In this document: piece after piece, positions 1 through 64,000 of the stretch
How the letters are laid out: each line of letters begins with the position of its first letter
Numbering within the stretch: the stretch's first letter is position 1
Translations under genes and position numbers: made by a program
Notes under the pieces: generated by a model
Told to the model about the DNA's origin: nothing
Database searches by the model: none
The model's input: only the letters and a program-made list of their open reading frames with translations
Assembly: GCA_024398875.1 (NCBI GenBank)
Contig: JAKSIJ010000014.1
Coordinates: 1 to 64,000 of the forward strand
DNA length: 64,000 bases
From: Fibrobacter sp.
GTDB taxonomy: Bacteria; Fibrobacterota; Fibrobacteria; Fibrobacterales; Fibrobacteraceae
Direction: 5' to 3'

Positions 1-21
1 GTGAAGCCCCGCCGAGAACGA

Positions 22-55
22 GAAAAATGGCCGCATACGCCCGTATTCTGCGGCC
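22..55 (-). terminator. Rho-independent terminator of the alpha/beta hydrolase gene
   Basis: Read on the minus strand, a GGCCGCA/TGCGGCC stem with an inner ATACG/CGTAT pairing is followed directly by ATTTTT. It lies about 60 bp past the stop codon of the minus-strand hydrolase gene and is oriented to end that transcript. Confidence 0.7.
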
Positions 56-113
56 TTCCCCACCTCTATTTCAACATGTCAATCTGGATAATAAAAAGAG
101 TCTTTTCTCTTGC

Positions 114-920
114 CTAATGCTCTAGGAAATCTAGCATTCGGGCCCTGTAATCGGGCGCTTCGTCGTAACAGGCGTGGCCGTATTTCTCATACAGATATAC
201 CTCGGGTGTATTTCCGGCAGCCTTCAGCCTCTCCGCAACCTCCAGAATAGAGGCCACATAGAAGACTTTGTCCAGCCGGCTGCCAAGCACCAACACCGGG
301 CACTTGATTTTGGGCAAATCAGCAGCATAATCAAAATTCAGGCAGGCTCGGGCCATGACTGCAAAGCGGGAAAATTCCTCGGACGTTGCATCTGCATTGA
401 GTTTCACCAGAGTGGGCTTGATTTTCTGGCCGAGTTCCGGAGAATAAATCACATCAATGTAGTTGGATACGAGAGAATCTAGGTCTGCGACTAGAGACCA
501 CTTCTCCCAATTCTCAAACAGCGGGATGGAGCGCCCTATCGTGCGGCAGGCGCTTGATCCCAAGATGATTTTCTCTGTCATCTCCGGATGTTCCGCGGCA
601 ATGACCTGGGCCATCATGCCACCTTGAGAGGCACCAAAGAAGGATGCCCTTGTGACGCCTAAGGCCTGAAGGGCGGCCACAGTATCTCGCGCCATGCCCT
701 CTACGGAATAATGGGCCGGAAATTTGCGACGGCGGTCCATGAGGTAAATCTGGAAATATTCCGCCAGAAGTTTGTAGGAGACGAGGATGGCCTCGGCCCA
801 GCTGAGAACGCTTTTGAGGCTCATTCCCGGCAGCACCACCAGCACATGTGAACCGGCCCCGAAATGAACGTAATCCATCTCAAAAGCTTCAGTCTTTACC
901 GTTTGCACCAAGTCTGACAT
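114..920 (-). CDS. Alpha/beta-fold hydrolase
   Basis: A 268-residue single-domain serine hydrolase of the alpha/beta fold, with no signal peptide and so probably cytoplasmic. The nucleophile elbow GASQGG places the serine near residue 98. A candidate acid is the Asp in GSRLDK (about 217), and the base is the His in YGHACYDEAP (about 249), so the triad looks complete. An oxyanion-type segment LPGMS lies near residue 30. The substrate cannot be told: the family covers esterases, C-C hydrolases and thioesterases. ATG at 920 is chosen as the first in-frame Met before the conserved core; no strong ribosome-binding site is seen. It is followed by its own terminator and appears monocistronic, downstream of ispD on the same strand. 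Confidence 0.85.
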   Translation of the reverse strand: MSDLVQTVKTEAFEMDYVHFGAGSHVLVVLPGMSLKSVLSWAEAILVSYKLLAEYFQIYLMDRRRKFPAHYSVEGMARDTVAALQALGVTRASFFGASQGGMMAQVIAAEHPEMTEKIILGSSACRTIGRSIPLFENWEKWSLVADLDSLVSNYIDVIYSPELGQKIKPTLVKLNADATSEEFSRFAVMARACLNFDYAADLPKIKCPVLVLGSRLDKVFYVASILEVAERLKAAGNTPEVYLYEKYGHACYDEAPDYRARMLDFLEH

Positions 921-953
921 TAGTTAAAATCAGCCCCAAACTGGAGCATTTTT

Positions 954-1655
954 TTACACCCGCTTGGAGAAGATTTCGAAATCCTCGGGCGTGGTGAGTT
1001 TGTCGTTCCGGGATTCGCCCTTCACGATGTAAACAGGCACTTGGAAATGTTCCAGAATGCTGGCTTCATCAGTGGGCGTGAACTGTAGCGGCTCTTTCTC
1101 GATGCGGCCGTAAAGTTCTTTCAGGAGGTCAATGCGGGCGGCCTGCGGCGTTTGCGCCAGCCATACCGTGCGGCGATCCACTGTGGTTTTTACCAGGCCA
1201 TCTTCTGCAATTTTTACCGTATCCACCGCAGGCTTTGCCACCAAACAGGCGCCTTTTTCTACCAAGGTTTTGCAGAGTTCCCGAACAATGGTTTCACTGA
1301 TGAAAGGGCGAGCCACATCGTGAACCAGAACGTATTCCGCGGCACTGGTGAGGGCACTCACGCCATTCTTCACAGATTGCCAGCGCTCCGCCCCACCTTC
1401 CACGATTTTTAATTTGTTCAAATTCTTGTTCTGAAGCACCTTCAAATCATCTTCAAAATGACTTTTCCAATCGCTGGGAACCGCCATCACCACTTCTGCA
1501 ATTTCTTCCATAGCGAGGAAAGTTTCTAGCGAATACTGGTACACGGGCTTACCCCCCAAAAGCATCAACTGCTTGGGGACACTACCGCCCATGCGCTTTC
1601 CAAGGCCCCCGGCGGGGAGCACCACTGCAAATTTTCCTTTGAATTCTGCTTCCAT
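954..1655 (-). CDS. ispD: 2-C-methyl-D-erythritol 4-phosphate cytidylyltransferase
   Basis: IspD transfers CMP from CTP to MEP in the non-mevalonate (MEP) isoprenoid pathway. The CTP-binding loop LPAGGLGKRMGGSVPKQ is at the N-terminus and the signature VLVHDVARPFIS follows mid-protein. The late PTDEASILE segment is also family-typical. The reading frame extends 13 codons further upstream, but ATG at 1655 (MEAEFKGK) fits family length (233 residues). It also lies exactly 7 nt after a TATAAT on the minus strand, which predicts a leaderless transcript starting at or next to the ATG. IspF is not adjacent. The gene is divergent from the GH57 gene, with only 57 bp between start codons. Confidence 0.93.
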   Translation of the reverse strand: MEAEFKGKFAVVLPAGGLGKRMGGSVPKQLMLLGGKPVYQYSLETFLAMEEIAEVVMAVPSDWKSHFEDDLKVLQNKNLNKLKIVEGGAERWQSVKNGVSALTSAAEYVLVHDVARPFISETIVRELCKTLVEKGACLVAKPAVDTVKIAEDGLVKTTVDRRTVWLAQTPQAARIDLLKELYGRIEKEPLQFTPTDEASILEHFQVPVYIVKGESRNDKLTTPEDFEIFSKRV

Positions 1656-1662
1656 GGGCTGA

Positions 1663-1668
1663 ATTATA
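1663..1668 (-). promoter_or_regulatory. -10 box of ispD (leaderless-type promoter)
   Basis: On the minus strand TATAAT is followed by 7 nt and then the ATG of ispD at 1655. No good -35 hexamer is seen at 16-18 bp. A start point 7-8 nt past the -10 would fall on the start codon. Confidence 0.55.
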
Positions 1669-1699
1669 GCAAAGTTCCGGGCGAGTTTTCTCAATTATC

Positions 1700-1705
1700 T
1701 ATATT
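1700..1705 (+). promoter_or_regulatory. -10 box of the GH57 gene (leaderless-type promoter)
   Basis: TATATT is followed by 7 nt (GTCGGCC) and the ATG at 1713. It is divergent from the ispD promoter, so the two -10 boxes are about 32 bp apart. The -35 region is weak. Confidence 0.5.
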
Positions 1706-1712
1706 GTCGGCC

Positions 1713-4157
1713 ATGAGCGAAAAGCATCCCCTCTATTTTACGATTCATGGTCATTTTTATCAGCCACCCCGGGAAAACCCCTGGACTGGCGTTATTGAGA
1801 ATCAACCCAGTGCACGGCCCAACCACGACTGGAACGAACGCATTGCAAGCCAATGCTACAGCCCCAATTCCGCCAGCCGCATTCTGAGCCCGAACGGACA
1901 CATTACCGAAATCGTCAACAACTACGATTACATGAGCTTCAACATGGGCCCCACCCTTATGGGCTGGATTCGGACCCATACGCCTGATACCTACCGCCGC
2001 ATCCAGGAAGCGGACAAGCGGAGTGCAGAACGCCTGAATGGCCACGGGAACGCCATCGCCCAGGTGTACAACCACATCATCATGCCGCTTGCCTCTGCGG
2101 AAGACCGCAAAACCCAGATTCACTGGGGCATCGAGGATTTCAAGTTCCATTTTGGACGCATGCCAGAAGCCATGTGGCTTGCGGAAACCGCCATCAATCT
2201 AGATACCGTCGTAGATTTGATTCAGGCGGGCATCAAGTTTACCATTCTCTCCCCCACCCAGGCCGATAGCTTCCGGGCTCTTGCCGAAGATGGCAGCCCC
2301 AAGGAAGGGGATTGGACAGGATGCGCAAATACGGACATCGATACAACGCGCCCCTATCGCGTGTACCCTCGTGATAAAGAGGGCAACTTGGTGTGCGATG
2401 GATATCTGGATGTGTTTTTCTACAATCCCTGGCTCAGCAGTGCCGTCGGTTTTGAGCACTTGCTGCGTGACGCTGGCGTTTTTGGCCGCCGCATTCAGGA
2501 TGCCTGGGACCCCAACCGCGAAGACCCGCAGTTGGTGAGCATTGGTACCGATGGGGAATCCTACGGTCACCACGAGCCTTTTGGAGACATGTGCGCGGCC
2601 TGGCTGTACAACCGCTACGCCCAAGAAAACAACATGGTTCCCGTCAATTACGGCTGGTATCTGGAAAAGTTCCCGCCCAAGCACGAGGTTCTCCTGAAGA
2701 ACTTCCACAGCGAAGGTTGTGCCTGGAGTTGCGCCCACGGTGTCGGCCGTTGGTACCGCGATTGCGGTTGCTCCACCGGTGGTGGGCCCGGTTGGAACCA
2801 GAAGTGGCGCGGTCCCCTCCGCGATGCGTTCAACCACCTGAAACAGCTGGCAGACGAGATCTTCGTCCGGGAATTCGAGAAGATTGGTTCCGTAAATCCC
2901 TGGGACGCCCGCAATGATTACGTGCAGGCCCTGGTGAAGCCGGAAGATTCTTCCCGCTTGGACGCATTTTTCAAGAAGGTGCTCGCCCATCCGGAAAAAG
3001 AGACGGATTTGGCCAAGGCCACCCGCCTCTTCGAAATTCAGAAATTCTGCCTCTTCAGTTTTACCAGCTGCGGATGGTTCTTCAATGACATTGAAGGCTT
3101 GGAACCCGTACAGAACATGCGATATGCCCTCCGGGCCATGGAACTGATGGAGCCCTTCCTCCCCTTCGGTCATGGAATCGCAAGCCAGGTGCTGAGCATT
3201 CTGGCTAGAGCCACCAGCAACGAACATCACTGGAACGGCGCGGAAGTATTCAGCCGTTTTGCCAAGGACGAAGTTCCTGTGGTAGTGAAACTGATGGCTG
3301 AACGTGCGGCTATTTTCCACCTGGGTCTGGAAGAAGGCTACGACCAGAAAAACGCGAAGTTCGGCGCTACAAAGATTGCCAGCCGTCGCCGCCAGACTTT
3401 GGTAAAGGCCACCTACGAGGATTCCTCCATCCGCGAAAAGCGGGAGGCCAACATTCTCGTTCTTACAGACAACATGAGCCGCATCAACATCGTGGTAGCC
3501 CTCACTAGCGCAGGCCAGGACGACCTGAGTTTTGTGGAAAATCCAAACATCTCCACGGAAGAACTGAAACACCTGTACCCCACAGCCTACGTGGTGCGCA
3601 TGCGCGATTTGATGAGCGATTCCCTCCAGCGCATCAACCAGCTGGAAACCCAGAAGAGCCTGTTGGATGTAACGCAGCAGTTCTCGGAATTCGCCATGGC
3701 CAAAGGCCTCAGCATCGATAGCCTTGCTGACCCAGACCACACCTTGCCCGATACCATGCGGAACATTCTCTCTCTGGATATCTGCGCCAAGATTCACCAT
3801 CTGGCTCTCGAATACCTGCAGGAACCGAAGCCCGAGATGTTCGACAAAATCAAGAGCCTGCTGGATGAAGCCAACGCCCTGAACGCAAGTTTCAGTTTTG
3901 GCGGTACGGGACGCATTTTCCACAAGAAACTCGCGAGCCTCATCACCGAGGTGGAAGCGGACATGAAACCCGAAACGGTGCAGTACATCACGGAACTCAT
4001 CACCATTGCAGACCTGATGCACCTGAACATCGACAAGACTTCTCTTGAAAATCTGGTGTTCCCGCTATACCAAGAATTCAAGAAGGATCCCCGCGGCACC
4101 ATGGCTGGACTCACCCCCATGTTCGGCTGGCTGAATTTTGAGGTGGTGGATGTATAA
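1713..4157 (+). CDS. GH57-family glycoside hydrolase with DUF3536 region
   Basis: An 814-residue protein of the GH57 alpha-amylase/4-alpha-glucanotransferase-like superfamily. The N-terminal HGHFYQPPRENPW block and the TDGESYGHHEPFGD block are typical of the GH57 barrel. The long C-terminal half matches the DUF3536-type helical region found with this subgroup. No signal peptide is present, so it probably acts on intracellular alpha-glucan such as glycogen; the exact reaction is not assigned. A TTG at 1704 would give three more residues, but ATG at 1713 is preferred because it sits 7 nt after a TATATT box. Its stop overlaps the start region of hpt, which suggests co-transcription. Confidence 0.88.
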   Translation: MSEKHPLYFTIHGHFYQPPRENPWTGVIENQPSARPNHDWNERIASQCYSPNSASRILSPNGHITEIVNNYDYMSFNMGPTLMGWIRTHTPDTYRRIQEADKRSAERLNGHGNAIAQVYNHIIMPLASAEDRKTQIHWGIEDFKFHFGRMPEAMWLAETAINLDTVVDLIQAGIKFTILSPTQADSFRALAEDGSPKEGDWTGCANTDIDTTRPYRVYPRDKEGNLVCDGYLDVFFYNPWLSSAVGFEHLLRDAGVFGRRIQDAWDPNREDPQLVSIGTDGESYGHHEPFGDMCAAWLYNRYAQENNMVPVNYGWYLEKFPPKHEVLLKNFHSEGCAWSCAHGVGRWYRDCGCSTGGGPGWNQKWRGPLRDAFNHLKQLADEIFVREFEKIGSVNPWDARNDYVQALVKPEDSSRLDAFFKKVLAHPEKETDLAKATRLFEIQKFCLFSFTSCGWFFNDIEGLEPVQNMRYALRAMELMEPFLPFGHGIASQVLSILARATSNEHHWNGAEVFSRFAKDEVPVVVKLMAERAAIFHLGLEEGYDQKNAKFGATKIASRRRQTLVKATYEDSSIREKREANILVLTDNMSRINIVVALTSAGQDDLSFVENPNISTEELKHLYPTAYVVRMRDLMSDSLQRINQLETQKSLLDVTQQFSEFAMAKGLSIDSLADPDHTLPDTMRNILSLDICAKIHHLALEYLQEPKPEMFDKIKSLLDEANALNASFSFGGTGRIFHKKLASLITEVEADMKPETVQYITELITIADLMHLNIDKTSLENLVFPLYQEFKKDPRGTMAGLTPMFGWLNFEVVDV

Positions 4158-4671
4158 GATGTCCATGATGCCCATGTTTACGGCAGAAGCCATCCACGAA
4201 TGCGTGGAGGCCATGGCCGGACAAATCCGCAGGAACTACGAGTTCGATGTGGTGGTGGGCATTTTGACAGGATCCTTCATTTTCGTGTCTGATTTGTGCC
4301 GCTACTTCCCGCGGCAGGATTTGCAAATCAAGTTCATCAAGGCCTCCAGCTACTGCGACGAGATGCGTCCCGGCGAACTGGAAGTTTCGGGCCTGGGCTT
4401 GAAGGAACTGGCCGGAAAGCGCGTGCTCCTCATCGATGACATTCTGGATACGGGCCGCACGCTGAAATGCCTCAGCGAAAAGATTCGTGCGGCCGGTGCT
4501 GCCGCAGTCAAAACCTGCGCGCTGTTAGACAAACCCAGCCGTCGCGAAGTGGATTTCCAGGCAGATTTTACGGGATTTAAAATTGAAGACAAGTTCGTCG
4601 TAGGGTACGGACTGGACTATGCCGGAGAATACAGAACCTTCCCCGACATTTGGAGTTTAGAAGAGGAATAG
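4150..4671 (+). CDS. hpt: Hypoxanthine phosphoribosyltransferase
   Basis: This enzyme salvages hypoxanthine and guanine to IMP and GMP using PRPP. The PRPP-binding signature VLLIDDILDTGRTL lies in mid-protein. An upstream GILTGSFIF loop and a C-terminal VGYGLDYAGEYR segment are typical of bacterial HPRTs. Candidate ATGs are at 4150 (overlapping the GH57 stop) and 4159; a purine-rich GGTGGTGGA run precedes both, so the start is uncertain by three codons. Length of about 170-173 residues is normal. It overlaps the GH57 gene upstream and abuts the small membrane protein gene at 4674, so the three look like one operon. Confidence 0.9.
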   Translation: MYKMSMMPMFTAEAIHECVEAMAGQIRRNYEFDVVVGILTGSFIFVSDLCRYFPRQDLQIKFIKASSYCDEMRPGELEVSGLGLKELAGKRVLLIDDILDTGRTLKCLSEKIRAAGAAAVKTCALLDKPSRREVDFQADFTGFKIEDKFVVGYGLDYAGEYRTFPDIWSLEEE

Positions 4672-4673
4672 GG

Positions 4674-5171
4674 ATGACGGATAACGAGCAACTAGACGAC
4701 GACATTAGACTGCATGCGACCCAAACATTTAACGCAGTAGGCCTTCGCTATAGCAAGATTAGCCGTGGCAAGCGCTTCCTCATCAATGCCGCCATGTGCC
4801 TCGCCTTCTTTATAGGCGGTTTTGTCACCTGTAAAGTCATTATCGATGTTCCCACGGAAGGAATCATTGAAAAAGTCGCCGAGCAGCCCGATTTGAAGAA
4901 CAAATGCAAGGGCCGCTACGATCGCCCCATGGAATACGCCATCATGCACGAATGCGTTTTTGCCAAGGGAACCCCAAGTAGCGATAAAAAACTGGTGCAA
5001 CGCATCAACTATTGCACCTGCGCCCTACAAAGTGTGCAAAAAAAGAAGCCCTACCAGAAGATGTTCGAAAACAATCTGGTGGACTTCACCTTCAAAATCC
5101 GGGAAGAAAATCTTTGCCAAGACGACAAGTTGATTCCGTCTCTTGGCGAAGAAGCTTCTGAAGAAAAATAA
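4674..5171 (+). CDS. Small single-pass membrane protein, unknown
   Basis: A 165-residue protein not recognised from any family. A hydrophobic segment of about 20 residues (INAAMCLAFFIGGFVTCK, about 42-60) follows a basic stretch, giving one predicted membrane anchor with a roughly 100-residue domain after it. That domain has five Cys (KCKG, HECV, CTC, LCQ), suggesting disulphides if it faces the periplasm. ATG at 4674 is chosen because GAGGAATAGGG lies just before it. The start is 3 nt after the hpt stop codon, so translational coupling is likely. Confidence 0.7.
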   Translation: MTDNEQLDDDIRLHATQTFNAVGLRYSKISRGKRFLINAAMCLAFFIGGFVTCKVIIDVPTEGIIEKVAEQPDLKNKCKGRYDRPMEYAIMHECVFAKGTPSSDKKLVQRINYCTCALQSVQKKKPYQKMFENNLVDFTFKIREENLCQDDKLIPSLGEEASEEK

Positions 5172-5179
5172 AACGGCAA

Positions 5180-6223
5180 TTACAGGATTAGCATCCCATC
5201 GCCATAGCTGAACAACTTTAATTTGTTCTCTACGGCAATTTTGTAGGCGGCCAGGGTGTTTTCCCTGCCATAGAATGCGGACACCAGCAAAATGAGGCTG
5301 CTTTTGGGCCAATGGAAGTTGGTCAATAGTCCATTGATGACTTTGTAGCGGTAACCGGGATAGAAGAAGGCGTGGGTAATGCCTTTTTGCGCCCGAACGA
5401 CGCCATTTTCATCAGCAATGGTTTCCACTACGCGGGTGCTGGTGGTGCCTACGGTAACAATGCGACCGCCATTAGCCTTAGCGTTATTGATAATGTCCGC
5501 ATTTTCCTGCGTGAGTTCGTAGTGCTCCCCATGCATCTTGTGCTGGGTGAAGTCCTCTACGGAGATGTTCTGAAATGTGCCGGGGCCCACGTGCAACGTG
5601 ACTTCAGCGACAAAAACACCTTTCGCCTTCAAGTCCGCGAGCATTTGTTCGCTGAAGTGGAGGCTAGCCGTCGGCGCCGCCACCGCCCCGGCATACTTTG
5701 CGAAAATCGTCTGATAAGCCTTTTTGTCATCCTCATCATCGGGCCGCTCAATGTAAGGTGGCAGCGGGACATGCCCTTGGGCATTCATCACCGCTTCCAT
5801 CTCCACCGGAGACTTCGCAAAACGCAGCACTCGAGCGCCGGATTCGCGGATTTCTTCCACCGCAGTTTCCACGCCGGCAATGTTCAATACACGGCCAACC
5901 TTAAACGCCTTACCTGGGCGAACTTCTGCTTCAAAGCGGGCACCGCCATCACTTGCAGGAATCAGCGCCTGCACCAAGAGAACTTCTACCTGGCCGCCAT
6001 GGAGCGTCTCACCGTACAATCGGGCGGGAATCACCTTGGTATTGTTCACCACCAGGCAATCACCGGGCTTGAACAAATCCACAATCTCCGGAGCCTTCAT
6101 AATGTGGCGTTCACCACCATCCCGCGGACAATGGAGAATGCGGGTGTTTCCCTTCCCTGCGGTACGCAGAGCAATTAGTTCTTTAGGGAATTCAAAATTG
6201 TAATCGGATAATCTGTATTCCAT
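5180..6223 (-). CDS. queA: tRNA preQ1(34) S-adenosylmethionine ribosyltransferase-isomerase
   Basis: QueA moves the ribose of SAM onto preQ1 at the wobble base to form epoxyqueuosine. At 347 residues it has normal family length. It shows the YNFEFPKELIAL start, GDCLVVNNTKVIPARL, the HVGPGTFQ block, MHGEHYEL and the GLLTNFHWPKSSLILLVSAF block near the end, all hallmarks of QueA. ATG at 6223 lies just after the stop of the WYL regulator gene (2 nt gap). It is the last gene of the gltX-led minus-strand run. The tgt and queG genes are not in the window. Confidence 0.95.
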   Translation of the reverse strand: MEYRLSDYNFEFPKELIALRTAGKGNTRILHCPRDGGERHIMKAPEIVDLFKPGDCLVVNNTKVIPARLYGETLHGGQVEVLLVQALIPASDGGARFEAEVRPGKAFKVGRVLNIAGVETAVEEIRESGARVLRFAKSPVEMEAVMNAQGHVPLPPYIERPDDEDDKKAYQTIFAKYAGAVAAPTASLHFSEQMLADLKAKGVFVAEVTLHVGPGTFQNISVEDFTQHKMHGEHYELTQENADIINNAKANGGRIVTVGTTSTRVVETIADENGVVRAQKGITHAFFYPGYRYKVINGLLTNFHWPKSSLILLVSAFYGRENTLAAYKIAVENKLKLFSYGDGMLIL

Positions 6224-6224
6224 T

Positions 6225-7208
6225 TTATTTGCCTTGCAACGAAGACAAAGCGGACTTGGCCATTTCTACAATCTCTTTTTTCAGGGATTCCGGTTTCAAA
6301 ATCTGGATATTGGGAGCAATGCCCAAAAGCCAAGTCTTGAAATCTGGCGTCAAGCGCATCTTCATTGTGACAACCATGTTCTTGTTTTTATCCATGCGGC
6401 TTTCTGCAGGCGGATTGAAGTTCGCCTTGTCAAACTGCATCTGGAGCCATTTGTCTTTCACCAAAAGCTGCACTTCCTGAACGGGCAATTCATCTTTCGT
6501 ATACTTGCCAAAAGCGTACTTGTAATGAGTCTTTTCATCAAAGGCAAGTTTAGGCACGGGAGTTCCCGTCACGGTAATGTTGGAAATGTTTGCAAAAGTG
6601 AAATTTTTGAAGGTGTTATTTTTTTCACCTTCGGAATCTGCAGCCACCAAATACAAAGTATCCACACGATGAATTACCTTCACTGGGCTCACTTCAATCA
6701 CTTCCGAAGGGAGGTCGCGACTGGTATGAGAATAATTAATCTTGATTTTGAAGCCATCACGAATTGCCGTCAAGGCCTTAGTCACCAGACTCTCTTGAAA
6801 ATTGGAACTACTAAATGGACCATAGTCCAGAATAAGGTTCCTGTCCATAGTCAGGGCTTCCGGTTTGAAATCATCTGGATTAGTGGATTTCAGCGCATCC
6901 ATAAGCTTTTCCAACAGTCTGCGATTTTTCATATCGATTGCAGAATTCCCTGTAATGGTCTTATAGATTTTTTCCAATTGACGAAGCGTGTTCTGATCAT
7001 ACACAACTTCCTTTTCCGTCTTTATCTGATAATACGTAGACCCATTCTGTTTGAACTTGCGCAGGCCACAATTTTCTTGTTGCACCAATTCCAGATGACG
7101 GAATATGGTACGGGGGCCGCAATCCAGTGCCGCTGCTAATTCTTCAACGGTCATGGCGGTTTTCAATTTGCTCTTGATTGCCAAGATTTTTTCGTATCCT
7201 GTAGCCAT
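6225..7208 (-). CDS. HTH and WYL-domain transcriptional regulator
   Basis: A 327-residue regulator. The N-terminal part (about 1-60) is a DeoR-type winged helix-turn-helix: MTVEELAAALDCGPRTIFRHLE. The middle to C-terminal part (about 165-320) is a WYL domain, with a KINYSHTSR strand, ISPVKV-like segment and the VDTLYLVAAD block; the WYL triad itself is degenerate. WYL proteins bind nucleic-acid or nucleotide ligands and act as repressors or activators. A GGAG site precedes ATG 7208. Its place between the BON protein and queA suggests it belongs to the gltX operon. The target is unknown. Confidence 0.85.
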   Translation of the reverse strand: MATGYEKILAIKSKLKTAMTVEELAAALDCGPRTIFRHLELVQQENCGLRKFKQNGSTYYQIKTEKEVVYDQNTLRQLEKIYKTITGNSAIDMKNRRLLEKLMDALKSTNPDDFKPEALTMDRNLILDYGPFSSSNFQESLVTKALTAIRDGFKIKINYSHTSRDLPSEVIEVSPVKVIHRVDTLYLVAADSEGEKNNTFKNFTFANISNITVTGTPVPKLAFDEKTHYKYAFGKYTKDELPVQEVQLLVKDKWLQMQFDKANFNPPAESRMDKNKNMVVTMKMRLTPDFKTWLLGIAPNIQILKPESLKKEIVEMAKSALSSLQGK

Positions 7209-7222
7209 GGTAGCTCCTTTGT

Positions 7223-8464
7223 TTATACAACTCTCAACCGATTATCAATGGAGGTGGTAAAAGCCTGTTTTGCCACATAAAGTGCAGCAAATTGCTTCTG
7301 AAGTATTGAGCCCACTCTACCTTCCATCAAAAACTTATTATTGACAAATGAAATCTTGATTACAGAGCCCGCCAAGCGGGGATGTGTGGATAGTTCAAAT
7401 TCCATTTCTCTGCAATCCTCTTTCTTTTCCGCCGTATCGGCCGGCATAGAAGAAATGGAGAGATTCAAATCTTGAACTCCCGGGAACTCTGAAATTTTAT
7501 TTTCCAAATCCCTCGGAAAAGACTCGTCATAGCAGGAAAGATGGACATCCACCTTCCCCTTTTTCACATCAACACTGTAGTTATAAACGCGAAGACCGGG
7601 CGTTTCCAACAATCGCAAAATGGATTCCCGAATCTGATTGTCGGTCAAATAAGTGTCTGTGCGGACTCGCATAAAATCCACGCAGCCGCGAACACGGGGC
7701 ATTCCGTTAACGCAGGCGCACAGGGCACGCTTTGCAGAAAGATTCCTCACGACTCCATCAAGGTAGACAATGCCCTGCCCCACCGTCAAGGAAATATGGC
7801 GAGCGTCTTCAGGGAAAAGTTGCGCGATTTTGTTCCGTGCAAGTTCAGAAAGTTTTTCATTGGGAAAGTTCTGCTGTGTCGGGGGAAGCGTGATAAACAA
7901 AAGAGAGGAATCATCCAGTTGTACCGCAAGTTTGTCCTTCTCACCATCATTCACATTCCCTACCACTACACCAAATTGATCGCGAACGGCATGATAAATA
8001 CTGTCGCCAATAAAAGATTGAGCGCTTTGCGCAGGGAGAAGCCGATAACCTTCTGGAGCAACTTCTTGTTCCACCACCACCTTTTCATTTTCAAACTTTT
8101 TTTCCACACCATTATCATAACTAACGACGATGACTTCTTTATCGTTGGTCTGGAAATAACTTTTCACCTTTCCCGGTTTTTGCGTTCCCCGAAAATAAAC
8201 CCAATTCCCAGGAGCAATGCGGTTGCGGCCATAAACCTTGGCGTAATCCCCCTGTTCCTCCCGGCGGCAGAACTTGAACTCGTGAGAAAAAGCAACAAAC
8301 GCCGTTTCACACTTATCACAAATACAGAGCAGTGGGATATGCGCTTCCATCCCGCCATAGGTGGAATAAGGCTCGCGGGCAAAAAGCCCGTGTAGTCGCA
8401 CTTTCCCGCAACGACGGCAGAAAAGATTCTGGCTGAGAAGTCTATGAGGAAACAAATCCCGCAA
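7223..8464 (-). CDS. Zinc-ribbon protein with BON-like repeats
   Basis: A 413-residue protein with no close family recognised. The N-terminus has CRRC (16-19) and ICDKC (49-52) pairs, consistent with a zinc ribbon. A middle part (about 90-120) resembles a small beta-barrel involving YFRGTQKPGKVKS. From about 200 on there are alternating segments of BON type, e.g. ISLTVGQGIVYLDGVVRNLSAKR and VIKISFVNNKFLMEGRVG; three copies seem present. BON domains usually bind lipid or membrane partners, but no signal peptide or membrane helix is seen. The start is a TTG at 8464, preceded by GGGG and 3 nt past the gltX stop, so it is translationally linked to gltX. Confidence 0.6.
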   Translation of the reverse strand: MRDLFPHRLLSQNLFCRRCGKVRLHGLFAREPYSTYGGMEAHIPLLCICDKCETAFVAFSHEFKFCRREEQGDYAKVYGRNRIAPGNWVYFRGTQKPGKVKSYFQTNDKEVIVVSYDNGVEKKFENEKVVVEQEVAPEGYRLLPAQSAQSFIGDSIYHAVRDQFGVVVGNVNDGEKDKLAVQLDDSSLLFITLPPTQQNFPNEKLSELARNKIAQLFPEDARHISLTVGQGIVYLDGVVRNLSAKRALCACVNGMPRVRGCVDFMRVRTDTYLTDNQIRESILRLLETPGLRVYNYSVDVKKGKVDVHLSCYDESFPRDLENKISEFPGVQDLNLSISSMPADTAEKKEDCREMEFELSTHPRLAGSVIKISFVNNKFLMEGRVGSILQKQFAALYVAKQAFTTSIDNRLRVV

Positions 8465-8467
8465 GCA

Positions 8468-9931
8468 CTACCCCATCAGCGGGAGAGCCACGTCGATGCG
8501 GCGAAGGACTTCTTCCTTCCCCACCACTTCAAAAAGTTCCCACAGGCCGGGGCCAGCGGTAACGCCAGAGACTGCGAGACGCACCGCTCCCACCATGTCC
8601 CCAACTTTACGACCCGTTGCAGCCGCCAAATCGTAGAACATCTTTTCAATCACAGGCGTTGTAAAATCAGTGAGGGCGGCGAGGCCATCTCGGACTTCCG
8701 TAGCAATCTGCTTGGAGCCTGCGCCAAAATGCTTCGCCTTGCCCTTTTCGTCATATTCCGTAGGAGCACGGAAGAAGTAGGTGGCCATCTGGGCCAAATC
8801 CTGCACAAAGTGGGCGCGAGGCTTCAAGAGCTTCACAATTTCTGCAATGCGGGTTTCGGGCTCGGCACTCACATCGATTCCAAGGCCCGTCAAACCTTCC
8901 TTCATGATTCCTGCAAGGAAGGCGTCGTCGCACATGTGAATATGCTGGCCGTTCATCCACTGCAACTTCTTTTCATCAAACATGGCGGACTTGGGATTGA
9001 TGCGCTCCAGAGTGAAGGCATCAATCATTTCCTTCAGAGTCATGACTTCACGATCGTCACCCGGATTCCAACCGAGAAGTGCAAGGTAGTTCACCAGAGT
9101 TTCGGGCAAGTATCCGAGGTCGCGGAAATCACCAACGGAAGCGGCACCCTTGCGCTTACTAAGCTTGCCGCCATTCTTATCAAGAATCACAGGCAAGTGG
9201 CACCATACAGGAGGCTTCCAGCCGAAAGCCTTATAAAGCAATTCGTGCTTGGGTGTAGAGCTAATCCATTCGTCACCGCGGAGCACATGAGTCGTTCCCA
9301 TGAGGTGATCGTCCACGACACTCGCGAAGTGATAAGTAGGATAGCCATCGCGCTTGATAAGCACGAGATCGTCCAGAAGTTCGTTCTGATATTCGATGTG
9401 GCCGCGGATCATGTCGTCGAATTCCGTCACGCCGGTTTCAGGAACCTTCAAGCGAATGACGTACTTTTCGCCAGCGGCAATACGGGCCTCCGCCTCTTCG
9501 CGGCTGATGTTACGGCAGTGGCGGTCATAACCCGTTACGGGCACGTGGCTCTTTTCCTGCTCGGCACGCACTTCCTGAAGGCGTTCCTCGGTACAGAAGC
9601 AATAGTAGGCATCGCCGGAATCCAAGAGTTTCTTGATTTCGCGATGATAGATTTCCAAGCGGTCACTCTGGAAATAAGGACCACAATCGCCCTCGCAACC
9701 CGGACCTTCATCCCACTGGAGGCCAAGCCACTTCAAATCCCGAAGCAAATCGTGAAGCGCAGTTTCATTATAGCGCTTGCGGTCTGTATCTTCAATGCGG
9801 AGATAGAAGGTGCCGCCCATAGCTTTGGCGAAGAAATAGTTGTAAATAGCAGTGCGAGCACCGCCTACATGGAGGTAACCAGTAGGACTGGGAGCAAAAC
9901 GAACGCGAACTTTTCCATTATTTTCAGGCAT
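8468..9931 (-). CDS. gltX: Glutamyl-tRNA synthetase
   Basis: A class I aminoacyl-tRNA synthetase charging tRNA-Glu. The HIGH-type motif is GYLHVGGA near residue 18 and the KMSKS-type motif is KLSKRKGA around residue 250. RFAPSPTG at the start and the DWRGDEW-like RGDEWISSTPKH block are typical. ATG 9931 (MPENNGKV) is chosen over an upstream in-frame start at 9958 because GAGGAAAT lies directly before it. The 487-residue length is normal. It heads the minus-strand run with the BON protein, WYL regulator and queA. Whether it is discriminating or also charges tRNA-Gln cannot be read from the sequence by eye. Confidence 0.96.
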   Translation of the reverse strand: MPENNGKVRVRFAPSPTGYLHVGGARTAIYNYFFAKAMGGTFYLRIEDTDRKRYNETALHDLLRDLKWLGLQWDEGPGCEGDCGPYFQSDRLEIYHREIKKLLDSGDAYYCFCTEERLQEVRAEQEKSHVPVTGYDRHCRNISREEAEARIAAGEKYVIRLKVPETGVTEFDDMIRGHIEYQNELLDDLVLIKRDGYPTYHFASVVDDHLMGTTHVLRGDEWISSTPKHELLYKAFGWKPPVWCHLPVILDKNGGKLSKRKGAASVGDFRDLGYLPETLVNYLALLGWNPGDDREVMTLKEMIDAFTLERINPKSAMFDEKKLQWMNGQHIHMCDDAFLAGIMKEGLTGLGIDVSAEPETRIAEIVKLLKPRAHFVQDLAQMATYFFRAPTEYDEKGKAKHFGAGSKQIATEVRDGLAALTDFTTPVIEKMFYDLAAATGRKVGDMVGAVRLAVSGVTAGPGLWELFEVVGKEEVLRRIDVALPLMG

Positions 9932-10012
9932 AATTTCCTCTTTTGACTTTTGTGACAAAATTTAGCAATTTTTTATAGCCCGGCCGAGGTTCTCTTGAAA
10001 TTCGACAAAAAT

Positions 10013-10042
10013 TTGTTTTCTCTCTGTTCTTTTTGCTATAAT
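10013..10042 (+). promoter_or_regulatory. Sigma-70-type promoter for the small cysteine protein
   Basis: TTGTTT (10013-10018) and TATAAT (10037-10042) are 18 bp apart, followed by a 26-nt leader with AAGGAGAA before the ATG at 10069. Confidence 0.65.
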
Positions 10043-10068
10043 ATGCCACCGAAAGGAGAACGAACCTC

Positions 10069-10416
10069 ATGAAAATTTCTGAAATCAGCAAAAAATTTCA
10101 CGCCGAACATAAAGGCAACTGCGCCATGTCCGTTGCCTACGGCTACGCCATCGCCCACGGAAAGAGCGAAGCAGAAGCATTAGAGACTGCAGAATTTTTC
10201 CGCAATCTGGGTGGCGGCAAGGCCCCCGGCGGAACCTGCGGAGCCCTCTATGCGGCAAAGATGTTAGAGCCAGACCACGCCGACGGCCTGGAAGACACGT
10301 TCCGCCGCGGGGCGAAGAACTGCGCCCTCTGTAGAGAAATCCGCCCGAACGGAGTCATTCCCTGCAACCGCTGTGTGGAACTGGCCGGAGAAGCGCTGGA
10401 TTTTCTCAACTCGTAG
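10069..10416 (+). CDS. Putative redox-active cysteine protein (C_GCAxxG_C_C-like)
   Basis: A 115-residue soluble protein with six cysteines (18, 57, 85, 88, 99, 102). The layout NCAMSV, then GGG-x-PGGTCGAL, then CALC and CNRC resembles the C_GCAxxG_C_C family of putative redox proteins, some of which carry metal sites. The match is by motif spacing only; the central GCA is replaced here by TCGAL. It has its own promoter and a strong AAGGAGAA ribosome-binding site. It is transcribed toward hisH, which also has a TATAAT box of its own. No partner gene suggests a role. Confidence 0.6.
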   Translation: MKISEISKKFHAEHKGNCAMSVAYGYAIAHGKSEAEALETAEFFRNLGGGKAPGGTCGALYAAKMLEPDHADGLEDTFRRGAKNCALCREIRPNGVIPCNRCVELAGEALDFLNS

Positions 10417-10456
10417 TTGAACCCCTTTATCCAACCCATCAAATTTCAAAAATTTC

Positions 10457-10462
10457 TATAAT
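10457..10462 (+). promoter_or_regulatory. -10 box upstream of hisH
   Basis: TATAAT lies 24 bp before the hisH ATG. The -35 region is poor. An AGGA site lies in the short leader. Confidence 0.45.
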
Positions 10463-10486
10463 TGAGCCGTTGAAACAGGATTTCTT

Positions 10487-11101
10487 ATGGCAATTATCGT
10501 CGTCGATTACAATGCAGGCAATTTAACTTCCGTCATGAACGCTCTCGCCAAGGTAGGGGCCGACGCAAAATCCTCCCGTGACGCTGATGAAATCGCCAAG
10601 GCATCCCGCGTAATCTTCCCCGGTGTAGGCGCTGCCGCCTCTGCCATGGAAACCCTGACCCGCACAGGAATTGGAGACGCCATCAAGACCGTCGTAAAAG
10701 CCGGAAATCCAGTGCTTGGCATCTGCATCGGCTGCCAGATTATTTTGGAAGAAAGCGAAGAAGACGGTGGTGTGAAAACGCTAGGCCTCATTCCCGGAAA
10801 AGCAGTGCGCTTCAAAGACGAACCAGGCCTCAAAATTCCGCACATGGGCTGGAACCAAGTTGACTTTACGCGAGAACACCCCATCATGGAAGGCATTCCC
10901 AGCGGTAGCGACTTTTACTACGTGCACTCCTACCATCCTGTTGTGCCTGCCGATTACGCCTTTGCAGAAACCACCTACGGAACGCAGCGCTTCCAGGGCT
11001 TAATTGGAAAAGACAATCTGATTGCCTCCCAGTTCCATCTGGAAAAAAGCGGTGAGGTGGGATTGAAAGTTCTGAGCAACTTCTGCAACTGGAAAGTTTA
11101 G
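10487..11101 (+). CDS. hisH: Imidazole glycerol phosphate synthase, glutaminase subunit
   Basis: HisH releases ammonia from glutamine and passes it to HisF in histidine biosynthesis. It is a class I glutamine amidotransferase of 204 residues. The nucleophile Cys80 is in GICIGCQ (usual form GICLGMQ), and the His/Glu pair is FHLEKS (184 and 186; the family norm is FHPEKS). VVDYNAGNLTSV at the N-terminus and YYVHSYHP are typical. No other his gene is next to it, so the his genes look dispersed. It is convergent with lrgB. Confidence 0.95.
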   Translation: MAIIVVDYNAGNLTSVMNALAKVGADAKSSRDADEIAKASRVIFPGVGAAASAMETLTRTGIGDAIKTVVKAGNPVLGICIGCQIILEESEEDGGVKTLGLIPGKAVRFKDEPGLKIPHMGWNQVDFTREHPIMEGIPSGSDFYYVHSYHPVVPADYAFAETTYGTQRFQGLIGKDNLIASQFHLEKSGEVGLKVLSNFCNWKV

Positions 11102-11190
11102 CGAATAGCAACCGCTTGCAAACAAATACTATTTACAAGAAAATATCATTTGCAAAAAATTACCGCCCGCGACATAACTGCCGCGAACTT

Positions 11191-11889
11191 TTAAAACCAC
11201 TGCAAAATGTAGGGCGCCACGACAGCGGTTAAAACGCCCGCCACTCCGATGGAAAGGCTGCTCATGGCCCCCTGAATCTCCCCGATTTCCATAGCACGCG
11301 TTGTGCCGAGGGCATGGCTGGTGGTGCCAATCGCCACACCTTGAGCCACCGGATACTTTATGCGGAAAATCTTGCATACCAATGGTGCCGTCACGGCTCC
11401 CGTAATGCCCGTCACCACGATGGCGATAATCGTCACCGAGGGAATTCCACCAATCTGCGCGGAAACCACGGAGCCCATAGGAATGGTAATGGACTTAGGC
11501 ACTAGAGAAAGCATCATGGTATGGGAAAGATGAAGCAGTTTAGAACAAAGTATTACAGACAACATTGCCGTCAAGCTACCGACGCAAATGCCAATCATTA
11601 TGGGGACAAAATATTTGCAGAGTTTATGGACCTGGCGATACAGCGGCACCGCCAACACAACCGTCACAGGGTACATAAAGAGGGTGATGACATCACCACC
11701 GATGTTGTAAGTTTCCAGGCTGATTCCCGTGCAAGTGAGGAATCCGATAATCAGTACATTGGCGATGAGAATCGGATTCAAGAGGGAGAATTTCCACTTT
11801 CTGCTGATAGAAACCCCAATCTCAAAAGCGATGAGGGAAAGGAATATGCCAAACAAAGGCGTCTGCAGGAAGGCGTTATCGAGATTCAC
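11191..11889 (-). CDS. lrgB: LrgB/CidB family membrane protein
   Basis: A 232-residue, highly hydrophobic protein with about six membrane segments. The block MLSLVPKSITIPMG with GTTSHALGTTRAMEIGE is the LrgB signature. The family works with LrgA/CidA proteins in control of murein hydrolase activity, and in some plants and bacteria in glycolate/pyruvate transport. ATG 11889 overlaps the end of lrgA by 14 bp. The pair is therefore one operon. Which role it has here is not decided by the sequence. Confidence 0.9.
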   Translation of the reverse strand: MNLDNAFLQTPLFGIFLSLIAFEIGVSISRKWKFSLLNPILIANVLIIGFLTCTGISLETYNIGGDVITLFMYPVTVVLAVPLYRQVHKLCKYFVPIMIGICVGSLTAMLSVILCSKLLHLSHTMMLSLVPKSITIPMGSVVSAQIGGIPSVTIIAIVVTGITGAVTAPLVCKIFRIKYPVAQGVAIGTTSHALGTTRAMEIGEIQGAMSSLSIGVAGVLTAVVAPYILQWF

Positions 11890-12292
11890 GGGAGCCTACC
11901 TTTGCACGACGTTTTACATCAATGCCTTTGCGATGGAGTTTAATGGTCTTTGAAATTTGCACGGAAAGCTGAACCGCCCACCCCGTGGAAACCATGGTCA
12001 CAATGGTGAGCGCAACGCACATCGCTAGCAAAAGCGGCCATTGGGAAAGGACCTCGTCCCCAGCCGCCATAATGGAAATGCTGGGCGGAAGGAAGAAAAA
12101 TGCGATGTATTTGAGAAGGAAATCCGACACATCCTTAATATGATCGATTTTCACAACTTTCAGACAAAGTAATATAAAGAGAAGGACCATGCCGAGAATG
12201 TTCCCGGGCACCGGAATCCCCACGATTTTATGCAAGAATTCCCCTACCAGGCAAATGCCCACGATTATTGCAAATTGGAGAAGAATACGCAT
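11876..12292 (-). CDS. lrgA: LrgA/CidA family holin-like protein
   Basis: A 138-residue protein with about four hydrophobic segments, including GVCLVGEFLHK-like and GIPVPGNILGMVLLF, the family core. The reading frame is open 68 codons further upstream, but that part is polar and unrelated. ATG 12292 (MRILLQFAI) is chosen: it gives family length and lies 7 nt after TACATT on the minus strand, a leaderless-type arrangement. It pairs with lrgB downstream (14-bp overlap) and is divergent from fmt, with only 36 bp between the start codons. Confidence 0.88.
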   Translation of the reverse strand: MRILLQFAIIVGICLVGEFLHKIVGIPVPGNILGMVLLFILLCLKVVKIDHIKDVSDFLLKYIAFFFLPPSISIMAAGDEVLSQWPLLLAMCVALTIVTMVSTGWAVQLSVQISKTIKLHRKGIDVKRRAKVGSRESR

Positions 12293-12299
12293 GGTGGAA

Positions 12300-12305
12300 A
12301 ATGTA
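12300..12305 (-). promoter_or_regulatory. -10 box of lrgAB (leaderless-type promoter)
   Basis: TACATT on the minus strand, 7 nt before the lrgA ATG at 12292. No Shine-Dalgarno sequence is present upstream of the ATG. Confidence 0.45.
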
Positions 12306-12315
12306 GAAAATAAGC

Positions 12316-12321
12316 TATATT
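12316..12321 (+). promoter_or_regulatory. -10 box of fmt (leaderless-type promoter)
   Basis: TATATT, then 7 nt (GAATTTC), then the fmt ATG at 12329. There is no Shine-Dalgarno sequence. The lrgA and fmt -10 boxes are about 10 bp apart on opposite strands, so the two promoters must share most of their DNA. Confidence 0.5.
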
Positions 12322-12328
12322 GAATTTC

Positions 12329-13285
12329 ATGAAAATCGTCTTTATGGGAACGCCGGAATTCGCGGCGCACTTTTTGGAGCACCTGATGGGTGCTGATTAT
12401 GCCGATGTTGTTGCCGTAGTCACTCAGCCCGATAGACCTGCAGGTCGAGGCCGAGTATTGACGCCTCCGCCCGTGAAAGTGGCGGCCCTCGCCCACAACC
12501 TGCCCGTGCTCCAGCCGCTAGATTTGAAGTCGCCTGAATTTGAGAATGACCTCCGCGCCTTCGGTGCAGATTTGTTTGTGGTGGTGGCCTACTCGATTCT
12601 CCCGAAAAACATTCTTGGCGTTGCAAAGTTCGGTGCCGTCAATGTGCACGGAAGCCTCCTCCCCAAATATCGCGGAGCCGCTCCCGTGCAGCGCGCCATT
12701 GCTGACGGTCTCCCAGAAACAGGCGTTACAGTTTTCCGCCTGGATGAAAAAATGGACCACGGCCCGATTCTCGCCCAAAACAAAGTGGTCATCGACCATC
12801 AGGATACCACAGCCAGCCTTTTAGACAAGATGGTAGCGCCTGGCATTGCCGCTTTGGATGACGCCATCCACCAGCTGATGGAAGGCCGTGAAAAGGATTT
12901 GACCCAGGATCACGCCCAAGCCTCTGGAGCCCCGAAACTGAAAAAAGAGGAAGGCATCATCGATTTCAATTTGCCTGCTCAAACCATCCACAACCGCATT
13001 CGTGCCTTCAACCCCTGGCCCGGCGGATATTCCAAACTCTGCGGTAGAACTGTTTACTTGAGAAAAACAGATGTAGTAGGGGTTGGCAGTTGTGGTTCTA
13101 TTGCGGGGGCTGCAAATCTCGCCCCCGGCGCGGTGCTGTTTAAGGAAAACCGCTTTATGGTGGGGACCGGGAATGGCGTTTTGGAAGTTCTGGAGATTCA
13201 GGCAGAGGGCAAGAAGCCCATGCCTGTAGCTGATTTTATGAGAGGCATCCAAAAACGGGAGGACTTGGTTTTTGATAAAGTCTAA
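12329..13285 (+). CDS. fmt: Methionyl-tRNA formyltransferase
   Basis: Fmt formylates the initiator Met-tRNA with 10-formyl-THF. The N-terminal MKIVFMGTPEFA and the active-site block HGSLLPKYRGAAPVQRAI are diagnostic. The C-terminal tRNA-binding OB-like domain follows. A short Gly/Ala-rich insert (VGVGSCGSIAGAAN) sits in the C-terminal domain. A TTG at 12320 lies inside the -10 box, so ATG 12329 is the start. It overlaps rsmB by 14 bp; fmt-rsmB is a common bacterial order. The frequent partner def is not here. Confidence 0.96.
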   Translation: MKIVFMGTPEFAAHFLEHLMGADYADVVAVVTQPDRPAGRGRVLTPPPVKVAALAHNLPVLQPLDLKSPEFENDLRAFGADLFVVVAYSILPKNILGVAKFGAVNVHGSLLPKYRGAAPVQRAIADGLPETGVTVFRLDEKMDHGPILAQNKVVIDHQDTTASLLDKMVAPGIAALDDAIHQLMEGREKDLTQDHAQASGAPKLKKEEGIIDFNLPAQTIHNRIRAFNPWPGGYSKLCGRTVYLRKTDVVGVGSCGSIAGAANLAPGAVLFKENRFMVGTGNGVLEVLEIQAEGKKPMPVADFMRGIQKREDLVFDKV

Positions 13286-14567
13286 CGAACGCGCCGACGC
13301 TTATCGGGTACTGCATCTGTGGCTCACAGAAGGCGCTTTCATTAAGGAAAGCGGTCTTTCTCCTTTTGCCATGGAGCTTGCATTAGGCGTTTGCCGCAGG
13401 CATTTGCTGCTGGAGTACTTCATCAAGACCCTCACGAAAAAAATGCCACCGCTGGAAGAAAAAGTCATCCTCGAGATGGGACTGTTCCAGATGTTCTTCA
13501 TGGATGTGCCGGACCACGCCGCCATCAGCACCAGCGTGGAGCTTGCAAAGGCGGCGTCCCTTGGCGAGGGCGCCACGCGCCTCACCAATGCCGTGCTGCG
13601 TGCAGCCCGGCGGTCCGGCCTCCCGCAAATGCCGCCCCAGCGGGTAAGGCGCATCAGCATCGAGAATTCCGTGCCGGAATGGATTGTGCGCCGCTGGTTT
13701 GATGTCTATGGCGGAGACAAAGCGGAAACTTTGGCAAAAGCTACACTGGAGCGCCCAACGGAATGGCTCCGGGTAAACCTGCAAAAGACAACAACAGCAA
13801 AACTTGCAGAAGCACTTGGTTTCGGGAAAGACGCAGTCACTCTCTACGACCGCTACATCCAAGTCCCCCGCGACGCAAGCCTCAAGACTCTTCTCAATTC
13901 TCCCGAATTTTCCGCGGGTCATTTCAGCCTCCAGAATCCTGCTGCATTCGAGGTGGTGAAACTGCTGGATGCAAAACCCGGCATGAGCGTCTGGGACGCC
14001 TGCGCAGCGCCCGGCGGAAAGACAGCACTCCTTGCCGAGATGGACGGTAGCCTCCGGATTCTCGCAAGCGACAGCTCCGAAACCCGCCTGGAGAAGATGC
14101 AGGATTTGATGACACGTCTTGGCATCACCAATGTCAATACAGAATGTATTGACATCACCACGGCTATTCGGGATGCGCAGCCCGCGATATTCACAACGCG
14201 CGAAAAAAACGCCACACAATTTGACCGCATTCTTCTGGATGTGCCCTGCAGCAACATGGGCGTGATTTCTCGCAGGCCCGAATCCATCTACCGCCTCTCT
14301 CCCGAAAGCATCATGGAACTCTCGGAACTGCAATTCCAGATTCTTGAGAATGCCGCAAAAGCTTTGAAGCCGGATGGTCGTCTGGTTTACGCTACCTGCA
14401 GCCCTGACCCGCAAGAGACAACGCAGGTCATCAACCGCTTTTTGAAAGTCCATCCCGATTTCAAGAAGGTGGGCGACGCGGTATTGCCCGGCGATGCGGT
14501 TCTCCTCGGCGATGCAAATCCAAATCTGGACAGGTTCTTCGCCCAAGCCCTGGAGCACAAGCCATGA
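13272..14567 (+). CDS. rsmB: 16S rRNA (cytosine-967-C5)-methyltransferase, RsmB/Sun family
   Basis: A 431-residue protein with an N-terminal NusB-like helical domain (about 1-135) and a C-terminal SAM-dependent m5C methyltransferase. The SAM site is near WDACAAPGGKTALLAE. The two family cysteines are in DVPCSNMGV and YATCSPDPQE. The start is a TTG at 13272 inside the end of fmt; the 14-bp overlap suggests coupling. Near the C-terminus a GDAVLPGDAVLLGDA mini-repeat looks like a recent slippage product. A perfect 10-bp inverted repeat lies in the gene at 14132-14154. Confidence 0.92.
   Translation: MIKSNERADAYRVLHLWLTEGAFIKESGLSPFAMELALGVCRRHLLLEYFIKTLTKKMPPLEEKVILEMGLFQMFFMDVPDHAAISTSVELAKAASLGEGATRLTNAVLRAARRSGLPQMPPQRVRRISIENSVPEWIVRRWFDVYGGDKAETLAKATLERPTEWLRVNLQKTTTAKLAEALGFGKDAVTLYDRYIQVPRDASLKTLLNSPEFSAGHFSLQNPAAFEVVKLLDAKPGMSVWDACAAPGGKTALLAEMDGSLRILASDSSETRLEKMQDLMTRLGITNVNTECIDITTAIRDAQPAIFTTREKNATQFDRILLDVPCSNMGVISRRPESIYRLSPESIMELSELQFQILENAAKALKPDGRLVYATCSPDPQETTQVINRFLKVHPDFKKVGDAVLPGDAVLLGDANPNLDRFFAQALEHKP
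14132..14154. repeat. Perfect inverted repeat inside rsmB
   Basis: TGTCAATACA and TGTATTGACA flank a 3-nt centre (GAA). It lies within the methyltransferase coding sequence. Confidence 0.6.
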
Positions 14568-15163
14568 TTTCTCTAAAGAAGATACTTGTGTTTTGCAGCT
14601 TGATTTTTGCGACATTCGCGATGGCCGCAGAGCCCTTAACAGAACCAAATCCCGCCGACGTAGCCTTTTCCCATGCCTTCATCGGAATCGAAGGTGGCGA
14701 AATCTACCCCTTCGGCGATTTAATAGACGCTGTTTATAATTCCAAGTACGGCGGTTTCGGTTTCCGCTACACCTATTGGGAAGACTTTGATGGATTTGTC
14801 CATTTCAACTACACCTATTTTAAAGTTCGGGCAGATGGAATTCCCTTCCCCGGCGTTCACCAGTTCATTGGTCGCCTTGGTTTGGATTGGAAATGGAAAA
14901 GCATTCGTCCATTAGCTCTAGGGGCAGGATTCACCTGCAACTGGACAAGAGCAGACACCGACGATGAAAGCATTTCAGGTCGAGGTGGAATGCTTACGGA
15001 CAATGAAACGGAATTCGGCTATTTCTTTCGCGGCAACCTTCCCTTCATTCGCACAGAAAATTATCAAGCAGGGCTCAACATTCTATGGGAAAATCTCTGG
15101 ACTCTGCCAGAAAGATCCAATATGCTTTCCATAGGCATCTATGTTGAAAGGAGGCTTTGGTAA
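14564..15163 (+). CDS. Secreted or outer-membrane protein, unknown
   Basis: A 199-residue protein with a clear signal peptide (MISLKKILVFCSLIFATFAMAA, cleavage likely near 22-23). The mature part is rich in aromatic and alternating residues (FGFRYTYWEDFDGFVHFNYTYF), and ends in an aromatic residue (ERRLW), which suggests a small outer-membrane beta-barrel. No family is recognised. The ATG overlaps the rsmB stop (ATGA) and the stop overlaps the next ATG (TAATG), so it is embedded in the fmt-rsmB-polA run. Confidence 0.7.
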   Translation: MISLKKILVFCSLIFATFAMAAEPLTEPNPADVAFSHAFIGIEGGEIYPFGDLIDAVYNSKYGGFGFRYTYWEDFDGFVHFNYTYFKVRADGIPFPGVHQFIGRLGLDWKWKSIRPLALGAGFTCNWTRADTDDESISGRGGMLTDNETEFGYFFRGNLPFIRTENYQAGLNILWENLWTLPERSNMLSIGIYVERRLW

Positions 15164-16860
15164 TGAAGCAAATCCTCTTCGCCACAATTTTCGCCCTACT
15201 TTTGATTCCGGCGGCAACGCATGCCGCAATCGATGCTGAAATGGAAGGCATGGAAGCCGTCAGTCGCGATGACGGAACATTCCTCGTCGGTGGTCCCACC
15301 TACCAATATGACCGCATTCTTGGCGCTGGTGGCCTCCACACCGAAAGCGAGCTCTGGACTCCGCAAAAACTCCGCCAGCGGTTGCTTTTCAACCGCATGT
15401 CCATTCTGCCCTCCTGGAATCCCATTGCTCCCTCCGTCTGGATAAAGACCGGAAATGAATTGGGAGACATGATTTATCAAGATTTGATCACAGAAACGGA
15501 CAGACCCTCCAACAGAACGCCTATTATGGAGGCCGGTTTCCGTACGCCTAGTTTCAAAGGTTTCTGGGCAACAGCTCGTGGTTTCCAAGATGATCATTTT
15601 TCTGCTCGTACAGCTGCTACTCGTAAAAAATGGGTGGACGACGAATTCTCCCTCTTTGGCGAAAACTGGCCCATGTTCAGCACTGCTTACGCAGGCCTTG
15701 GCTTCACCAACGATTTCGTGAACACATCCATTCTTGCCGGCACAGAATACCTCTGGCTCTATACCGCATCTTCCCGCTGGATTCCCGTCCACTACTCCCC
15801 GCGGGTTGAGGCTCGCATAGATATCGCAGGCCTCTTCCTCACCGCCGCCTATGAGGACGCCGAATACCAGAACTTCCAGAAAAAAGAGAAGGGCAATCGC
15901 AAGGAATGGAATGGTTCCGCTCTCTACTCCTGCGGCAGCCTCTGCAAAAACGGCATTCTAGACGGAAGCATCGGTGTCGCCTTCCGCACCGTAGAGGATT
16001 CTGGAATTGTATATACAAAGTTGGAAGATGATTTTGTCCTGTGGCCTTTTGCAGAACTCATCATCAAGCCCACCAAGCGCATTACCGCAGCCGCAAATTT
16101 TGGCGGAAACAACAAGGATTGGCTGGTACAAGACAGCATTGAATACCGGGCTCCCGCTCCTCAGAATGCAGGCGCCACCATCGGCATCAAAAACATTTCG
16201 GGCACACGCCTCAATCCCCTCGCCGACGATGCAGAACTCTACGGGAAAACCACCATCGACCTGACACCCAGCGGGCAAATGAATCTTCTCCAAAGCTACA
16301 TGCAGTTTGAAGACACATTGGGATTCATGTCCATCGGTGGTCGCGCAACACTTTGGGCAGAATACGGCGCCGAGACCTTCGAGCCCACAGAGTTCATCGA
16401 CGATGGGCCTCTCACCTATCGCAAAGGGGATGTGGAACGCATCAACGAATGGATCAAGGGACTTACTGGAGAAATCTGGCTCGGGCTAAACTATCAAGAA
16501 ATGTTCGCCTTCAAGGCCCTCGGCGGGTTTGAGCGCATCGAAGGTCCCGAGGAACGGTATGAAGTGGAGCCCTCGGAATTTTTCACCGCATTCACAGGCG
16601 ATTGGCTGTTCCGCAAAAGTTTCCGCATTTCACACTCGCTCCGCTACCGCAGTGATGCCGAATGGAATCTCCGCTCCGAGAACCCCTTTGTCGTGAAGGG
16701 CGACTGGTATTGGGATATGACGGTGGAACAGCAATTCCCCAAGCAGGGACTTTTCCTGACGGGCACTTTGATTCATGCATTGACAGATGAAGCCATACAA
16801 ATTCCCAACGGAGATTATGACCGCATCCGCCTTGTCTGCACCGTGAAAAAGACATTTTAA
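15163..16860 (+). CDS. Predicted outer-membrane beta-barrel protein, unknown
   Basis: A 565-residue protein with a signal peptide (MKQILFATIFALLLIPAATHAA). The mature sequence has amphipathic beta-strand character throughout and ends with VCTVKKTF; a C-terminal Phe is usual for outer-membrane barrels inserted by the BAM machinery. No family is recognised. ATG 15163 is chosen: GAAAGGAGG lies 8-10 nt before it and it overlaps the previous stop as TAATG. It probably works with the small envelope protein encoded just upstream. Confidence 0.72.
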   Translation: MKQILFATIFALLLIPAATHAAIDAEMEGMEAVSRDDGTFLVGGPTYQYDRILGAGGLHTESELWTPQKLRQRLLFNRMSILPSWNPIAPSVWIKTGNELGDMIYQDLITETDRPSNRTPIMEAGFRTPSFKGFWATARGFQDDHFSARTAATRKKWVDDEFSLFGENWPMFSTAYAGLGFTNDFVNTSILAGTEYLWLYTASSRWIPVHYSPRVEARIDIAGLFLTAAYEDAEYQNFQKKEKGNRKEWNGSALYSCGSLCKNGILDGSIGVAFRTVEDSGIVYTKLEDDFVLWPFAELIIKPTKRITAAANFGGNNKDWLVQDSIEYRAPAPQNAGATIGIKNISGTRLNPLADDAELYGKTTIDLTPSGQMNLLQSYMQFEDTLGFMSIGGRATLWAEYGAETFEPTEFIDDGPLTYRKGDVERINEWIKGLTGEIWLGLNYQEMFAFKALGGFERIEGPEERYEVEPSEFFTAFTGDWLFRKSFRISHSLRYRSDAEWNLRSENPFVVKGDWYWDMTVEQQFPKQGLFLTGTLIHALTDEAIQIPNGDYDRIRLVCTVKKTF

Positions 16861-16879
16861 CTTTTGACTCAGAACGCCT

Positions 16880-19729
16880 ATGCCTGAAAAAAATTTATTC
16901 CTCATCGATTCCTACGCCATGGCGTTCCGCATGTTCTACGCTTACAGCCAGAACCCGCTGGTGAACAGCAAGGGCGAAGACGTTTCCATGATGCACGGCT
17001 ACTGGGGAGCTATTCTCCGCATTCTGGCAAAGCACAAGCCCACCCATTTTGCAATCGCCCGCGACGTGGCCCACACCCTTACTTTCAGGCACGAACTTTA
17101 TCCGGATTACAAAGCCAATCGCGGCCCCATGCCCGAAGAAATGGCGGCCCAGATGCCGCTCCTTGGCGAATCCATGGAAGCCAGCGGCATCCCTCTTTTA
17201 GCAGTGCCCGGCTACGAAGCCGACGACGTGATGGCAAGCACCGCCATTGCCGCCTACGAGGAGGGCTTCGACCACATCTTCATTGTCTCGAAAGACAAGG
17301 ACATGTCGCAAATCGTGAACGACAGAATCCATCTGTACCAGCTCACGAAAGGCGCCGACGGCATTGATTTCGGGCCCGAACAGGTGCTGGAGAAATACGG
17401 CCTTCCGCCGGAAAAAATCCGCGATTATCTGGCCCTCATGGGAGACGCCAGCGACAACGTTCCCGGCGTGCCCAAGGTGGGGCCCAAAACCGCCATCCAG
17501 CTTCTCACGGAATATGGCGACATGGACAACATCTACGCTAACCTGGACAAAATCACCAAGAAGGCGCTGCACGATAACCTGGCCAACAATCGCGAGAAGG
17601 CATTCCTTAGCCGGGAACTAGTGACGCTCCAGACAAAGCGGGCCTATTCCGGAAATCTAGACGCCCTGGAATTCAACGGCATCCACAGCGACACCCTAGC
17701 CGATATTTTCAGAGAGCACGAAGTCAACAGCCTCCTCCGCCTGCTGGAAAACGTTCCCAGCAAAACGGGATTTGTAAAGCCCGAAAGCGATGCGAAAAGC
17801 GACGCCCCCATTGCGGCAAGCTTCCCCAAGGAGGAACTCCCCACCTACATCTGCGTGGACACGGAAGCAAAATTTGAGGAGATGAAGGCCGCCTTTAAAA
17901 ACAGCGGCACAGGATGCGAGACAGACTCCGCCCGCAACACTGGTAGCAATACAAAGTGTAATACAATCGGTATTGACACGGAAACGGACGGCCTCGACCC
18001 CATGCAATGCAAGCTCGTGGGGCTCTGCATCAGCCCTGCCGAAAGCAAAGGCTACTACATTCCACTGGGACACACCGACGACATCGGCTTCCCCCTAGAA
18101 ATTCGCGAAGGCGGGAATTTTGATTTTGAAAAGACAAGGGGTTGGCTTGTTACGTTGTTGATGGATTCGAGCCGCAGCTTCATTTTCCACAACGCAAAAT
18201 TTGACCTTCATGTTTTGGCAAGGGCCTTCAGCCTCACGCAAAAGCAAATCAGCGCCATCAATGTGGTGGACACCCTCATTGCGGCATGGATGCTCTCTCC
18301 CGGCTCAACAGGGCTCGGCCTTGACAATCAGGTGATGCAGAATCTGCAGCACGAAATGATTCCCATCGAGAATCTCATCGGACGCGGGAAAAATCAAATC
18401 ACCTTCAACCGTACGCCCACGGCAAAAGCCGCGGAATATGGCGCCGAAGATGCCGTCTATACGCTACGCCTGTGGAAGCCGCTCCAAAAGGAACTGCAAA
18501 AGCGTGATTACGAGAAGTATTTCTTCGAGCAAGAAATGCCCATGCTGAAGGTTCTCTATCAGATGGAATCCGTAGGCATCGCCATCAACGTCCCCACACT
18601 GAAGGAACTCAGCGCGGAACTGGAACGCCGCATCACCCATCTGGAAAAAGAAATCTGCGACATGGCGGGGCTGGAATTCAACATCGGGAGCCCGAAGCAG
18701 TTGGCGGAAGTCCTCTTCGACACCTTGGGCCTTCCTGAAATCAAGAAGCGGAGCACCGACGCGGCCGTCTTGGAAGAACTCAGCGCCCGTGCCCCGCACC
18801 CCATCGTCTTTGCGGTCATCGAATACCGCGAACTCAAGAAGATGCAAAGCACCTATGTGACCGTACTCCCTACCTTGGTGAACCCGGAAACCGGACGCAT
18901 CCACACCAGCTTCATACAGTGGGGCACCGCCACAGGCCGCCTCAGCAGCCGCGACCCCAACCTGCAAAACATCCCCGTCCGGAGTGACTTGGGCAAAAAA
19001 ATCCGCGCCGCATTCGTCCCGAAAAATCCGGAGAAGGACACCATTCTCGCGGTGGACTATTCTCAGATTGAGTTACGCATGCTGGCCCACCTTAGCGGTG
19101 ACGAGGCGCTTTCCAACTCCTACAAGAACGGCGAAGACATCCACGCCCGCACCGCAAGCGCCATCTACGGCGTCCCTATGGACCAGGTTACCAGCGACAT
19201 GCGGCGCGACGCCAAGGTGGTGAACTTCGGTGTGCTCTACGGCATGACCGCCTTCCGCCTCTCCCGCGACCTAAAAATTCCCATGGGTCAGGCCAAAGAC
19301 TTCATCGACGGCTACTTCGGGATGTACAAGGACGTGCAGAAGTTCATCGACAGCACAAAGGCGGCCGCCCATCGGGATGGCTACGTGGAAACCCTTAGCG
19401 GCCGCCGCCGCTACATCGCGGGCATCGACAGCTCCGACCGCATGGAAAGCCAGATGGCGGAACGCATGGCGGTAAACACACCCGTGCAGGGCAGTGCCGC
19501 GGACCTCATCAAGATGGCCATGATTCGCATTCAGAACCGCATCAACGAGGAACAGCTTCCGCTGAAGATGATGCTCCAGGTCCACGACGAACTGGTGTTC
19601 GAATGCCCCAAGGACAAGGTGGAAGAAATGGCCGCCATGGTGAAATCCGAAATGGAAAACGCCATGAAGCTGAACGTGCCCCTGGTCGCAAGCGTGGGCT
19701 TTGGCGAAAACTGGCTCATCGCCCACTAA
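16880..19729 (+). CDS. polA: DNA polymerase I
   Basis: A 949-residue three-domain Pol I acting in repair and Okazaki fragment processing. The 5'-3' exonuclease domain (1 to about 290) has YKANRGPMPEE and the GDASDNVPGVPKVGPKTA helix-hairpin-helix. The 3'-5' proofreading domain keeps its acids: DTE near 365, NAKFD, and YGAED. The polymerase domain has DYSQIELRMLAHLSGD (motif A, about 725), the O-helix RRDAKVVNFGVLYGM and VHDELVFE (motif C, about 900). A low-complexity insert rich in Thr, Asn and Cys precedes the proofreading motif. It follows the barrel-protein gene by 19 bp. Confidence 0.97.
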   Translation: MPEKNLFLIDSYAMAFRMFYAYSQNPLVNSKGEDVSMMHGYWGAILRILAKHKPTHFAIARDVAHTLTFRHELYPDYKANRGPMPEEMAAQMPLLGESMEASGIPLLAVPGYEADDVMASTAIAAYEEGFDHIFIVSKDKDMSQIVNDRIHLYQLTKGADGIDFGPEQVLEKYGLPPEKIRDYLALMGDASDNVPGVPKVGPKTAIQLLTEYGDMDNIYANLDKITKKALHDNLANNREKAFLSRELVTLQTKRAYSGNLDALEFNGIHSDTLADIFREHEVNSLLRLLENVPSKTGFVKPESDAKSDAPIAASFPKEELPTYICVDTEAKFEEMKAAFKNSGTGCETDSARNTGSNTKCNTIGIDTETDGLDPMQCKLVGLCISPAESKGYYIPLGHTDDIGFPLEIREGGNFDFEKTRGWLVTLLMDSSRSFIFHNAKFDLHVLARAFSLTQKQISAINVVDTLIAAWMLSPGSTGLGLDNQVMQNLQHEMIPIENLIGRGKNQITFNRTPTAKAAEYGAEDAVYTLRLWKPLQKELQKRDYEKYFFEQEMPMLKVLYQMESVGIAINVPTLKELSAELERRITHLEKEICDMAGLEFNIGSPKQLAEVLFDTLGLPEIKKRSTDAAVLEELSARAPHPIVFAVIEYRELKKMQSTYVTVLPTLVNPETGRIHTSFIQWGTATGRLSSRDPNLQNIPVRSDLGKKIRAAFVPKNPEKDTILAVDYSQIELRMLAHLSGDEALSNSYKNGEDIHARTASAIYGVPMDQVTSDMRRDAKVVNFGVLYGMTAFRLSRDLKIPMGQAKDFIDGYFGMYKDVQKFIDSTKAAAHRDGYVETLSGRRRYIAGIDSSDRMESQMAERMAVNTPVQGSAADLIKMAMIRIQNRINEEQLPLKMMLQVHDELVFECPKDKVEEMAAMVKSEMENAMKLNVPLVASVGFGENWLIAH

Positions 19730-19754
19730 AATCGCTGCGGCATTCATTAGTTTG

Positions 19755-19777
19755 TATTGACCAAGAAAAGGTCGATA
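19755..19777 (+). promoter_or_regulatory. Inverted repeat over the -35 of the GH5 promoter (possible operator)
   Basis: TATTGACC (19755-19762) and GGTCGATA (19770-19777) form a 7-of-8 inverted repeat with a 7-nt spacer. It covers the -35 hexamer and most of the spacer. Confidence 0.4.
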
Positions 19778-19785
19778 AGTATATT
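19757..19785 (+). promoter_or_regulatory. Sigma-70-type promoter of the GH5 cellulase gene
   Basis: TTGACC (19757-19762) and TATATT (19780-19785) are 17 bp apart. The predicted start near 19792 gives a leader of about 42 nt with AAGGAG before the ATG at 19834. It lies in the 104-bp gap after polA. Confidence 0.65.
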
Positions 19786-19833
19786 AGCAAGGAATGGATT
19801 GGGAGTTTTAAGAAACTCACCCAAGGAGTGTTT

Positions 19834-21915
19834 ATGAATTTGAAATTTATGGGCGTAGCAGCCCTTCTCGCCATCAGTGCGACGACCGCTTTTGCCGACC
19901 TTCCCAAGGCAACCGAACTAGTCAGCAAAATGGGGTTCGGTTACAACATCGGAAACACTTTGGAAGTTCCCGCAAAACAAGGCGGTCCCACAGGATGGGG
20001 CAACCCCATGCCCAGCCCGGATTACATTGATTCCATCCAGAAAGCCGGCTTCAAAACCATCCGCCTGCCTACGGCCTGGTACAGCCACTCCTCCCTTGGC
20101 CAAATCAGCAAAGTCTGGCTCGATTCTGTCCAAACCGTGGTGGACATGTGCATCAAAAGAGATTTGTACGTCGTGATCAATAGCCACTGGGATACGGGTT
20201 GGTTGGAGGATAATGTCTTTGCAGAAAATCAGGAACGCGTTCTTAAATACCAGACAAACTTCTGGAGCCATATTGCCTACCGTTTCAAAGATTACGATGA
20301 GCATGTGATTTTTGCCAGCGCCAATGAACCCGGCGTCAACGACCCCCGTGGCGGTTCCGGTGCAGAATATGCCGACAACGGACAGCTTACTTTTGGCGAC
20401 TCACGTATGAAAATTTTGAAGGCCTACCATGAAGCGGCCATCAAAGCCATTCGCGAAGCTGGCGGGAACAATCCCACCAGAACGATTGTCGTACAAATGC
20501 CGCGAACCGAAATTGACAAGTACGAGCTTCTTGCCCAAAACTTCCCTGAGGACCCTGCTGGCAAAGGCTACATCATGGCCGAAGCCCATTACTATCCTTA
20601 TCAATATTCCTTGATGGAAAAAGATGAGGGTTGGGGCAATCAGTTCTATTACTATGATGGCATGGGCTCCGCCACAGATGCTAGCCATAACATGGGTTCA
20701 GCAGCATCCGTCGTCGGTTCCAAGCTCTATACCGACGCCCAATTTGACAAGTTAAAAAATGCCTTTACTGATAAAGGCATTCCCGTCATCATCGGCGAAA
20801 TGGGTGCCATCAAGCGCATGGATCTTACCGGAGAAAACCTGAGGCTGCACCTTCAAGGCCGCGCCGCCTTCTATGGCTACACCGCCCAGTCCGCAAAAAC
20901 TCACGGCATCATCCCCATCGTTTGGGATACAGGCGCCGAAAACAATAAGAACATGACCATCATCCGCCGCCAGCAGAATGTGGTTCCCACGATTTTTGAC
21001 TACGAAGTTCTCAACGCCCTTCGTGAAGCTTACAGCATGCCCCCCCTGGAAGGCAACTCCATCGATAGCTATGTCAATAAAAGTCTAGACGACAGCGAAA
21101 AATCCTTCAAGGCCACCTATCAATTCCAGGGTGACACCGCAGAAACCGGAACACTCTCCTACAAGTTCAGCGCTCAGGATTGGAGCCAATATAAGGCCAT
21201 CTCCTTCGACATGAGTTTCGATGGATCAGCCGATGCAAGCTGGTCTGCAGTTGTCTTCTTCAACATGTCCGGAAATTGGGACTGGAAGCAGACTGATCTA
21301 GGTTCTATTTCAAACTTAAACGGCTCAAAGAGAACCTATACCGTTTCCTTTGACGGTTCCTCCTCTCCATCCATTGCCTTCACCGATCAAAGCAAGGTTG
21401 TGGCCTTTGGCATCAATGTCCAGGGAACTCACGTCACTGGAAATATCGAGTTGGACAACTTCACCTTGATCAAGAAAGATGATTCCAAAGTTACCCTTCT
21501 GGATTTCAACAAGGGCGAAGAAATGGAAACCGGCGGCATCGCCTCTGTCGCAAATAGTTCTACCGGCATTGGTGAAAAAATCAACTTCGTCTTCAAGGCA
21601 AATTCCTACACTGACAACTTCACTTATGAAAACACCATTACAGAACCGCTGAAAATCGTAAGCCACCATCTCGCAGCAAATAAGTTGATGGTCCGCGCCC
21701 TCCCCGGTGCTGTGCAGGCGGTGTTCACCACAGCCAATAGCGGGCGCACTTCCGCAAAGCTCATGAACAGCCTCGGCCAGGTCATCGCCCGCGCGGATTT
21801 CAATGCCGTTCCAGGTGCCAACGCAATACAGCTCAACACGAGCTTCCGCGGTCCGGCATTCCTCATCGTGAAGCAGGGCAGCCAGCAGTACACCGCCAAG
21901 GTGATGCTCCGCTAA
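19834..21915 (+). CDS. Secreted GH5 endoglucanase with carbohydrate-binding-like domain and C-terminal sorting-type tail
   Basis: A 693-residue secreted cellulase. The signal peptide is MNLKFMGVAALLAISATTAFA. The GH5 catalytic domain (about 25-400) has the family start GFGYNIGNTLE, the acid/base Glu near 165 in ANEPG and the nucleophile Glu near 322 in IGEMGA. A beta-sandwich of about 150 residues follows (roughly 430-560), ending IELDNFTLI, in the style of CBM11/CBM4-like modules. The last 75 residues (SAKLMNSLGQVIARADF to the basic end YTAKVMLR) resemble a T9SS type A tail. AAGGAG precedes the ATG. The frame is open 77 codons upstream, but that region overlaps polA and is not coding. Confidence 0.93.
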   Translation: MNLKFMGVAALLAISATTAFADLPKATELVSKMGFGYNIGNTLEVPAKQGGPTGWGNPMPSPDYIDSIQKAGFKTIRLPTAWYSHSSLGQISKVWLDSVQTVVDMCIKRDLYVVINSHWDTGWLEDNVFAENQERVLKYQTNFWSHIAYRFKDYDEHVIFASANEPGVNDPRGGSGAEYADNGQLTFGDSRMKILKAYHEAAIKAIREAGGNNPTRTIVVQMPRTEIDKYELLAQNFPEDPAGKGYIMAEAHYYPYQYSLMEKDEGWGNQFYYYDGMGSATDASHNMGSAASVVGSKLYTDAQFDKLKNAFTDKGIPVIIGEMGAIKRMDLTGENLRLHLQGRAAFYGYTAQSAKTHGIIPIVWDTGAENNKNMTIIRRQQNVVPTIFDYEVLNALREAYSMPPLEGNSIDSYVNKSLDDSEKSFKATYQFQGDTAETGTLSYKFSAQDWSQYKAISFDMSFDGSADASWSAVVFFNMSGNWDWKQTDLGSISNLNGSKRTYTVSFDGSSSPSIAFTDQSKVVAFGINVQGTHVTGNIELDNFTLIKKDDSKVTLLDFNKGEEMETGGIASVANSSTGIGEKINFVFKANSYTDNFTYENTITEPLKIVSHHLAANKLMVRALPGAVQAVFTTANSGRTSAKLMNSLGQVIARADFNAVPGANAIQLNTSFRGPAFLIVKQGSQQYTAKVMLR

Positions 21916-22004
21916 GGTCCGGCGCAGTCATAACCAGATACACGATTACAGCAGCGCCCGAAATAGATGCACCGCGTCCAAATAAGCGACATTGACTATA
22001 CAAA

Positions 22005-22032
22005 AAATCCGTCGGCGCTAGCCGGCGGATTT
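22005..22032. terminator. Bidirectional terminator between the GH5 gene and the convergent unknown gene
   Basis: A 12-bp stem (AAATCCGTCGGC with GCCGGCGGATTT, one G-U) and a GCTA loop, flanked by A-runs on the left and T-runs on the right. It serves the GH5 gene on plus and the gene ending at 22054 on minus. Confidence 0.85.
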
Positions 22033-22053
22033 TCATTTCCACGAAAAGAAGTC

Positions 22054-22692
22054 TTAGCCTTCTTCCAAAGCTTCCTTGTATTCGTCCACAGTAGCGATGT
22101 ATTCGTCAATCATATCCTGCTTGGAATCCAAATAAGCAAGAATCTGATTCAGATGCTCCTTCTGGAACACCGCCTTCAACTGACGGCTGGCGTGGCCCTT
22201 GTAGCCCCACTCCTTCAAAATCTCGTCCGTCACCACAAAGGAATCCGCCATGGAGACAAAACGCATAGGGCCATAAACTGCCCAGTTGTGTTCCATCTGC
22301 ATGCATTCCGGTTCTTCCATATTGGGGTTGGCCATGTACCGCTGGATGTGGCGGGTACGCACGTCCTTAATCTTATCGATGCGCATGTAACCCATAATCA
22401 AATACTTGTTCCGCATTTCGGAATCGCTGAGGCCCTCGTAGCGAGTGCCAAAAAGAATGTAGCGGCTCTTGGCGCGCACAATGGCGTTGATGTTCTTCAC
22501 ATTGCAGCAGCTCATGAGGCCGTAGGTGCTGGTTTCGTAGTTGGGTTCATAGAAGAAGCCCTTGCCATTTTCGTTCAACTGGTCACGGACCGGCATTTCG
22601 GACTGGTGACTGGTTTCCACATAAAGCAAACTACCGGCGGCATTACCACGATAGTCTTGCCAACCTTCGAGATTGATTTGAGTCTTCGGCAT
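22054..22692 (-). CDS. Conserved-looking soluble protein, unknown
   Basis: A 212-residue protein without signal peptide or membrane helix; no family recognised. It has a CCNV pair near residue 60, a basic stretch RTRHIQRYM and an acidic C-terminal helix (YIATVDEYKEALEEG). ATG 22692 (MPKTQINLEG) is chosen over a TTG at 22728; GGAGTGG lies upstream. A TATAAT sits on the minus strand at 22754-22759, suggesting its own promoter between it and murI. It ends at the shared terminator with the GH5 gene. Confidence 0.6.
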   Translation of the reverse strand: MPKTQINLEGWQDYRGNAAGSLLYVETSHQSEMPVRDQLNENGKGFFYEPNYETSTYGLMSCCNVKNINAIVRAKSRYILFGTRYEGLSDSEMRNKYLIMGYMRIDKIKDVRTRHIQRYMANPNMEEPECMQMEHNWAVYGPMRFVSMADSFVVTDEILKEWGYKGHASRQLKAVFQKEHLNQILAYLDSKQDMIDEYIATVDEYKEALEEG

Positions 22693-22823
22693 TTTAACTT
22701 CCACTCCAAAAAAGTGATACTCTACCAAACCGCCAACCAGGGTAGGCAGTCTGATTATAAAAATAATACAAGCGGACCTAAACAGGTTCGTTAGTAACCA
22801 ATTGCAAAATACAATTTTACAGG

Positions 22824-23633
22824 CTAGAAGGTTAGGGATTCCGCCGAAATATCCTTCATTCCAAAGAGATTTGCCCCTTTTTCAAAGAATTTCGCGGTAT
22901 CGGAGGTCAAAAATGCGGTTTTTCCGCCCTTGGTTAGGCGAGCATCCATCTCCGGATGGCGGCGGAGGTAGTCCACGGTCTTGCCGGCGACGATATCCCC
23001 CTGGAACACCAGGTTCACCTGAGGCGGAAGTGCAGCCCGGATGGCGGCCGTGAGGAGCGGGTAATGAGTGCAGGCCAGAAGCACCGTGTCGATTTTTGGA
23101 TCGGCGGCCAGGAGGGCGTCCACATCTTTTTTCACGAAGTAGCTGGCGCCCTCGGTATCGCCCTCACCGCATTCCACCAGCGGCACCCACATGGGGCAGG
23201 CATGCTGCGTCACCGTGAGGTTCGGGAAGAACTTCTGAATCTCCAGAACGTAGCTCTGGCTAGAAACCGTACCCGCAGTCGCAAAAATTCCCACATGGCC
23301 GGTGCGGCTGAACTTCCCGATTTCCTCTGCCGTCGGGCGGATGATTCCAAGCACGCGGCGGTCCGGGAATTCAAAGGGCAGCACATCCTGCTGAATGCTC
23401 CGGAGCGCCCGGGCGCTTGCCGTGTTGCAGGCGAGAATCACCAAAGGGCAACCGCGGGCAAAAAGCGTGCGGACCGATTCCAGCGTATAGCGGTAGATGG
23501 TCTCGAAACTGCGGGAGCCATAAGGCGCCCGGGCGTTATCCCCCAGGTACAAAAAATCATAAGCCGGAAGAGCCTTCTGCAGATCCCTCAAAATCGTGAG
23601 GCCGCCAAAGCCAGAATCAAAGACACCTATCAT
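22824..23633 (-). CDS. murI: Glutamate racemase
   Basis: MurI makes D-glutamate for peptidoglycan. The protein has 269 residues. Catalytic cysteines are in LACNTASA and LLACTHYPLL; the N-terminal GVFDSGFGGLTI and YLGDNARAPYG blocks are diagnostic. Its ATG overlaps the stop of the helicase-acyltransferase gene (ATGA), so translation is probably coupled. This ties cell-wall precursor supply to the lipid-related gene upstream. Confidence 0.96.
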   Translation of the reverse strand: MIGVFDSGFGGLTILRDLQKALPAYDFLYLGDNARAPYGSRSFETIYRYTLESVRTLFARGCPLVILACNTASARALRSIQQDVLPFEFPDRRVLGIIRPTAEEIGKFSRTGHVGIFATAGTVSSQSYVLEIQKFFPNLTVTQHACPMWVPLVECGEGDTEGASYFVKKDVDALLAADPKIDTVLLACTHYPLLTAAIRAALPPQVNLVFQGDIVAGKTVDYLRRHPEMDARLTKGGKTAFLTSDTAKFFEKGANLFGMKDISAESLTF

Positions 23634-25789
23634 AGGGCGGCCTCCATCTGGGCGCGAACCACATGCATCAAATCCTTCTTCGGGTCTAACGTCCCCCGTT
23701 CACGAAGGAGAGCGCCCACATCCATAGGGGGAAGCACTCGTGCAGACACCTTCTGCATCCCCGTATTCTTTCGGGATTCCCAAACACTTCTCGTACCTTT
23801 CAGCACCACTGGAAGAATAATGGCCTCCGCTTCCATAGCCAGGCGGAATCCTCCGCTCTTAAAGGGAAGCATCGTGCCCTTCTTGCTGCGGGTCCCTTCA
23901 GGGAATACAAATATCCGGGAACCTGTTCCCGCCTTCATCACCTCGCGAATGGCATCAGCGCCACCGCCCTTTTTGCGGTTGATGAAGATGCAGCCCAGCT
24001 TCTTCATCCAGAAATTCAGGAAGGGAATCATTCCCAGTTCCTCTTTCGCAATGAAGCCGATAGTCCTTTCTAGCGTCAAGAAGATAACGGGAATGTCGGC
24101 GTAGGAACTATGGTTCCCCACCACAAACACCGGGCGGCTCCAATCCACTTTGGCAAGCATGGCCTGGTCTTCAATGGAGAGGTCTATGCGAAGCACCTTC
24201 ATGCAGAACCGTGAGAAATTCTGAACCTTCTTCTCCAACCAAATATCAAGAGTCTTGCGGCCAAATACAAAAACAAAAGGCAGCATCAAGATATGGAGCA
24301 GCATGTAGCCAAGCACCACAGCCACCACATAAATCTTATAAAAAATAATCGGCATCTTCGAATCCGGATATTGGGGCGTTACCTTGGGCAAGAACCGGGA
24401 TGGCTTGAAATTCATCAGCCGACCTTTCCAATGACGCCTTGAACAATATAATAAATGTAAATGGGCCTCCGCTCGGGTCACTCCCACATAATACAGGCGC
24501 CGCTCCTCATCCAGCTGCTTTTTCCGCGCTTTGAAACTGCCATCGCACTCCCCCGGCGTGAGTTTTTCCGCCAGTCCCGCATAAAAAACCACCGCATACT
24601 GGAGGCCTTTGGACCCGTGGACCGTTTCCACATGGATGCCATCCTCCACCATCAAATCCTCCCCCAAGGGCGCCCCTGCGATAGGGAACCCCGCATCCTT
24701 CAGCGCCACCTCGTAATAAAGCCGCTGCCGGTTGTAGCGCACCAGGATGGCGAAGTTCTTCCACTTCAAATCGTAGGCATCCCGAAAGTCCTTGATGCGG
24801 GCGATAATCTTCGTCATCTCCTCCACCGGATTTTCCGACACCCAGATTTCCGGTTTGCGGTTCTCCCGAAACAATGGATTCCCGCCGGAGCCTTTGGGGT
24901 TCCCGGCCCGAAGTACTTTGCGGAGGCGGAGCGGCTTCTTTTCAAAAATGAGGTTCGCCAGATGGAGAATGTTTGAGGTGGAACGGTAATTCCACTCCAG
25001 GCGAATGAGCGTGCTCTCCTTGAAGTCCTCGCAAAAGCGGTTGATGTTCCCGATGTCTGCGCCGCGGAATCCATAGATGGCCTGGTCGTCATCCCCCACC
25101 ACGAAAAGTGCGCGACGATTCCCCAAGAGATTTTTCACCATGCGATACTGGGAGGGATTGATGTCCTGATATTCATCCACCAGGATTTCTTCCCATAGGT
25201 TTTGAAAAAATGTTCGGGCAGCCTCATGCCGTTCCAGCAATTGGATGGCGAGGTAGATGAGGTCTTCGAAAACCACCTGGCCCGATTCCAAAACACTCTC
25301 CCGCAAGCGCTGCAGTTTTGCCTCCAGCCGTGGCGGATAGTTCCCGCTGAAAAGTTCCTCCCGATTTACAGTGCCTGCAGGAATGCGCAACTCCCGCAAC
25401 CGCGCGAGAAAATTTTCGCCGGCGGAATCCTTAGGCGATGGCATCTTCTTCATGCCCACCATCTCATAGGCAAACCGCCCCTCAATCTTCTGCTTCAGCA
25501 TGAAGAGCGCCAGAGAATGGAAGGTGCAGAGCCGCACGCCTGCATCCGGAAACAACTTCTGCACCCGCTCCCGCATTTCTGCGGCGGCCTTCGCGGTAAA
25601 AGTCAATGCCAGAATTTTCTCTGGCGCAACGCCCGAGGCAATGCGGTATTGAATCCGCTTGGTGAGCACGGAAGTCTTTCCCGAGCCCGCACCCGCCAAT
25701 ATCAAAAGTTGTCCATCCCTTTCGTGATCGTGCAGCACCGCCGCACGCTGGTCAGCGTTCAGGCCTTCCAAGATGCTACTCGCATCCAT
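23630..25789 (-). CDS. Apparent fusion: compact UvrD-type helicase with PlsC-type acyltransferase
   Basis: One uninterrupted 719-codon frame carries two unrelated enzymes. Residues 1 to about 465 are a superfamily 1A helicase: Walker A GAGSGKTS (33-40), motif Ia TFTAKAAAEM, motif II VDEYQD (about 204-208), GDDDQAIYGFRGAD, WNYRST, VHGSKGLQYAVVF and YVGVTRAEAHL. It is far shorter than PcrA/UvrD (about 700), chiefly between motifs IV and V where the 2B domain would be. Residues 479-719 are a complete 1-acyl-glycerol-3-phosphate acyltransferase: two hydrophobic segments, NHSSYAD (HxxxxD near 559-563) and FPEGTRS. Met479 (24355) could be an internal start for a free PlsC, but no strong ribosome-binding site is seen there. 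GAGGAAAT precedes ATG 25789. The stop overlaps murI. Confidence 0.85.
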   Translation of the reverse strand: MDASSILEGLNADQRAAVLHDHERDGQLLILAGAGSGKTSVLTKRIQYRIASGVAPEKILALTFTAKAAAEMRERVQKLFPDAGVRLCTFHSLALFMLKQKIEGRFAYEMVGMKKMPSPKDSAGENFLARLRELRIPAGTVNREELFSGNYPPRLEAKLQRLRESVLESGQVVFEDLIYLAIQLLERHEAARTFFQNLWEEILVDEYQDINPSQYRMVKNLLGNRRALFVVGDDDQAIYGFRGADIGNINRFCEDFKESTLIRLEWNYRSTSNILHLANLIFEKKPLRLRKVLRAGNPKGSGGNPLFRENRKPEIWVSENPVEEMTKIIARIKDFRDAYDLKWKNFAILVRYNRQRLYYEVALKDAGFPIAGAPLGEDLMVEDGIHVETVHGSKGLQYAVVFYAGLAEKLTPGECDGSFKARKKQLDEERRLYYVGVTRAEAHLHLLYCSRRHWKGRLMNFKPSRFLPKVTPQYPDSKMPIIFYKIYVVAVVLGYMLLHILMLPFVFVFGRKTLDIWLEKKVQNFSRFCMKVLRIDLSIEDQAMLAKVDWSRPVFVVGNHSSYADIPVIFLTLERTIGFIAKEELGMIPFLNFWMKKLGCIFINRKKGGGADAIREVMKAGTGSRIFVFPEGTRSKKGTMLPFKSGGFRLAMEAEAIILPVVLKGTRSVWESRKNTGMQKVSARVLPPMDVGALLRERGTLDPKKDLMHVVRAQMEAAL

Positions 25790-25846
25790 ATTTCCTCGTG
25801 TGGAATGCGGCGCCCCCGATTTGCGCCCGCGGGATATATAAAGAGG

Positions 25847-26848
25847 CTAGGCCTCGCTAGAATCCTGTTTCGGTTTGCCACCTAACAAGAAGGCAAAGGC
25901 GCCGAACAAACTCAGGACCAAACTTACAAAATACGCAAGCAACTGAATCACTACAGATTCAAGGCCAGGAACGCCCGCCTTCGCAAAGAGGGACTGGGCT
26001 AAAAATTCACGCGGGCCAAAGCCGCCGATGGAGATGGGCAGCGCACTCACAATGGCCACCAGCGGGATGTAGTAGAAATACCAGGAGATGGAAAGATCTA
26101 CGCCCACCGCGATACCGCAATAGTAATGCGCCACAATACGGATAGATTGGGTCAATGCAGAAAGAACGATGATTTGCATCCAGAGTTTGGCGGAACGGAA
26201 CTCCCTAAATCGTTCAAACATGCGCACCATACGCACTCCAAATTTTTCCGATGGAATCTTACTCAAAATTTTGCAAAATAGATTCCCAAGACGACGGCTA
26301 CAGAGCCCTGCAAACAAGACACAAAAACCGAGAAAAATCCAGACGGAGGGCCACATAAAGGCACGTTGCGCATCATCATACCTAAAGAAGAGAAGCCCCA
26401 TCCCCAATGCAAAAACGGTCACCATAAAAAGTCCGAACAAACGATCAAAGAATGTGGCTGTAAGGCCCGCCCCTACAGAATCCTGGCCGCCCTGCATACG
26501 AATGTCGTAAATTTTCTTCACATCGCCACCCACATTCCCAGGCATGAAGTTGTTGAAGAAAAGCCCTACATAAAAAATCTTCAGCAAGTGACCATATTTA
26601 AGATGAACATTCTGCTTTTCCAATAAAAGTTTCCACTGCAAGCAAGCCGTGAAATTGGAAATCGCAAGAAAAACCAACGCAAGAATGAATGGCAGAATAC
26701 TTTTCGTAGAAAACAACTCTTGCAAATCGCCAACTTCCCAATCAGGAGCGGAAACGATATTGCGGTACACAAAATAGGCAGGAACCAATGTCACCACCAG
26801 CTTTAGGCAAAAAATCAGTCGGGATTTCGTCTTCGGATTCATCGCCAT
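25847..26848 (-). CDS. Flippase-like integral membrane protein (LPG synthase TM / AglD-like family)
   Basis: A 333-residue protein with about seven to eight membrane segments. NFMPGNVGGDVKKIYDI and ISIGGFGPREFLAQ are the characteristic blocks of the lysylphosphatidylglycerol synthase transmembrane family (PF03706), seen in proteins linked to glycolipid or glycan export. ATG 26848 is chosen: it overlaps the stop of the glycosyltransferase (ATGA) and the extra upstream frame is inside that gene. The neighbourhood of glycosyltransferase and methyltransferase supports a role with a lipid-linked sugar. Confidence 0.85.
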   Translation of the reverse strand: MAMNPKTKSRLIFCLKLVVTLVPAYFVYRNIVSAPDWEVGDLQELFSTKSILPFILALVFLAISNFTACLQWKLLLEKQNVHLKYGHLLKIFYVGLFFNNFMPGNVGGDVKKIYDIRMQGGQDSVGAGLTATFFDRLFGLFMVTVFALGMGLLFFRYDDAQRAFMWPSVWIFLGFCVLFAGLCSRRLGNLFCKILSKIPSEKFGVRMVRMFERFREFRSAKLWMQIIVLSALTQSIRIVAHYYCGIAVGVDLSISWYFYYIPLVAIVSALPISIGGFGPREFLAQSLFAKAGVPGLESVVIQLLAYFVSLVLSLFGAFAFLLGGKPKQDSSEA

Positions 26849-28020
26849 CACATACCTGCCTTCGCCTCTGCAACAACCTGTTCCAGAAGCTTCAACGTCT
26901 GGTCTGTGGCCGTTTCCCAACTGAAGGACTTTGCATAGTTTGCCGCCGCTTCACCCAGAGATTTTTGCAGGGCAGAATCCTCATAAACTTTTGACATAGC
27001 GGCGGCACATGCATTCGCATCGCCCGCAGGGAACAGCACGCCTGTCTCCCCATTCCGCACACTGTCCCGCAAACCTGGGACATCAGAAGCAATGGAGGGC
27101 ACCTGATGTGCCGCAGCTTCCATCACCGTAAGGCCCCAGCCCTCTTTATAGCTGGTCTGCAATAGAGCCACCGCACCCGCCAGCAGGTTCTGCTTTTTCT
27201 CGAGCGAGGCAAAGCCGCAAAGCATCACCCGCTCGCTTAAGCTGCGGGCGTTCAGCCACGCCGGAATCTTCTTCAGCAGCGGACCATCGCCCGCAATCTT
27301 CAGCTTCACATCCGGATGGCTCTTCGCAAATATTTCAAAAGCCTCAAGCGCAGTCCAGATACCTTTATACTTGTGGACTCGCGAAAGCCAGAGGAAGTAC
27401 GGTGCCGGCACAGTCTGCGCAGTCCCCGGTGCAGTCTCAGCACGCAATGCAGTCCCCAGCGCGGTCCCTGCCCGCGACGCAGTCTGCGGCAAATCATCAG
27501 ACCCGTTGTAGACAACTTCAATCTGCTTCTCCGGAATCCCAAGTGCGGAAAGTTCCTGCTTGGTGCTGGGGCTCACCACCACAAAATTTTTGCGCTTATA
27601 GAACCAGGGAATGATGGTTTCAAAAAGCCAGACACCAAAAGCCACCGGGAAACAAGCTTCCGCAAAAATGGACTTGCGCCACAAATGGTGCATCTGTACT
27701 AGCACAGGCTTCTTGGTAAGTTGCGGCGTAAACACGGGAAGCTTGTTCAGGTCTTCCACAACAACATCAAAATGGAATTCACGGTCCAAAGCCTTCAGAT
27801 TTTTTGCAACAGTCAACTGGAAAAGCAAATCCCCGCCTTTCCGCACCACCTGAATGCCGTCCACAATTTCTCGTTCCTGCGCCCCTGCAAATGTAGTCGT
27901 CAAGAGAACTACCCGGTGCCCCATTCCCGCAATGCGAGAAAAGATTCGGTGCAGATGTTTTTCAGCGCCACCAGCAGCCGGGTGCTTACGATCCCGGTAA
28001 TTCACCACGAGTATCTTCAC
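26848..28020 (-). CDS. Family 4-type glycosyltransferase
   Basis: A 390-residue GT-B enzyme. The C-terminal half has the GT4 signature around SYKEGWGLTVMEAAAHQVPSIASDVPGLRD, with the EX7E-type pair. The N-terminal half begins MKILVVNYRDRKHPAAGGAEKHLHRI. Between the two Rossmann domains, just after VVYNGSDD, lies an Ala/Gly/Thr low-complexity insert (ASRAGTALGTALRAE and more, about 25 residues). It is encoded by short imperfect repeats of GCAGTC type (about 27405-27485). Donor and acceptor are unknown. It lies 10 bp after the methyltransferase gene and overlaps the flippase-like gene. Confidence 0.88.
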   Translation of the reverse strand: MKILVVNYRDRKHPAAGGAEKHLHRIFSRIAGMGHRVVLLTTTFAGAQEREIVDGIQVVRKGGDLLFQLTVAKNLKALDREFHFDVVVEDLNKLPVFTPQLTKKPVLVQMHHLWRKSIFAEACFPVAFGVWLFETIIPWFYKRKNFVVVSPSTKQELSALGIPEKQIEVVYNGSDDLPQTASRAGTALGTALRAETAPGTAQTVPAPYFLWLSRVHKYKGIWTALEAFEIFAKSHPDVKLKIAGDGPLLKKIPAWLNARSLSERVMLCGFASLEKKQNLLAGAVALLQTSYKEGWGLTVMEAAAHQVPSIASDVPGLRDSVRNGETGVLFPAGDANACAAAMSKVYEDSALQKSLGEAAANYAKSFSWETATDQTLKLLEQVVAEAKAGM

Positions 28021-28030
28021 AGAGCCTCAA

Positions 28031-28807
28031 TCAGGGTTTGCGTCCAATGACGCCGATACTCAACTGGGTCCAATGGGCCCAGGACTTGGACTGGATTGCA
28101 TCCAGCAGGGAATCTTTGAGTTTCTGGTATTCCGTGCCCTGGAATGGATACTTGGGCAACTCCACGCCCACCTTGAAACCGATTTCGCGAAGAATGCGAT
28201 AGAAAAGGTTGGGGCGCATCCAATCGCCGTAGGCATAGATGTTTTCAAAGCCCGCTTCCGTCATGAGCGCCTTGAGCTGCGGCATAGTGAACTGCTTTTC
28301 CCAACCAGCAAACCACTTGTCAAAGGCAATGAGGATATGCTTAATCACTGTGTAAGGGTGCACCGTCTGAGGCACGTCGCAGAGGCAGCAACCGCCATGT
28401 TTGAGAATACGGAAATTTTCCTTGATGAGCGGAAGGGAATCTTTGAAGTGTTCCGCCAAACCCTGATGGAACACCAAGTCAAACGTATTGTCCGGGAACG
28501 GGGACTTGAAGGCATCTCCGCGAATCAAATGCAGATTCTCTGTCAGGTTCTCCCTGCAGCGCAGGCCATCCACAATCTTGAGGCTGTTATCCGCGAAGTC
28601 CAGCACATAGACTTCTGCACCGAGGCGGGCAAGTTCAGCACTGTCGCGGCCCGTACCTGCACCCACTTCCAAAACCTTCAATCCATCCAGTTTGAAATTC
28701 TTCTTGATGGCTTGAAGCACGGAAGGAGAAGAAGGATACACCTTCTTCATGTCATTCTTCTGCTCCCAGAAGCGGTTCCACACGGATTGATCGGGCTCTT
28801 TAATCAT
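28031..28807 (-). CDS. Class I SAM-dependent methyltransferase
   Basis: A 258-residue methyltransferase of the Methyltransf_11/25 type. Motif I is LEVGAGTGRDSAELA; motif II-like EVYVLDFADNS and the later FDLVFHQGLAEHF are typical. The substrate is unknown; the downstream glycosyltransferase and flippase-like genes suggest a glycolipid or glycan precursor. ATG 28807 is preferred to a TTG at 28816. TATATT lies 8 nt upstream on the minus strand, so this may be another nearly leaderless start, although GGGCGG could act as a weak ribosome-binding site. Confidence 0.82.
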   Translation of the reverse strand: MIKEPDQSVWNRFWEQKNDMKKVYPSSPSVLQAIKKNFKLDGLKVLEVGAGTGRDSAELARLGAEVYVLDFADNSLKIVDGLRCRENLTENLHLIRGDAFKSPFPDNTFDLVFHQGLAEHFKDSLPLIKENFRILKHGGCCLCDVPQTVHPYTVIKHILIAFDKWFAGWEKQFTMPQLKALMTEAGFENIYAYGDWMRPNLFYRILREIGFKVGVELPKYPFQGTEYQKLKDSLLDAIQSKSWAHWTQLSIGVIGRKP

Positions 28808-28946
28808 ACCGCCCAAATATATGAAAATGCGGTTTGCGGGTGCCAGTTTTCCCCAAAAACCATAGCTTGAGAAAGGCCTCCCGACGCAGAGTCGTCTTGC
28901 CTAACCCACAAAATTCAAGAACAAACTTCATTCAACGCCGCCAAAT

Positions 28947-29038
28947 TTGTCATCATTTTATTACATTTGTAACGAATTCGCTACACTTTGTCGTAATTTT
29001 ATGACTAACAAGGGCTAAAATGCCATTCAAATTGTCAT
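28947..29038 (+). promoter_or_regulatory. Three TTGTCRT direct repeats upstream of the sigma-54 promoter (possible activator sites)
   Basis: TTGTCAT at 28947, TTGTCGT at 28988 and TTGTCAT at 29032 are each followed closely by a T-rich ATTTT. Spacings are 41 and 44 bp, about four helical turns. A palindromic TTACATTTGTAA lies at 28961-28972. All are upstream of a -24/-12 promoter, where enhancer-binding proteins bind. Confidence 0.4.
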
Positions 29039-29058
29039 ATTTTGGTAAAATTTTCCTT

Positions 29059-29075
29059 TTGGCACGCATATTGCT
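29059..29075 (+). promoter_or_regulatory. Sigma-54 (-24/-12) promoter of the sigma factor gene
   Basis: TTGGCACGCATATTGCT matches the sigma-54 consensus TTGGCACG-N4-TTGCW at every fixed position. The invariant GG (29061-29062) and GC (29073-29074) are exactly 10 nt apart. The predicted start is near 29086, giving a leader of about 26 nt with AAGG before the ATG at 29112. Confidence 0.75.
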
Positions 29076-29111
29076 TTTAAAAAAGCGATATTTAATGGGC
29101 AAGGTTTTAAA

Positions 29112-29924
29112 ATGCATATAGATTCAACAGATACCACACTAAAACGCTATCTTGAAGATATTAGACGTACGGCGCCCCTTTCTCGTGAAGAAGAACAGAT
29201 TCTTTTCCAGAAGGCTAAAGAAGGGGATAAAATTGCTCGCAAGAGACTCATCTCTGCCAACATGCGCTTTGTTTTGAAAGTGGCCATCCAGTACCGCGGT
29301 TGCCCCATTCCTCTGCCAGATTTGGTGAGTGAAGGCGCCATGGGCCTGGTCCGTGCCATTGAATCTTTCGAACACACCCGCGGACTCAAGTTCATCAGTT
29401 ACGGCGTGTGGTGGATTAAGGCTTACATTACCCGCGCCATCAACGAGCAGGGAAACCTGATCCGCTTGCCCGCAAACCAGCACCTCCGCGTGCGCAAGGC
29501 TTTGCACGAGCAGTCCCGCGGTAAGGAAATCAACGAAGAAATCCGTGAGCTTATCCAGATTGGTCAGCGTGGCGTTTCCTTCGATAGCCCCTTGAAGGCC
29601 GACTCCAAAGCCACATACGCCGAAGTGCTGCCCGACAGCGGCGCCTCCAACCCGGAAGCCGATTCCGAAATCCAGAGCGTTGAAAGCCTGGCCAAGGAAC
29701 TCATGGACCAGCTCCCTGAAAGAGAAGCAAAGGTCATTTCCGGCATCTTCGGCATCAACCAGGAAGCACCTCAGACCCTTCGCGAAGTGGGCGAATCCAT
29801 GAACATCTCCCACGAACGCGTCCGTCAGTTGCGCGACCAGGCCCTCCGCCGCATCCGCAAGGTGAACAAGACGGAATTCCTGAAGGATAAGAAGGAAGCC
29901 TTCCTCGCCGCTATCAATAAGTAG
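29112..29924 (+). CDS. Sigma-70 family RNA polymerase sigma factor (RpoD/RpoS-like)
   Basis: A 270-residue sigma factor. Region 1.2 (LKRYLEDIRRTAPLSREEE) is followed by region 2 (LISANMRFVLKVA to WWIKAYITRAI), region 3 and region 4 with the helix-turn-helix (TLREVGESMNISHERVRQLRDQALRRIR). It lacks region 1.1 and the non-conserved insert, like short primary sigmas of Bacteroidota and like RpoS-type group 2 sigmas. The sigma-54 promoter argues that it is an alternative (group 2) sigma under RpoN control, not the housekeeping one. It is monocistronic and ends at a strong terminator. Confidence 0.9.
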   Translation: MHIDSTDTTLKRYLEDIRRTAPLSREEEQILFQKAKEGDKIARKRLISANMRFVLKVAIQYRGCPIPLPDLVSEGAMGLVRAIESFEHTRGLKFISYGVWWIKAYITRAINEQGNLIRLPANQHLRVRKALHEQSRGKEINEEIRELIQIGQRGVSFDSPLKADSKATYAEVLPDSGASNPEADSEIQSVESLAKELMDQLPEREAKVISGIFGINQEAPQTLREVGESMNISHERVRQLRDQALRRIRKVNKTEFLKDKKEAFLAAINK

Positions 29925-29950
29925 CAGCCCACCCCCTTTTAAAATGAAAG

Positions 29951-29976
29951 AAGCACCTCACGAGAGGTGCTTTTCT
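29951..29976 (+). terminator. Rho-independent terminator of the sigma factor gene
   Basis: AAGCACCTC and GAGGTGCTT form a 9-bp stem with an ACGA loop, followed by TTCTT. It lies 27 bp past the stop codon. Confidence 0.85.
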
Positions 29977-29979
29977 TAG

Positions 29980-30012
29980 ATTGCTTCGGCAGTTACACTG
30001 CCTCGCAATGAC
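29980..30012. repeat. Dispersed palindromic intergenic element (TTGCGAGG type)
   Basis: Read on minus it starts TCATTGCGAGGCAGTG and ends GAAGCAAT. Inner stem GGCAGT/ACTGCC with a TAC loop, outer TTGC/GCAA. The form resembles the short repeats found between genes in many bacteria. It lies between the sigma terminator and the end of the minus-strand gene at 30015. Confidence 0.55.
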
Positions 30013-30014
30013 AA

Positions 30015-33000
30015 TTAGCGTTTCTTTTTGCGGCGAACGCCCCACTTGTCCTTGATTTCTTCCTCGATCTTCTTCTTTTCGTAGCGGACCACCATGCGGA
30101 ACTGCACCATATAGACGCCCGTTCCCACAAAGCGGCCATTGTGGTCCTTGAAGTTCCAGTTCACGAACACCTTCTGGTCGGAATTCAAGCAGTTTCCGCC
30201 AAACTTGGGGCTGTTGCAAGGTACTTCAATCAAAGTGTCATTCACATACTGACCCAAATGATCATAGTAGTTCACCACGAAGGAGATGAATACCTTTTCG
30301 GGGTCCAAGGAATCGAGAACAGAGGGATCCACAGAACCGTCTGCAGAAATCTGAGCACGGTCCAGAAGCTGTGGCACAAAGCGCTCGCCCAATTGCACCA
30401 ACTGCCCCAGGGCACCCTCCTTTTCCATATCCTCCTTCGTTGTAGAACTTGGCATATAGCGGAGGTTCACTGAACTCAAGGTCTGGAGCACTTCGTCATC
30501 GGAATCATACGTACCCATGGTGGTGTTTTCCACCAGATGGTTCAGAAGGCCGCCAATGACCACAGGCTGTGGATTTTCACCCATGATGTTGCCGTAGTTG
30601 TCCTGGATGGAGCCATTGGATCCGCGAACCACCAGCAGGGAGTCTCCCGGCAGAATTGTGGTGGCGCTGCCATCGATAATGAGCTTAGCCGACTTGCCAT
30701 CGGTAGACCATTCAATCTTTTTCGGCATCAAGTCCAAGGTATCCTTACCGTGGATGCACTTGAAGAAGTCCTTGCCCTCCAGTTTCTGATACTTGACGGG
30801 TTCAGAGAACGCCAGCTCCAAGGTATCCGCCTTCTTGCCATAATTCAGGGTGGCGCCCAAAACAACCGGAGCCATCTTATCCACCAAAGCGGCGGCGTCT
30901 TCGGTCACAAAGCTTTCGCCAAACACGCTGTAGTAGGTGAAGACCGTAGCCGGAGAAAGGGTTTCGCTGATTCCGGTAACTCCCTTCGCCAAAGTCGTCA
31001 CTGCATGGACATTCCAAAGAACCCGGGTTGAATCCTTCGGATCCAGTTTGAAGTCAGAGGGCTGGGCCTGCATCTGGATAGCCAAACCGCGACTGGTGTA
31101 CCAGGGGAATGTGGCGTAAATCTGAGAAAGATCATTCGCCGTCAACGGCTTCTCAAACTGAAGCACTACCTGATCCAATACACCATTCTTATCCAAATCC
31201 CAATATTCCGCAGTCTTCACAACAGGCAAGCGATCCACTACGGTAACGGTCACCTGACGGTCATATTCATCGGAAGTAATGTAAGGCATGCTCCGGAAGG
31301 TAGTCATAGGATAGAGGGACACACTATCCTTGTTATCACCCTTCAATCCAAGGCCCTTGCCTTCGAAAATGACAATATTCTTGGATGGGAGATAGGCCTT
31401 CTTCACCTGACCCAAGTTGAAACCTTCTTCATTCAGCAGCACCAATAACTCCGGAGTGCGGATATCGTATGGAATCAAATCCACATTGAATTCCACAAAC
31501 AGGGAGTCCATGCCCTTGCTGTTGCGGATGGCATAAGCATTCTTGATGATACTGCTACCAAATTCAACAAGGCTTGCTTCCTTATTGTAGCGATGGCCGC
31601 CAACCTTTTCTTCATAGGTCACCTTGACCTTGGCACCTTCAGGAACCTTGCCGGAAGCAGGAAGGCCACTCAATCCCTTGACACTGACGGAAACGCGAGT
31701 GCGGTCGGAACTCAGCGTGGGAGTTGCTGTCGCCTTGATAGTCTTTCCGTTGATTTCAAGCGTTACGGCAACAGGCTTCAAGTCCTCGCCCAGAGCTTCT
31801 TCCAATTGGACTTCCACATAATCCAGTTTTCCATCGTCATCGCTATCCTTGATGTAACCCATCTTGGAATCCGGAACAGGATCGTAGAAATTGATGTTGT
31901 CAATGATGACACCGTCTCCACCGCCGGGAGGCGCAATTTTGATGGAACCATTGCGAACCGCGTCTGTTGCAGTCACATAGATGGTAGCGCTACCATCAGA
32001 ATTCACCTGGAGTTTGCCGGCCTTGTCTGGATTTTTAGGATCCACGACAACGACGTTTTCCGTGGCTTCGAACAGTAACGTAGTCACGCTATCGCCAAAA
32101 TACTGTTTGACCTTTTCCTTATCCAAAGTAACAGCTACAACCTGACCCACCTTTGCAGAATCCAGGTTAGAATTACGCCAGAGATCTAGTTTGCTTCCCT
32201 TCGGATTGTCGCTAATGAGATACGTCTGTTCTCCTATGACAACCTTGCCCGGGCCAGACCCGCTAGAAGTGGGAATCAAGATATAAGATTCCTTGACGAT
32301 GGAATCACCCTTATCGTAGCTTTCCTCTCTCGTGTAGAAGGAAATGACATCATCGTCGTCATCTTCGTCATCTTCAAAGCCCGCATAGTTATTGCTGGAA
32401 CTGGATTCGTCATCGTCATCCTCCATAGAACCGGTGTTGTCGCTAGAAGAGGATTCCTGATGAGAACCGGAGCTGCCCGCAGGAGAACTGCTACTACCGG
32501 TATTAATGGAAGAACTGCTACCTGGAGTTTCGCTGCTACCTGGAGTTTCACTGCTGCTCGGATTGACTGCAGAACTGCTGCCCGGTTTTTCACTGCCGGA
32601 ACTACCCGCAAGAGAACTACTGCTTACCGGATTCGAGCTAGAACTTTCACCGGGAACAACACTGCTTGAACTTGGATTCGAGCCAGAACTTTCCACAGGA
32701 ACGCTGCTAGAACTAGAATTCGTGCCAGAACTGTAAACGGGAGGAATTCCACTGCTAGAACTAATCGTGGCACTGGATTCGGGTTTAACGGAACTACTCA
32801 ATGGAGCAGCACTGCTACTGGAATTCTTAGAACTACTAGATTCCACATATTGTGCATCAGAAGAAAGGCGAATCACAGAACTAGAGGAAATCTTTGAAGG
32901 CGTATTAGCACCCTGACGAACGGCATCCTCAATATCCAGGGGAGCAAGGTCATCCAGGTAATTGTCCACCCACTGCATGTGAATCAATACGTTGTTGTCG

Positions 33001-34169
33001 ATTTTTTTATCCGCATTCGCGGCGTAGTCTACAAAAATGATATGTCCCGTTTGACAGGCCACAAACAAATGCCCCTTTCCATCCACAGTTCCCTGATCCA
33101 AACGATAGCCCACGCCACTGGTTCTAGGGCCTTTCAAGTTCGCTTTGGATTCAACAAAAAAGACCTTACGCAAATCAATTTCAGCAATGATTTTCGCCTT
33201 CATGGTACCGCCCTCAAGATAGGGCTTGATTTGTACAATCTTGGAGCCTCCAAATACAAAGATTGTTTCGGAATAGGGGTCGTACGTTCCACCATGAGCC
33301 CCTTCCAGGGAGTCAAGCAAAGTGACAGTGCCCAGCTTGGTAACCACAGTATCGCCCATGTGGCCCACATATTTTACCGAATCTGCGGGAGTTGCGATGA
33401 TTTTCTTTTCTAGAGTATCGCGGATATATCCGAAATATGCCTTGGCTCTATTCATGTTTGCATTATTGGAGCTACACAGAGCACCCGTAGAAAGAGACGC
33501 TTCACATCCGCCGCCAATGTAATCAGAATAAGTGAAAAACGCATGACCCTGGCCATCCCATATAATAGTGGACATAGGCTTGCTGTTATTTCCTGTATGC
33601 TTTCCGTCTTGAGCCTGGACTTGAACGGTATACCCCGTGTTTCCAATACCATCCTGGTTTGTTGTCGAATATAGAGGATAGCGAACCGGAGGACCGGGCA
33701 TATTCGTAGCCCACACGTACTTTTTATTGTAGTCCATCATCAAGTGCCAATAGCCACCCGTACTGGCAGCAACCGTCTTTCGCATACACCCGGTTTGTCT
33801 CTTTCCACGCTCCGTATTTTTCTTGATCTTATAGATTCCCTTACCTTGGGCGGCTATCAGCAAATCTCCATCAGGATGGTGAGCAATACCATCGGCCCCC
33901 TGAATAGAAGCAGAACCGCAGATAGTATCCTTGTTCAAGAACTCCATCTGCCCCGAACCATTATAATGATAATCCACGCTTTTTACGCGCAGCCCATCAG
34001 ATCCACCATAAAGCGTGTAATACAGAGTTGCCATAGTTTCATCTTGAGCTTTAATATCTCCTATCTGGGTAACCCAAATACCCCTAGAAAGATTCACTAC
34101 GGTATCCTGCGCAGCCCATGCTGTTGCAGCATAAGCCATAATTATAAAGATTTTGACCAACGTTTTCAT
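30015..34169 (-). CDS. Large secreted protein with Ser-rich and Asp-rich linker and Ig-like repeats
   Basis: A 1384-residue protein with a signal peptide (MKTLVKIFIIMAYAATAWAA). The first 420 residues contain YWTD/NHL-like propeller segments (DGIAHHPDGDLLIAAQGKG). A linker of about 180 residues (DNA about 32340-32880) is mostly Ser with Gly, Pro and Glu, then turns acidic (MEDDDDESSSS, DDEDDDDDV). The C-terminal half holds Ig-like units with Ca-site motifs such as KDSDDDGKLDYVEV and DLDKNGVLD. The last 100 residues (VNWNFKDHNGRFVGTGVYMVQF) look like a FlgD/CHU-type Ig-like domain, with a very basic end. GAGGATG precedes the ATG. Probably cell-surface; function unknown. It follows its paralogue by 33 bp. 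Confidence 0.75.
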   Translation of the reverse strand: MKTLVKIFIIMAYAATAWAAQDTVVNLSRGIWVTQIGDIKAQDETMATLYYTLYGGSDGLRVKSVDYHYNGSGQMEFLNKDTICGSASIQGADGIAHHPDGDLLIAAQGKGIYKIKKNTERGKRQTGCMRKTVAASTGGYWHLMMDYNKKYVWATNMPGPPVRYPLYSTTNQDGIGNTGYTVQVQAQDGKHTGNNSKPMSTIIWDGQGHAFFTYSDYIGGGCEASLSTGALCSSNNANMNRAKAYFGYIRDTLEKKIIATPADSVKYVGHMGDTVVTKLGTVTLLDSLEGAHGGTYDPYSETIFVFGGSKIVQIKPYLEGGTMKAKIIAEIDLRKVFFVESKANLKGPRTSGVGYRLDQGTVDGKGHLFVACQTGHIIFVDYAANADKKIDNNVLIHMQWVDNYLDDLAPLDIEDAVRQGANTPSKISSSSVIRLSSDAQYVESSSSKNSSSSAAPLSSSVKPESSATISSSSGIPPVYSSGTNSSSSSVPVESSGSNPSSSSVVPGESSSSNPVSSSSLAGSSGSEKPGSSSAVNPSSSETPGSSETPGSSSSINTGSSSSPAGSSGSHQESSSSDNTGSMEDDDDESSSSNNYAGFEDDEDDDDDVISFYTREESYDKGDSIVKESYILIPTSSGSGPGKVVIGEQTYLISDNPKGSKLDLWRNSNLDSAKVGQVVAVTLDKEKVKQYFGDSVTTLLFEATENVVVVDPKNPDKAGKLQVNSDGSATIYVTATDAVRNGSIKIAPPGGGDGVIIDNINFYDPVPDSKMGYIKDSDDDGKLDYVEVQLEEALGEDLKPVAVTLEINGKTIKATATPTLSSDRTRVSVSVKGLSGLPASGKVPEGAKVKVTYEEKVGGHRYNKEASLVEFGSSIIKNAYAIRNSKGMDSLFVEFNVDLIPYDIRTPELLVLLNEEGFNLGQVKKAYLPSKNIVIFEGKGLGLKGDNKDSVSLYPMTTFRSMPYITSDEYDRQVTVTVVDRLPVVKTAEYWDLDKNGVLDQVVLQFEKPLTANDLSQIYATFPWYTSRGLAIQMQAQPSDFKLDPKDSTRVLWNVHAVTTLAKGVTGISETLSPATVFTYYSVFGESFVTEDAAALVDKMAPVVLGATLNYGKKADTLELAFSEPVKYQKLEGKDFFKCIHGKDTLDLMPKKIEWSTDGKSAKLIIDGSATTILPGDSLLVVRGSNGSIQDNYGNIMGENPQPVVIGGLLNHLVENTTMGTYDSDDEVLQTLSSVNLRYMPSSTTKEDMEKEGALGQLVQLGERFVPQLLDRAQISADGSVDPSVLDSLDPEKVFISFVVNYYDHLGQYVNDTLIEVPCNSPKFGGNCLNSDQKVFVNWNFKDHNGRFVGTGVYMVQFRMVVRYEKKKIEEEIKDKWGVRRKKKR

Positions 34170-34202
34170 AGTGTCATCCTCTGAAAGTCCCTACTCGTGC
34201 GC

Positions 34203-36974
34203 TCAGTCCTTGCCGGCCCTGAGCCCCCACTTGTAAAGCCTTTCCACCTTAAATGCCTTTCCATCGGTCCCCGTGCCCGAAGCGCCGAACACCTTCACCT
34301 TGAATTGCGCAATATAGACCCCCACCCCAGCCTTGCGACCGTCGTCGGAACGCATATTCCAGCGAAGGTAGAGCATTCGCGCATTCTCAAAACAGTTCCC
34401 ATTGAAAGCCTCATCGCTGCAGCGAACCGTTCCCTTATCGCCAGCCACATAGGCCCCGAGGCTAGTAAACACATTCAATTCCCACGTAAGGCCCACCTCA
34501 TCCAGATTCATGGTGGTAGCGCCCGAGGAATCCTTGTCCAGAGCAGTAGCAAAACTGATATCCATCAAAACGCCGAGGCCCTGCTCCACCTCTTTTGCGG
34601 AGCGGTAGAACTCCGGAGATACTGCAATATCATCCGGAAGCGTTTCAGCCTGCTTCAGGGTGGCCATGGGCGTAGTTTCCATCAGCACGCGGGGGTTGCC
34701 CTCCACCACTGTTTCTGGAGCCTTGCCCGAAATGCCGTTGCCGTTCATGTCCGCAAATTTTGCGGCGGTATTGTCAAAGCGAATGGAGTCCGATGGATTC
34801 AAACGCTTGGCCAGTTTCACGCCATTTTCCAAATGAATCTTCACACTGCGGGAACCCTCGTCCCACTCCACCGAAGTGAAGGAGAGATTCACCCAGTTGC
34901 CATCCACCAGGAAGCTGAAACAATCCGCCAGTTCCGCAGTAGAAATGGATTCCCTATCGATGGGCTCCGAGAAGGTAAGCGTAAGGACGTCCGCCTCCAT
35001 GCGCTGGAAGGATTCCGGCTGGAGGAAGGTTTTTGCGATAATCGGAGACATGCGGTCATTCATGGTGTAGTTTTCCGTAACCGTAGAATCCTTGCCATCA
35101 ATCTGAATCTTCTTGGAAACCTTGGCATAACCATACTTGAGGCTGTCCGCCATTCCCACCGTATCGATGGAGGTGAGCATCCGCTTCACATCGTACTTCG
35201 TCGCATTCACATTAATCTGGACAATCTTTCCATCTTCCGAGAGGTTCACCACCTTCGGGTCAGAAAGGTCTGGAGTAATCTCTACCACCTGGCCCGCATT
35301 GTCCGACCAATACAACGTAATCTCCATATTTTCCAAATCATCTTCCGTGATGGCGTTTTCAAAAGCCACCGTGGCGCTATCCATGCGGCCATCGCCATCC
35401 TTATCAAAGAATCCGTTCTTGTCGTTATCCACATAGTTGAGGCCAGAGTCCATGATGGTGGCGGGACTATTCTTCCCTGTCTTGTTTCCATCGGCTGCCT
35501 TAATCAAACCATCGGGGCATTCACCTGCAGCACAGGTGGTGGCGATTCCAATGTCATCGCCAATAGATACAGAACCTGCAGGAACGACGAACGTCCATAC
35601 TGCACCATCCTTCTCAACAGCCTTCATAGAGAAGGGGTTCTTGTTCAAGACAAAACCAGCACCCTCAGTCCATGCTTCATCGACCGCCTTGTTAAAATGG
35701 AGAATCAAGGTATCGAGAGCCTTGCCCTCCGTAGCCTTCGTCTTGACGAGGGTCGCCGTCATAATGACAGGACCAATGCGGTCAATCAACTTCGTATCCA
35801 AGGTAGCGTTCACGCCCGAGGCCTCGGACTTCACATCCACCTTGATGGAACCCTTCCCTATACCTTCGGGCAAAGAGGATTGCACTCCGGAAAATTCCGC
35901 CGCGCCCTTGTTGTCGTTGGGGTCGATGTAATTGGAGGAGAGTCCCTTGTAATCGCCGTCATTCGGCCAGTTAATTTGATAGTTGTCGAAAACTATCTGC
36001 TGGAGTTTGCCGTTGAAATACGCCTTGATACTATCGCCAACACCATCGCCGTTGGCATCGAAGATGAAGGCACTATCCAAGGTGGGCAAGCCCTCGTTCA
36101 CAAAGTCCAACTTGCCAGGGAACCGTTCCTTGACAATGAAATCCACATCGCCGTTGGCCTGAATATCAATAAAACTGTTGGTGGAGAAATCAACCCCAGA
36201 TACCGCCTTCTTTGCCGAGACATAGAAACTGGTTTTACCCTGATTCAGAGAATCCAAATAGCCCACAGGCATCGTCTCGCCGGCATCGGCATAAACAAAT
36301 GTCATAGGGTCCCCCGCTTCATTGAAGAACTCCAAGTCTTCGTTGCCTGGCTTGGTCGTGATGTAGAAGAGGGAGGCATTCCCCGTAAGGGAACTATCTC
36401 GCCGCCCCATGGCCGGGCCAATAGGAATCACCGCCTGCACATAGACTTGAACCTTGTCATCTACCTTCAACTGTAGATTCCAGTTGTCATCAATGACTTG
36501 TGTATAGTTGGAATCTGCATAATAGTGAATCTCTGGAGCATAGAAGTTGGCCACCTTGCCAATGCTTGGAACTGCAGTAGGCGTAGTGCGCACACCAAGA
36601 GGCACGTTATACTTGGGGTAAATTCCCTTCAATTTCAGTTTCACAAGGCCTGTTTCTGAATCCATCACCTCTTCACCGTCAACAATACGCTTACCTGAGC
36701 TCGCCAACGTAAAAGACAAACTGTCAGATGCCGCATCCGGGGCATAGACATAGAACGGCACATTAGGCTGCGCATAGGCAGAATTATTCGCATGCTCGGG
36801 GACATCAACCACAAAGACATTCGTATTCGTCGTCTTCCCGAGCACATAATAGGAGCAAATGGGTGTCGTTGGATTTTTCAAATGGCAATCATAGTCACTA
36901 GCGAAAACACCTGTTGCAAAAGACAACAGCATTAGCCCAAACAAGGGTAACGTCTTTAGTGTTTTCACCCACAT
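34203..36974 (-). CDS. Large secreted protein with Ig-like and Ca-binding repeats, paralogue of the downstream gene
   Basis: A 923-residue protein with a signal peptide (KTLPLFGLMLLSFATGVFA). Repeats of about 150-190 residues combine an Ig-like strand set (LTLTFSEPIDRE, LILHFNKAVDE) with DxDxDG motifs (DANGDGVGDSIK, DKDGDGRMDSATV) that could bind calcium. The C-terminus (LYLRWNMRSDDGRKAGVGVYIAQFKVKV) matches the same module of the downstream protein. It lacks the serine-rich linker. ATG 36974 is chosen: GAGG precedes it, and upstream codons give no signal peptide. The two genes form a minus-strand operon. Function unknown, probably surface or matrix. Confidence 0.72.
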   Translation of the reverse strand: MWVKTLKTLPLFGLMLLSFATGVFASDYDCHLKNPTTPICSYYVLGKTTNTNVFVVDVPEHANNSAYAQPNVPFYVYAPDAASDSLSFTLASSGKRIVDGEEVMDSETGLVKLKLKGIYPKYNVPLGVRTTPTAVPSIGKVANFYAPEIHYYADSNYTQVIDDNWNLQLKVDDKVQVYVQAVIPIGPAMGRRDSSLTGNASLFYITTKPGNEDLEFFNEAGDPMTFVYADAGETMPVGYLDSLNQGKTSFYVSAKKAVSGVDFSTNSFIDIQANGDVDFIVKERFPGKLDFVNEGLPTLDSAFIFDANGDGVGDSIKAYFNGKLQQIVFDNYQINWPNDGDYKGLSSNYIDPNDNKGAAEFSGVQSSLPEGIGKGSIKVDVKSEASGVNATLDTKLIDRIGPVIMTATLVKTKATEGKALDTLILHFNKAVDEAWTEGAGFVLNKNPFSMKAVEKDGAVWTFVVPAGSVSIGDDIGIATTCAAGECPDGLIKAADGNKTGKNSPATIMDSGLNYVDNDKNGFFDKDGDGRMDSATVAFENAITEDDLENMEITLYWSDNAGQVVEITPDLSDPKVVNLSEDGKIVQINVNATKYDVKRMLTSIDTVGMADSLKYGYAKVSKKIQIDGKDSTVTENYTMNDRMSPIIAKTFLQPESFQRMEADVLTLTFSEPIDRESISTAELADCFSFLVDGNWVNLSFTSVEWDEGSRSVKIHLENGVKLAKRLNPSDSIRFDNTAAKFADMNGNGISGKAPETVVEGNPRVLMETTPMATLKQAETLPDDIAVSPEFYRSAKEVEQGLGVLMDISFATALDKDSSGATTMNLDEVGLTWELNVFTSLGAYVAGDKGTVRCSDEAFNGNCFENARMLYLRWNMRSDDGRKAGVGVYIAQFKVKVFGASGTGTDGKAFKVERLYKWGLRAGKD

Positions 36975-36995
36975 AATAACCTCACACACAAACAC

Positions 36996-37011
36996 ATTGC
37001 CGCGGGGCAAT
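36996..37011. repeat. Hairpin in the leader of the 923-residue secreted protein gene
   Basis: ATTGCC-GCGG-GGCAAT, a perfect 6-bp stem 22 bp upstream of the ATG at 36974. It would form in the mRNA leader. Confidence 0.45.
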
Positions 37012-37082
37012 ATCTGTTGCTAAAATAAGTTTTTACAGTGGAAGTGGAGCGGCGAAGGGTGCGAAAACACCGCCGAAAAGGA

Positions 37083-38300
37083 CTATTCCAAATTGGAGTA
37101 TAAATCCTCTACAACGCGGTCCATAAAAAGCCAGCCGTCATTAACAAGGACCATTCCGTTTTGAGTCCGGTTCAAATAGCCACAGGACTCCCAGCGGGCA
37201 ATACTTTTCTCCGAAATTTTCGCGCCATAGCTCGCCAGGGTCGACGTGTCCAGACCATACTTTGTTCGTAACGAAAGCTGGATGTATTCCGCAATGCGCT
37301 CCTCAGGGCCGATGGGGTCCAGCGAAAGGCCTTCTGTTGGGCAGCCGGCGTTCACGTAGTCCCGCCAAGGGGCGTACTTTTCGGGGCTGCTGAAACGGAC
37401 CCCGTTGTAGAAGCCGTGGGCGGAAGGGCCAAAGGCCAGATACTCGCCCCGCTGCCAGTAATTGAGATTATGAAGGCTCTCGTGGCCCGGTTTTGCAAAG
37501 TTGGAGGTCTCGTAGCGGTCAAAGCCACGGCTCGCGAGAAGCGCCACCCCATCCCTATACATGGGGGCGTACAAATCCTCATCGACGGAAAGTTCACCGC
37601 GAGCGATGCGGAGGCCAAGTCTGCTGCGCGGATCCACCTTCAAGCCATAAAAGCTGATGTGATTCAGCGGGAAAGCGGAAAGGCGGTCCAAATCCTCCAG
37701 GAAATCGGTTTGCGATTGGCCCGGAAGATTGAACATGAGATCGGCGGAGACTTCCAAATTAGGCGTTTTTGTCAGGAGATCTAGGGCAGCGAGGCCCTGC
37801 TCTACGGAATGGGAGCGAGAAACGGCCGAGAGGAGCTGCGGGCGGAAGGTTTGCAGGCCAAGGCTCGCGCGGGTGATGCCATTTCCCAGCGCAACCTGCA
37901 GGCGATCGGCGGTGCAGCTCTCCGGATTGAACTCCAGCGTTGCCTCTTTAAGCGTTTTGAGGGGGACGCCGGCGGTTTTCAACAGCTGGAAAAGGCGGTC
38001 CAGAAGTTCGGGCGGGAGAATGGAGGGCGTGCCGCCGCCCAGGTAGAGGGTCTCCACTTGGGAAAGGGCTGCACATGGCGCGGCCGCAGTAGGGGTTGCC
38101 GCAGGAGGAGCTACCGCAGAGAAAACTGCCGCGGAATTTCGGGCGTCTACCGCGCGGTTTCGGGCTGCGAAGCAGCGGATTTCCTTTTCCAGCAGGTCCA
38201 AGTACTCCACATAGAGCCTTTCTGGGGCCTGGATTGTGGCGAAATCGCAGTAATCGCAGATTTTCTTGCAAAAAGGGATGTGAATGTAGAGGCCTAGCAT
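37083..38300 (-). CDS. hemW: Radical SAM heme chaperone / coproporphyrinogen III oxidase-like protein
   Basis: A 405-residue radical SAM protein of the HemW group. The iron-sulphur motif CKKICDYCDF has cysteines at 11, 15 and 18, with the fourth-position Phe typical of HemW and not HemN. ETLYLGGGTPSIL, SLGLQTF and the HISFYGL block follow; the C-terminal HemN domain ends SIARWESCGYL. An Ala/Pro-rich insert of about 35 residues (FSAVAPPAATPTAAAP) lies before ETLYLGGG. ATG 38300 (MLGLYIHIPF) is chosen since the core begins there. Its function is probably heme delivery or insertion rather than coproporphyrinogen oxidation. Confidence 0.9.
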   Translation of the reverse strand: MLGLYIHIPFCKKICDYCDFATIQAPERLYVEYLDLLEKEIRCFAARNRAVDARNSAAVFSAVAPPAATPTAAAPCAALSQVETLYLGGGTPSILPPELLDRLFQLLKTAGVPLKTLKEATLEFNPESCTADRLQVALGNGITRASLGLQTFRPQLLSAVSRSHSVEQGLAALDLLTKTPNLEVSADLMFNLPGQSQTDFLEDLDRLSAFPLNHISFYGLKVDPRSRLGLRIARGELSVDEDLYAPMYRDGVALLASRGFDRYETSNFAKPGHESLHNLNYWQRGEYLAFGPSAHGFYNGVRFSSPEKYAPWRDYVNAGCPTEGLSLDPIGPEERIAEYIQLSLRTKYGLDTSTLASYGAKISEKSIARWESCGYLNRTQNGMVLVNDGWLFMDRVVEDLYSNLE

Positions 38301-38344
38301 CAATTTATAAGTTAAAAATTTTGATTTTTTATGTCCAAAATCCC

Positions 38345-38373
38345 TTGACAACAGCACCCCATTATGCTATAAT
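38345..38373 (+). promoter_or_regulatory. Consensus promoter of tRNA-Gly
   Basis: TTGACA (38345-38350), 17-bp spacer, TATAAT (38368-38373): a perfect sigma-70 consensus. The predicted start is about 5 nt before the mature tRNA. Confidence 0.85.
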
Positions 38374-38384
38374 TGGGCTACCTC

Positions 38385-38443
<59 letters not shown>

Positions 38444-38457
<14 letters not shown>

Positions 38458-38677
38458 CTAAAAAAGAAGAAGCACCATTTTATGGTGCTTCTTCTTTTTA
38501 TATCATGAATGTTGGGACGAGGACCCTCGAAGAGGGCCGACTCATTTGACTTCGTAGGCGAAGCCTGTGGAAGGCAAATGAGAACATTGAGCGAAGCGAA
38601 ATGGCCCATAGGGCGAACGAGCCTCCTTGCGCAGCAAGGAATAGGCGCAGTGAGTAATCCCTTTTCCCGCTCTAAAA
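38444..38677 (+). repeat. tRNA 3'-end duplication flanking a structured 214-bp unit
   Basis: A 20-bp sequence that covers the last 14 nt of the tRNA plus 6 nt (38444-38463) recurs exactly at 38658-38677. The DNA between has no gene but many hairpins: the terminator at 38462-38498, CTCATTTG/CAAATGAG around a GAAG-rich core, and TCCTTGC/GCAAGGA. The layout resembles the E. coli tyrT rtT units, in which about 19 bp of the tRNA 3' end are repeated in 178-bp units. Confidence 0.6.
38462..38498. terminator. Bidirectional terminator after tRNA-Gly
   Basis: A 17-bp stem (AAAAGAAGAAGCACCAT-type arm with its complement) and a TTT loop, ending in a T-run on plus and on minus. Confidence 0.85.
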
Positions 38678-38679
38678 CA

Positions 38680-38708
38680 AAACTCGTGAGCGGGAAGCCC
38701 ACGAGTTT
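38680..38708. terminator. Hairpin terminator of the 4204-residue protein gene
   Basis: AAACTCGTG/CACGAGTTT, a 9-bp stem with an 11-nt loop, 23 bp past the stop codon of the minus-strand giant gene. Confidence 0.6.
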
Positions 38709-38730
38709 AAATTTTCACTTCAGCGGCGGA

Positions 38731-41700
38731 TTAGTGAACGTTCACCCGGCTGTACTGGTTGTTCACACGGACCACGTAACTGCCGGCCTTGGTGAGTTCG
38801 ACGCGAGTCGTGCCGTTCTCAACAATGCCCTGGGTGACAAGGCGACCGTTCATACCGTACACGGCAATCTTTGCGCCCATCTTGGCACCACTGATTTCCA
38901 AGGTGCGGCCACTGACCATCACCTGGAACTTAGCAATTGCGCGGTTGGTGAGACCAGTCTTGCTAGCGTCAATGTACTGCGCTGTGAAGTGATTGTCCTT
39001 CTCATACCACTTGTCGAAGGTATAGGTTACGCCCTTCTCCGTGTAGTCGGCAGGAATCACGCCAGCCAGGGTGCGTTCGACCATATCCAGCTCAGCCTCG
39101 TTATAGATGACGGAGATTTCTCCGGAACCTTCGCGGGTGCTGTAGGTCAAGGTCTTCTGGAACATCGGGTAGAACACCTTCTTGCCCTTCTCGCTAGCCT
39201 TGATTTCCTGGACACGAGTGCCCACGAAGCGTTCGTCGGTGTACCAGCCCATGAACTGCCAGCCATCGGTTCCCTTCAGGCTTGCAGTAGGCAGGATGGT
39301 GCCAACGCCCTCGGTGTAGCTCTTGATGTTCTTGGAGAGCACAGCGGCCTTCGGCATCATGTAGACGATCTTGTACTGGGCGCCAACCTTGACAGAGTCG
39401 TAGGTAGCTTCGCAGACATAGACATCCTTGCCGGCAGGTTCGCAATCATAACCATTGTAAGTGTACTCGTACGGAGGTTCGGTATACTTGCTGGGGTTCG
39501 GAACGATAGGCGGAACATGGTTCTCGGCCTCTTCCTTCACCTTGGTATTGATGCTGTCCTGAGTATCATTCTGGTCGATGACAACCGTGATGGTATCGTC
39601 GCCGATGATGACCTCGATTTCCTTCTTGAAGAACGGATAGAGAGTGTCGCCATAGGCTTCGGCAGGAATAATCTTGACACCTTCGCCCTGGCCGTCGTCG
39701 TTGTCGAACCAGCCCGCAAATTCCCAGGTGGAGTCAATCTTGCCATCGGCATCAATCACGTGAGCTTCAGGCAGGATGGTCTCTTCACCATACTTGTGGA
39801 CCACCGTGGTATCGATGGGGAGACCCGTAGAATCCGTGGTAATCTTGCAGGCGTCAATGCCGTCGCAGTCCACGATGGCGGTGTCAGGCACGACCAGCAC
39901 GATTTCGAAGTCCATGCCAGTGGAATCGTAGATAGCCTTGCATTCGTACACATCAATCTTGTCGGTGGGTTCACATTCGTAACCCTTGTACTCATACACA
40001 TACGGAGTATCTGTATAGGTAGTGGGGTTCGGGACGATAGGCGGAACATGGTTCTCGGCCTCTTCCGTCACCTTGGTATTGATGCTGTCCTGAGTGTCAT
40101 CCGGATCGATGACCACGATGAGGGTATCGTCACCGATGACAACCTTGATTTCCTTCGTGAAGTCAGGCTTCAAGGTGTCGCCATATGCATCAGCAGGAAT
40201 AACCATCAAGGTATCTCCATCGCTGTTCACCCAGCCGTTGAAGTCCCAGGTGGTGTCCTTCTTGCCCGTGGAATCCACGATGAAGGCTTCGGGGAGTTTC
40301 GTCTCCTCGCCATACTTGTGGATGACCGTCGTGTCGGTGGCGGTAATCACGCAGGCGGTAATGCCGTCGCAATCCACCTGGACGCTGTCCGGAATGTCAA
40401 GCACGATTTCGAATTCCATGGCGGTGGTGTCGTAGGCAGCCTCACACTTCATCTCGGTAGCGCTTACGAACTCGCACTCGAATCCGATGGAATCGTTGTA
40501 GGTATAAACATACGGAGTATCGACGATGACAGTGTCACGCGGCAGAGGAGGAACATGCTTTTCAGCCTCTTCCTGAACCTTGGTCTCGATGCTGTCCTGG
40601 GTGTCGTCGTTGTCGATGACCACATGGATGGTATCGCTATCAGGCTCGGCCACGATGATGATGTCCAGTTCCTTGATGAAGCTCGGCTTCAGAGTATCAG
40701 CCATAGCGGTATCCGGGATGACTGTGACGGTATCGCCATCGCTATCCACCCAGCCCTGGAATTCCCAAGTGGTGTCCTTCTTGCCCGTGGAATCCACAAC
40801 GAAGGCTTCGGGGAGGATAGTCTCCTCGCCATACTTGTGGATAACCGTCGTATCGGTGGCAGTAATCACGCAGGCAGTAATGCCGTCGCAATCCACCTGG
40901 ACGCTGTCCGGAATGTCAAGCACGATTTCGAATTCCATGGCGGTGGTGTCGTAGGCAGCCTCACACTTCATCTCGGTAGCGCTTACGAACTCGCACTCGA
41001 ATCCGATGGAATCGTTGTAGGTATAAACATACGGAGTATCGACGATGACAGTGTCACGCGGCAGAGGAGGAACATGCTTTTCAGCCTCTTCCTGAACCTT
41101 GGTCTCGATGCTGTCCTGGGTGTCGTCGTTGTCGATGACCACATGGATGGTATCGCTATCAGGCTCGGCCACGATGATGATGTCCAGTTCCTTGATGAAG
41201 CTCGGCTTCAGAGTATCAGCCATGGCGGTATCCGGGATAACAGTGACGGTATCGCCATCGCTATCCACCCAGCCCTGGAATTCCCAGGTGGTGTCCTTCT
41301 TGCCCGTGGAATCCACCACGAAGGCTTCGGGGAGTTCCGTCTCCTCGCCATACTTGTGGATGACCGTCGTATCCGTAGCGGTAATCACGCAAGCAGTAAT
41401 GCCGTCGCAATCCACCTGGACGCTGTCCGGAATGTCAAGCACGATCTCGAAGTCCATGGCGGTGGTGTCGTAGGCAGCCTCGCACTTCATCTCAGTGGCG
41501 CTTACAAACTCGCACTCAAATCCGATGGAATCGTTGTAGGTATAGACATACGGAGTATCGACGATGACAGTGTCACGCGGCAGAGGAGGAACATGCTTTT
41601 CAGCCTCTTCCTGAACCTTGGTCTCGATGCTGTCCTGGGTGTCGTCGTTGTCGATGACCACATGGATGGTATCGCTATCAGGCTCGGCCACGATGATGAT

Positions 41701-44700
41701 GTCCAGCTCCTTGATGAAGCTCGGCTTCAGAGTATCGGCCATAGCGGTATCCGGGATGACTGTGATGGTATCGCCATCGCTATCCACCCAGCCCTGGAAT
41801 TCCCAAGTGGTGTCCTTATTGCCCGTGGAATCCACAACGAAGGCCTCGGGGAGGATGGTCTCCTCGCCATACTTGTGGATAACCGTCGTATCCGTGGCGG
41901 TAATCACGCAAGCAGTAATGCCGTCGCAATCCACCTGGACGCTGTCCGGGATGTCGAGCACAATCTCGAAGTCCATGGCGGTGGTGTCGTAGGCAGCCTC
42001 ACACTTCATCTCGGTGGCGCTTACGAACTCGCACTCGAATCCGATGGAGTCGTTGTAGGTATAAACATACGGAGTATCGACGATGACAGTGTCACGCGGC
42101 AGAGGAGGAACATGCTTTTCAGCCTCTTCCTGAACCTTGGTCTCGATGCTGTCCTGGGTGTCGTCGTTGTCGATGACCACATGGATGGTATCGCTATCAG
42201 GCTCGGCCACGATGATGATGTCCAGCTCCTTGATGAAGCTCGGCTTCAGAGTATCGGCCATAGCGGTATCCGGGATGACAGTGACGGTATCGCCATCGCT
42301 ATCCACCCAGCCCTGGAATTCCCAGGTGGTGTCCTTCTTGCCTGTGGAATCCACCACGAAGGCTTCGGGGAGAATAGTCTCTTCGCCATACTTGTGGATG
42401 ACCGTCGTGTCGGTAGCGGTAATCACGCAGGCAGTAATGCCGTCGCAATCCACCTGGACACTGTCAGGAATGTCGAGCACAATCTCATATGTATGAGCCG
42501 TAGTGTCGAAGATTGCCTTACAGGTGTAATCCACATCTGCACCAACCTCGGCGCTGTCGCACTGGTATTCCTTGAAGGTGTAGTCGTAACCATCGCTACC
42601 CGTGGAATCGTCGGCGGGAACCACAGGAGGAACCTTGTCCTCGGCCTCTTCCGTGGTCTTCACGCTGACGCTGTCCTCAGTATCGTTGTTGTCAATCACC
42701 ACATGGATGGTGTCGTTAGTGCCGTCGCCATCGACATCGCCAAGGTCAGCGATAACTTCCTTCGTGAACTTGGCGTACACGGTGGTGTCGCCGAAGGTCT
42801 TGGCGGCAAGCTCCGTCATGGAGTTCGTGAACGCGGATTCCTTATACCAGCCGGCGAACGTCCAGTTCTCGCCCGCGTCTGGAGTCGCCAGCGGGAAGGC
42901 TTCGGTCTCGCTGTAGGTGTACTGCGTGGCCGTGCCGGCAGGCATCGTTCCCGCACCCGAAAGTTCGTAAGCGATGGCGTAGGTGCGGGCGGTCGGAGTG
43001 AACACTGGCTTGCAGTTGTAATCTGCGTCACCACTCGAGGTCTCTTCGCAAGCATAGTGGTCGAACTCGTAGGTGTATCCGTCATCCTGCGGCTTTTCTG
43101 GATCTTCAAGATCCTTCTCGTCAGCACGTTCCGTGGTCTTCACACTCACACTATCATCAGTGTCATTGTTATCAATCACAACGTGGACGGTGTCGTTCTT
43201 GCCATCTCCATCAATATCGTAGCCAAGGTCGGAGACGACTTCTTTAGTGAAATACGGATAAACCGTTGTGTCAACCTTCACGGAAGCAGCGATGCTCTCA
43301 ACCTTATTGCCGTTTGAGCCGTCGTTAATGCCATCGGCATTGTCAAACCAACCCTGGAATGTCCAGGAATCATCGACAGTTGAACCAGCCATCATCACAA
43401 CACCCGGAAGTGCAGTTTCAACACCAAAGCTGTGAGCGATGTAGTCCTTGTCTTCAGAATCCTTTCCAATCACACAATCATCATCCGTGCAATCTTCCTT
43501 CATTGCAGAAGAAAGGGCTACATAGATTTCGGTGGGAACACCAGCCTGGACGGTGAGCTTGCCAGCCGTAGTCGTAATCACGTAGTTCTTGGTCACATCA
43601 TTGCCGGAAGCATCATTAATCACTACATCAGCGACAGCCGTAATGGTACCGTCATAATCGCCAACTTCGGTGCCCTTGGCGGAGTATCCCACATTGTGGG
43701 CGTGGCCATCGACGAGACCGTCTACGGTCACTTCCGTCAACTCGATTTCAGAACCTGTGTAGTCCTCCGTGGCGGTTTCTCCGGTAAAGGAAACTTCACG
43801 TTTTGCAATGCGGACAAAGTAAGACTTTTCTATCGGTTCATAGTTATCCTTTGTAGCACGAACTTTTACTTCTACTGTATCAGCATTTAAAAAGCCCATG
43901 GGCATATTACTAGAGCCACCAGGAATCACATAAACAATTTCTACGCCTTCAATTTCCGTGGTAGCTTTTGCTTCGCCACCATGATATTTACCATCATAGG
44001 TATACCACTGATCATCCGGAACGTTTAGTACAATTGTTGCTTTCTTGATAGTGAAGTCCCACGTGGCTTCGCCGCCAACATAGTTCGCGGTCTCGGCGAC
44101 AGTGGCCTTCACGGTGTATTCACCGGCATCCGTCGGAACAGTGGAGCTCCAGCTATTGGCATCCTTCACGCTATAGGTGACGGTGGGTTCGCCTGCAGCC
44201 TTGAAGGTTGCGGAGGTCGTCGGGGTCTTGGCGGTTTCGCCGTAGGTCCAGTCATCAATTGCCACGGTCACGGTGTTGACGTCCGCCTTCTTGACAGTTA
44301 GTGTACCAACCTGGTCCAACTCGTTGCTGTGGACGTAGTTAGTGGACTTCACCGTGCCCCAGCTGACTTCACCGTAGGTGTTATCAGCGGTGCCGACGTT
44401 CGTGATAGTGCCAGTAGCGGACACGGTTGCTGTCTCGCCGTCGACAAGGCCCGTCACGCTGGCGTTGGCGTTTGTGAGGGCAGTGCCGTCATAGGCCTTG
44501 GAGTCCGTGGCCGTCGTGATGCCGTAGGCCCTCGGGCTGATTTCCAGAGAACCGTCCGTCACAGTGAACGTCACGTCGATGTTCGCGTTCGCATAGCTGA
44601 AGTCATCATCTGTATAACCGATTGCAGTCTCCGCAATCACGTCCGTGGAGGTCACCTTCTTCGGGGGGTAAACTACGTCGTTCTTGTCGAAGAGCGGGCT

Positions 44701-47700
44701 TTCAGAGCTGAACTCGACCTTTGTCGCGGTATATTCCGTGCCGTCGTAGGTCTTCGAGACGTTCTCCGCTGTCGCGGCGATTGTCATTGTGGCCTTCTCG
44801 ACCGTCAGGGTGCCGATATCGTCCAGTTCATTACTGTGCACGTAGTTCGTGGACTTCGCGGTGCCCCAGCTGACTTCACCGTAGGTGTTATCAGCGGTGC
44901 CGACCTCGGTGATTGTGCCCGTGGCGGACACGGTTGCCGTCTCACCAGAGACAAGGTCTGTCACGCTGGCGGTGGCGTTTGTGAGGGCCGTGCCGTCATA
45001 GGTCTTGGAACCGGAAGCCGTCTGTATGCCGTAGGGTTTCGGGCTGATTTCCAGAGAACCATCCGTCACAGTGAACGTCACCTTGATGTTCGTGTTTGCA
45101 TAACTAAAGTCATCAACTGTATAACCGATTGCTGTCTCCGCAATCACGTCCGTGGAGGTCACCTTCTTCGGGAGGTAAACTACGTCGCTCTCATTGAAGA
45201 GCGGACTTTCAGAGCTGAACTCTACATTCGTCGCGGTGTATTCCGTGCCGTCGTAGGTCTTGGAGACGTTCTCTGCCGTCGCGATAACCGTCATTGTGGC
45301 CTTTGCAACGACAAGAGAGTAAGCGGTGTCTAGCGGGGTGTAGTTAGTCTTTGTAGCATGGACTTTAACATTTATTGTGCCAACATCCGTAAGTTGTGGC
45401 GGAATAGTACTTGCAGACCCATTATACTCATAAACGATGTCTACGCCATCCACTTCTGATGTAACGGCCTCGCCATGAGCGTTGCCATCATAAGTGTACA
45501 ACTGATCAGGAACGTCCAGTACAATAATGGCTTCTCCGATAGTGAACACGCCAGGATAATAAGTAACCGTGTAGTTGCCCTGGGTAGCGGCACCACTTGC
45601 CGTAATTACATATGTTCCCTTATCATTACCCTCTTCACGGCTCAGGCTGTACTCGATGACATCATCGCCAACAAGGCCTTCAACTTTCGCAGTGAAAATC
45701 GGGTCATCTTCACCAAACGTTTTTCTCTTATCTTCGGCGGTCACAGTAACCGCCTTCTTCGCAATGGTGAACGTGCCGGTCTCGTAGCTTACGGTATAGT
45801 TGCCCTGCTCGGCTGCGCCGCTCGGAGTAATCGTGTACGTGCCAACGTTATCGCCGGAGGCACGGGTAACGGTATAGGTGATCTCATCCGCGCCCACGAG
45901 GCCCGTGACCGTCGCAGTCAGTGTAGGATCTGTTTCGCCGTAGATCTTGCCAAGGGCGTCGGCGGTCACAGTAACTGCCTTCTTCGAAATGGTGAAAGTG
46001 CCCGTCTCGTAGCTTACCGTATAGTTGCCCTGCTCGGCATCACCGCTCGGAGTGATCGTGTACGTGCCAACATTATCGCCGGAGGCACGGGTAACGGTAT
46101 AGGAAATCTCATCCGTACCGACGAGACCGTCGACCGTCGCGGTGAGTTCGGGATCCGTTTCGCCATAGGTCTTGCCAAGGGCGTCGGCGGTCACAGTAAC
46201 TGCCTTCTTCGAAATGGTGAAAGTGCCCGTCTCGTAGCTTACCGTATAGTTGCCCTGCTCGGCATCACCGCTCGGAGTGATCGTGTACGTGCCAACATTA
46301 TCGCCGGAGGCACGGGTAACGGTATAGGAAATCTCATCCGTACCGACGAGACCGTCGACCGTCGCGGTGAGTTCGGGATCCGTTTCGCCATAGGTCTTGC
46401 CAAGGGCGTCGGCGGTCACAGTAACTGCCTTCTTCGAAATGGTGAAAGTGCCCGTCTCGTAGCTTACCGTATAGTTGCCCTGCTCGGCATCACCGCTCGG
46501 AGTGATCATGTACGTGCCAACATTATCGCCGGAGGCACGAGTAACGGTATAGGTGATCTCATCCGCGCCCACGAGGCCCGTGACCGTCGCAGTCAGTGTA
46601 GGATCAGTTTCGCCATAGGTCTTGCCAAGGTCGTCGGCGGTCACAGTAACAGTCTTCGAATTAATCGTGAAGTCTGCGGGGGTCACCGTCACGGTGTAGT
46701 TGTCATTCGCTGTATAGGTCGCAGTGAGTTTGCCAGTGTAGGTTCCGACGTTAATGTCAGTGGCGGCATCCGTACGAACATAAGTGATGGTGCCGAGATC
46801 GTTTTCATTCACGAGGCCGGTGACCGCACCTTCAAACGCAGGATCATCTTCGCCATAGGTCTTGGAGGACGAGGACACCTCAATCGTCACTTCGGCGCGG
46901 GCAATCATGACTTCAGCTACTCCAGCAGCATCCTCGCAATCTTCACAATCGGCTTGAGACACCTTGAAGAAAACGGTGTTCGTGTCAGCATTTGTGAAAT
47001 TGTTGAATGTTGCTGCATCGCCATAGGTTCCATCAGCAGCATCGCTGTAGGTAACCGTCGCGCCCTCAGGTGCGATGACTTCAATACCGTGAGCGGCACC
47101 ATCATACGTACCAACAAAGTCCTTCACCCATACGGCGGTGATGGTTATGTCATTTGCAGGCATCGTAGCAGGGATTTCCTTGTTCCAGCCGAAGAACACG
47201 TAGCCGTCCTTTTCGGGGTCAGCAGGAGCAGTCACAGCAGACTTGTAATCCTGAGTGATGGATGTAGCGGCGGTTGTTCCATCAGGATTGACAAACGTAA
47301 TCGTATACTGATTAACCGTAGCCTCGGCAGAAATAATCACATCATTGGCAGGCATGGTGAACTTGCCGTCGGTAACGACAGCATAATCACCAGCAGACCA
47401 GGCCGTAACCGTATAGCCAACAGAATCCACCTTGGCCTTAACCGTAACTTCGGGAGTACCATAGGGATAAATTTCCTCAACATCATCATCATACGGATCC
47501 CCGTTCATTGTGTATTTAACCATATAGTTGAAACCACCAGCAATTTCTACATCCTTGGCAGGCATGGTGAACTTGCCGTCCGTAATGGTCACTCCGTCGG
47601 TAACCATGGTCCAGCCAGCGAAGGTGTGAATTGCATCCTTGTCGCTTAGGGCGGTCAAAGTGACCTCGTCACCTTCAGCAACCACCTGCGTGAGGGTATT

Positions 47701-50700
47701 GTCCACAGAACCATCTACCGTGAAGGTAATGGTGTGAGAGGGAACCCACTTGGCATAGATGGAGGAATCCGTTGTAATCTTACCGGCTTCAAAATCCCAA
47801 GCATTGGTGCAAGCGGCTTCCTTGAACCAGCCCTTGAAGGCAAAGCCTTCCGCTGTCGGAGCCGGACTCGGTTCTACAGCAGATGAGCCATACTCCACCT
47901 TTGCCGTAAGGTTTTCACCCTTGCCCTGGAGATCGAAGGTCACATCGTATTTGTGGATGGTGAAGGTTCCCTTTGCCTTCAAATCAAAGTCCTGTATTAC
48001 AGACGGGGTTTCAATCTCCGTATCACCATCGTACCAGGTCCATCCACTAAAGTCGTAACCAACCTTGGAGGTATCCATGGGAGTGATAGTGCTGTTGTAA
48101 GCCAAATCAGAAACAGTCTTCTTCAAAACTCCATCAACGTAGTAGTCAATCTTATATCTCCTAACTTTCCAGAGAGCCTGATAACTTACATCTTCACCTG
48201 GCATAGTAGTGGGGAACGCAATGGTGTCAATACCATTCAAAGTCCAGCCTTGGAACAAATAACCTTTGCGGGTTACATCCGGAGCATAGATGGTGGTTCC
48301 AAAAGGAACATCCCCTTCCGGCGTATATGCTTCTGGCGCACTGGTGATGGTACCATTTTTCAGATTCCATTCCAAGTAGTAGGTTTCTGGAGTGCGGTAG
48401 CAAGTGAGAACGACATCGTTATCCGGCATCTTGAAGGAACTGCCATTGATAGTGACACCATCGGAAGTGGAAGTCCAATCAGAGTAGGAATAACCCGTCT
48501 TGGACTTGGAAACCAGAGCCACTGTAGAATCAAAGGCAACACTGTCCTGGGACACCATTTCAGCATCAATTAAAGAATTATCCAAGCTGGAGTACACTTT
48601 GAAAGTGACATTATGCTTGTTGGGAACCCACTTGGCATAGAGAGTGGTTTTATCGGTCACTTTATCCGTAGCAAACTTGAATTCATTTCTGCATTCTTTT
48701 TCCTTATACCAGCCGCTAAAAACATACCCTGTTGCTATGATTGTATCGGGCTTGACCACCTTTCCAGAACTCTGTTGCACACGCTGGATTTCAGGAACTT
48801 CGCCATGGCCATTGGCATCGAAAATAACGGGCCAAATCTTTACCGTATCAAAAATAGCATAGAACGTCGTATCCTTGATAGCCTTGCCCAAGTCAGCGAT
48901 GACAGTGGAGGCATTCTTATCGGTATTCCAGCCTAGGAAGCTGTATGCCACAGTAACATCCTGGAAATTCTTACAATAACCCGGAGTCGTGCTATCTGCA
49001 TCGGTATAGCGAGTGCGGCAAGTATAATGCGTTACCCGCGGGCGTGTACCCGTAGTCCAGGAGGAGTCGACGTTATATCTTTCAACACAATGAGCATCAT
49101 CGCTATAATAAGTTTCGCAACGGGCCGGATTAGCATCGCCATCAGTTGCAGACCAGCTATCTGAACAAGAATAATTCGAAAAGCAGTGGTCCGAATTAGC
49201 GTCCGCATCCGTCGCCCATGAGTAGTTTTTGTTACATTGGTAGGTATTACCACCATATGTTATTGATGTTCCCTCACCACCTTTAGTTACAGGATTAATA
49301 TATTGGTTTTTTCCGCTTCTTTTGCACATTGGTACGCTACATGTATGCGCCTTGCAAGCGCCCGTCTCACACTGGTACGTTTTACACTCGAACACCTTGC
49401 AGTTATAATCAACACAAGTCTGCCCGACAACTATGGAAGCCTTTGCAATCGTATCATAGACACCCGTAGAGTTGATGGTAGTATTCTGAATAACATCCTT
49501 TATTCTGGCAGCTGTATTGGATGTTTCATCATCAAAGTAACCTCCATTGGGATCAAAGGTAACATGCCAGTATAGGGACTCCCACACAGCGTAGGCCGTC
49601 ACGGGAGCAAAGCCCATGGTTCCCAGGGAACTCACCGCCGTAGCATTCTGATTTAACGACCAACCCAGGAATTCATAACCCGTGCGAGTCGGATGGGTAA
49701 TTCCAGTTGTATCGATTGTGGCGCCAATCTTCACAGAGCGGGTTCTCACAGCACCTTCCGGGAAGGAACCTCCGTTGGAGTTGAAGGACACCGTGAATTC
49801 ACCCCTATATATTGCATAGATGGTAATAGGAGCGGTAGCCGTACCAAGACTTGAAGCCGCTACCGTATCGGTGCGAGCAAAGGCCCAGCCCACAAACTGA
49901 ATACTGGAAAGAGGGGAACTCGGCGTAGAGATTCCATCAGCCGTAATGGTATCACCCTTGGTTACGCGCTTAGTGGTAGTTGCCTTAGAGGGGAACTTAC
50001 CGCCATTGGCATCAAAGGTGATAACTACAGAGTTCTTCCACACCGCATAGAAGGTCGTGGGACCCGTAGCATTTCCGTAGGAAGATGCCGCAGTAGTGTC
50101 ATTGAAAGTCAAAGCCCAACCAAGGAACTCATCTCCTGTGCGAGTGGGATTAGGAAGACTACCGGCACTGATAAGGCTATCGACCTTGATAGGAGCGTTG
50201 GCATTGAACCAGAAGGACTTTACGCTTGAATCCGTTCCGAACACACCACCATTGGGGTCAAACGTGATTCTGTAGGTCGTTCCATCATCATCGGTATGAA
50301 CACCACCATGGTTGGTGATATCAGGTTCAGTGGTCCAAGGCTTGTCGCCACCATAGCATTCTCCATCCACCATGGTGCCACCGTTCAAATCGCAAACAAT
50401 TTCAGGATCGTTCACGTTACTAGTCGAGTCGGCGCCATTGCCATTGACGTAGGGATTTTTATCCGTCGGAGTATTGATGGAGCCCTCATAATAGCAGTTA
50501 TTTATGGTAGCATCGCCACCCGCAATGGCATACTGGTGAGAATTCTCCCGATGATCGGCATCAACCGTAACGTTTAAGCAAGTATTATTTTCTGCACAAG
50601 TACGCACAATTTCGCCGCCCACATACACGCAGGACTGTATCGTCACCCCGCTTAGAGCATGACCACAAATACCACCCACATAAGCCGGGGTGCTGTTCAC

Positions 50701-51345
50701 TGTTCCGGTACCCACGCACTCCAAATTGACGCTACTCAAGCAATCTTCAATCAAGCCACTCTCCGCATAGCCTACGATACCGCCAATTTTACGGCGGGCT
50801 GAAATCGTTGAGGACCCAGCCACCGTACAGGTTTGAATAGTACCACCAACCATATAACCAACAATACCACCCACATAGTCGTTTTTACCGGAAGAGGTCT
50901 TCGTCATAATGTCCAGGTCATAAATCACCACATCCTTTACGACGCCGCCTGTACCAAGTTTTGCAATCAAACCCACATAAAAATCCTGACCTTTGGGAGC
51001 GGCAATATGGAGGTTGGTAATCACCTTGCCGTTACCATCAAAGGTGCCGGTATAGGTCTTCGGATTCTGTTTGCCACCAATGGGAATGAATCCCCCATTG
51101 CCGCTGGTGTCAGGCTTGAATTCATTACCATCACAATCGATGTTATCCACCACGATGGCATTGATACTGGTATCGCCACTCGTAACCAAATTGGAGAAAT
51201 CCATCAGGTCTCGGCAAGTCCCGATCTTCTTATAGGTCTTACCAGCAATGGTAGTATCCGACAACGCACCCCACGCCTGCCCCATGGCAAGCGCAAAAAT
51301 GGCCATTGTTAAAATCTTCTTCAGAGAAAAGCTTTTGTTGTTCAT
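38731..51345 (-). CDS. Giant repeat-rich surface protein (GLUG, InlB, MBG/YDG repeats, T9SS-like tail)
   Basis: A 4204-residue protein with a signal peptide (LTMAIFALAMGQAWGA). Order: a GLUG-like region (about 65-310; GGIVGYMVGGTI, GGIVGYAESGLI); InlB/Listeria-Bacteroides beta-grasp repeats (about 350-1450; ITFDPNGG, TFDANGGKF, each ending in a GW motif); a Cys-rich insert (about 640-795); MBG-type 75-residue repeats (about 1490-1940; TVTADALGKTYGETDP); YDG-type repeats (NVSKTYDGTEY); then InlB-like units, including four almost identical 173-residue copies rich in Asp (DTQDSIETK, IIVAEPDSDTIHVVIDND). The last 55 residues (KIAVYGMNGRLVTQGIV to SRVNVH) are a T9SS type A-like sorting domain. AAAGGGATGA precedes the ATG. 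Likely an adhesin or stalk; binding target unknown. The sequence is unbroken across all repeats. Confidence 0.88.
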   Translation of the reverse strand: MNNKSFSLKKILTMAIFALAMGQAWGALSDTTIAGKTYKKIGTCRDLMDFSNLVTSGDTSINAIVVDNIDCDGNEFKPDTSGNGGFIPIGGKQNPKTYTGTFDGNGKVITNLHIAAPKGQDFYVGLIAKLGTGGVVKDVVIYDLDIMTKTSSGKNDYVGGIVGYMVGGTIQTCTVAGSSTISARRKIGGIVGYAESGLIEDCLSSVNLECVGTGTVNSTPAYVGGICGHALSGVTIQSCVYVGGEIVRTCAENNTCLNVTVDADHRENSHQYAIAGGDATINNCYYEGSINTPTDKNPYVNGNGADSTSNVNDPEIVCDLNGGTMVDGECYGGDKPWTTEPDITNHGGVHTDDDGTTYRITFDPNGGVFGTDSSVKSFWFNANAPIKVDSLISAGSLPNPTRTGDEFLGWALTFNDTTAASSYGNATGPTTFYAVWKNSVVITFDANGGKFPSKATTTKRVTKGDTITADGISTPSSPLSSIQFVGWAFARTDTVAASSLGTATAPITIYAIYRGEFTVSFNSNGGSFPEGAVRTRSVKIGATIDTTGITHPTRTGYEFLGWSLNQNATAVSSLGTMGFAPVTAYAVWESLYWHVTFDPNGGYFDDETSNTAARIKDVIQNTTINSTGVYDTIAKASIVVGQTCVDYNCKVFECKTYQCETGACKAHTCSVPMCKRSGKNQYINPVTKGGEGTSITYGGNTYQCNKNYSWATDADANSDHCFSNYSCSDSWSATDGDANPARCETYYSDDAHCVERYNVDSSWTTGTRPRVTHYTCRTRYTDADSTTPGYCKNFQDVTVAYSFLGWNTDKNASTVIADLGKAIKDTTFYAIFDTVKIWPVIFDANGHGEVPEIQRVQQSSGKVVKPDTIIATGYVFSGWYKEKECRNEFKFATDKVTDKTTLYAKWVPNKHNVTFKVYSSLDNSLIDAEMVSQDSVAFDSTVALVSKSKTGYSYSDWTSTSDGVTINGSSFKMPDNDVVLTCYRTPETYYLEWNLKNGTITSAPEAYTPEGDVPFGTTIYAPDVTRKGYLFQGWTLNGIDTIAFPTTMPGEDVSYQALWKVRRYKIDYYVDGVLKKTVSDLAYNSTITPMDTSKVGYDFSGWTWYDGDTEIETPSVIQDFDLKAKGTFTIHKYDVTFDLQGKGENLTAKVEYGSSAVEPSPAPTAEGFAFKGWFKEAACTNAWDFEAGKITTDSSIYAKWVPSHTITFTVDGSVDNTLTQVVAEGDEVTLTALSDKDAIHTFAGWTMVTDGVTITDGKFTMPAKDVEIAGGFNYMVKYTMNGDPYDDDVEEIYPYGTPEVTVKAKVDSVGYTVTAWSAGDYAVVTDGKFTMPANDVIISAEATVNQYTITFVNPDGTTAATSITQDYKSAVTAPADPEKDGYVFFGWNKEIPATMPANDITITAVWVKDFVGTYDGAAHGIEVIAPEGATVTYSDAADGTYGDAATFNNFTNADTNTVFFKVSQADCEDCEDAAGVAEVMIARAEVTIEVSSSSKTYGEDDPAFEGAVTGLVNENDLGTITYVRTDAATDINVGTYTGKLTATYTANDNYTVTVTPADFTINSKTVTVTADDLGKTYGETDPTLTATVTGLVGADEITYTVTRASGDNVGTYMITPSGDAEQGNYTVSYETGTFTISKKAVTVTADALGKTYGETDPELTATVDGLVGTDEISYTVTRASGDNVGTYTITPSGDAEQGNYTVSYETGTFTISKKAVTVTADALGKTYGETDPELTATVDGLVGTDEISYTVTRASGDNVGTYTITPSGDAEQGNYTVSYETGTFTISKKAVTVTADALGKIYGETDPTLTATVTGLVGADEITYTVTRASGDNVGTYTITPSGAAEQGNYTVSYETGTFTIAKKAVTVTAEDKRKTFGEDDPIFTAKVEGLVGDDVIEYSLSREEGNDKGTYVITASGAATQGNYTVTYYPGVFTIGEAIIVLDVPDQLYTYDGNAHGEAVTSEVDGVDIVYEYNGSASTIPPQLTDVGTINVKVHATKTNYTPLDTAYSLVVAKATMTVIATAENVSKTYDGTEYTATNVEFSSESPLFNESDVVYLPKKVTSTDVIAETAIGYTVDDFSYANTNIKVTFTVTDGSLEISPKPYGIQTASGSKTYDGTALTNATASVTDLVSGETATVSATGTITEVGTADNTYGEVSWGTAKSTNYVHSNELDDIGTLTVEKATMTIAATAENVSKTYDGTEYTATKVEFSSESPLFDKNDVVYPPKKVTSTDVIAETAIGYTDDDFSYANANIDVTFTVTDGSLEISPRAYGITTATDSKAYDGTALTNANASVTGLVDGETATVSATGTITNVGTADNTYGEVSWGTVKSTNYVHSNELDQVGTLTVKKADVNTVTVAIDDWTYGETAKTPTTSATFKAAGEPTVTYSVKDANSWSSTVPTDAGEYTVKATVAETANYVGGEATWDFTIKKATIVLNVPDDQWYTYDGKYHGGEAKATTEIEGVEIVYVIPGGSSNMPMGFLNADTVEVKVRATKDNYEPIEKSYFVRIAKREVSFTGETATEDYTGSEIELTEVTVDGLVDGHAHNVGYSAKGTEVGDYDGTITAVADVVINDASGNDVTKNYVITTTAGKLTVQAGVPTEIYVALSSAMKEDCTDDDCVIGKDSEDKDYIAHSFGVETALPGVVMMAGSTVDDSWTFQGWFDNADGINDGSNGNKVESIAASVKVDTTVYPYFTKEVVSDLGYDIDGDGKNDTVHVVIDNNDTDDSVSVKTTERADEKDLEDPEKPQDDGYTYEFDHYACEETSSGDADYNCKPVFTPTARTYAIAYELSGAGTMPAGTATQYTYSETEAFPLATPDAGENWTFAGWYKESAFTNSMTELAAKTFGDTTVYAKFTKEVIADLGDVDGDGTNDTIHVVIDNNDTEDSVSVKTTEEAEDKVPPVVPADDSTGSDGYDYTFKEYQCDSAEVGADVDYTCKAIFDTTAHTYEIVLDIPDSVQVDCDGITACVITATDTTVIHKYGEETILPEAFVVDSTGKKDTTWEFQGWVDSDGDTVTVIPDTAMADTLKPSFIKELDIIIVAEPDSDTIHVVIDNDDTQDSIETKVQEEAEKHVPPLPRDTVIVDTPYVYTYNDSIGFECEFVSATEMKCEAAYDTTAMDFEIVLDIPDSVQVDCDGITACVITATDTTVIHKYGEETILPEAFVVDSTGNKDTTWEFQGWVDSDGDTITVIPDTAMADTLKPSFIKELDIIIVAEPDSDTIHVVIDNDDTQDSIETKVQEEAEKHVPPLPRDTVIVDTPYVYTYNDSIGFECEFVSATEMKCEAAYDTTAMDFEIVLDIPDSVQVDCDGITACVITATDTTVIHKYGEETELPEAFVVDSTGKKDTTWEFQGWVDSDGDTVTVIPDTAMADTLKPSFIKELDIIIVAEPDSDTIHVVIDNDDTQDSIETKVQEEAEKHVPPLPRDTVIVDTPYVYTYNDSIGFECEFVSATEMKCEAAYDTTAMEFEIVLDIPDSVQVDCDGITACVITATDTTVIHKYGEETILPEAFVVDSTGKKDTTWEFQGWVDSDGDTVTVIPDTAMADTLKPSFIKELDIIIVAEPDSDTIHVVIDNDDTQDSIETKVQEEAEKHVPPLPRDTVIVDTPYVYTYNDSIGFECEFVSATEMKCEAAYDTTAMEFEIVLDIPDSVQVDCDGITACVITATDTTVIHKYGEETKLPEAFIVDSTGKKDTTWDFNGWVNSDGDTLMVIPADAYGDTLKPDFTKEIKVVIGDDTLIVVIDPDDTQDSINTKVTEEAENHVPPIVPNPTTYTDTPYVYEYKGYECEPTDKIDVYECKAIYDSTGMDFEIVLVVPDTAIVDCDGIDACKITTDSTGLPIDTTVVHKYGEETILPEAHVIDADGKIDSTWEFAGWFDNDDGQGEGVKIIPAEAYGDTLYPFFKKEIEVIIGDDTITVVIDQNDTQDSINTKVKEEAENHVPPIVPNPSKYTEPPYEYTYNGYDCEPAGKDVYVCEATYDSVKVGAQYKIVYMMPKAAVLSKNIKSYTEGVGTILPTASLKGTDGWQFMGWYTDERFVGTRVQEIKASEKGKKVFYPMFQKTLTYSTREGSGEISVIYNEAELDMVERTLAGVIPADYTEKGVTYTFDKWYEKDNHFTAQYIDASKTGLTNRAIAKFQVMVSGRTLEISGAKMGAKIAVYGMNGRLVTQGIVENGTTRVELTKAGSYVVRVNNQYSRVNVH
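39190..43330 (-). repeat. Array of about 173-residue InlB-like units within the giant gene
   Basis: Divergent units at both ends surround four copies with an exact 519-bp period (anchors at 40580, 41099, 41618 and 42137), near-identical over about 40230-42520. Unit order: EIVLDIPDSVQVDCDGITAC, HKYGEET, TWEFQGWVDSDGDT, IIVAEPDSDTIHVVIDNDD, VYTYNDSIGFECEF. Confidence 0.9.
45531..46655 (-). repeat. MBG-type 225-bp tandem repeats within the giant gene
   Basis: Five units of exactly 225 bp (75 residues) begin at 45531, 45756, 45981, 46206 and 46431. Those at 45981 and 46206 are almost identical in DNA sequence, 46431 and 45756 slightly less, and 45531 divergent. Confidence 0.9.
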
Positions 51346-51510
51346 ACTTCATCCCTTTAATGTCGTGGACTAGGCAATTTTCCAAACACCCAAAAAAACC
51401 AAGTGCGCACGACGAACTTTTTTGGGCATAAATTTAGAATTTTTTACAAATTTCATCTATATCGCCCTTGTCAGAGGGGCCTTTTTAGTGATAAAAGGCA
51501 CATCGGAGGC

Positions 51511-51538
51511 ACAAAAAAGGCTACTGGCACCGCCAGTA
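51511..51538 (-). terminator. Terminator downstream of the Rpn-family nuclease gene
   Basis: On minus, TACTGGC-GGT-GCCAGTA (7-bp stem) is followed by GCCTTTTTTGT, a normal intrinsic terminator. Confidence 0.75.
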
Positions 51539-51562
51539 ACCCACTTTATAAGTTTTTTATAG

Positions 51563-51589
51563 TTTTCTACGCAAAGTTTGCGTAGAAAA
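51563..51589. repeat. Perfect 27-bp palindrome, TACGCAA family
   Basis: TTTTCTACGCAAA and its complement flank a single G. It lies 23 bp past the Rpn-family stop codon. Related sequences occur at 57305-57321 and 57463-57480, upstream of mqnC. Confidence 0.75.
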
Positions 51590-51612
51590 TTTCGCCTAGG
51601 AACCAGGGCGTT

Positions 51613-52383
51613 TTACAGCGCGAGGATTTCCGCTTCAGAGAGGCCCGTAAGTTCCGCAATTATACTCATGGAGACTCCTTTATCACGCATACCCTTAGCA
51701 AGTTCCTTGATCTTATCCTTGGCACCCTTCTTGTACCGAAGATTCAGTTCCTGTTCAAGAGTCATGTAAGCCTTCCTTGTGATAGGGTCCCTGCGGTACT
51801 TCTCCACCAGTTCCTGAATCCGCTTCATCTTTTCAGATTCGTGCTTCTGCGTGGCAAAATACTGCATGTACTCGCGGGTGGATTCGTCTTCGATTTCACC
51901 GTACTTTTTAAATATATAGTAATTTTTGTAAGTAAGGTCGCCCAGCAAAATATTCGGGTCGGACTCCTCGCGATTTTCGAACCGGTAAATCGCCTTCCCC
52001 TTGCCAAAAATATCCATCGGGCAGATGAACAAGATGTACTGTTCGCGAAGTTCGTCGTAGTCTACACCCTTGCCGAGAGCATCCAAATCGCACATGCTCT
52101 GGTAGTATCGTGCGCGCTTGGGGAGTTCTCCCGTATTCTCCATCTGCATCTCCACGTCGAAATACCGAGCAGAGCCAGGAACATCGTCTTTTGCCACAAC
52201 ATCAAATCGCACGCTCTTGTGGAACGGGTCCTCCTGGGTGGTCGCTTCGCTCACCACAGAAATCTTCTCAATTTGAATCTTCAGGACGCTCTGCAGAAAG
52301 TCCTTCGCCACATCTTCGTTGCTGAACACCTTCGAAAACATAAAGTTGTCGGTTATGTCCAAGTCCTCGTATCTTTTCATCAT
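51613..52383 (-). CDS. Rpn family recombination-promoting nuclease / PD-(D/E)XK nuclease family transposase
   Basis: A 256-residue protein of the Rpn/TIGR01784 group: PD-(D/E)XK-type DNA endonucleases that promote RecA-independent recombination in E. coli. The N-terminus (DITDNFMFSKVF) and the nuclease core with RFDVVAKD and YFDVEMQME (D and ExQ acids) are typical, as is MYYQSMCD-like YYQSMCDLDAL. The C-terminus has a helix-turn-helix-like GVSMSIIAELTGLSEAEI. AAGGG precedes the start; two adjacent ATGs make the first residue uncertain. No inverted repeats of an insertion sequence flank it. Confidence 0.85.
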   Translation of the reverse strand: MMKRYEDLDITDNFMFSKVFSNEDVAKDFLQSVLKIQIEKISVVSEATTQEDPFHKSVRFDVVAKDDVPGSARYFDVEMQMENTGELPKRARYYQSMCDLDALGKGVDYDELREQYILFICPMDIFGKGKAIYRFENREESDPNILLGDLTYKNYYIFKKYGEIEDESTREYMQYFATQKHESEKMKRIQELVEKYRRDPITRKAYMTLEQELNLRYKKGAKDKIKELAKGMRDKGVSMSIIAELTGLSEAEILAL

Positions 52384-52514
52384 TTCATTTACCCTTTTGC
52401 CGGGAATCGCCCGGTCGGCGGCAGACCCGAAATGGAGCCCACAACCTTATAGACGCTTTTTTAGGGCAAAACTTGCCTAGGGAAATGAAAATTTTTTTTC
52501 ACGTTTTTTTCCTT

Positions 52515-52576
52515 CGTCATTCTCGCGAAGGCGAGAATCCAGAATTGCTAGATCCCCGATCAGGTCGGGGATGACG
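52515..52576. repeat. Dispersed palindromic element with CGTCAT/ATGACG ends
   Basis: CGTCAT at the left and ATGACG at the right flank two hairpins: TTCTCGC-GAAG-GCGAGAA and ATCCCCGA-TCAGG-TCGGGGAT. It lies between the end of maeB and the Rpn-family gene and may serve as the maeB terminator. Confidence 0.6.
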
Positions 52577-52614
52577 AATACGCTTACAGCGCGGGATGAC
52601 ACAGGAGGGGGACG

Positions 52615-54939
52615 CTACCACAACCGATCCATTTTCTTCTTGGCGGCTTCGGCATCCTTCTTCTCTTGCACAATGGCGTCCACCACGGCAGCCACAGTGA
52701 GGTTGAAGATATCGTGGACACTGCTTTCGGCATCGGTGAAGTGTATCGGCTTATTCAAGCCCATCTGCACAGGGCCAATGGACTCACCCACTCCCATTTC
52801 CAAGAGCATCTTGTAAACGGTGTTGGCAGCGCTCAGGTTCGGGAAGATGAGGGTGTTCACGTTCTTCCCCTTAATCTTGTTGAAGGGGTACTTGGAATCG
52901 CGAAGTTCCTTGTTCAAAGCGAAGTTCACCTGCATCTCACCATCCAGCGCATAATCCGGATAGAGCTCATGCACCTTCTTCACAGCTTCGCTCACCACCT
53001 TTGCAGTTCCGTGAGTTTCCTCGTTGTCACTACCGAAGGTAGCATAGCTGAGCATGGCCATTACGGGGTCGTGGGCAAAGAACTTCACTGCATCGTGGGT
53101 GAGTTTCACAATGTCGACAAGAGTATCGGCATCGGGATTGCGGTTCACCAAGGTATCGGCAAGGAAGAAGGTTCCCTTCTTAGTACTGAGAATCTGCATG
53201 GCGCCAAAGTGCTTGTACTCCGGACGAATGCCGATGATGTCCTTAGCCAGCTCAATGGTCTCGGAATAGCGAGAATAGCCGCCGGTAATGAGGGCATCCG
53301 CATCCCCCAACTTCACCATCATCATGCCAAAATGGTTCGTCTCGTACATGTCGTCGCGGGCTTCTTCGAGAGTGATTCCGTTACGTCCATTCTCATCAAA
53401 GAACACCTGGGCGTAATTGCGGCGACGTTCGAATTCCTCGGCGCCGCGGGGGTTGACGATTTCAATGCCGGTCAAATCCAGCTGTTCCTTCTGCGCGGTG
53501 AGCTGGATGCGCTCCGGGTTCCCGAGAAGAATGGGCTCCGCAACGCCTTCCTGGAGGGCCTGGACAGCAGCCTTGATCATATTCACATGGGTACCTTCCG
53601 CAAACACCACGCGCTTCGGGTTACTGCGGGCAATATCTCCGAATCCGCGGATGAGTTTGTTATCGTAACCCATCATGTCGCGGAGGCGGTCGTAGTAGGC
53701 ATCCCAATCGGTAATGGGCTTGCGGGCCACACCACTTTCAATAGCGGCCTTGGCCACAGCGATGGAAACTTCCGTGAGGAGTCGCGGATCAAGAGGCTTC
53801 GGAATCAGGTATTCCTTACCGAAGGTGAAGCGCTGGGCGTTGTAGGCGATGTTCACCACATCGGGCACGGGTTTGCGAGCAAGTGCCGCAATGGCGCGAA
53901 CGGCGGCGTGCTTCATGTGCTCGTTGATGCAGGTGGCGCGTACGTCCAAGGCTCCGCGGAAAATGTAGGGGAAGCCGATGACGTTATTCACCTGGTTCGG
54001 ATAGTCACTGCGGCCTGTTGCAAAAATCAAGTCGCCACGGCTGGCCATAGCCTCTTCGTAGCTGATTTCTGGCGTGGGGTTTGCAAGAGCGAAAACGATA
54101 GGCTGGTCTGCCATGCTGCGGACCATTTCGCGGGTGAGGATGTTCCCCTTGGAAAGACCCACGAACACGTCGGCGCCCTTCATGGCATCGGCCAGAGTGG
54201 TGATATCTGTGCGGTCGGTGGCGAAGAAGGCCTTCGCTTCGGTGAGGCCCGGACGGTCCTTGCGGATGACGCCCTTGCTATCGCACATCACGAGATTCTC
54301 TTTCTTGAGGCCGAGAGAGAGATACAGCTTTGTGCAGGCACTGGCTGCAGCGCCTGCACCATTCACCACCATCTTCACGTCGCGAATGCTCTTGCCCGCC
54401 ACTTCGATTGCGTTCAAAAGGCCCGCAGAAGAGATGATGGCTGTTCCGTGCTGGTCATCGTGCATCACCGGAATATCCAATTCCGCCTTGAGGGTGTCTT
54501 CAATCTCAAAGCATTCCGGAGCCTTGATGTCTTCCAGGTTGATTCCGCCAAATGTCGGGGCGATTCCCTTCACAATCTCGATGAACTTCTTGGGGTCCTT
54601 CTCGTTGATTTCGATATCGAAGACGTCGATGCCGGCATAAATCTTGAAAAGGAGGGCCTTGCCTTCCATCACAGGCTTACCCGCCAAAGCGCCAATGTCG
54701 CCAAGACCTAAAACTGCGGTACCGTTACTGATGACCGCCACCAAGTTCCCGCGACCCGTGTAGTCGTAAGCAAGGCTGTTGTCCTTCTCAATTTCAAGAC
54801 AGGGTGCTGCAACGCCCGGTGTGTAGGCGAGGCCCAAATCCGTCTGGGTGCTGTGAGGCTTGGTGGGGACGATTTCAATCTTTCCCGGCTTACCCATGGC
54901 GTGATATTCAAGTGCGCGTTCGTTCAAGGACTTGTCCAT
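52615..54939 (-). CDS. maeB: NADP-dependent malic enzyme with C-terminal phosphotransacetylase-like domain
   Basis: A 774-residue MaeB converting malate to pyruvate and CO2 with NADP. The N-terminal malic domain has [12 protein letters not shown] and [16 protein letters not shown], and the NAD(P) fold [17 protein letters not shown]. The last ~330 residues resemble phosphate acetyltransferase ([29 protein letters not shown]); in E. coli MaeB this part is regulatory, responding to acetyl-CoA, and not catalytic. AAGGAAGAGA precedes ATG 54939. It is monocistronic; the upstream region has four imperfect 23-25-bp repeats. Confidence 0.95.
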
Positions 54940-55354
54940 ATTCTCTTCCTTATGGCTTGCGGGCCATTAAAATACGGCCTCGCGGGCTTTTTAAATATAA
55001 CCTCGCTGGCTTTTTTAATATAGCATCGCGGGCCTTTAAATTCCGCGCCCATATATAGAAAAAAAGATGAGCTTTTCGTAGCCTAAAAGTGTATATTTAA
55101 TAACGATTTCGATAATCCTGCCGACTGAGGCGTATGCATCCACGGGCAGGCACACAAACCCGCTCTGTAGAGCACTTGGATAGCTGGCAGGAGTAGCAGC
55201 CTGCTCACGGTAGGGATACTTACCAAGTAATGCCAAGGGATGCCCTTGCCAAGTTCGATACAGACACATCCCTTAAAATAAACGTAGCGATAGCGCCCCA
55301 AAGGCGTTGTCTTTGTTCAATCCTATTGACATTCAACAGGAGTATATGTATATT
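54940..55354. other. Intergenic region between maeB and the toxin-antitoxin pair
   Basis: It contains the repeats at 54954-55046 near maeB and then about 230 bp without a convincing gene. Small minus-strand frames here lack a ribosome-binding site and family resemblance. A TTGACA at 55326 lies near the toxin start. Confidence 0.5.
54954..55046. repeat. Four imperfect 23-25-bp tandem repeats upstream of maeB
   Basis: Each unit has a GCxGGCNTTT-AAATA core: CTTGCGGGCCATTAAAATA, CCTCGCGGGCTTTTTAAATA, CCTCGCTGGCTTTTTTAATA, CATCGCGGGCCTTTAAAT. The AT-rich part of each unit contains -10-like sequences. Confidence 0.65.
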
Positions 55355-55633
55355 ATGCATATAGACAGTGTTATTGAATGGAGTGAAGAAAAAGCGGAAT
55401 GGCTAAAGAAGGAAAGAGGAATTTCTTTTGAAGCCATCGCGCAAAAAATCGAATCTGGCGACTTTGAGGTTTGTTTGGTCGACAACCAGACAGACCACAA
55501 AGATCAAAAAATGTTCCTTGTAGATATTGATGGATATCGGCACTGCGTGCCTTTCATTGAGCATCTAAATGGAGTGTTTTTAAAAACAGCATTCAAATCC
55601 AGAAAACATCAAAAAGAAAAGGATTCTCTATGA
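55355..55633 (+). CDS. BrnT-like toxin
   Basis: A small protein of about 92 residues. IEWSEEKAEWLKKERGISFEAIAQKI matches the start of BrnT-type (RelE-fold) ribonuclease toxins, and LVDIDGYRHCVPFI with KTAFKSRKHQ the following strands. The usual BrnT end with a second His is not clear, so it is a divergent member. The start is open: ATG 55346 (3 nt after AGGAG) or 55355 (12 nt after). A TTGACA with a TATATT 17 bp on would place the -10 against the start codon. It overlaps the antitoxin by 4 bp. Confidence 0.65.
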   Translation: MHIDSVIEWSEEKAEWLKKERGISFEAIAQKIESGDFEVCLVDNQTDHKDQKMFLVDIDGYRHCVPFIEHLNGVFLKTAFKSRKHQKEKDSL

Positions 55634-55911
55634 AAAAAATAAAATTCATAAACAAGCCTTTCGACGAAGAAGAACGGGCTCTAATGGAAGCCGTAGAAAA
55701 CGGAAAAACACGAAAAGTGGGCCGTGAGGAATTGCAACGTTTAAAAACAAAACTTTGCGGTGCTCGCAACGTGACGATTCACATGCAGAACGAGGATATT
55801 GAAGGGATGAAGAAAAAGGCAGAGGAGGCAGGTCTCCCCTACCAAACACTCATCAACACCATTATCCATCGTTACTTGAATGGGGGCGTGATTCTAAAGA
55901 AAGCGTTCTAG
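55630..55911 (+). CDS. BrnA/CopG-like antitoxin
   Basis: A 93-residue protein. The C-terminal half (NVTIHMQNEDIEGMKKKAEEAGLPYQTLINTIIHRYLNG) has the strand-helix-helix pattern of a ribbon-helix-helix DNA-binding antitoxin, with the YQTLIN turn common in BrnA. The N-terminal 45 residues are polar and would wrap the toxin. Its ATG overlaps the toxin stop (ATGA). The order toxin-antitoxin fits brnTA, where the antitoxin autorepresses the operon. Confidence 0.7.
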   Translation: MKKIKFINKPFDEEERALMEAVENGKTRKVGREELQRLKTKLCGARNVTIHMQNEDIEGMKKKAEEAGLPYQTLINTIIHRYLNGGVILKKAF

Positions 55912-55972
55912 TCGCTGCCCTCGGCTCTTAATCGTGAGACTTCCGCCTTCAGCGGAAGTCTAGACTCGCGTC

Positions 55973-56016
55973 GGTTTGGCAATGCCGACAAGTAAACTTG
56001 TCGTCGCAGCCAAACC
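55973..56016. repeat. Large nested hairpin between convergent genes
   Basis: Outer stem GGTTTGGC/GCCAAACC encloses GACAAGT-AA-ACTTGTC. A second hairpin GACTTCCGC/GCGGAAGTC lies just upstream (55938-55960). They separate the antitoxin gene from the convergent aldolase gene. There is no T-run, so intrinsic termination is uncertain. Confidence 0.55.
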
Positions 56017-56019
56017 TGG

Positions 56020-56961
56020 CTAGTCGTTCATCATATGATTATAGAACTTGGAGTACTTGTCGCGGTCCTCGGTTTTGCGGACGGCGATGGCATCTTGCGG
56101 ATGGCGGTTCAAAATACCGGAAATCATCTGCGGGATGATGTAGCCCCATTCGTACTTCTGCTGCAGCGGGAGGAACAGCTCCTCGATGGCATCCAGCACC
56201 GGGCGTAAATCGTACTTGGGATTCTTGAGGAAGCCAAGCAGCAGTTCCGTGGTGCAGTTGCCAGCGCCGCGGCCCATGCCGCTCACAGAGCCATCCAGAT
56301 AATCCACATGGTTGATGATGGCCTGAATGGTGTTGGCAAAGGCCAGCTGCTGGTTGTTGTGGCCATGGAAGCCAAACCTCTTGTTCTTCACGATGCCCTT
56401 GTAGCGAGCCAGTTCCTTATCGATGTCCTCCTGATAGAAGGCGCCAAAGCTATCCACCAGGTAGAGCACGTCGGCACTGCACTCCTCGTTCACCTGATGC
56501 AGGGCCTCGTCCAGTTCCGGACCACGATCGCGGCTCACCGCCATGATGTTGAGGGTGGTCTCGTAGCCCATCTCGTGGAAGGTATTCACCATGCTGATAC
56601 CCTTGTCGATGTTCTTCACATAGCTTGCCACGCGGAACATCTGGTAGGGGCTTTCCTTGGCGGGCTTCACGGCGTCCATGTTCAGGCGGCCCACATCGGC
56701 CATCACGGCCATCTTCAGATTGGAATCAATGCCATCGCGCACCTTCCAGAGGAGGTCATCGTCGCAGAACTTCCACGGGCCGTATTCCTTGGGGTCGAAA
56801 AGGCCCGGGCTGCTCTTGTAGCCCATTTCCATGTAGTCGATACCGGCGGCGGTGAGGAGGGTGTAAAGGCGACGGACGAATTCCAGGCTGAAGTCGTGCT
56901 TGTTGACGAGGCCGCCGTCGCGGATGGTGCAGTCAAGAACTTTAATGCTTTCGTAGTACAT
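56020..56961 (-). CDS. HMGL-like / DRE-TIM aldolase-domain protein
   Basis: A 313-residue TIM-barrel protein of the pyruvate carboxyltransferase/HMGL-like fold. LDCTIRDGG (9-17) is the DRE-type metal/enolate motif, with GFHGHNN the late metal-binding HxH and GMGRGAGN the following loop. This matches 4-hydroxy-2-oxovalerate aldolase-like proteins often annotated only as aldolase catalytic domain-containing. No dehydrogenase partner (DmpF/BphJ type) is next to it, so the substrate is not inferred. It is divergent from mqnC, across a repeat tract that overlaps its promoter region. ATG 56961 is the only start before the core. Confidence 0.82.
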   Translation of the reverse strand: MYYESIKVLDCTIRDGGLVNKHDFSLEFVRRLYTLLTAAGIDYMEMGYKSSPGLFDPKEYGPWKFCDDDLLWKVRDGIDSNLKMAVMADVGRLNMDAVKPAKESPYQMFRVASYVKNIDKGISMVNTFHEMGYETTLNIMAVSRDRGPELDEALHQVNEECSADVLYLVDSFGAFYQEDIDKELARYKGIVKNKRFGFHGHNNQQLAFANTIQAIINHVDYLDGSVSGMGRGAGNCTTELLLGFLKNPKYDLRPVLDAIEELFLPLQQKYEWGYIIPQMISGILNRHPQDAIAVRKTEDRDKYSKFYNHMMND

Positions 56962-56965
56962 AGGT

Positions 56966-57236
56966 AATTATGAATTATGAGTTATGAAGTATGAGATAAT
57001 TATGAATTATGAAGTATGAATTATGAGAGGTTTCAAAAGCGTCATCGCGAGCCCTTTAGGGCGTGGCGATCCATGAATGCAGAATGATGAATTATGAAGT
57101 ATGAATTATGAGACATGAGATAATTATGAAGTATGAGATAGGAGATGTAAATTATGAGACAGGATGTATGAGTTATGAATTATGAAGTATAAGGTATGAG
57201 ACTCTCGTAATTCATAATTTATAACTCATAATTTCA
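56966..57236. repeat. Heptanucleotide repeat tract (TATGAAT / TATGAGT / TATGAAG)
   Basis: Dozens of degenerate 7-bp units of the form WRTATGA run on plus from 56966 to about 57030 and 57085 to 57200; the last part (about 57208-57236) is in opposite orientation (CATAATTTATAACTCATAAT), so the ends can pair. Confidence 0.85.
57041..57080. repeat. Dispersed element inserted in the heptad tract (GTCATCGCGAG type)
   Basis: GTCATCGCGAG-CCCTTTAGGG-CGTGGCGAT is a short hairpin element (CGC/GCG and CCC/GGG stems) with the GTCAT end seen in the element at 52515. Heptad units continue on both sides, which suggests insertion into the tract. Confidence 0.6.
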
Positions 57237-57304
57237 AATGTAGCACCTTGGTATGGGGTTAGACAAGGGGCTTAACTTCAGAAACAGGAATTTTAGTTAT
57301 TTTC

Positions 57305-57321
57305 TACGCAATTATTGCGTA
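57305..57321. promoter_or_regulatory. TACGCAA palindrome 1 upstream of mqnC
   Basis: TACGCAAT-T-ATTGCGTA, perfect, preceded by TTTC as in the copy at 51563. Confidence 0.55.
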
Positions 57322-57462
57322 AATAGCGAATTTTATCGTAAAATTACGAGGTTCTCAGCCCGCCTAAAATTGATTATTCGCCATTTTCGAGGCTTCGGCG
57401 GTCCTGGGTCGGCGACGCACCACCATTCCAACCCAAATTGTCTTCCCCGCCCGTCCGTTTTC

Positions 57463-57480
57463 TACGCATTATTTGCGTTA
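57463..57480. promoter_or_regulatory. TACGCAA palindrome 2 overlapping the mqnC promoter
   Basis: TACGCATTATTTGCGTTA, imperfect, preceded by TTTTC. Its right half falls on the -35 position (17 bp before TAAATT at 57492), as an operator would. Confidence 0.5.
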
Positions 57481-57491
57481 AATATTTATGC

Positions 57492-57497
57492 TAAATT
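57492..57497 (+). promoter_or_regulatory. -10 box of mqnC (leaderless-type promoter)
   Basis: TAAATT, then 7 nt, then ATG at 57505. The four G before the ATG (57500-57503) could otherwise be read as a very close ribosome-binding site. Confidence 0.45.
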
Positions 57498-57504
57498 ATG
57501 GGGT

Positions 57505-58539
57505 ATGAATGCGATTTTGGAAAAAGCCCTGACCGGCAAGCGCATCTCCCCTGCGGAGGGGCTTTCCCTGCTGAAGGAGGCCCCTTGGAAAGAGGTGGCG
57601 GAGGCAGCGCACCAGGTGCGGATGGCGAAACTTCCGGGGAACAAGGTGGGCTACACGGCGTTTCGCATCGTGAACTACACCAACGTTTGCGAGGTGACTT
57701 GCAGTTTTTGCAGTTTTTGCAGGCCGGAGCGGAGCCCGGAGGCGTACGTCCTGACGCTGGAGCAGATTCGCGAGAAGACCATTGAGGCGAAGGCCCGGGG
57801 CGCAGACCACATCTTTCTGCAGGGCGGCGTGAACCGAGCGATTCCGCTGGATTATTACGTGGCGGTGCTAAAGATGCTCACGCAGGAGATGGGCATGAAG
57901 GTCCGCGGTTTTTCGCCGGTGGAACTGGTCCGCATTGCAGAGGCAAACCGCATGCCGCTGGAAGAACTGCTGGACGTGCTGAAGGCGGCGGGCCTCAGCA
58001 GCGTGCCTGGCGCTGGCGCGGAAATCCTGAGCGACCGCATGCGGCAAAAACTCAGCCCGCGGAAACTTTCAGCGAAGGAATGGTGCGATACCATGGCCGC
58101 CTGCCACAAGAAGGGACTGCCCGGAAGCGCGAACATCGTCTTCGGCAGCGATGAAACGCCGGAGGAAATCATCGAGCATTTGGAATGGGTGCGCAGCACG
58201 CAGGATATCGCGGGCGGCTTCAAGAGTTTTGTGGTATGGACCTTCCAGCCGCAAACGCCAAACTTCCCCATCCGAAAAGTGAACGACGAAGAATATCTGA
58301 AACTGCTGGCGCTTAGCCGCCTGTATCTAGACAATGTGCCTCACATCGAAGTTTCTCTCCTCGGCATGGGTCTCACACTTGGGGCGCAAGGGCTCTATGC
58401 CGGCGCCGACGACATCAACAGCATCGTCATCGAAGAAAACGTGCTCACGAACCACGGGCTCACCACCATCGAGCAGGCGGAAGAGTTCATTAAGAACGCG
58501 GGATTTGTTCCGTACCGCAGAAGTCTGAATTTCGACTAA
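57505..58539 (+). CDS. mqnC: Cyclic dehypoxanthinyl futalosine synthase
   Basis: A 344-residue radical SAM enzyme of the futalosine menaquinone pathway, cyclising dehypoxanthinyl futalosine. The cluster motif CEVTCSFC has cysteines at 62, 66 and 69, preceded by NYTNV. HIFLQGGVNRAIPLDYY and the FSPVELVRIAE block match MqnC; the sister enzyme MqnE has a different GG block. WTFQPQTPN and the late GAQGLYAGADDINS-IVIEENV are also typical. The frame is open 84 codons upstream with no family similarity, so ATG 57505 is used. Other mqn genes are not in the window. It implies menaquinone-based anaerobic respiration (e.g. fumarate). Confidence 0.92.
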   Translation: MNAILEKALTGKRISPAEGLSLLKEAPWKEVAEAAHQVRMAKLPGNKVGYTAFRIVNYTNVCEVTCSFCSFCRPERSPEAYVLTLEQIREKTIEAKARGADHIFLQGGVNRAIPLDYYVAVLKMLTQEMGMKVRGFSPVELVRIAEANRMPLEELLDVLKAAGLSSVPGAGAEILSDRMRQKLSPRKLSAKEWCDTMAACHKKGLPGSANIVFGSDETPEEIIEHLEWVRSTQDIAGGFKSFVVWTFQPQTPNFPIRKVNDEEYLKLLALSRLYLDNVPHIEVSLLGMGLTLGAQGLYAGADDINSIVIEENVLTNHGLTTIEQAEEFIKNAGFVPYRRSLNFD

Positions 58540-58660
58540 CCCGTTTGGGGATGGGAATGCACCGACCTTAAACCGCGCCGAACCGCGCGGGCATAAACAA
58601 CGCGAGGAATAAACAGCGCAATTGCAGAATGAATCCGCGCGGGCATAAACAGCGCGGGCG

Positions 58661-59845
58661 CTACATGTCGCCGGAGTACAGGTGGGTCTTATCCCGCACC
58701 CGGGAAAGCAGCAGTCCAAGGCACGCGTAGATTACCGCTTGAATGGCGAGAGCGTAGAGCTTCGGAGCCACATCATAAATATCGCCGCCCATCTGCTCGA
58801 TGGAAATCCAAGCGGGTATAGCAAAAGTGCTGGGGAGAATGTAGGAGATGGCTGCCATCCAGCGGGGCATCAAGTATGTGGGCCAACTGAAGTTCGCGAG
58901 GAATAATATCGGGATGGAGAGGTAGAGGAAGAGCTGCATGCTGGTTTCGCGGCGGAGGAATATCTGGGAAATCACCATGCCAAAGTTGATGGTAGAGGCA
59001 AGGAACACCAGCGCAAACACCATCATAGGGAGCAGCTCGCCGCGACGCGGGAAGTTGAAGATGTTGTAGATGACGCAGTGATAGAAGAGAATGAAGCAGC
59101 AGTAATGCATAAAGTATGCAAGGGAGCGCCCGAAGTAGCGGAAAGGCAGGCTCTCGTTTTCTACGGCGCTGTCGCGGAACTTGCGGCGGAAGCGGCGATG
59201 GGCCCGCGGGCCACCCAGCACCCCAATGCCAATTACCAAGGATTGCTGCAAAATCAGGATGAGCACGCTGGGCACGATGTAGTTGGAATAACTTCCGGTG
59301 CTGTTGAACATGGTCTGGATGCTGATGGGGAAAGGATCCCGCATGGCCATGGCCTGGGCAGAGGGCACTTTTTTTGCGAGGGCGATTTGCTTTACTTTGG
59401 ATGTAGCGCCCAGCGTCATGGCGCAAGTGGAGAATGCCGTACCGATGGCACCATGAAGCATCACGTAGGCGCCATGGGTAAAGATGTTGAGAGAAACCTG
59501 TTCCTTCCGCTGGAGATTTTTCTCCATGTCTTTGGGAATCACCATATAGCCAAAGATGTCGCTCTTAGCCATGGCATTTTCCGCTTCCAGCAAATCGTTG
59601 TAGACCGCACGCACCTCAATCTGCTGCGCTGCCGCAGACATCTGAATCAACTCGCGGGCCTTTTCGGAATGGTCCATATCCACAATGCCCACCGGCACTT
59701 TAGAAACCGTCTGGTAAATATAGGGCGTGGGGTAATAGAAGGCGTACAAGAGCCCCGCCACCACCAGCAAGAGCACTGCCGCCGGGTCCGTGAAGAAGAG
59801 TTTCCACTCCGTAAATGCAACTTTCAGAAGGCGAGGGAGAATCAT
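58661..59845 (-). CDS. ABC-2 type transporter permease (YbhR/YhhJ-like)
   Basis: A 394-residue permease with an N-terminal membrane segment (LLLVVAGLLYAFYYPTPYIYQ), a periplasmic domain of about 150 residues, and five C-terminal membrane segments. This is the ABC-2 layout of drug or lipid exporters. The ATG overlaps the upstream permease gene by 4 bp (ATGA). It is the last gene of the operon. With the other permease it probably forms a heterodimer. Confidence 0.85.
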   Translation of the reverse strand: MILPRLLKVAFTEWKLFFTDPAAVLLLVVAGLLYAFYYPTPYIYQTVSKVPVGIVDMDHSEKARELIQMSAAAQQIEVRAVYNDLLEAENAMAKSDIFGYMVIPKDMEKNLQRKEQVSLNIFTHGAYVMLHGAIGTAFSTCAMTLGATSKVKQIALAKKVPSAQAMAMRDPFPISIQTMFNSTGSYSNYIVPSVLILILQQSLVIGIGVLGGPRAHRRFRRKFRDSAVENESLPFRYFGRSLAYFMHYCCFILFYHCVIYNIFNFPRRGELLPMMVFALVFLASTINFGMVISQIFLRRETSMQLFLYLSIPILFLANFSWPTYLMPRWMAAISYILPSTFAIPAWISIEQMGGDIYDVAPKLYALAIQAVIYACLGLLLSRVRDKTHLYSGDM

Positions 59846-60987
59846 TTGTGCGCCTCCTCGTATTCCGTTTCAAGCCGCACATGCTGCTTCCAGCGGGCAA
59901 AAATCGTGAGGCCTCCGAAAAGGGGCCAGAAGATTGCCATACCCATGAGAATCTTCAAAACTTCCCAACTGGGGGCAAGCCCAACATCACCCAGAAGCAT
60001 AGTGGATTGAATCTGAAGCATGTGGGTCAGCGGCAAAAGGAAGGCGAAACAGCGGACGGCGAATGGCATCGCCATCAAGGGGAACGTCTGGCCCGCAAAT
60101 GCAAAGGCAGGGCCACCCACGACGCCCGCGACACCTGTTGCGATGCGCATGATTCCCGTAACGCCCACAAAGGTAACCCCTGCACCCGCGCAAGCGATAA
60201 TCATGAAGAGCTGCCCTGCAGAAACCATGATGAATTCTTCCAGACTCATGGGAGTCAGCACACGGTGGGTGTAAGCGTAGCAACCCATCATGCAGAGCCA
60301 GAGAATGACAATCATGGGAACAAAAGTCGCCACCCACAATGTAACGCGGGAACCGTTTGCATAACCGAGAAAGCGCTTGACGCAATGGTCACGTAATGGG
60401 TAAGATGCCAAATAGACCGCCACGAGAATCGCTGCCAAATGAAACATGGCCGCCACAAGGCCAAGGGCCAAAAATCCCTGGTAATTGCCTTCCACATTCC
60501 CCACCGAATGGATTTCCGTCTTTACCGGATCCTCAATCTGCGAAGTGTACATGTCCGCACCCACCGCCGTAATCACTGCACGGATTTCCTTGGTGGCAAA
60601 CATGTTGGTGAGGTAGTTCTGGCCACTGGAATAGATGGGAATCACAGGAGTTTCCAAACGGAGTGCACGGCGTTCCAAGTCATTGGGAAAAACGATGAAA
60701 GTCTGCAAGTCGCCCTGAATCACCGCATGCTCGCACTCCCCCATATCGCTGCAAATCATCTTCACATCGAGAACCGGGCTGGAGCGGAGTTTGCGTTCCA
60801 ATTCATCTACCAGGTGGCTGTCATCCTGACGAATGATGCCTATGGGCACATGCTGCACAATCTGGGAAGAGAACATGTCCAGCATGAACACGGAAACGCC
60901 CACCGGGAGCACCACGAGAATCATCCACAGCACAATATTGTGGTGGAAGTAGATTTCGCGAATCGTCCTGAGAAGACCTTTCAGCAT
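59842..60987 (-). CDS. ABC-2 type transporter permease
   Basis: A 381-residue permease with the same layout: an N-terminal segment (VLWMILVVLPVGVSVFMLDMFSS), a periplasmic domain (GIIRQDDSHLVDELERKL), and several C-terminal membrane segments with FAGQTFPLMAMPF. It starts 12 bp after hlyD-type gene end and overlaps the next permease by 4 bp. A partner ATPase must be supplied in trans if this is a canonical YbhFSR-like system. Confidence 0.85.
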   Translation of the reverse strand: MLKGLLRTIREIYFHHNIVLWMILVVLPVGVSVFMLDMFSSQIVQHVPIGIIRQDDSHLVDELERKLRSSPVLDVKMICSDMGECEHAVIQGDLQTFIVFPNDLERRALRLETPVIPIYSSGQNYLTNMFATKEIRAVITAVGADMYTSQIEDPVKTEIHSVGNVEGNYQGFLALGLVAAMFHLAAILVAVYLASYPLRDHCVKRFLGYANGSRVTLWVATFVPMIVILWLCMMGCYAYTHRVLTPMSLEEFIMVSAGQLFMIIACAGAGVTFVGVTGIMRIATGVAGVVGGPAFAFAGQTFPLMAMPFAVRCFAFLLPLTHMLQIQSTMLLGDVGLAPSWEVLKILMGMAIFWPLFGGLTIFARWKQHVRLETEYEEAHK

Positions 60988-60999
60988 AAAGCCGCCAGG

Positions 61000-61998
61000 T
61001 TACTTGATTTCTTCTACCGGGAAAAGAACGCTCATGCCGGGCCGGAGATTTTCCACCTTAGATGTGGGACGCATGCGGACTTCAAAAGTCTTGAGGTCAA
61101 AGCCGCCGCTTTCCTTGGAGCTACGCCAGGTGGCATAATCGCCAACGCTTGCGATGTAGTTCACTTCCATCTCCACCACCTTATCCAAAGCGGGTATCTG
61201 GAGGTTGAACTTTTTGCCCTTGGACACGTTCTTCAGGTAATCTTCACGGAGGTGGAATACGGCCCAGGAATCATCCAGGTCTGTAATGGCGATGACGGGC
61301 ATTCCAGAGCCAACCACTTCGCCCTCTTCCGCAAGCTTCAGAGAAACTTCGCCAGAAATGGGGGCGCGAATCTTTGTCTCGTCGAGGTAGGCATCCACCT
61401 CGGCGGTGGCGCCGCGGGCCTGCATCACGAGGGCGTTCGCCGCAGCCTTGTCCTCAGAGCGGGCGCCCGTTACAGCCTGCTTGTACTGTGCCTTGGCGGC
61501 ATCGGCTGCGGACTGGGAGGCCTTCATCTGCGTTTCGGCCTCATCCCGCTTTTGAAGCGGGAGCACGCCCTCTGCATAAAGCTTTTGCACGCGGTCGTAT
61601 GTGGTCTTTGCAAGGGTTGCGGCTTCCTGAGCGCGGTCAGCCATAGCCTTCAGCGCAGCGATGTCTTCGGGACGGGCGCCGTTTTTCGCCTTGCTTGCCT
61701 GTGCCTTGGCGGCGCCCAAAGCACCCATGGCTTGCATCTTCTTCGCCTCAATTTCCGGACTGCTAATGATGGCCACCAGAGAATCTTCCTGGATGTAATC
61801 GCCCTCGTGCACAAAAAGGGTCTCTACGCGGCCAGGAACCTTACCTGCCACAAGAACGCGGCGGGCCTCCATCTGTCCTTGCAGGAACTGCTCCCGAGGG
61901 GCCGTTGCAAATTCCTGAAGTTTCGCAATCCCGAGAATCACCAGCGCGATGAGCACCAGCACCACCAAAACTTTTCCTGTCATTTTCAGAGCATTCAT
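61000..61998 (-). CDS. HlyD-family periplasmic adaptor (membrane fusion protein)
   Basis: A 332-residue adaptor. One N-terminal membrane anchor (VLVVLVLIALVILGIA) is followed by the split lipoyl half-motifs (GKVPGRVETLFVHEGDYIQ and IRAPISGEVSLKLAEEGEVV), a long Ala/Lys-rich coiled-coil hairpin between them (about 85-195), and a beta-barrel domain. It should bridge the two inner-membrane permeases to the TolC-type channel. ATG 61998 overlaps the tolC-type gene stop (ATGA). Confidence 0.92.
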   Translation of the reverse strand: MNALKMTGKVLVVLVLIALVILGIAKLQEFATAPREQFLQGQMEARRVLVAGKVPGRVETLFVHEGDYIQEDSLVAIISSPEIEAKKMQAMGALGAAKAQASKAKNGARPEDIAALKAMADRAQEAATLAKTTYDRVQKLYAEGVLPLQKRDEAETQMKASQSAADAAKAQYKQAVTGARSEDKAAANALVMQARGATAEVDAYLDETKIRAPISGEVSLKLAEEGEVVGSGMPVIAITDLDDSWAVFHLREDYLKNVSKGKKFNLQIPALDKVVEMEVNYIASVGDYATWRSSKESGGFDLKTFEVRMRPTSKVENLRPGMSVLFPVEEIK

Positions 61999-63569
61999 TT
62001 TGCAACCTCCGAAGTTTCAGTTTTCATGAGACTCCCTGCATTTTCCACTTCGCCGCTCGCCTCCAAGAGTCCGAGCCATGCAATCACAGCATCGTAGTGA
62101 GCCTTCAAATCCGCCATCTTCAAACGGGCCAGAGCCAGTTCCGCATCCACCACATCGAGGCCTGTGGCAAGGCCCGATTCGTAAGCCATCTGCTGACTCC
62201 GGAGAGATTCGTCTGCCAGTTCCCGCGTTTTCTTTAAGCTTTCCAACTGCCCGCGGGCATGTTCCAGCTCACGCCAGCGTTTTTCCACCAAGAGGGAGAT
62301 GTTATCCAGCGTTTCCTCTTCCATGCTGCTGAGGGAGCGCTCCAGGGCCTTCGCATTGCTGACTTTCGCCCGAGTGTCGCCACCTTTGAACAAGTCCATC
62401 TGAAGTTTTGCGCCTACCGCCCATTCCGGCTCCAGAAGAGTCAAATCCTTCGTGTAAAGTTCCTTATAGCCAAAGAGCGCAATCGTCGGGAAGTAATCTG
62501 CACGAGCGGCACTGACCGCAGATTCGCTGCGCTTCCGTTCCACACGGAGCTGGCGAAGTCCAGGATGTTTGTCCTTTGCCAACTGCTTGAATTCATCCAT
62601 AGAGTGAACATTTTCAGGCATGGCAATAGGCGTCGTCGCCGTCAAATTGGTATCTGTCTTGAGGAGGCTTGCAAGCGCCATACGGGCAAGACTCTGATCC
62701 CGCTTGGAATTTTCCAGCGCATTTTCCGCCTCGGCCAAAGCCACTTCTGCGCGAAGCCGCTCCGCTTTGCTAATCTGGCCGCCTTCCTCCAACTTCTTGG
62801 AGCGCTCTAGATGGTTTTCCAGATTCTTCTTGGTGTCCTCCCGAAGGACTGTCAACTCTTCCGCCAAACGGAGAGAGAAATAGCGGGTAGCCACTTCCAT
62901 CAAAACCGTATTGGTGGCCATATCAAATTCCGCCTTCCGGGCCGCCACATTCTCCTTGGAGGCATCGTAAGCCGACTTGATTTTCAGACCCGTAAAAATG
63001 GGCCAGACCACACTCAGTCGGGCATTGAAGAACAGGTCGTCCTGCACCTTCATGCTAAAGTCAGCATCATCAATCTGTTTTTTTGCGGCATCAATCTGCT
63101 GGGTCGCCTCGGCGCCAAAAGTGTTGGCATTATCCTGGGCAATTTCCCGAGCCTTGGTCTGAGCCATGGAGGCGGCTGTCGCCTCAGGCAGCCCCGCCCC
63201 TGTCGCTTGCGCAAAAGTGGCGTCATAAGCCTGATTATAGGCATCGATGTAGGCCTTAGAATAAGCGGCAGCCCCCGCAGCGGAACTGAGACCGCCAGCA
63301 ATTCCGCTCATGGCGTTCTGAATTTCGCTCAAATCGATGTAGATGGGGTCATCTATGCGGGTCACGCCAGCAGAAAGACTGATGGTAGGCATAAAACGGG
63401 CGCGAGCCTCGCTCTGGCCACTTTCGGCCATTGCCACCTTTTCTTTGTTAGCCTTGATTTTGGAGTTGCTGGCTTTCGCCCGGTCCAAGGCATCTTGCAA
63501 GGAAAGGGCTTCGGCAGAAAATGCCGAAACACAGAATAGCAAAATTCCTAAAACAATCTTCCTTCTCAT
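61995..63569 (-). CDS. TolC-type outer-membrane efflux protein
   Basis: A 524-residue outer-membrane factor with a signal peptide (IVLGILLFCVSAFSAEA). Two OEP repeats of long coiled-coil helices and short strands are seen, e.g. LQDALDRAKASNSKIKANKEK and the second-half DLFKGGDTRAKVSNAKALERS. An insert of about 90 residues rich in Ala and Tyr (AAGAAAYSKAYIDAYNQAYDATF) lies in the first repeat and is unusual. It is the first gene of the operon with the adaptor and both permeases. No Shine-Dalgarno sequence is obvious. Confidence 0.9.
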   Translation of the reverse strand: MRRKIVLGILLFCVSAFSAEALSLQDALDRAKASNSKIKANKEKVAMAESGQSEARARFMPTISLSAGVTRIDDPIYIDLSEIQNAMSGIAGGLSSAAGAAAYSKAYIDAYNQAYDATFAQATGAGLPEATAASMAQTKAREIAQDNANTFGAEATQQIDAAKKQIDDADFSMKVQDDLFFNARLSVVWPIFTGLKIKSAYDASKENVAARKAEFDMATNTVLMEVATRYFSLRLAEELTVLREDTKKNLENHLERSKKLEEGGQISKAERLRAEVALAEAENALENSKRDQSLARMALASLLKTDTNLTATTPIAMPENVHSMDEFKQLAKDKHPGLRQLRVERKRSESAVSAARADYFPTIALFGYKELYTKDLTLLEPEWAVGAKLQMDLFKGGDTRAKVSNAKALERSLSSMEEETLDNISLLVEKRWRELEHARGQLESLKKTRELADESLRSQQMAYESGLATGLDVVDAELALARLKMADLKAHYDAVIAWLGLLEASGEVENAGSLMKTETSEVAK

Positions 63570-63620
63570 ACGGGGCCAAAAATAGCAAATTCCGCTATTT
63601 CAGACCACCCTATTTTTTTG

Positions 63621-64000
63621 CTACTTCTTTCCGATAGTCGGAGTTGCAGCCTTCCATGCGCTGGCTTCATAGCCCATTACATCGAATTTATCGCGCTGCA
63701 GGCTCTTTCCGTAGCCATCGGCATCTTCCAAACCACTCCAGGAATCAGAATAGAGGGCGGCATCGGACCAGTCGTAGTACCACTGCACAAGAGCCGTGGG
63801 ATTGCTTGCATCTGTAAAATCATCATAGTCAAAAGGCTGCTTCACAGCAATAAGTTCACCGCGGTTGGAGAGTTTACCCTTATAAAAGCCAATCACTACA
63901 TCGTCGGCAATACCGTATTGAGAGCGAACGGCAGCTTCTTTGCCAGAGAGGGAATCCGGAAGCAGCAGGACGAGTCCATCTGCCGGGACTATGGTTCCGG
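63621..64000 (-). CDS. LTD (lamin-tail) domain protein, C-terminal part (cut by window end)
   Basis: The frame is open to the end of the window, so only the last 126 residues are visible. TIVPADGLVLLLPDSLSG, then VVIGFYKGKLSNRGELIAVK and the ending DGYGKSLQR-SAWKAATPTIG follow the order of a lamin tail domain: an Ig-like fold with a GxLSNxGE turn. In bacteria LTD domains sit at the C-terminus of secreted or surface proteins, often nucleases or phosphatases. What precedes it is unknown. It ends 51 bp before the TolC-type gene on the same strand. Confidence 0.8.
   Translation of the reverse strand, partial: GTIVPADGLVLLLPDSLSGKEAAVRSQYGIADDVVIGFYKGKLSNRGELIAVKQPFDYDDFTDASNPTALVQWYYDWSDAALYSDSWSGLEDADGYGKSLQRDKFDVMGYEASAWKAATPTIGKK

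Follow-up and report, generated by a model that had tools for sequence, protein, structure and literature searches.

A conserved sigma-54 promoter precedes a Fibrobacteria-specific sigma factor gene in Fibrobacter: a candidate two-step sigma cascade

In Fibrobacter sp., a gene for a sigma-70-family sigma factor, here called D, is preceded by a strongly conserved sigma-54 promoter element, and we consider it highly probable that RpoN transcribes D through this −24/−12 element, that an activator of the L075 type acts on upstream palindromes, and that D in turn redirects RNA polymerase. The circuit that we propose from sequence comparison would run as follows: (i) the RpoN (sigma-54) holoenzyme would sit closed on the −24/−12 element at 29060-29075; (ii) an enhancer-binding ATPase, most likely L075, would bind GTCAT-N6-ATGAC palindromes 80 to 130 bp upstream; (iii) the bound ATPase would open the RpoN holoenzyme complex at the D promoter; and (iv) the D protein would steer RNA polymerase to promoters of its own, expected to be noncanonical at the −12/−35 positions that its altered residues read.

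Locus and promoter element

Gene D occupies positions 29112-29924 (+ strand) of the window, by which we mean the whole 64,000-nucleotide stretch of DNA that was analyzed; the genome from which it comes is 2.78 Mb in size and 99.3% complete. The product, of 270 amino acids, comprises regions 1.2 to 4 (Pfam domains Sigma70_r1_2, r2, r3, and r4), and region 1.1 is absent. The 5' neighbor is a divergent methyltransferase-like open reading frame (28031-28816), and D is followed by a terminator-like hairpin with a T-rich tail (AAGCACCTC-ACGA-GAGGTGCTT, 29951-29977, + strand; found by inspection and unscored) and then by a convergent gene, so that D looks monocistronic. The convergent open reading frame (30015-34169, − strand) encodes 1,384 amino acids with a serine-rich stretch and adjoins another long open reading frame at 34203-37010. 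D loci that are identical, or 89 to 96% identical, occur in Fibrobacter metagenome-assembled genomes from horse feces and ruminants.

The promoter element, TGGCACGCATATTGCT, lies at 29060-29075 (+ strand), with GG at 29061-62 and GC at 29073-74, 10 bases apart; the match at all fixed bases and the GG-N10-GC spacing claimed in the first-pass annotation are therefore borne out. It is the sole zero-mismatch instance of TGGCACN5TTGCW in the 64-kb window. Looser sites are noise, as the window contains 27 matches to the −24/−12 pattern with up to two mismatches against 37 expected. The whole genome holds 12 exact sites compared with 3 for a reversed-pattern control. The ATG of D is situated 52 nt past the element, a placement that suits a short leader, as had been proposed: transcription is predicted from sigma-54 geometry to start at about 29086, 12 nt after the C of the −12 element, with CGATATT (29086-29092, + strand) as a conserved initial transcribed sequence, and a Shine-Dalgarno-like AAGG (29101-29104, + strand) is kept in all aligned genus leaders. 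The GATATT just past the predicted start is as well conserved across the genus as the promoter itself.

Conservation of the promoter

In the form TGGCAY-N5-TTGCT, the element is invariant in all 47 distinct D upstream regions of the genus, at a distance of 51 to 55 nt from the ATG and between diverged flanks; the strict element was not produced once in 200 sets of dinucleotide shuffles of these regions. Conservation also extends to more distant relatives: among the D loci of other genera in the family, 14 of 22 carry the element, and seven class relatives (f3 and f4; soil and lake genomes) have it with 8 or 9 of the 10 fixed bases. Going by the reversed-pattern control, a genome should hold some three exact sites at random, which is what could be said for a coincidental match upstream of D; chance is nonetheless refuted by the recurrence in 47 of 47 regions with diverged flanks, as against none in the shuffles, and we give it practically no weight. 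The sigma-54 promoter ahead of D is supported by the exact element, its genus-wide conservation, and the presence of rpoN in the genome.

A different reading is that the −24/−12 promoter is used while a sigma-70-type promoter supplies most of D, in which case sigma-54 would provide a modest boost and no switch. The upstream DNA is AT rich and D persists in genera without the element, both of which are in line with such an arrangement; on the other hand, no invariant upstream block is longer than the −24/−12 element and the start region, and no −10/−35 pair of equal conservation is visible in the genus upstream regions, which makes this arrangement rather unlikely in our judgment.

Control of D by sigma-54, as we propose it for Fibrobacter, is not universal in the class. 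No −24/−12 element was found upstream of D in G150, G146, G123, G122, G120, and G164 or in four Fibrimonas-type genomes (G124, G129, G133, and G135), and rpoN is kept in all of these. Since several lineages carry D and rpoN without the element, D is not sigma-54 dependent everywhere and the wiring is replaceable; the output of the proposed sigma cascade is more conserved than its wiring, as several lineages dropped the promoter and retained D. Co-loss of rpoN with the promoter could not be used as a test, since rpoN is present in all 46 outside-genus genomes tested, as it is in the genome of the window. Several genomes contain a second, more divergent copy of D, mostly without a −24/−12 element (L136, L140, L141, L143, L145, L146, L147, and L148), which suggests duplication with rewiring; in G153, the element is found on both copies.

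Sigma factor complement and identity of D

The rpoN gene that the sigma-54 reading presupposes is present in one copy (locus L001), its product of 569 amino acids matching Sigma54_DBD with an E value of 5e-54. Seven sigma-70-family proteins are encoded in the same genome: four short RpoD/RpoS-like proteins, one divergent protein of 248 amino acids, and two ECF sigma factors. The four short ones are D, A (C1:137104-137949), B (C18:1392), and C (C1:68102-68848, L006). A was found in 25 of 25 class genomes searched, B-type matches in most, and C in a subset, and D orthologs occur throughout the class Fibrobacteria in the genomes searched. Gene C, which only part of the genus carries, is situated about 4 kb away from L074 (G000:C1:63385), the NtrC-like activator, and a histidine kinase.

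The first-pass annotation had described D as a short RpoD/RpoS-like sigma factor lacking region 1.1 and had raised the possibility of a longer RpoD elsewhere in the genome. The domain description stands, and other RpoD/RpoS-like sigma factors (A, B, and C) do exist; they are, however, short as well, so that the lack of region 1.1 does not discriminate, and we rejected it as a mark of an alternative sigma factor. D is also not RpoS: the RpoS profile is its best-scoring one, but the score of 194 bits lies below the cut-off of 378.7 bits, and a tree places SigA and RpoS with A and B, and D apart (long branches; one RpoS included).

It can be asked whether D is instead the primary sigma factor of Fibrobacteria, with the sigma-54 promoter merely one of several. 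Within the family, D is better conserved than either A or B (82 to 96% identity, versus 75 to 94% for A and 57 to 78% for B) and is present in genomes searched across the class, as a primary factor might be. A and B, however, outscore D against solved primary sigma factors (145.7 and 132 bits, respectively, against E. coli RpoD, versus 117 bits for D), they are the proteins that accompany SigA and RpoS in the tree, with the same long branches, and they retain the canonical R-Q of region 2.4 (WW[IV]RQ) that is missing in D. A primary role for D is thus quite improbable, and D is not the only housekeeping candidate, which would have been at odds with the cascade first proposed, A and B being conserved in the class and closer to primary sigma factors.

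The residues that set D apart lie in its DNA-reading regions. In region 2.4, WWIKAYIT (residues 100 to 107; 29409-29432, + strand) has K-A in place of the R-Q of canonical WWIRQ, and D orthologs share WWIKA; in region 4.2, the helix HERVRQ (residues 234 to 239; 29811-29828, + strand) carries H where E. coli has R584. The stretches WWIKAYITR and SHERVRQ are invariant across the class bar one conservative change. In E. coli numbering, we take the changes to correspond to Q437A and R584H. Mutants of E. coli at Q437 and R584 have altered −12 or −35 preference, and from changes at such positions the promoter preference of D is predicted to be distinct from the canonical one. The invariance of these altered residues is an indirect basis from which we infer a separate D regulon, and expression of D would presumably be conditional, as first proposed, even though D is better conserved than its paralogs A and B and persists, together with rpoN, in lineages whose D upstream region no longer has the −24/−12 element. 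As judged from its sequence, D is a Fibrobacteria-specific sigma factor with unusual promoter-reading residues.

Upstream palindromes and other sigma-54 promoters

Two candidate enhancer sites, each with one mismatch to the palindrome GTCAY-N6-RTGAC, precede the promoter of D: GTCATCATTTTATTAC at 28949-28964 and, 41 bp from it, GTCGTAATTTTATGAC at 28990-29005, centered some 88 bp upstream of the predicted start. With up to one mismatch, the palindrome occurs in 35 of the 47 distinct genus upstream regions, compared with 1.9 in shuffles (maximum, 4), and the exact form occurs in 15, compared with 0.07; the other 12 regions have no palindrome at this threshold. Several genus upstream regions carry two copies 41 to 61 bp apart. 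Perfect long palindromes number only five in nine Fibrobacter genomes, three of which are upstream of D, and inspection by eye showed related palindromes in relatives from f3 and f4 (GTCATAAACAATGAC and GTCACGATTTGTGAC). It is likely, given this recurrence, that the GTCAT-N6-ATGAC palindrome is an enhancer.

Exact sigma-54 sites also precede dnaK, groES, hsp20, htpG, and a Clp-type gene in the genome of the window (L046, L048, and L052) and three other Fibrobacter genomes (L091, L094, L095, L102, and L112), the short stretch scanned of the Clp-type gene giving no Pfam hit. In other Fibrobacter genomes, such sites precede gltB, type III glnA, a PII gene, a probable ammonium transporter gene, a spoVG-like gene, and dapF (L101, L104, L107, L108, L110, L111, L093, and L105). 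Exact sites before nitrogen and stress genes indicate that RpoN is in use. The palindrome of D is absent upstream of the chaperone and nitrogen sigma-54 promoters examined: dnaK, groES, and hsp20 have a different one, GTTTC-N5-GAAAC, and the nitrogen genes with exact sites have neither, from which the D palindrome is specific. The differing palindromes make it probable that two or more activators operate, and the chaperone loci suggest a sigma-54 heat shock regulon with its own activator in Fibrobacter; sigma-54 control of chaperones has already been reported for Bacteroidota and Planctomycetota (PMC12316311).

Candidate activator

Four strong sigma-54 activator proteins are encoded in the genome, among which L075 (C13:24438-24926), next to rho-proC, is alone in having canonical GAFTGA together with intact Walker motifs (GESGVGK and IFLDE). 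A tree was built from 73 activators of 17 genomes; its L075 clade (support, 100/98) consists of exactly G000, G046, G004, G136, G145, G144, G147, and G152, all of which are promoter positive, and is absent from G150, G146, G123, G135, and G120, all promoter negative. The clade thus accompanies the promoter in 8 of 8 positive and 0 of 5 negative genomes among 13 from the family and order (P of about 0.0008 if genomes were independent, although they are related). G152, with the promoter and the clade, and G150, with neither, belong to one genus. G134 has no member of the clade, its D upstream region being outside the promoter comparison. In all eight genomes, the L075-clade gene comes after rho and proC (rho was confirmed by Pfam in the genome of the window). 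The N-terminal domain of L075 has no Pfam match, and hhalign against the receiver of L074 gave a probability of only 43%; the acceptor position of this domain is D in five orthologs and N in three. Taken together, motifs and co-occurrence make L075 the probable activator of the D promoter.

The alternative that another activator drives D, either the NtrC-like L074 or the short L076 type, and that the co-occurrence of L075 reflects shared ancestry can be given some tentative credit: only 13 genomes, all related, were compared, and the genomes G160, G162, and G163 of family f4 carry the promoter with no L075-clade activator in the tree, which limits the promoter-activator pairing to Fibrobacteraceae. 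We do not favor L074 or L076, however, since their clades occur in promoter-positive and promoter-negative genomes alike, and the chaperone palindrome points to a separate activator for the chaperones. The fourth protein, L077 (G000:C56:64391-64906), is related to sigma-54 activators and has GAFAGA as well as NE for DE in Walker B; it was rejected as activator of D on these grounds and is probably unable to activate sigma-54.

Relation to known systems

The first-pass annotation named the RpoN-RpoS cascade of Borrelia as the closest known logic, and we agree, a sigma factor gene being under a conserved sigma-54 promoter here too. As in the Rrp2-RpoN-RpoS (sigma-54 to sigma-S) cascade of Borrelia burgdorferi (PMC3037356, PMC4014564, and PMC11109971), a sigma-54 promoter and an enhancer-binding protein, here a candidate, stand ahead of a sigma-70-family sigma factor gene. 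The two differ in several respects: (i) D falls outside RpoS by profile and tree; (ii) D has conserved upstream palindromes and a probable activator confined to promoter-positive genomes of the family; and (iii) the N-terminal domain of this candidate activator appears degenerate and is not clearly a receiver. A broad survey predicts sigma-54 control of COG0568 (sigma-70/sigma-32) genes across phyla, the same link as here, but does not mention Fibrobacter and assigns no enhancer or activator (PMC12316311). We found no description of sigma-54 control in Fibrobacter in the literature searched, where the organism group, the sigma clade, the enhancer, and the candidate activator all appear to be undescribed; the kind of cascade is already known.

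Fibrobacter is among the major degraders of cellulose in the rumen and hindgut, and the analysis yields a testable circuit: a promoter with candidate enhancer sites, a sigma factor as its output, and a specific candidate for the activator. A bolder and unlikely extension is that D, as a class-wide, Fibrobacteria-only sigma factor with nonstandard specificity and a rho-proC-adjacent activator, would be the central two-step growth-state switch of fiber degraders; if so, Fibrobacter could hardly do without sigma-54.

Other sigma factor genes driven by sigma-54 are hrpL of Pseudomonas syringae and fliA of some flagellated bacteria, which follow the same two-step logic as D; their products are of the ECF or flagellar type, whereas D has RpoD/RpoS-type regions 1.2 to 4. 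The short RpoD of Bacteroidota lacks region 1.1, as RpoD-type sigma factors of the wider FCB group normally do, and its nearest counterpart here appears to be A (C1:137104-137949) and not D.
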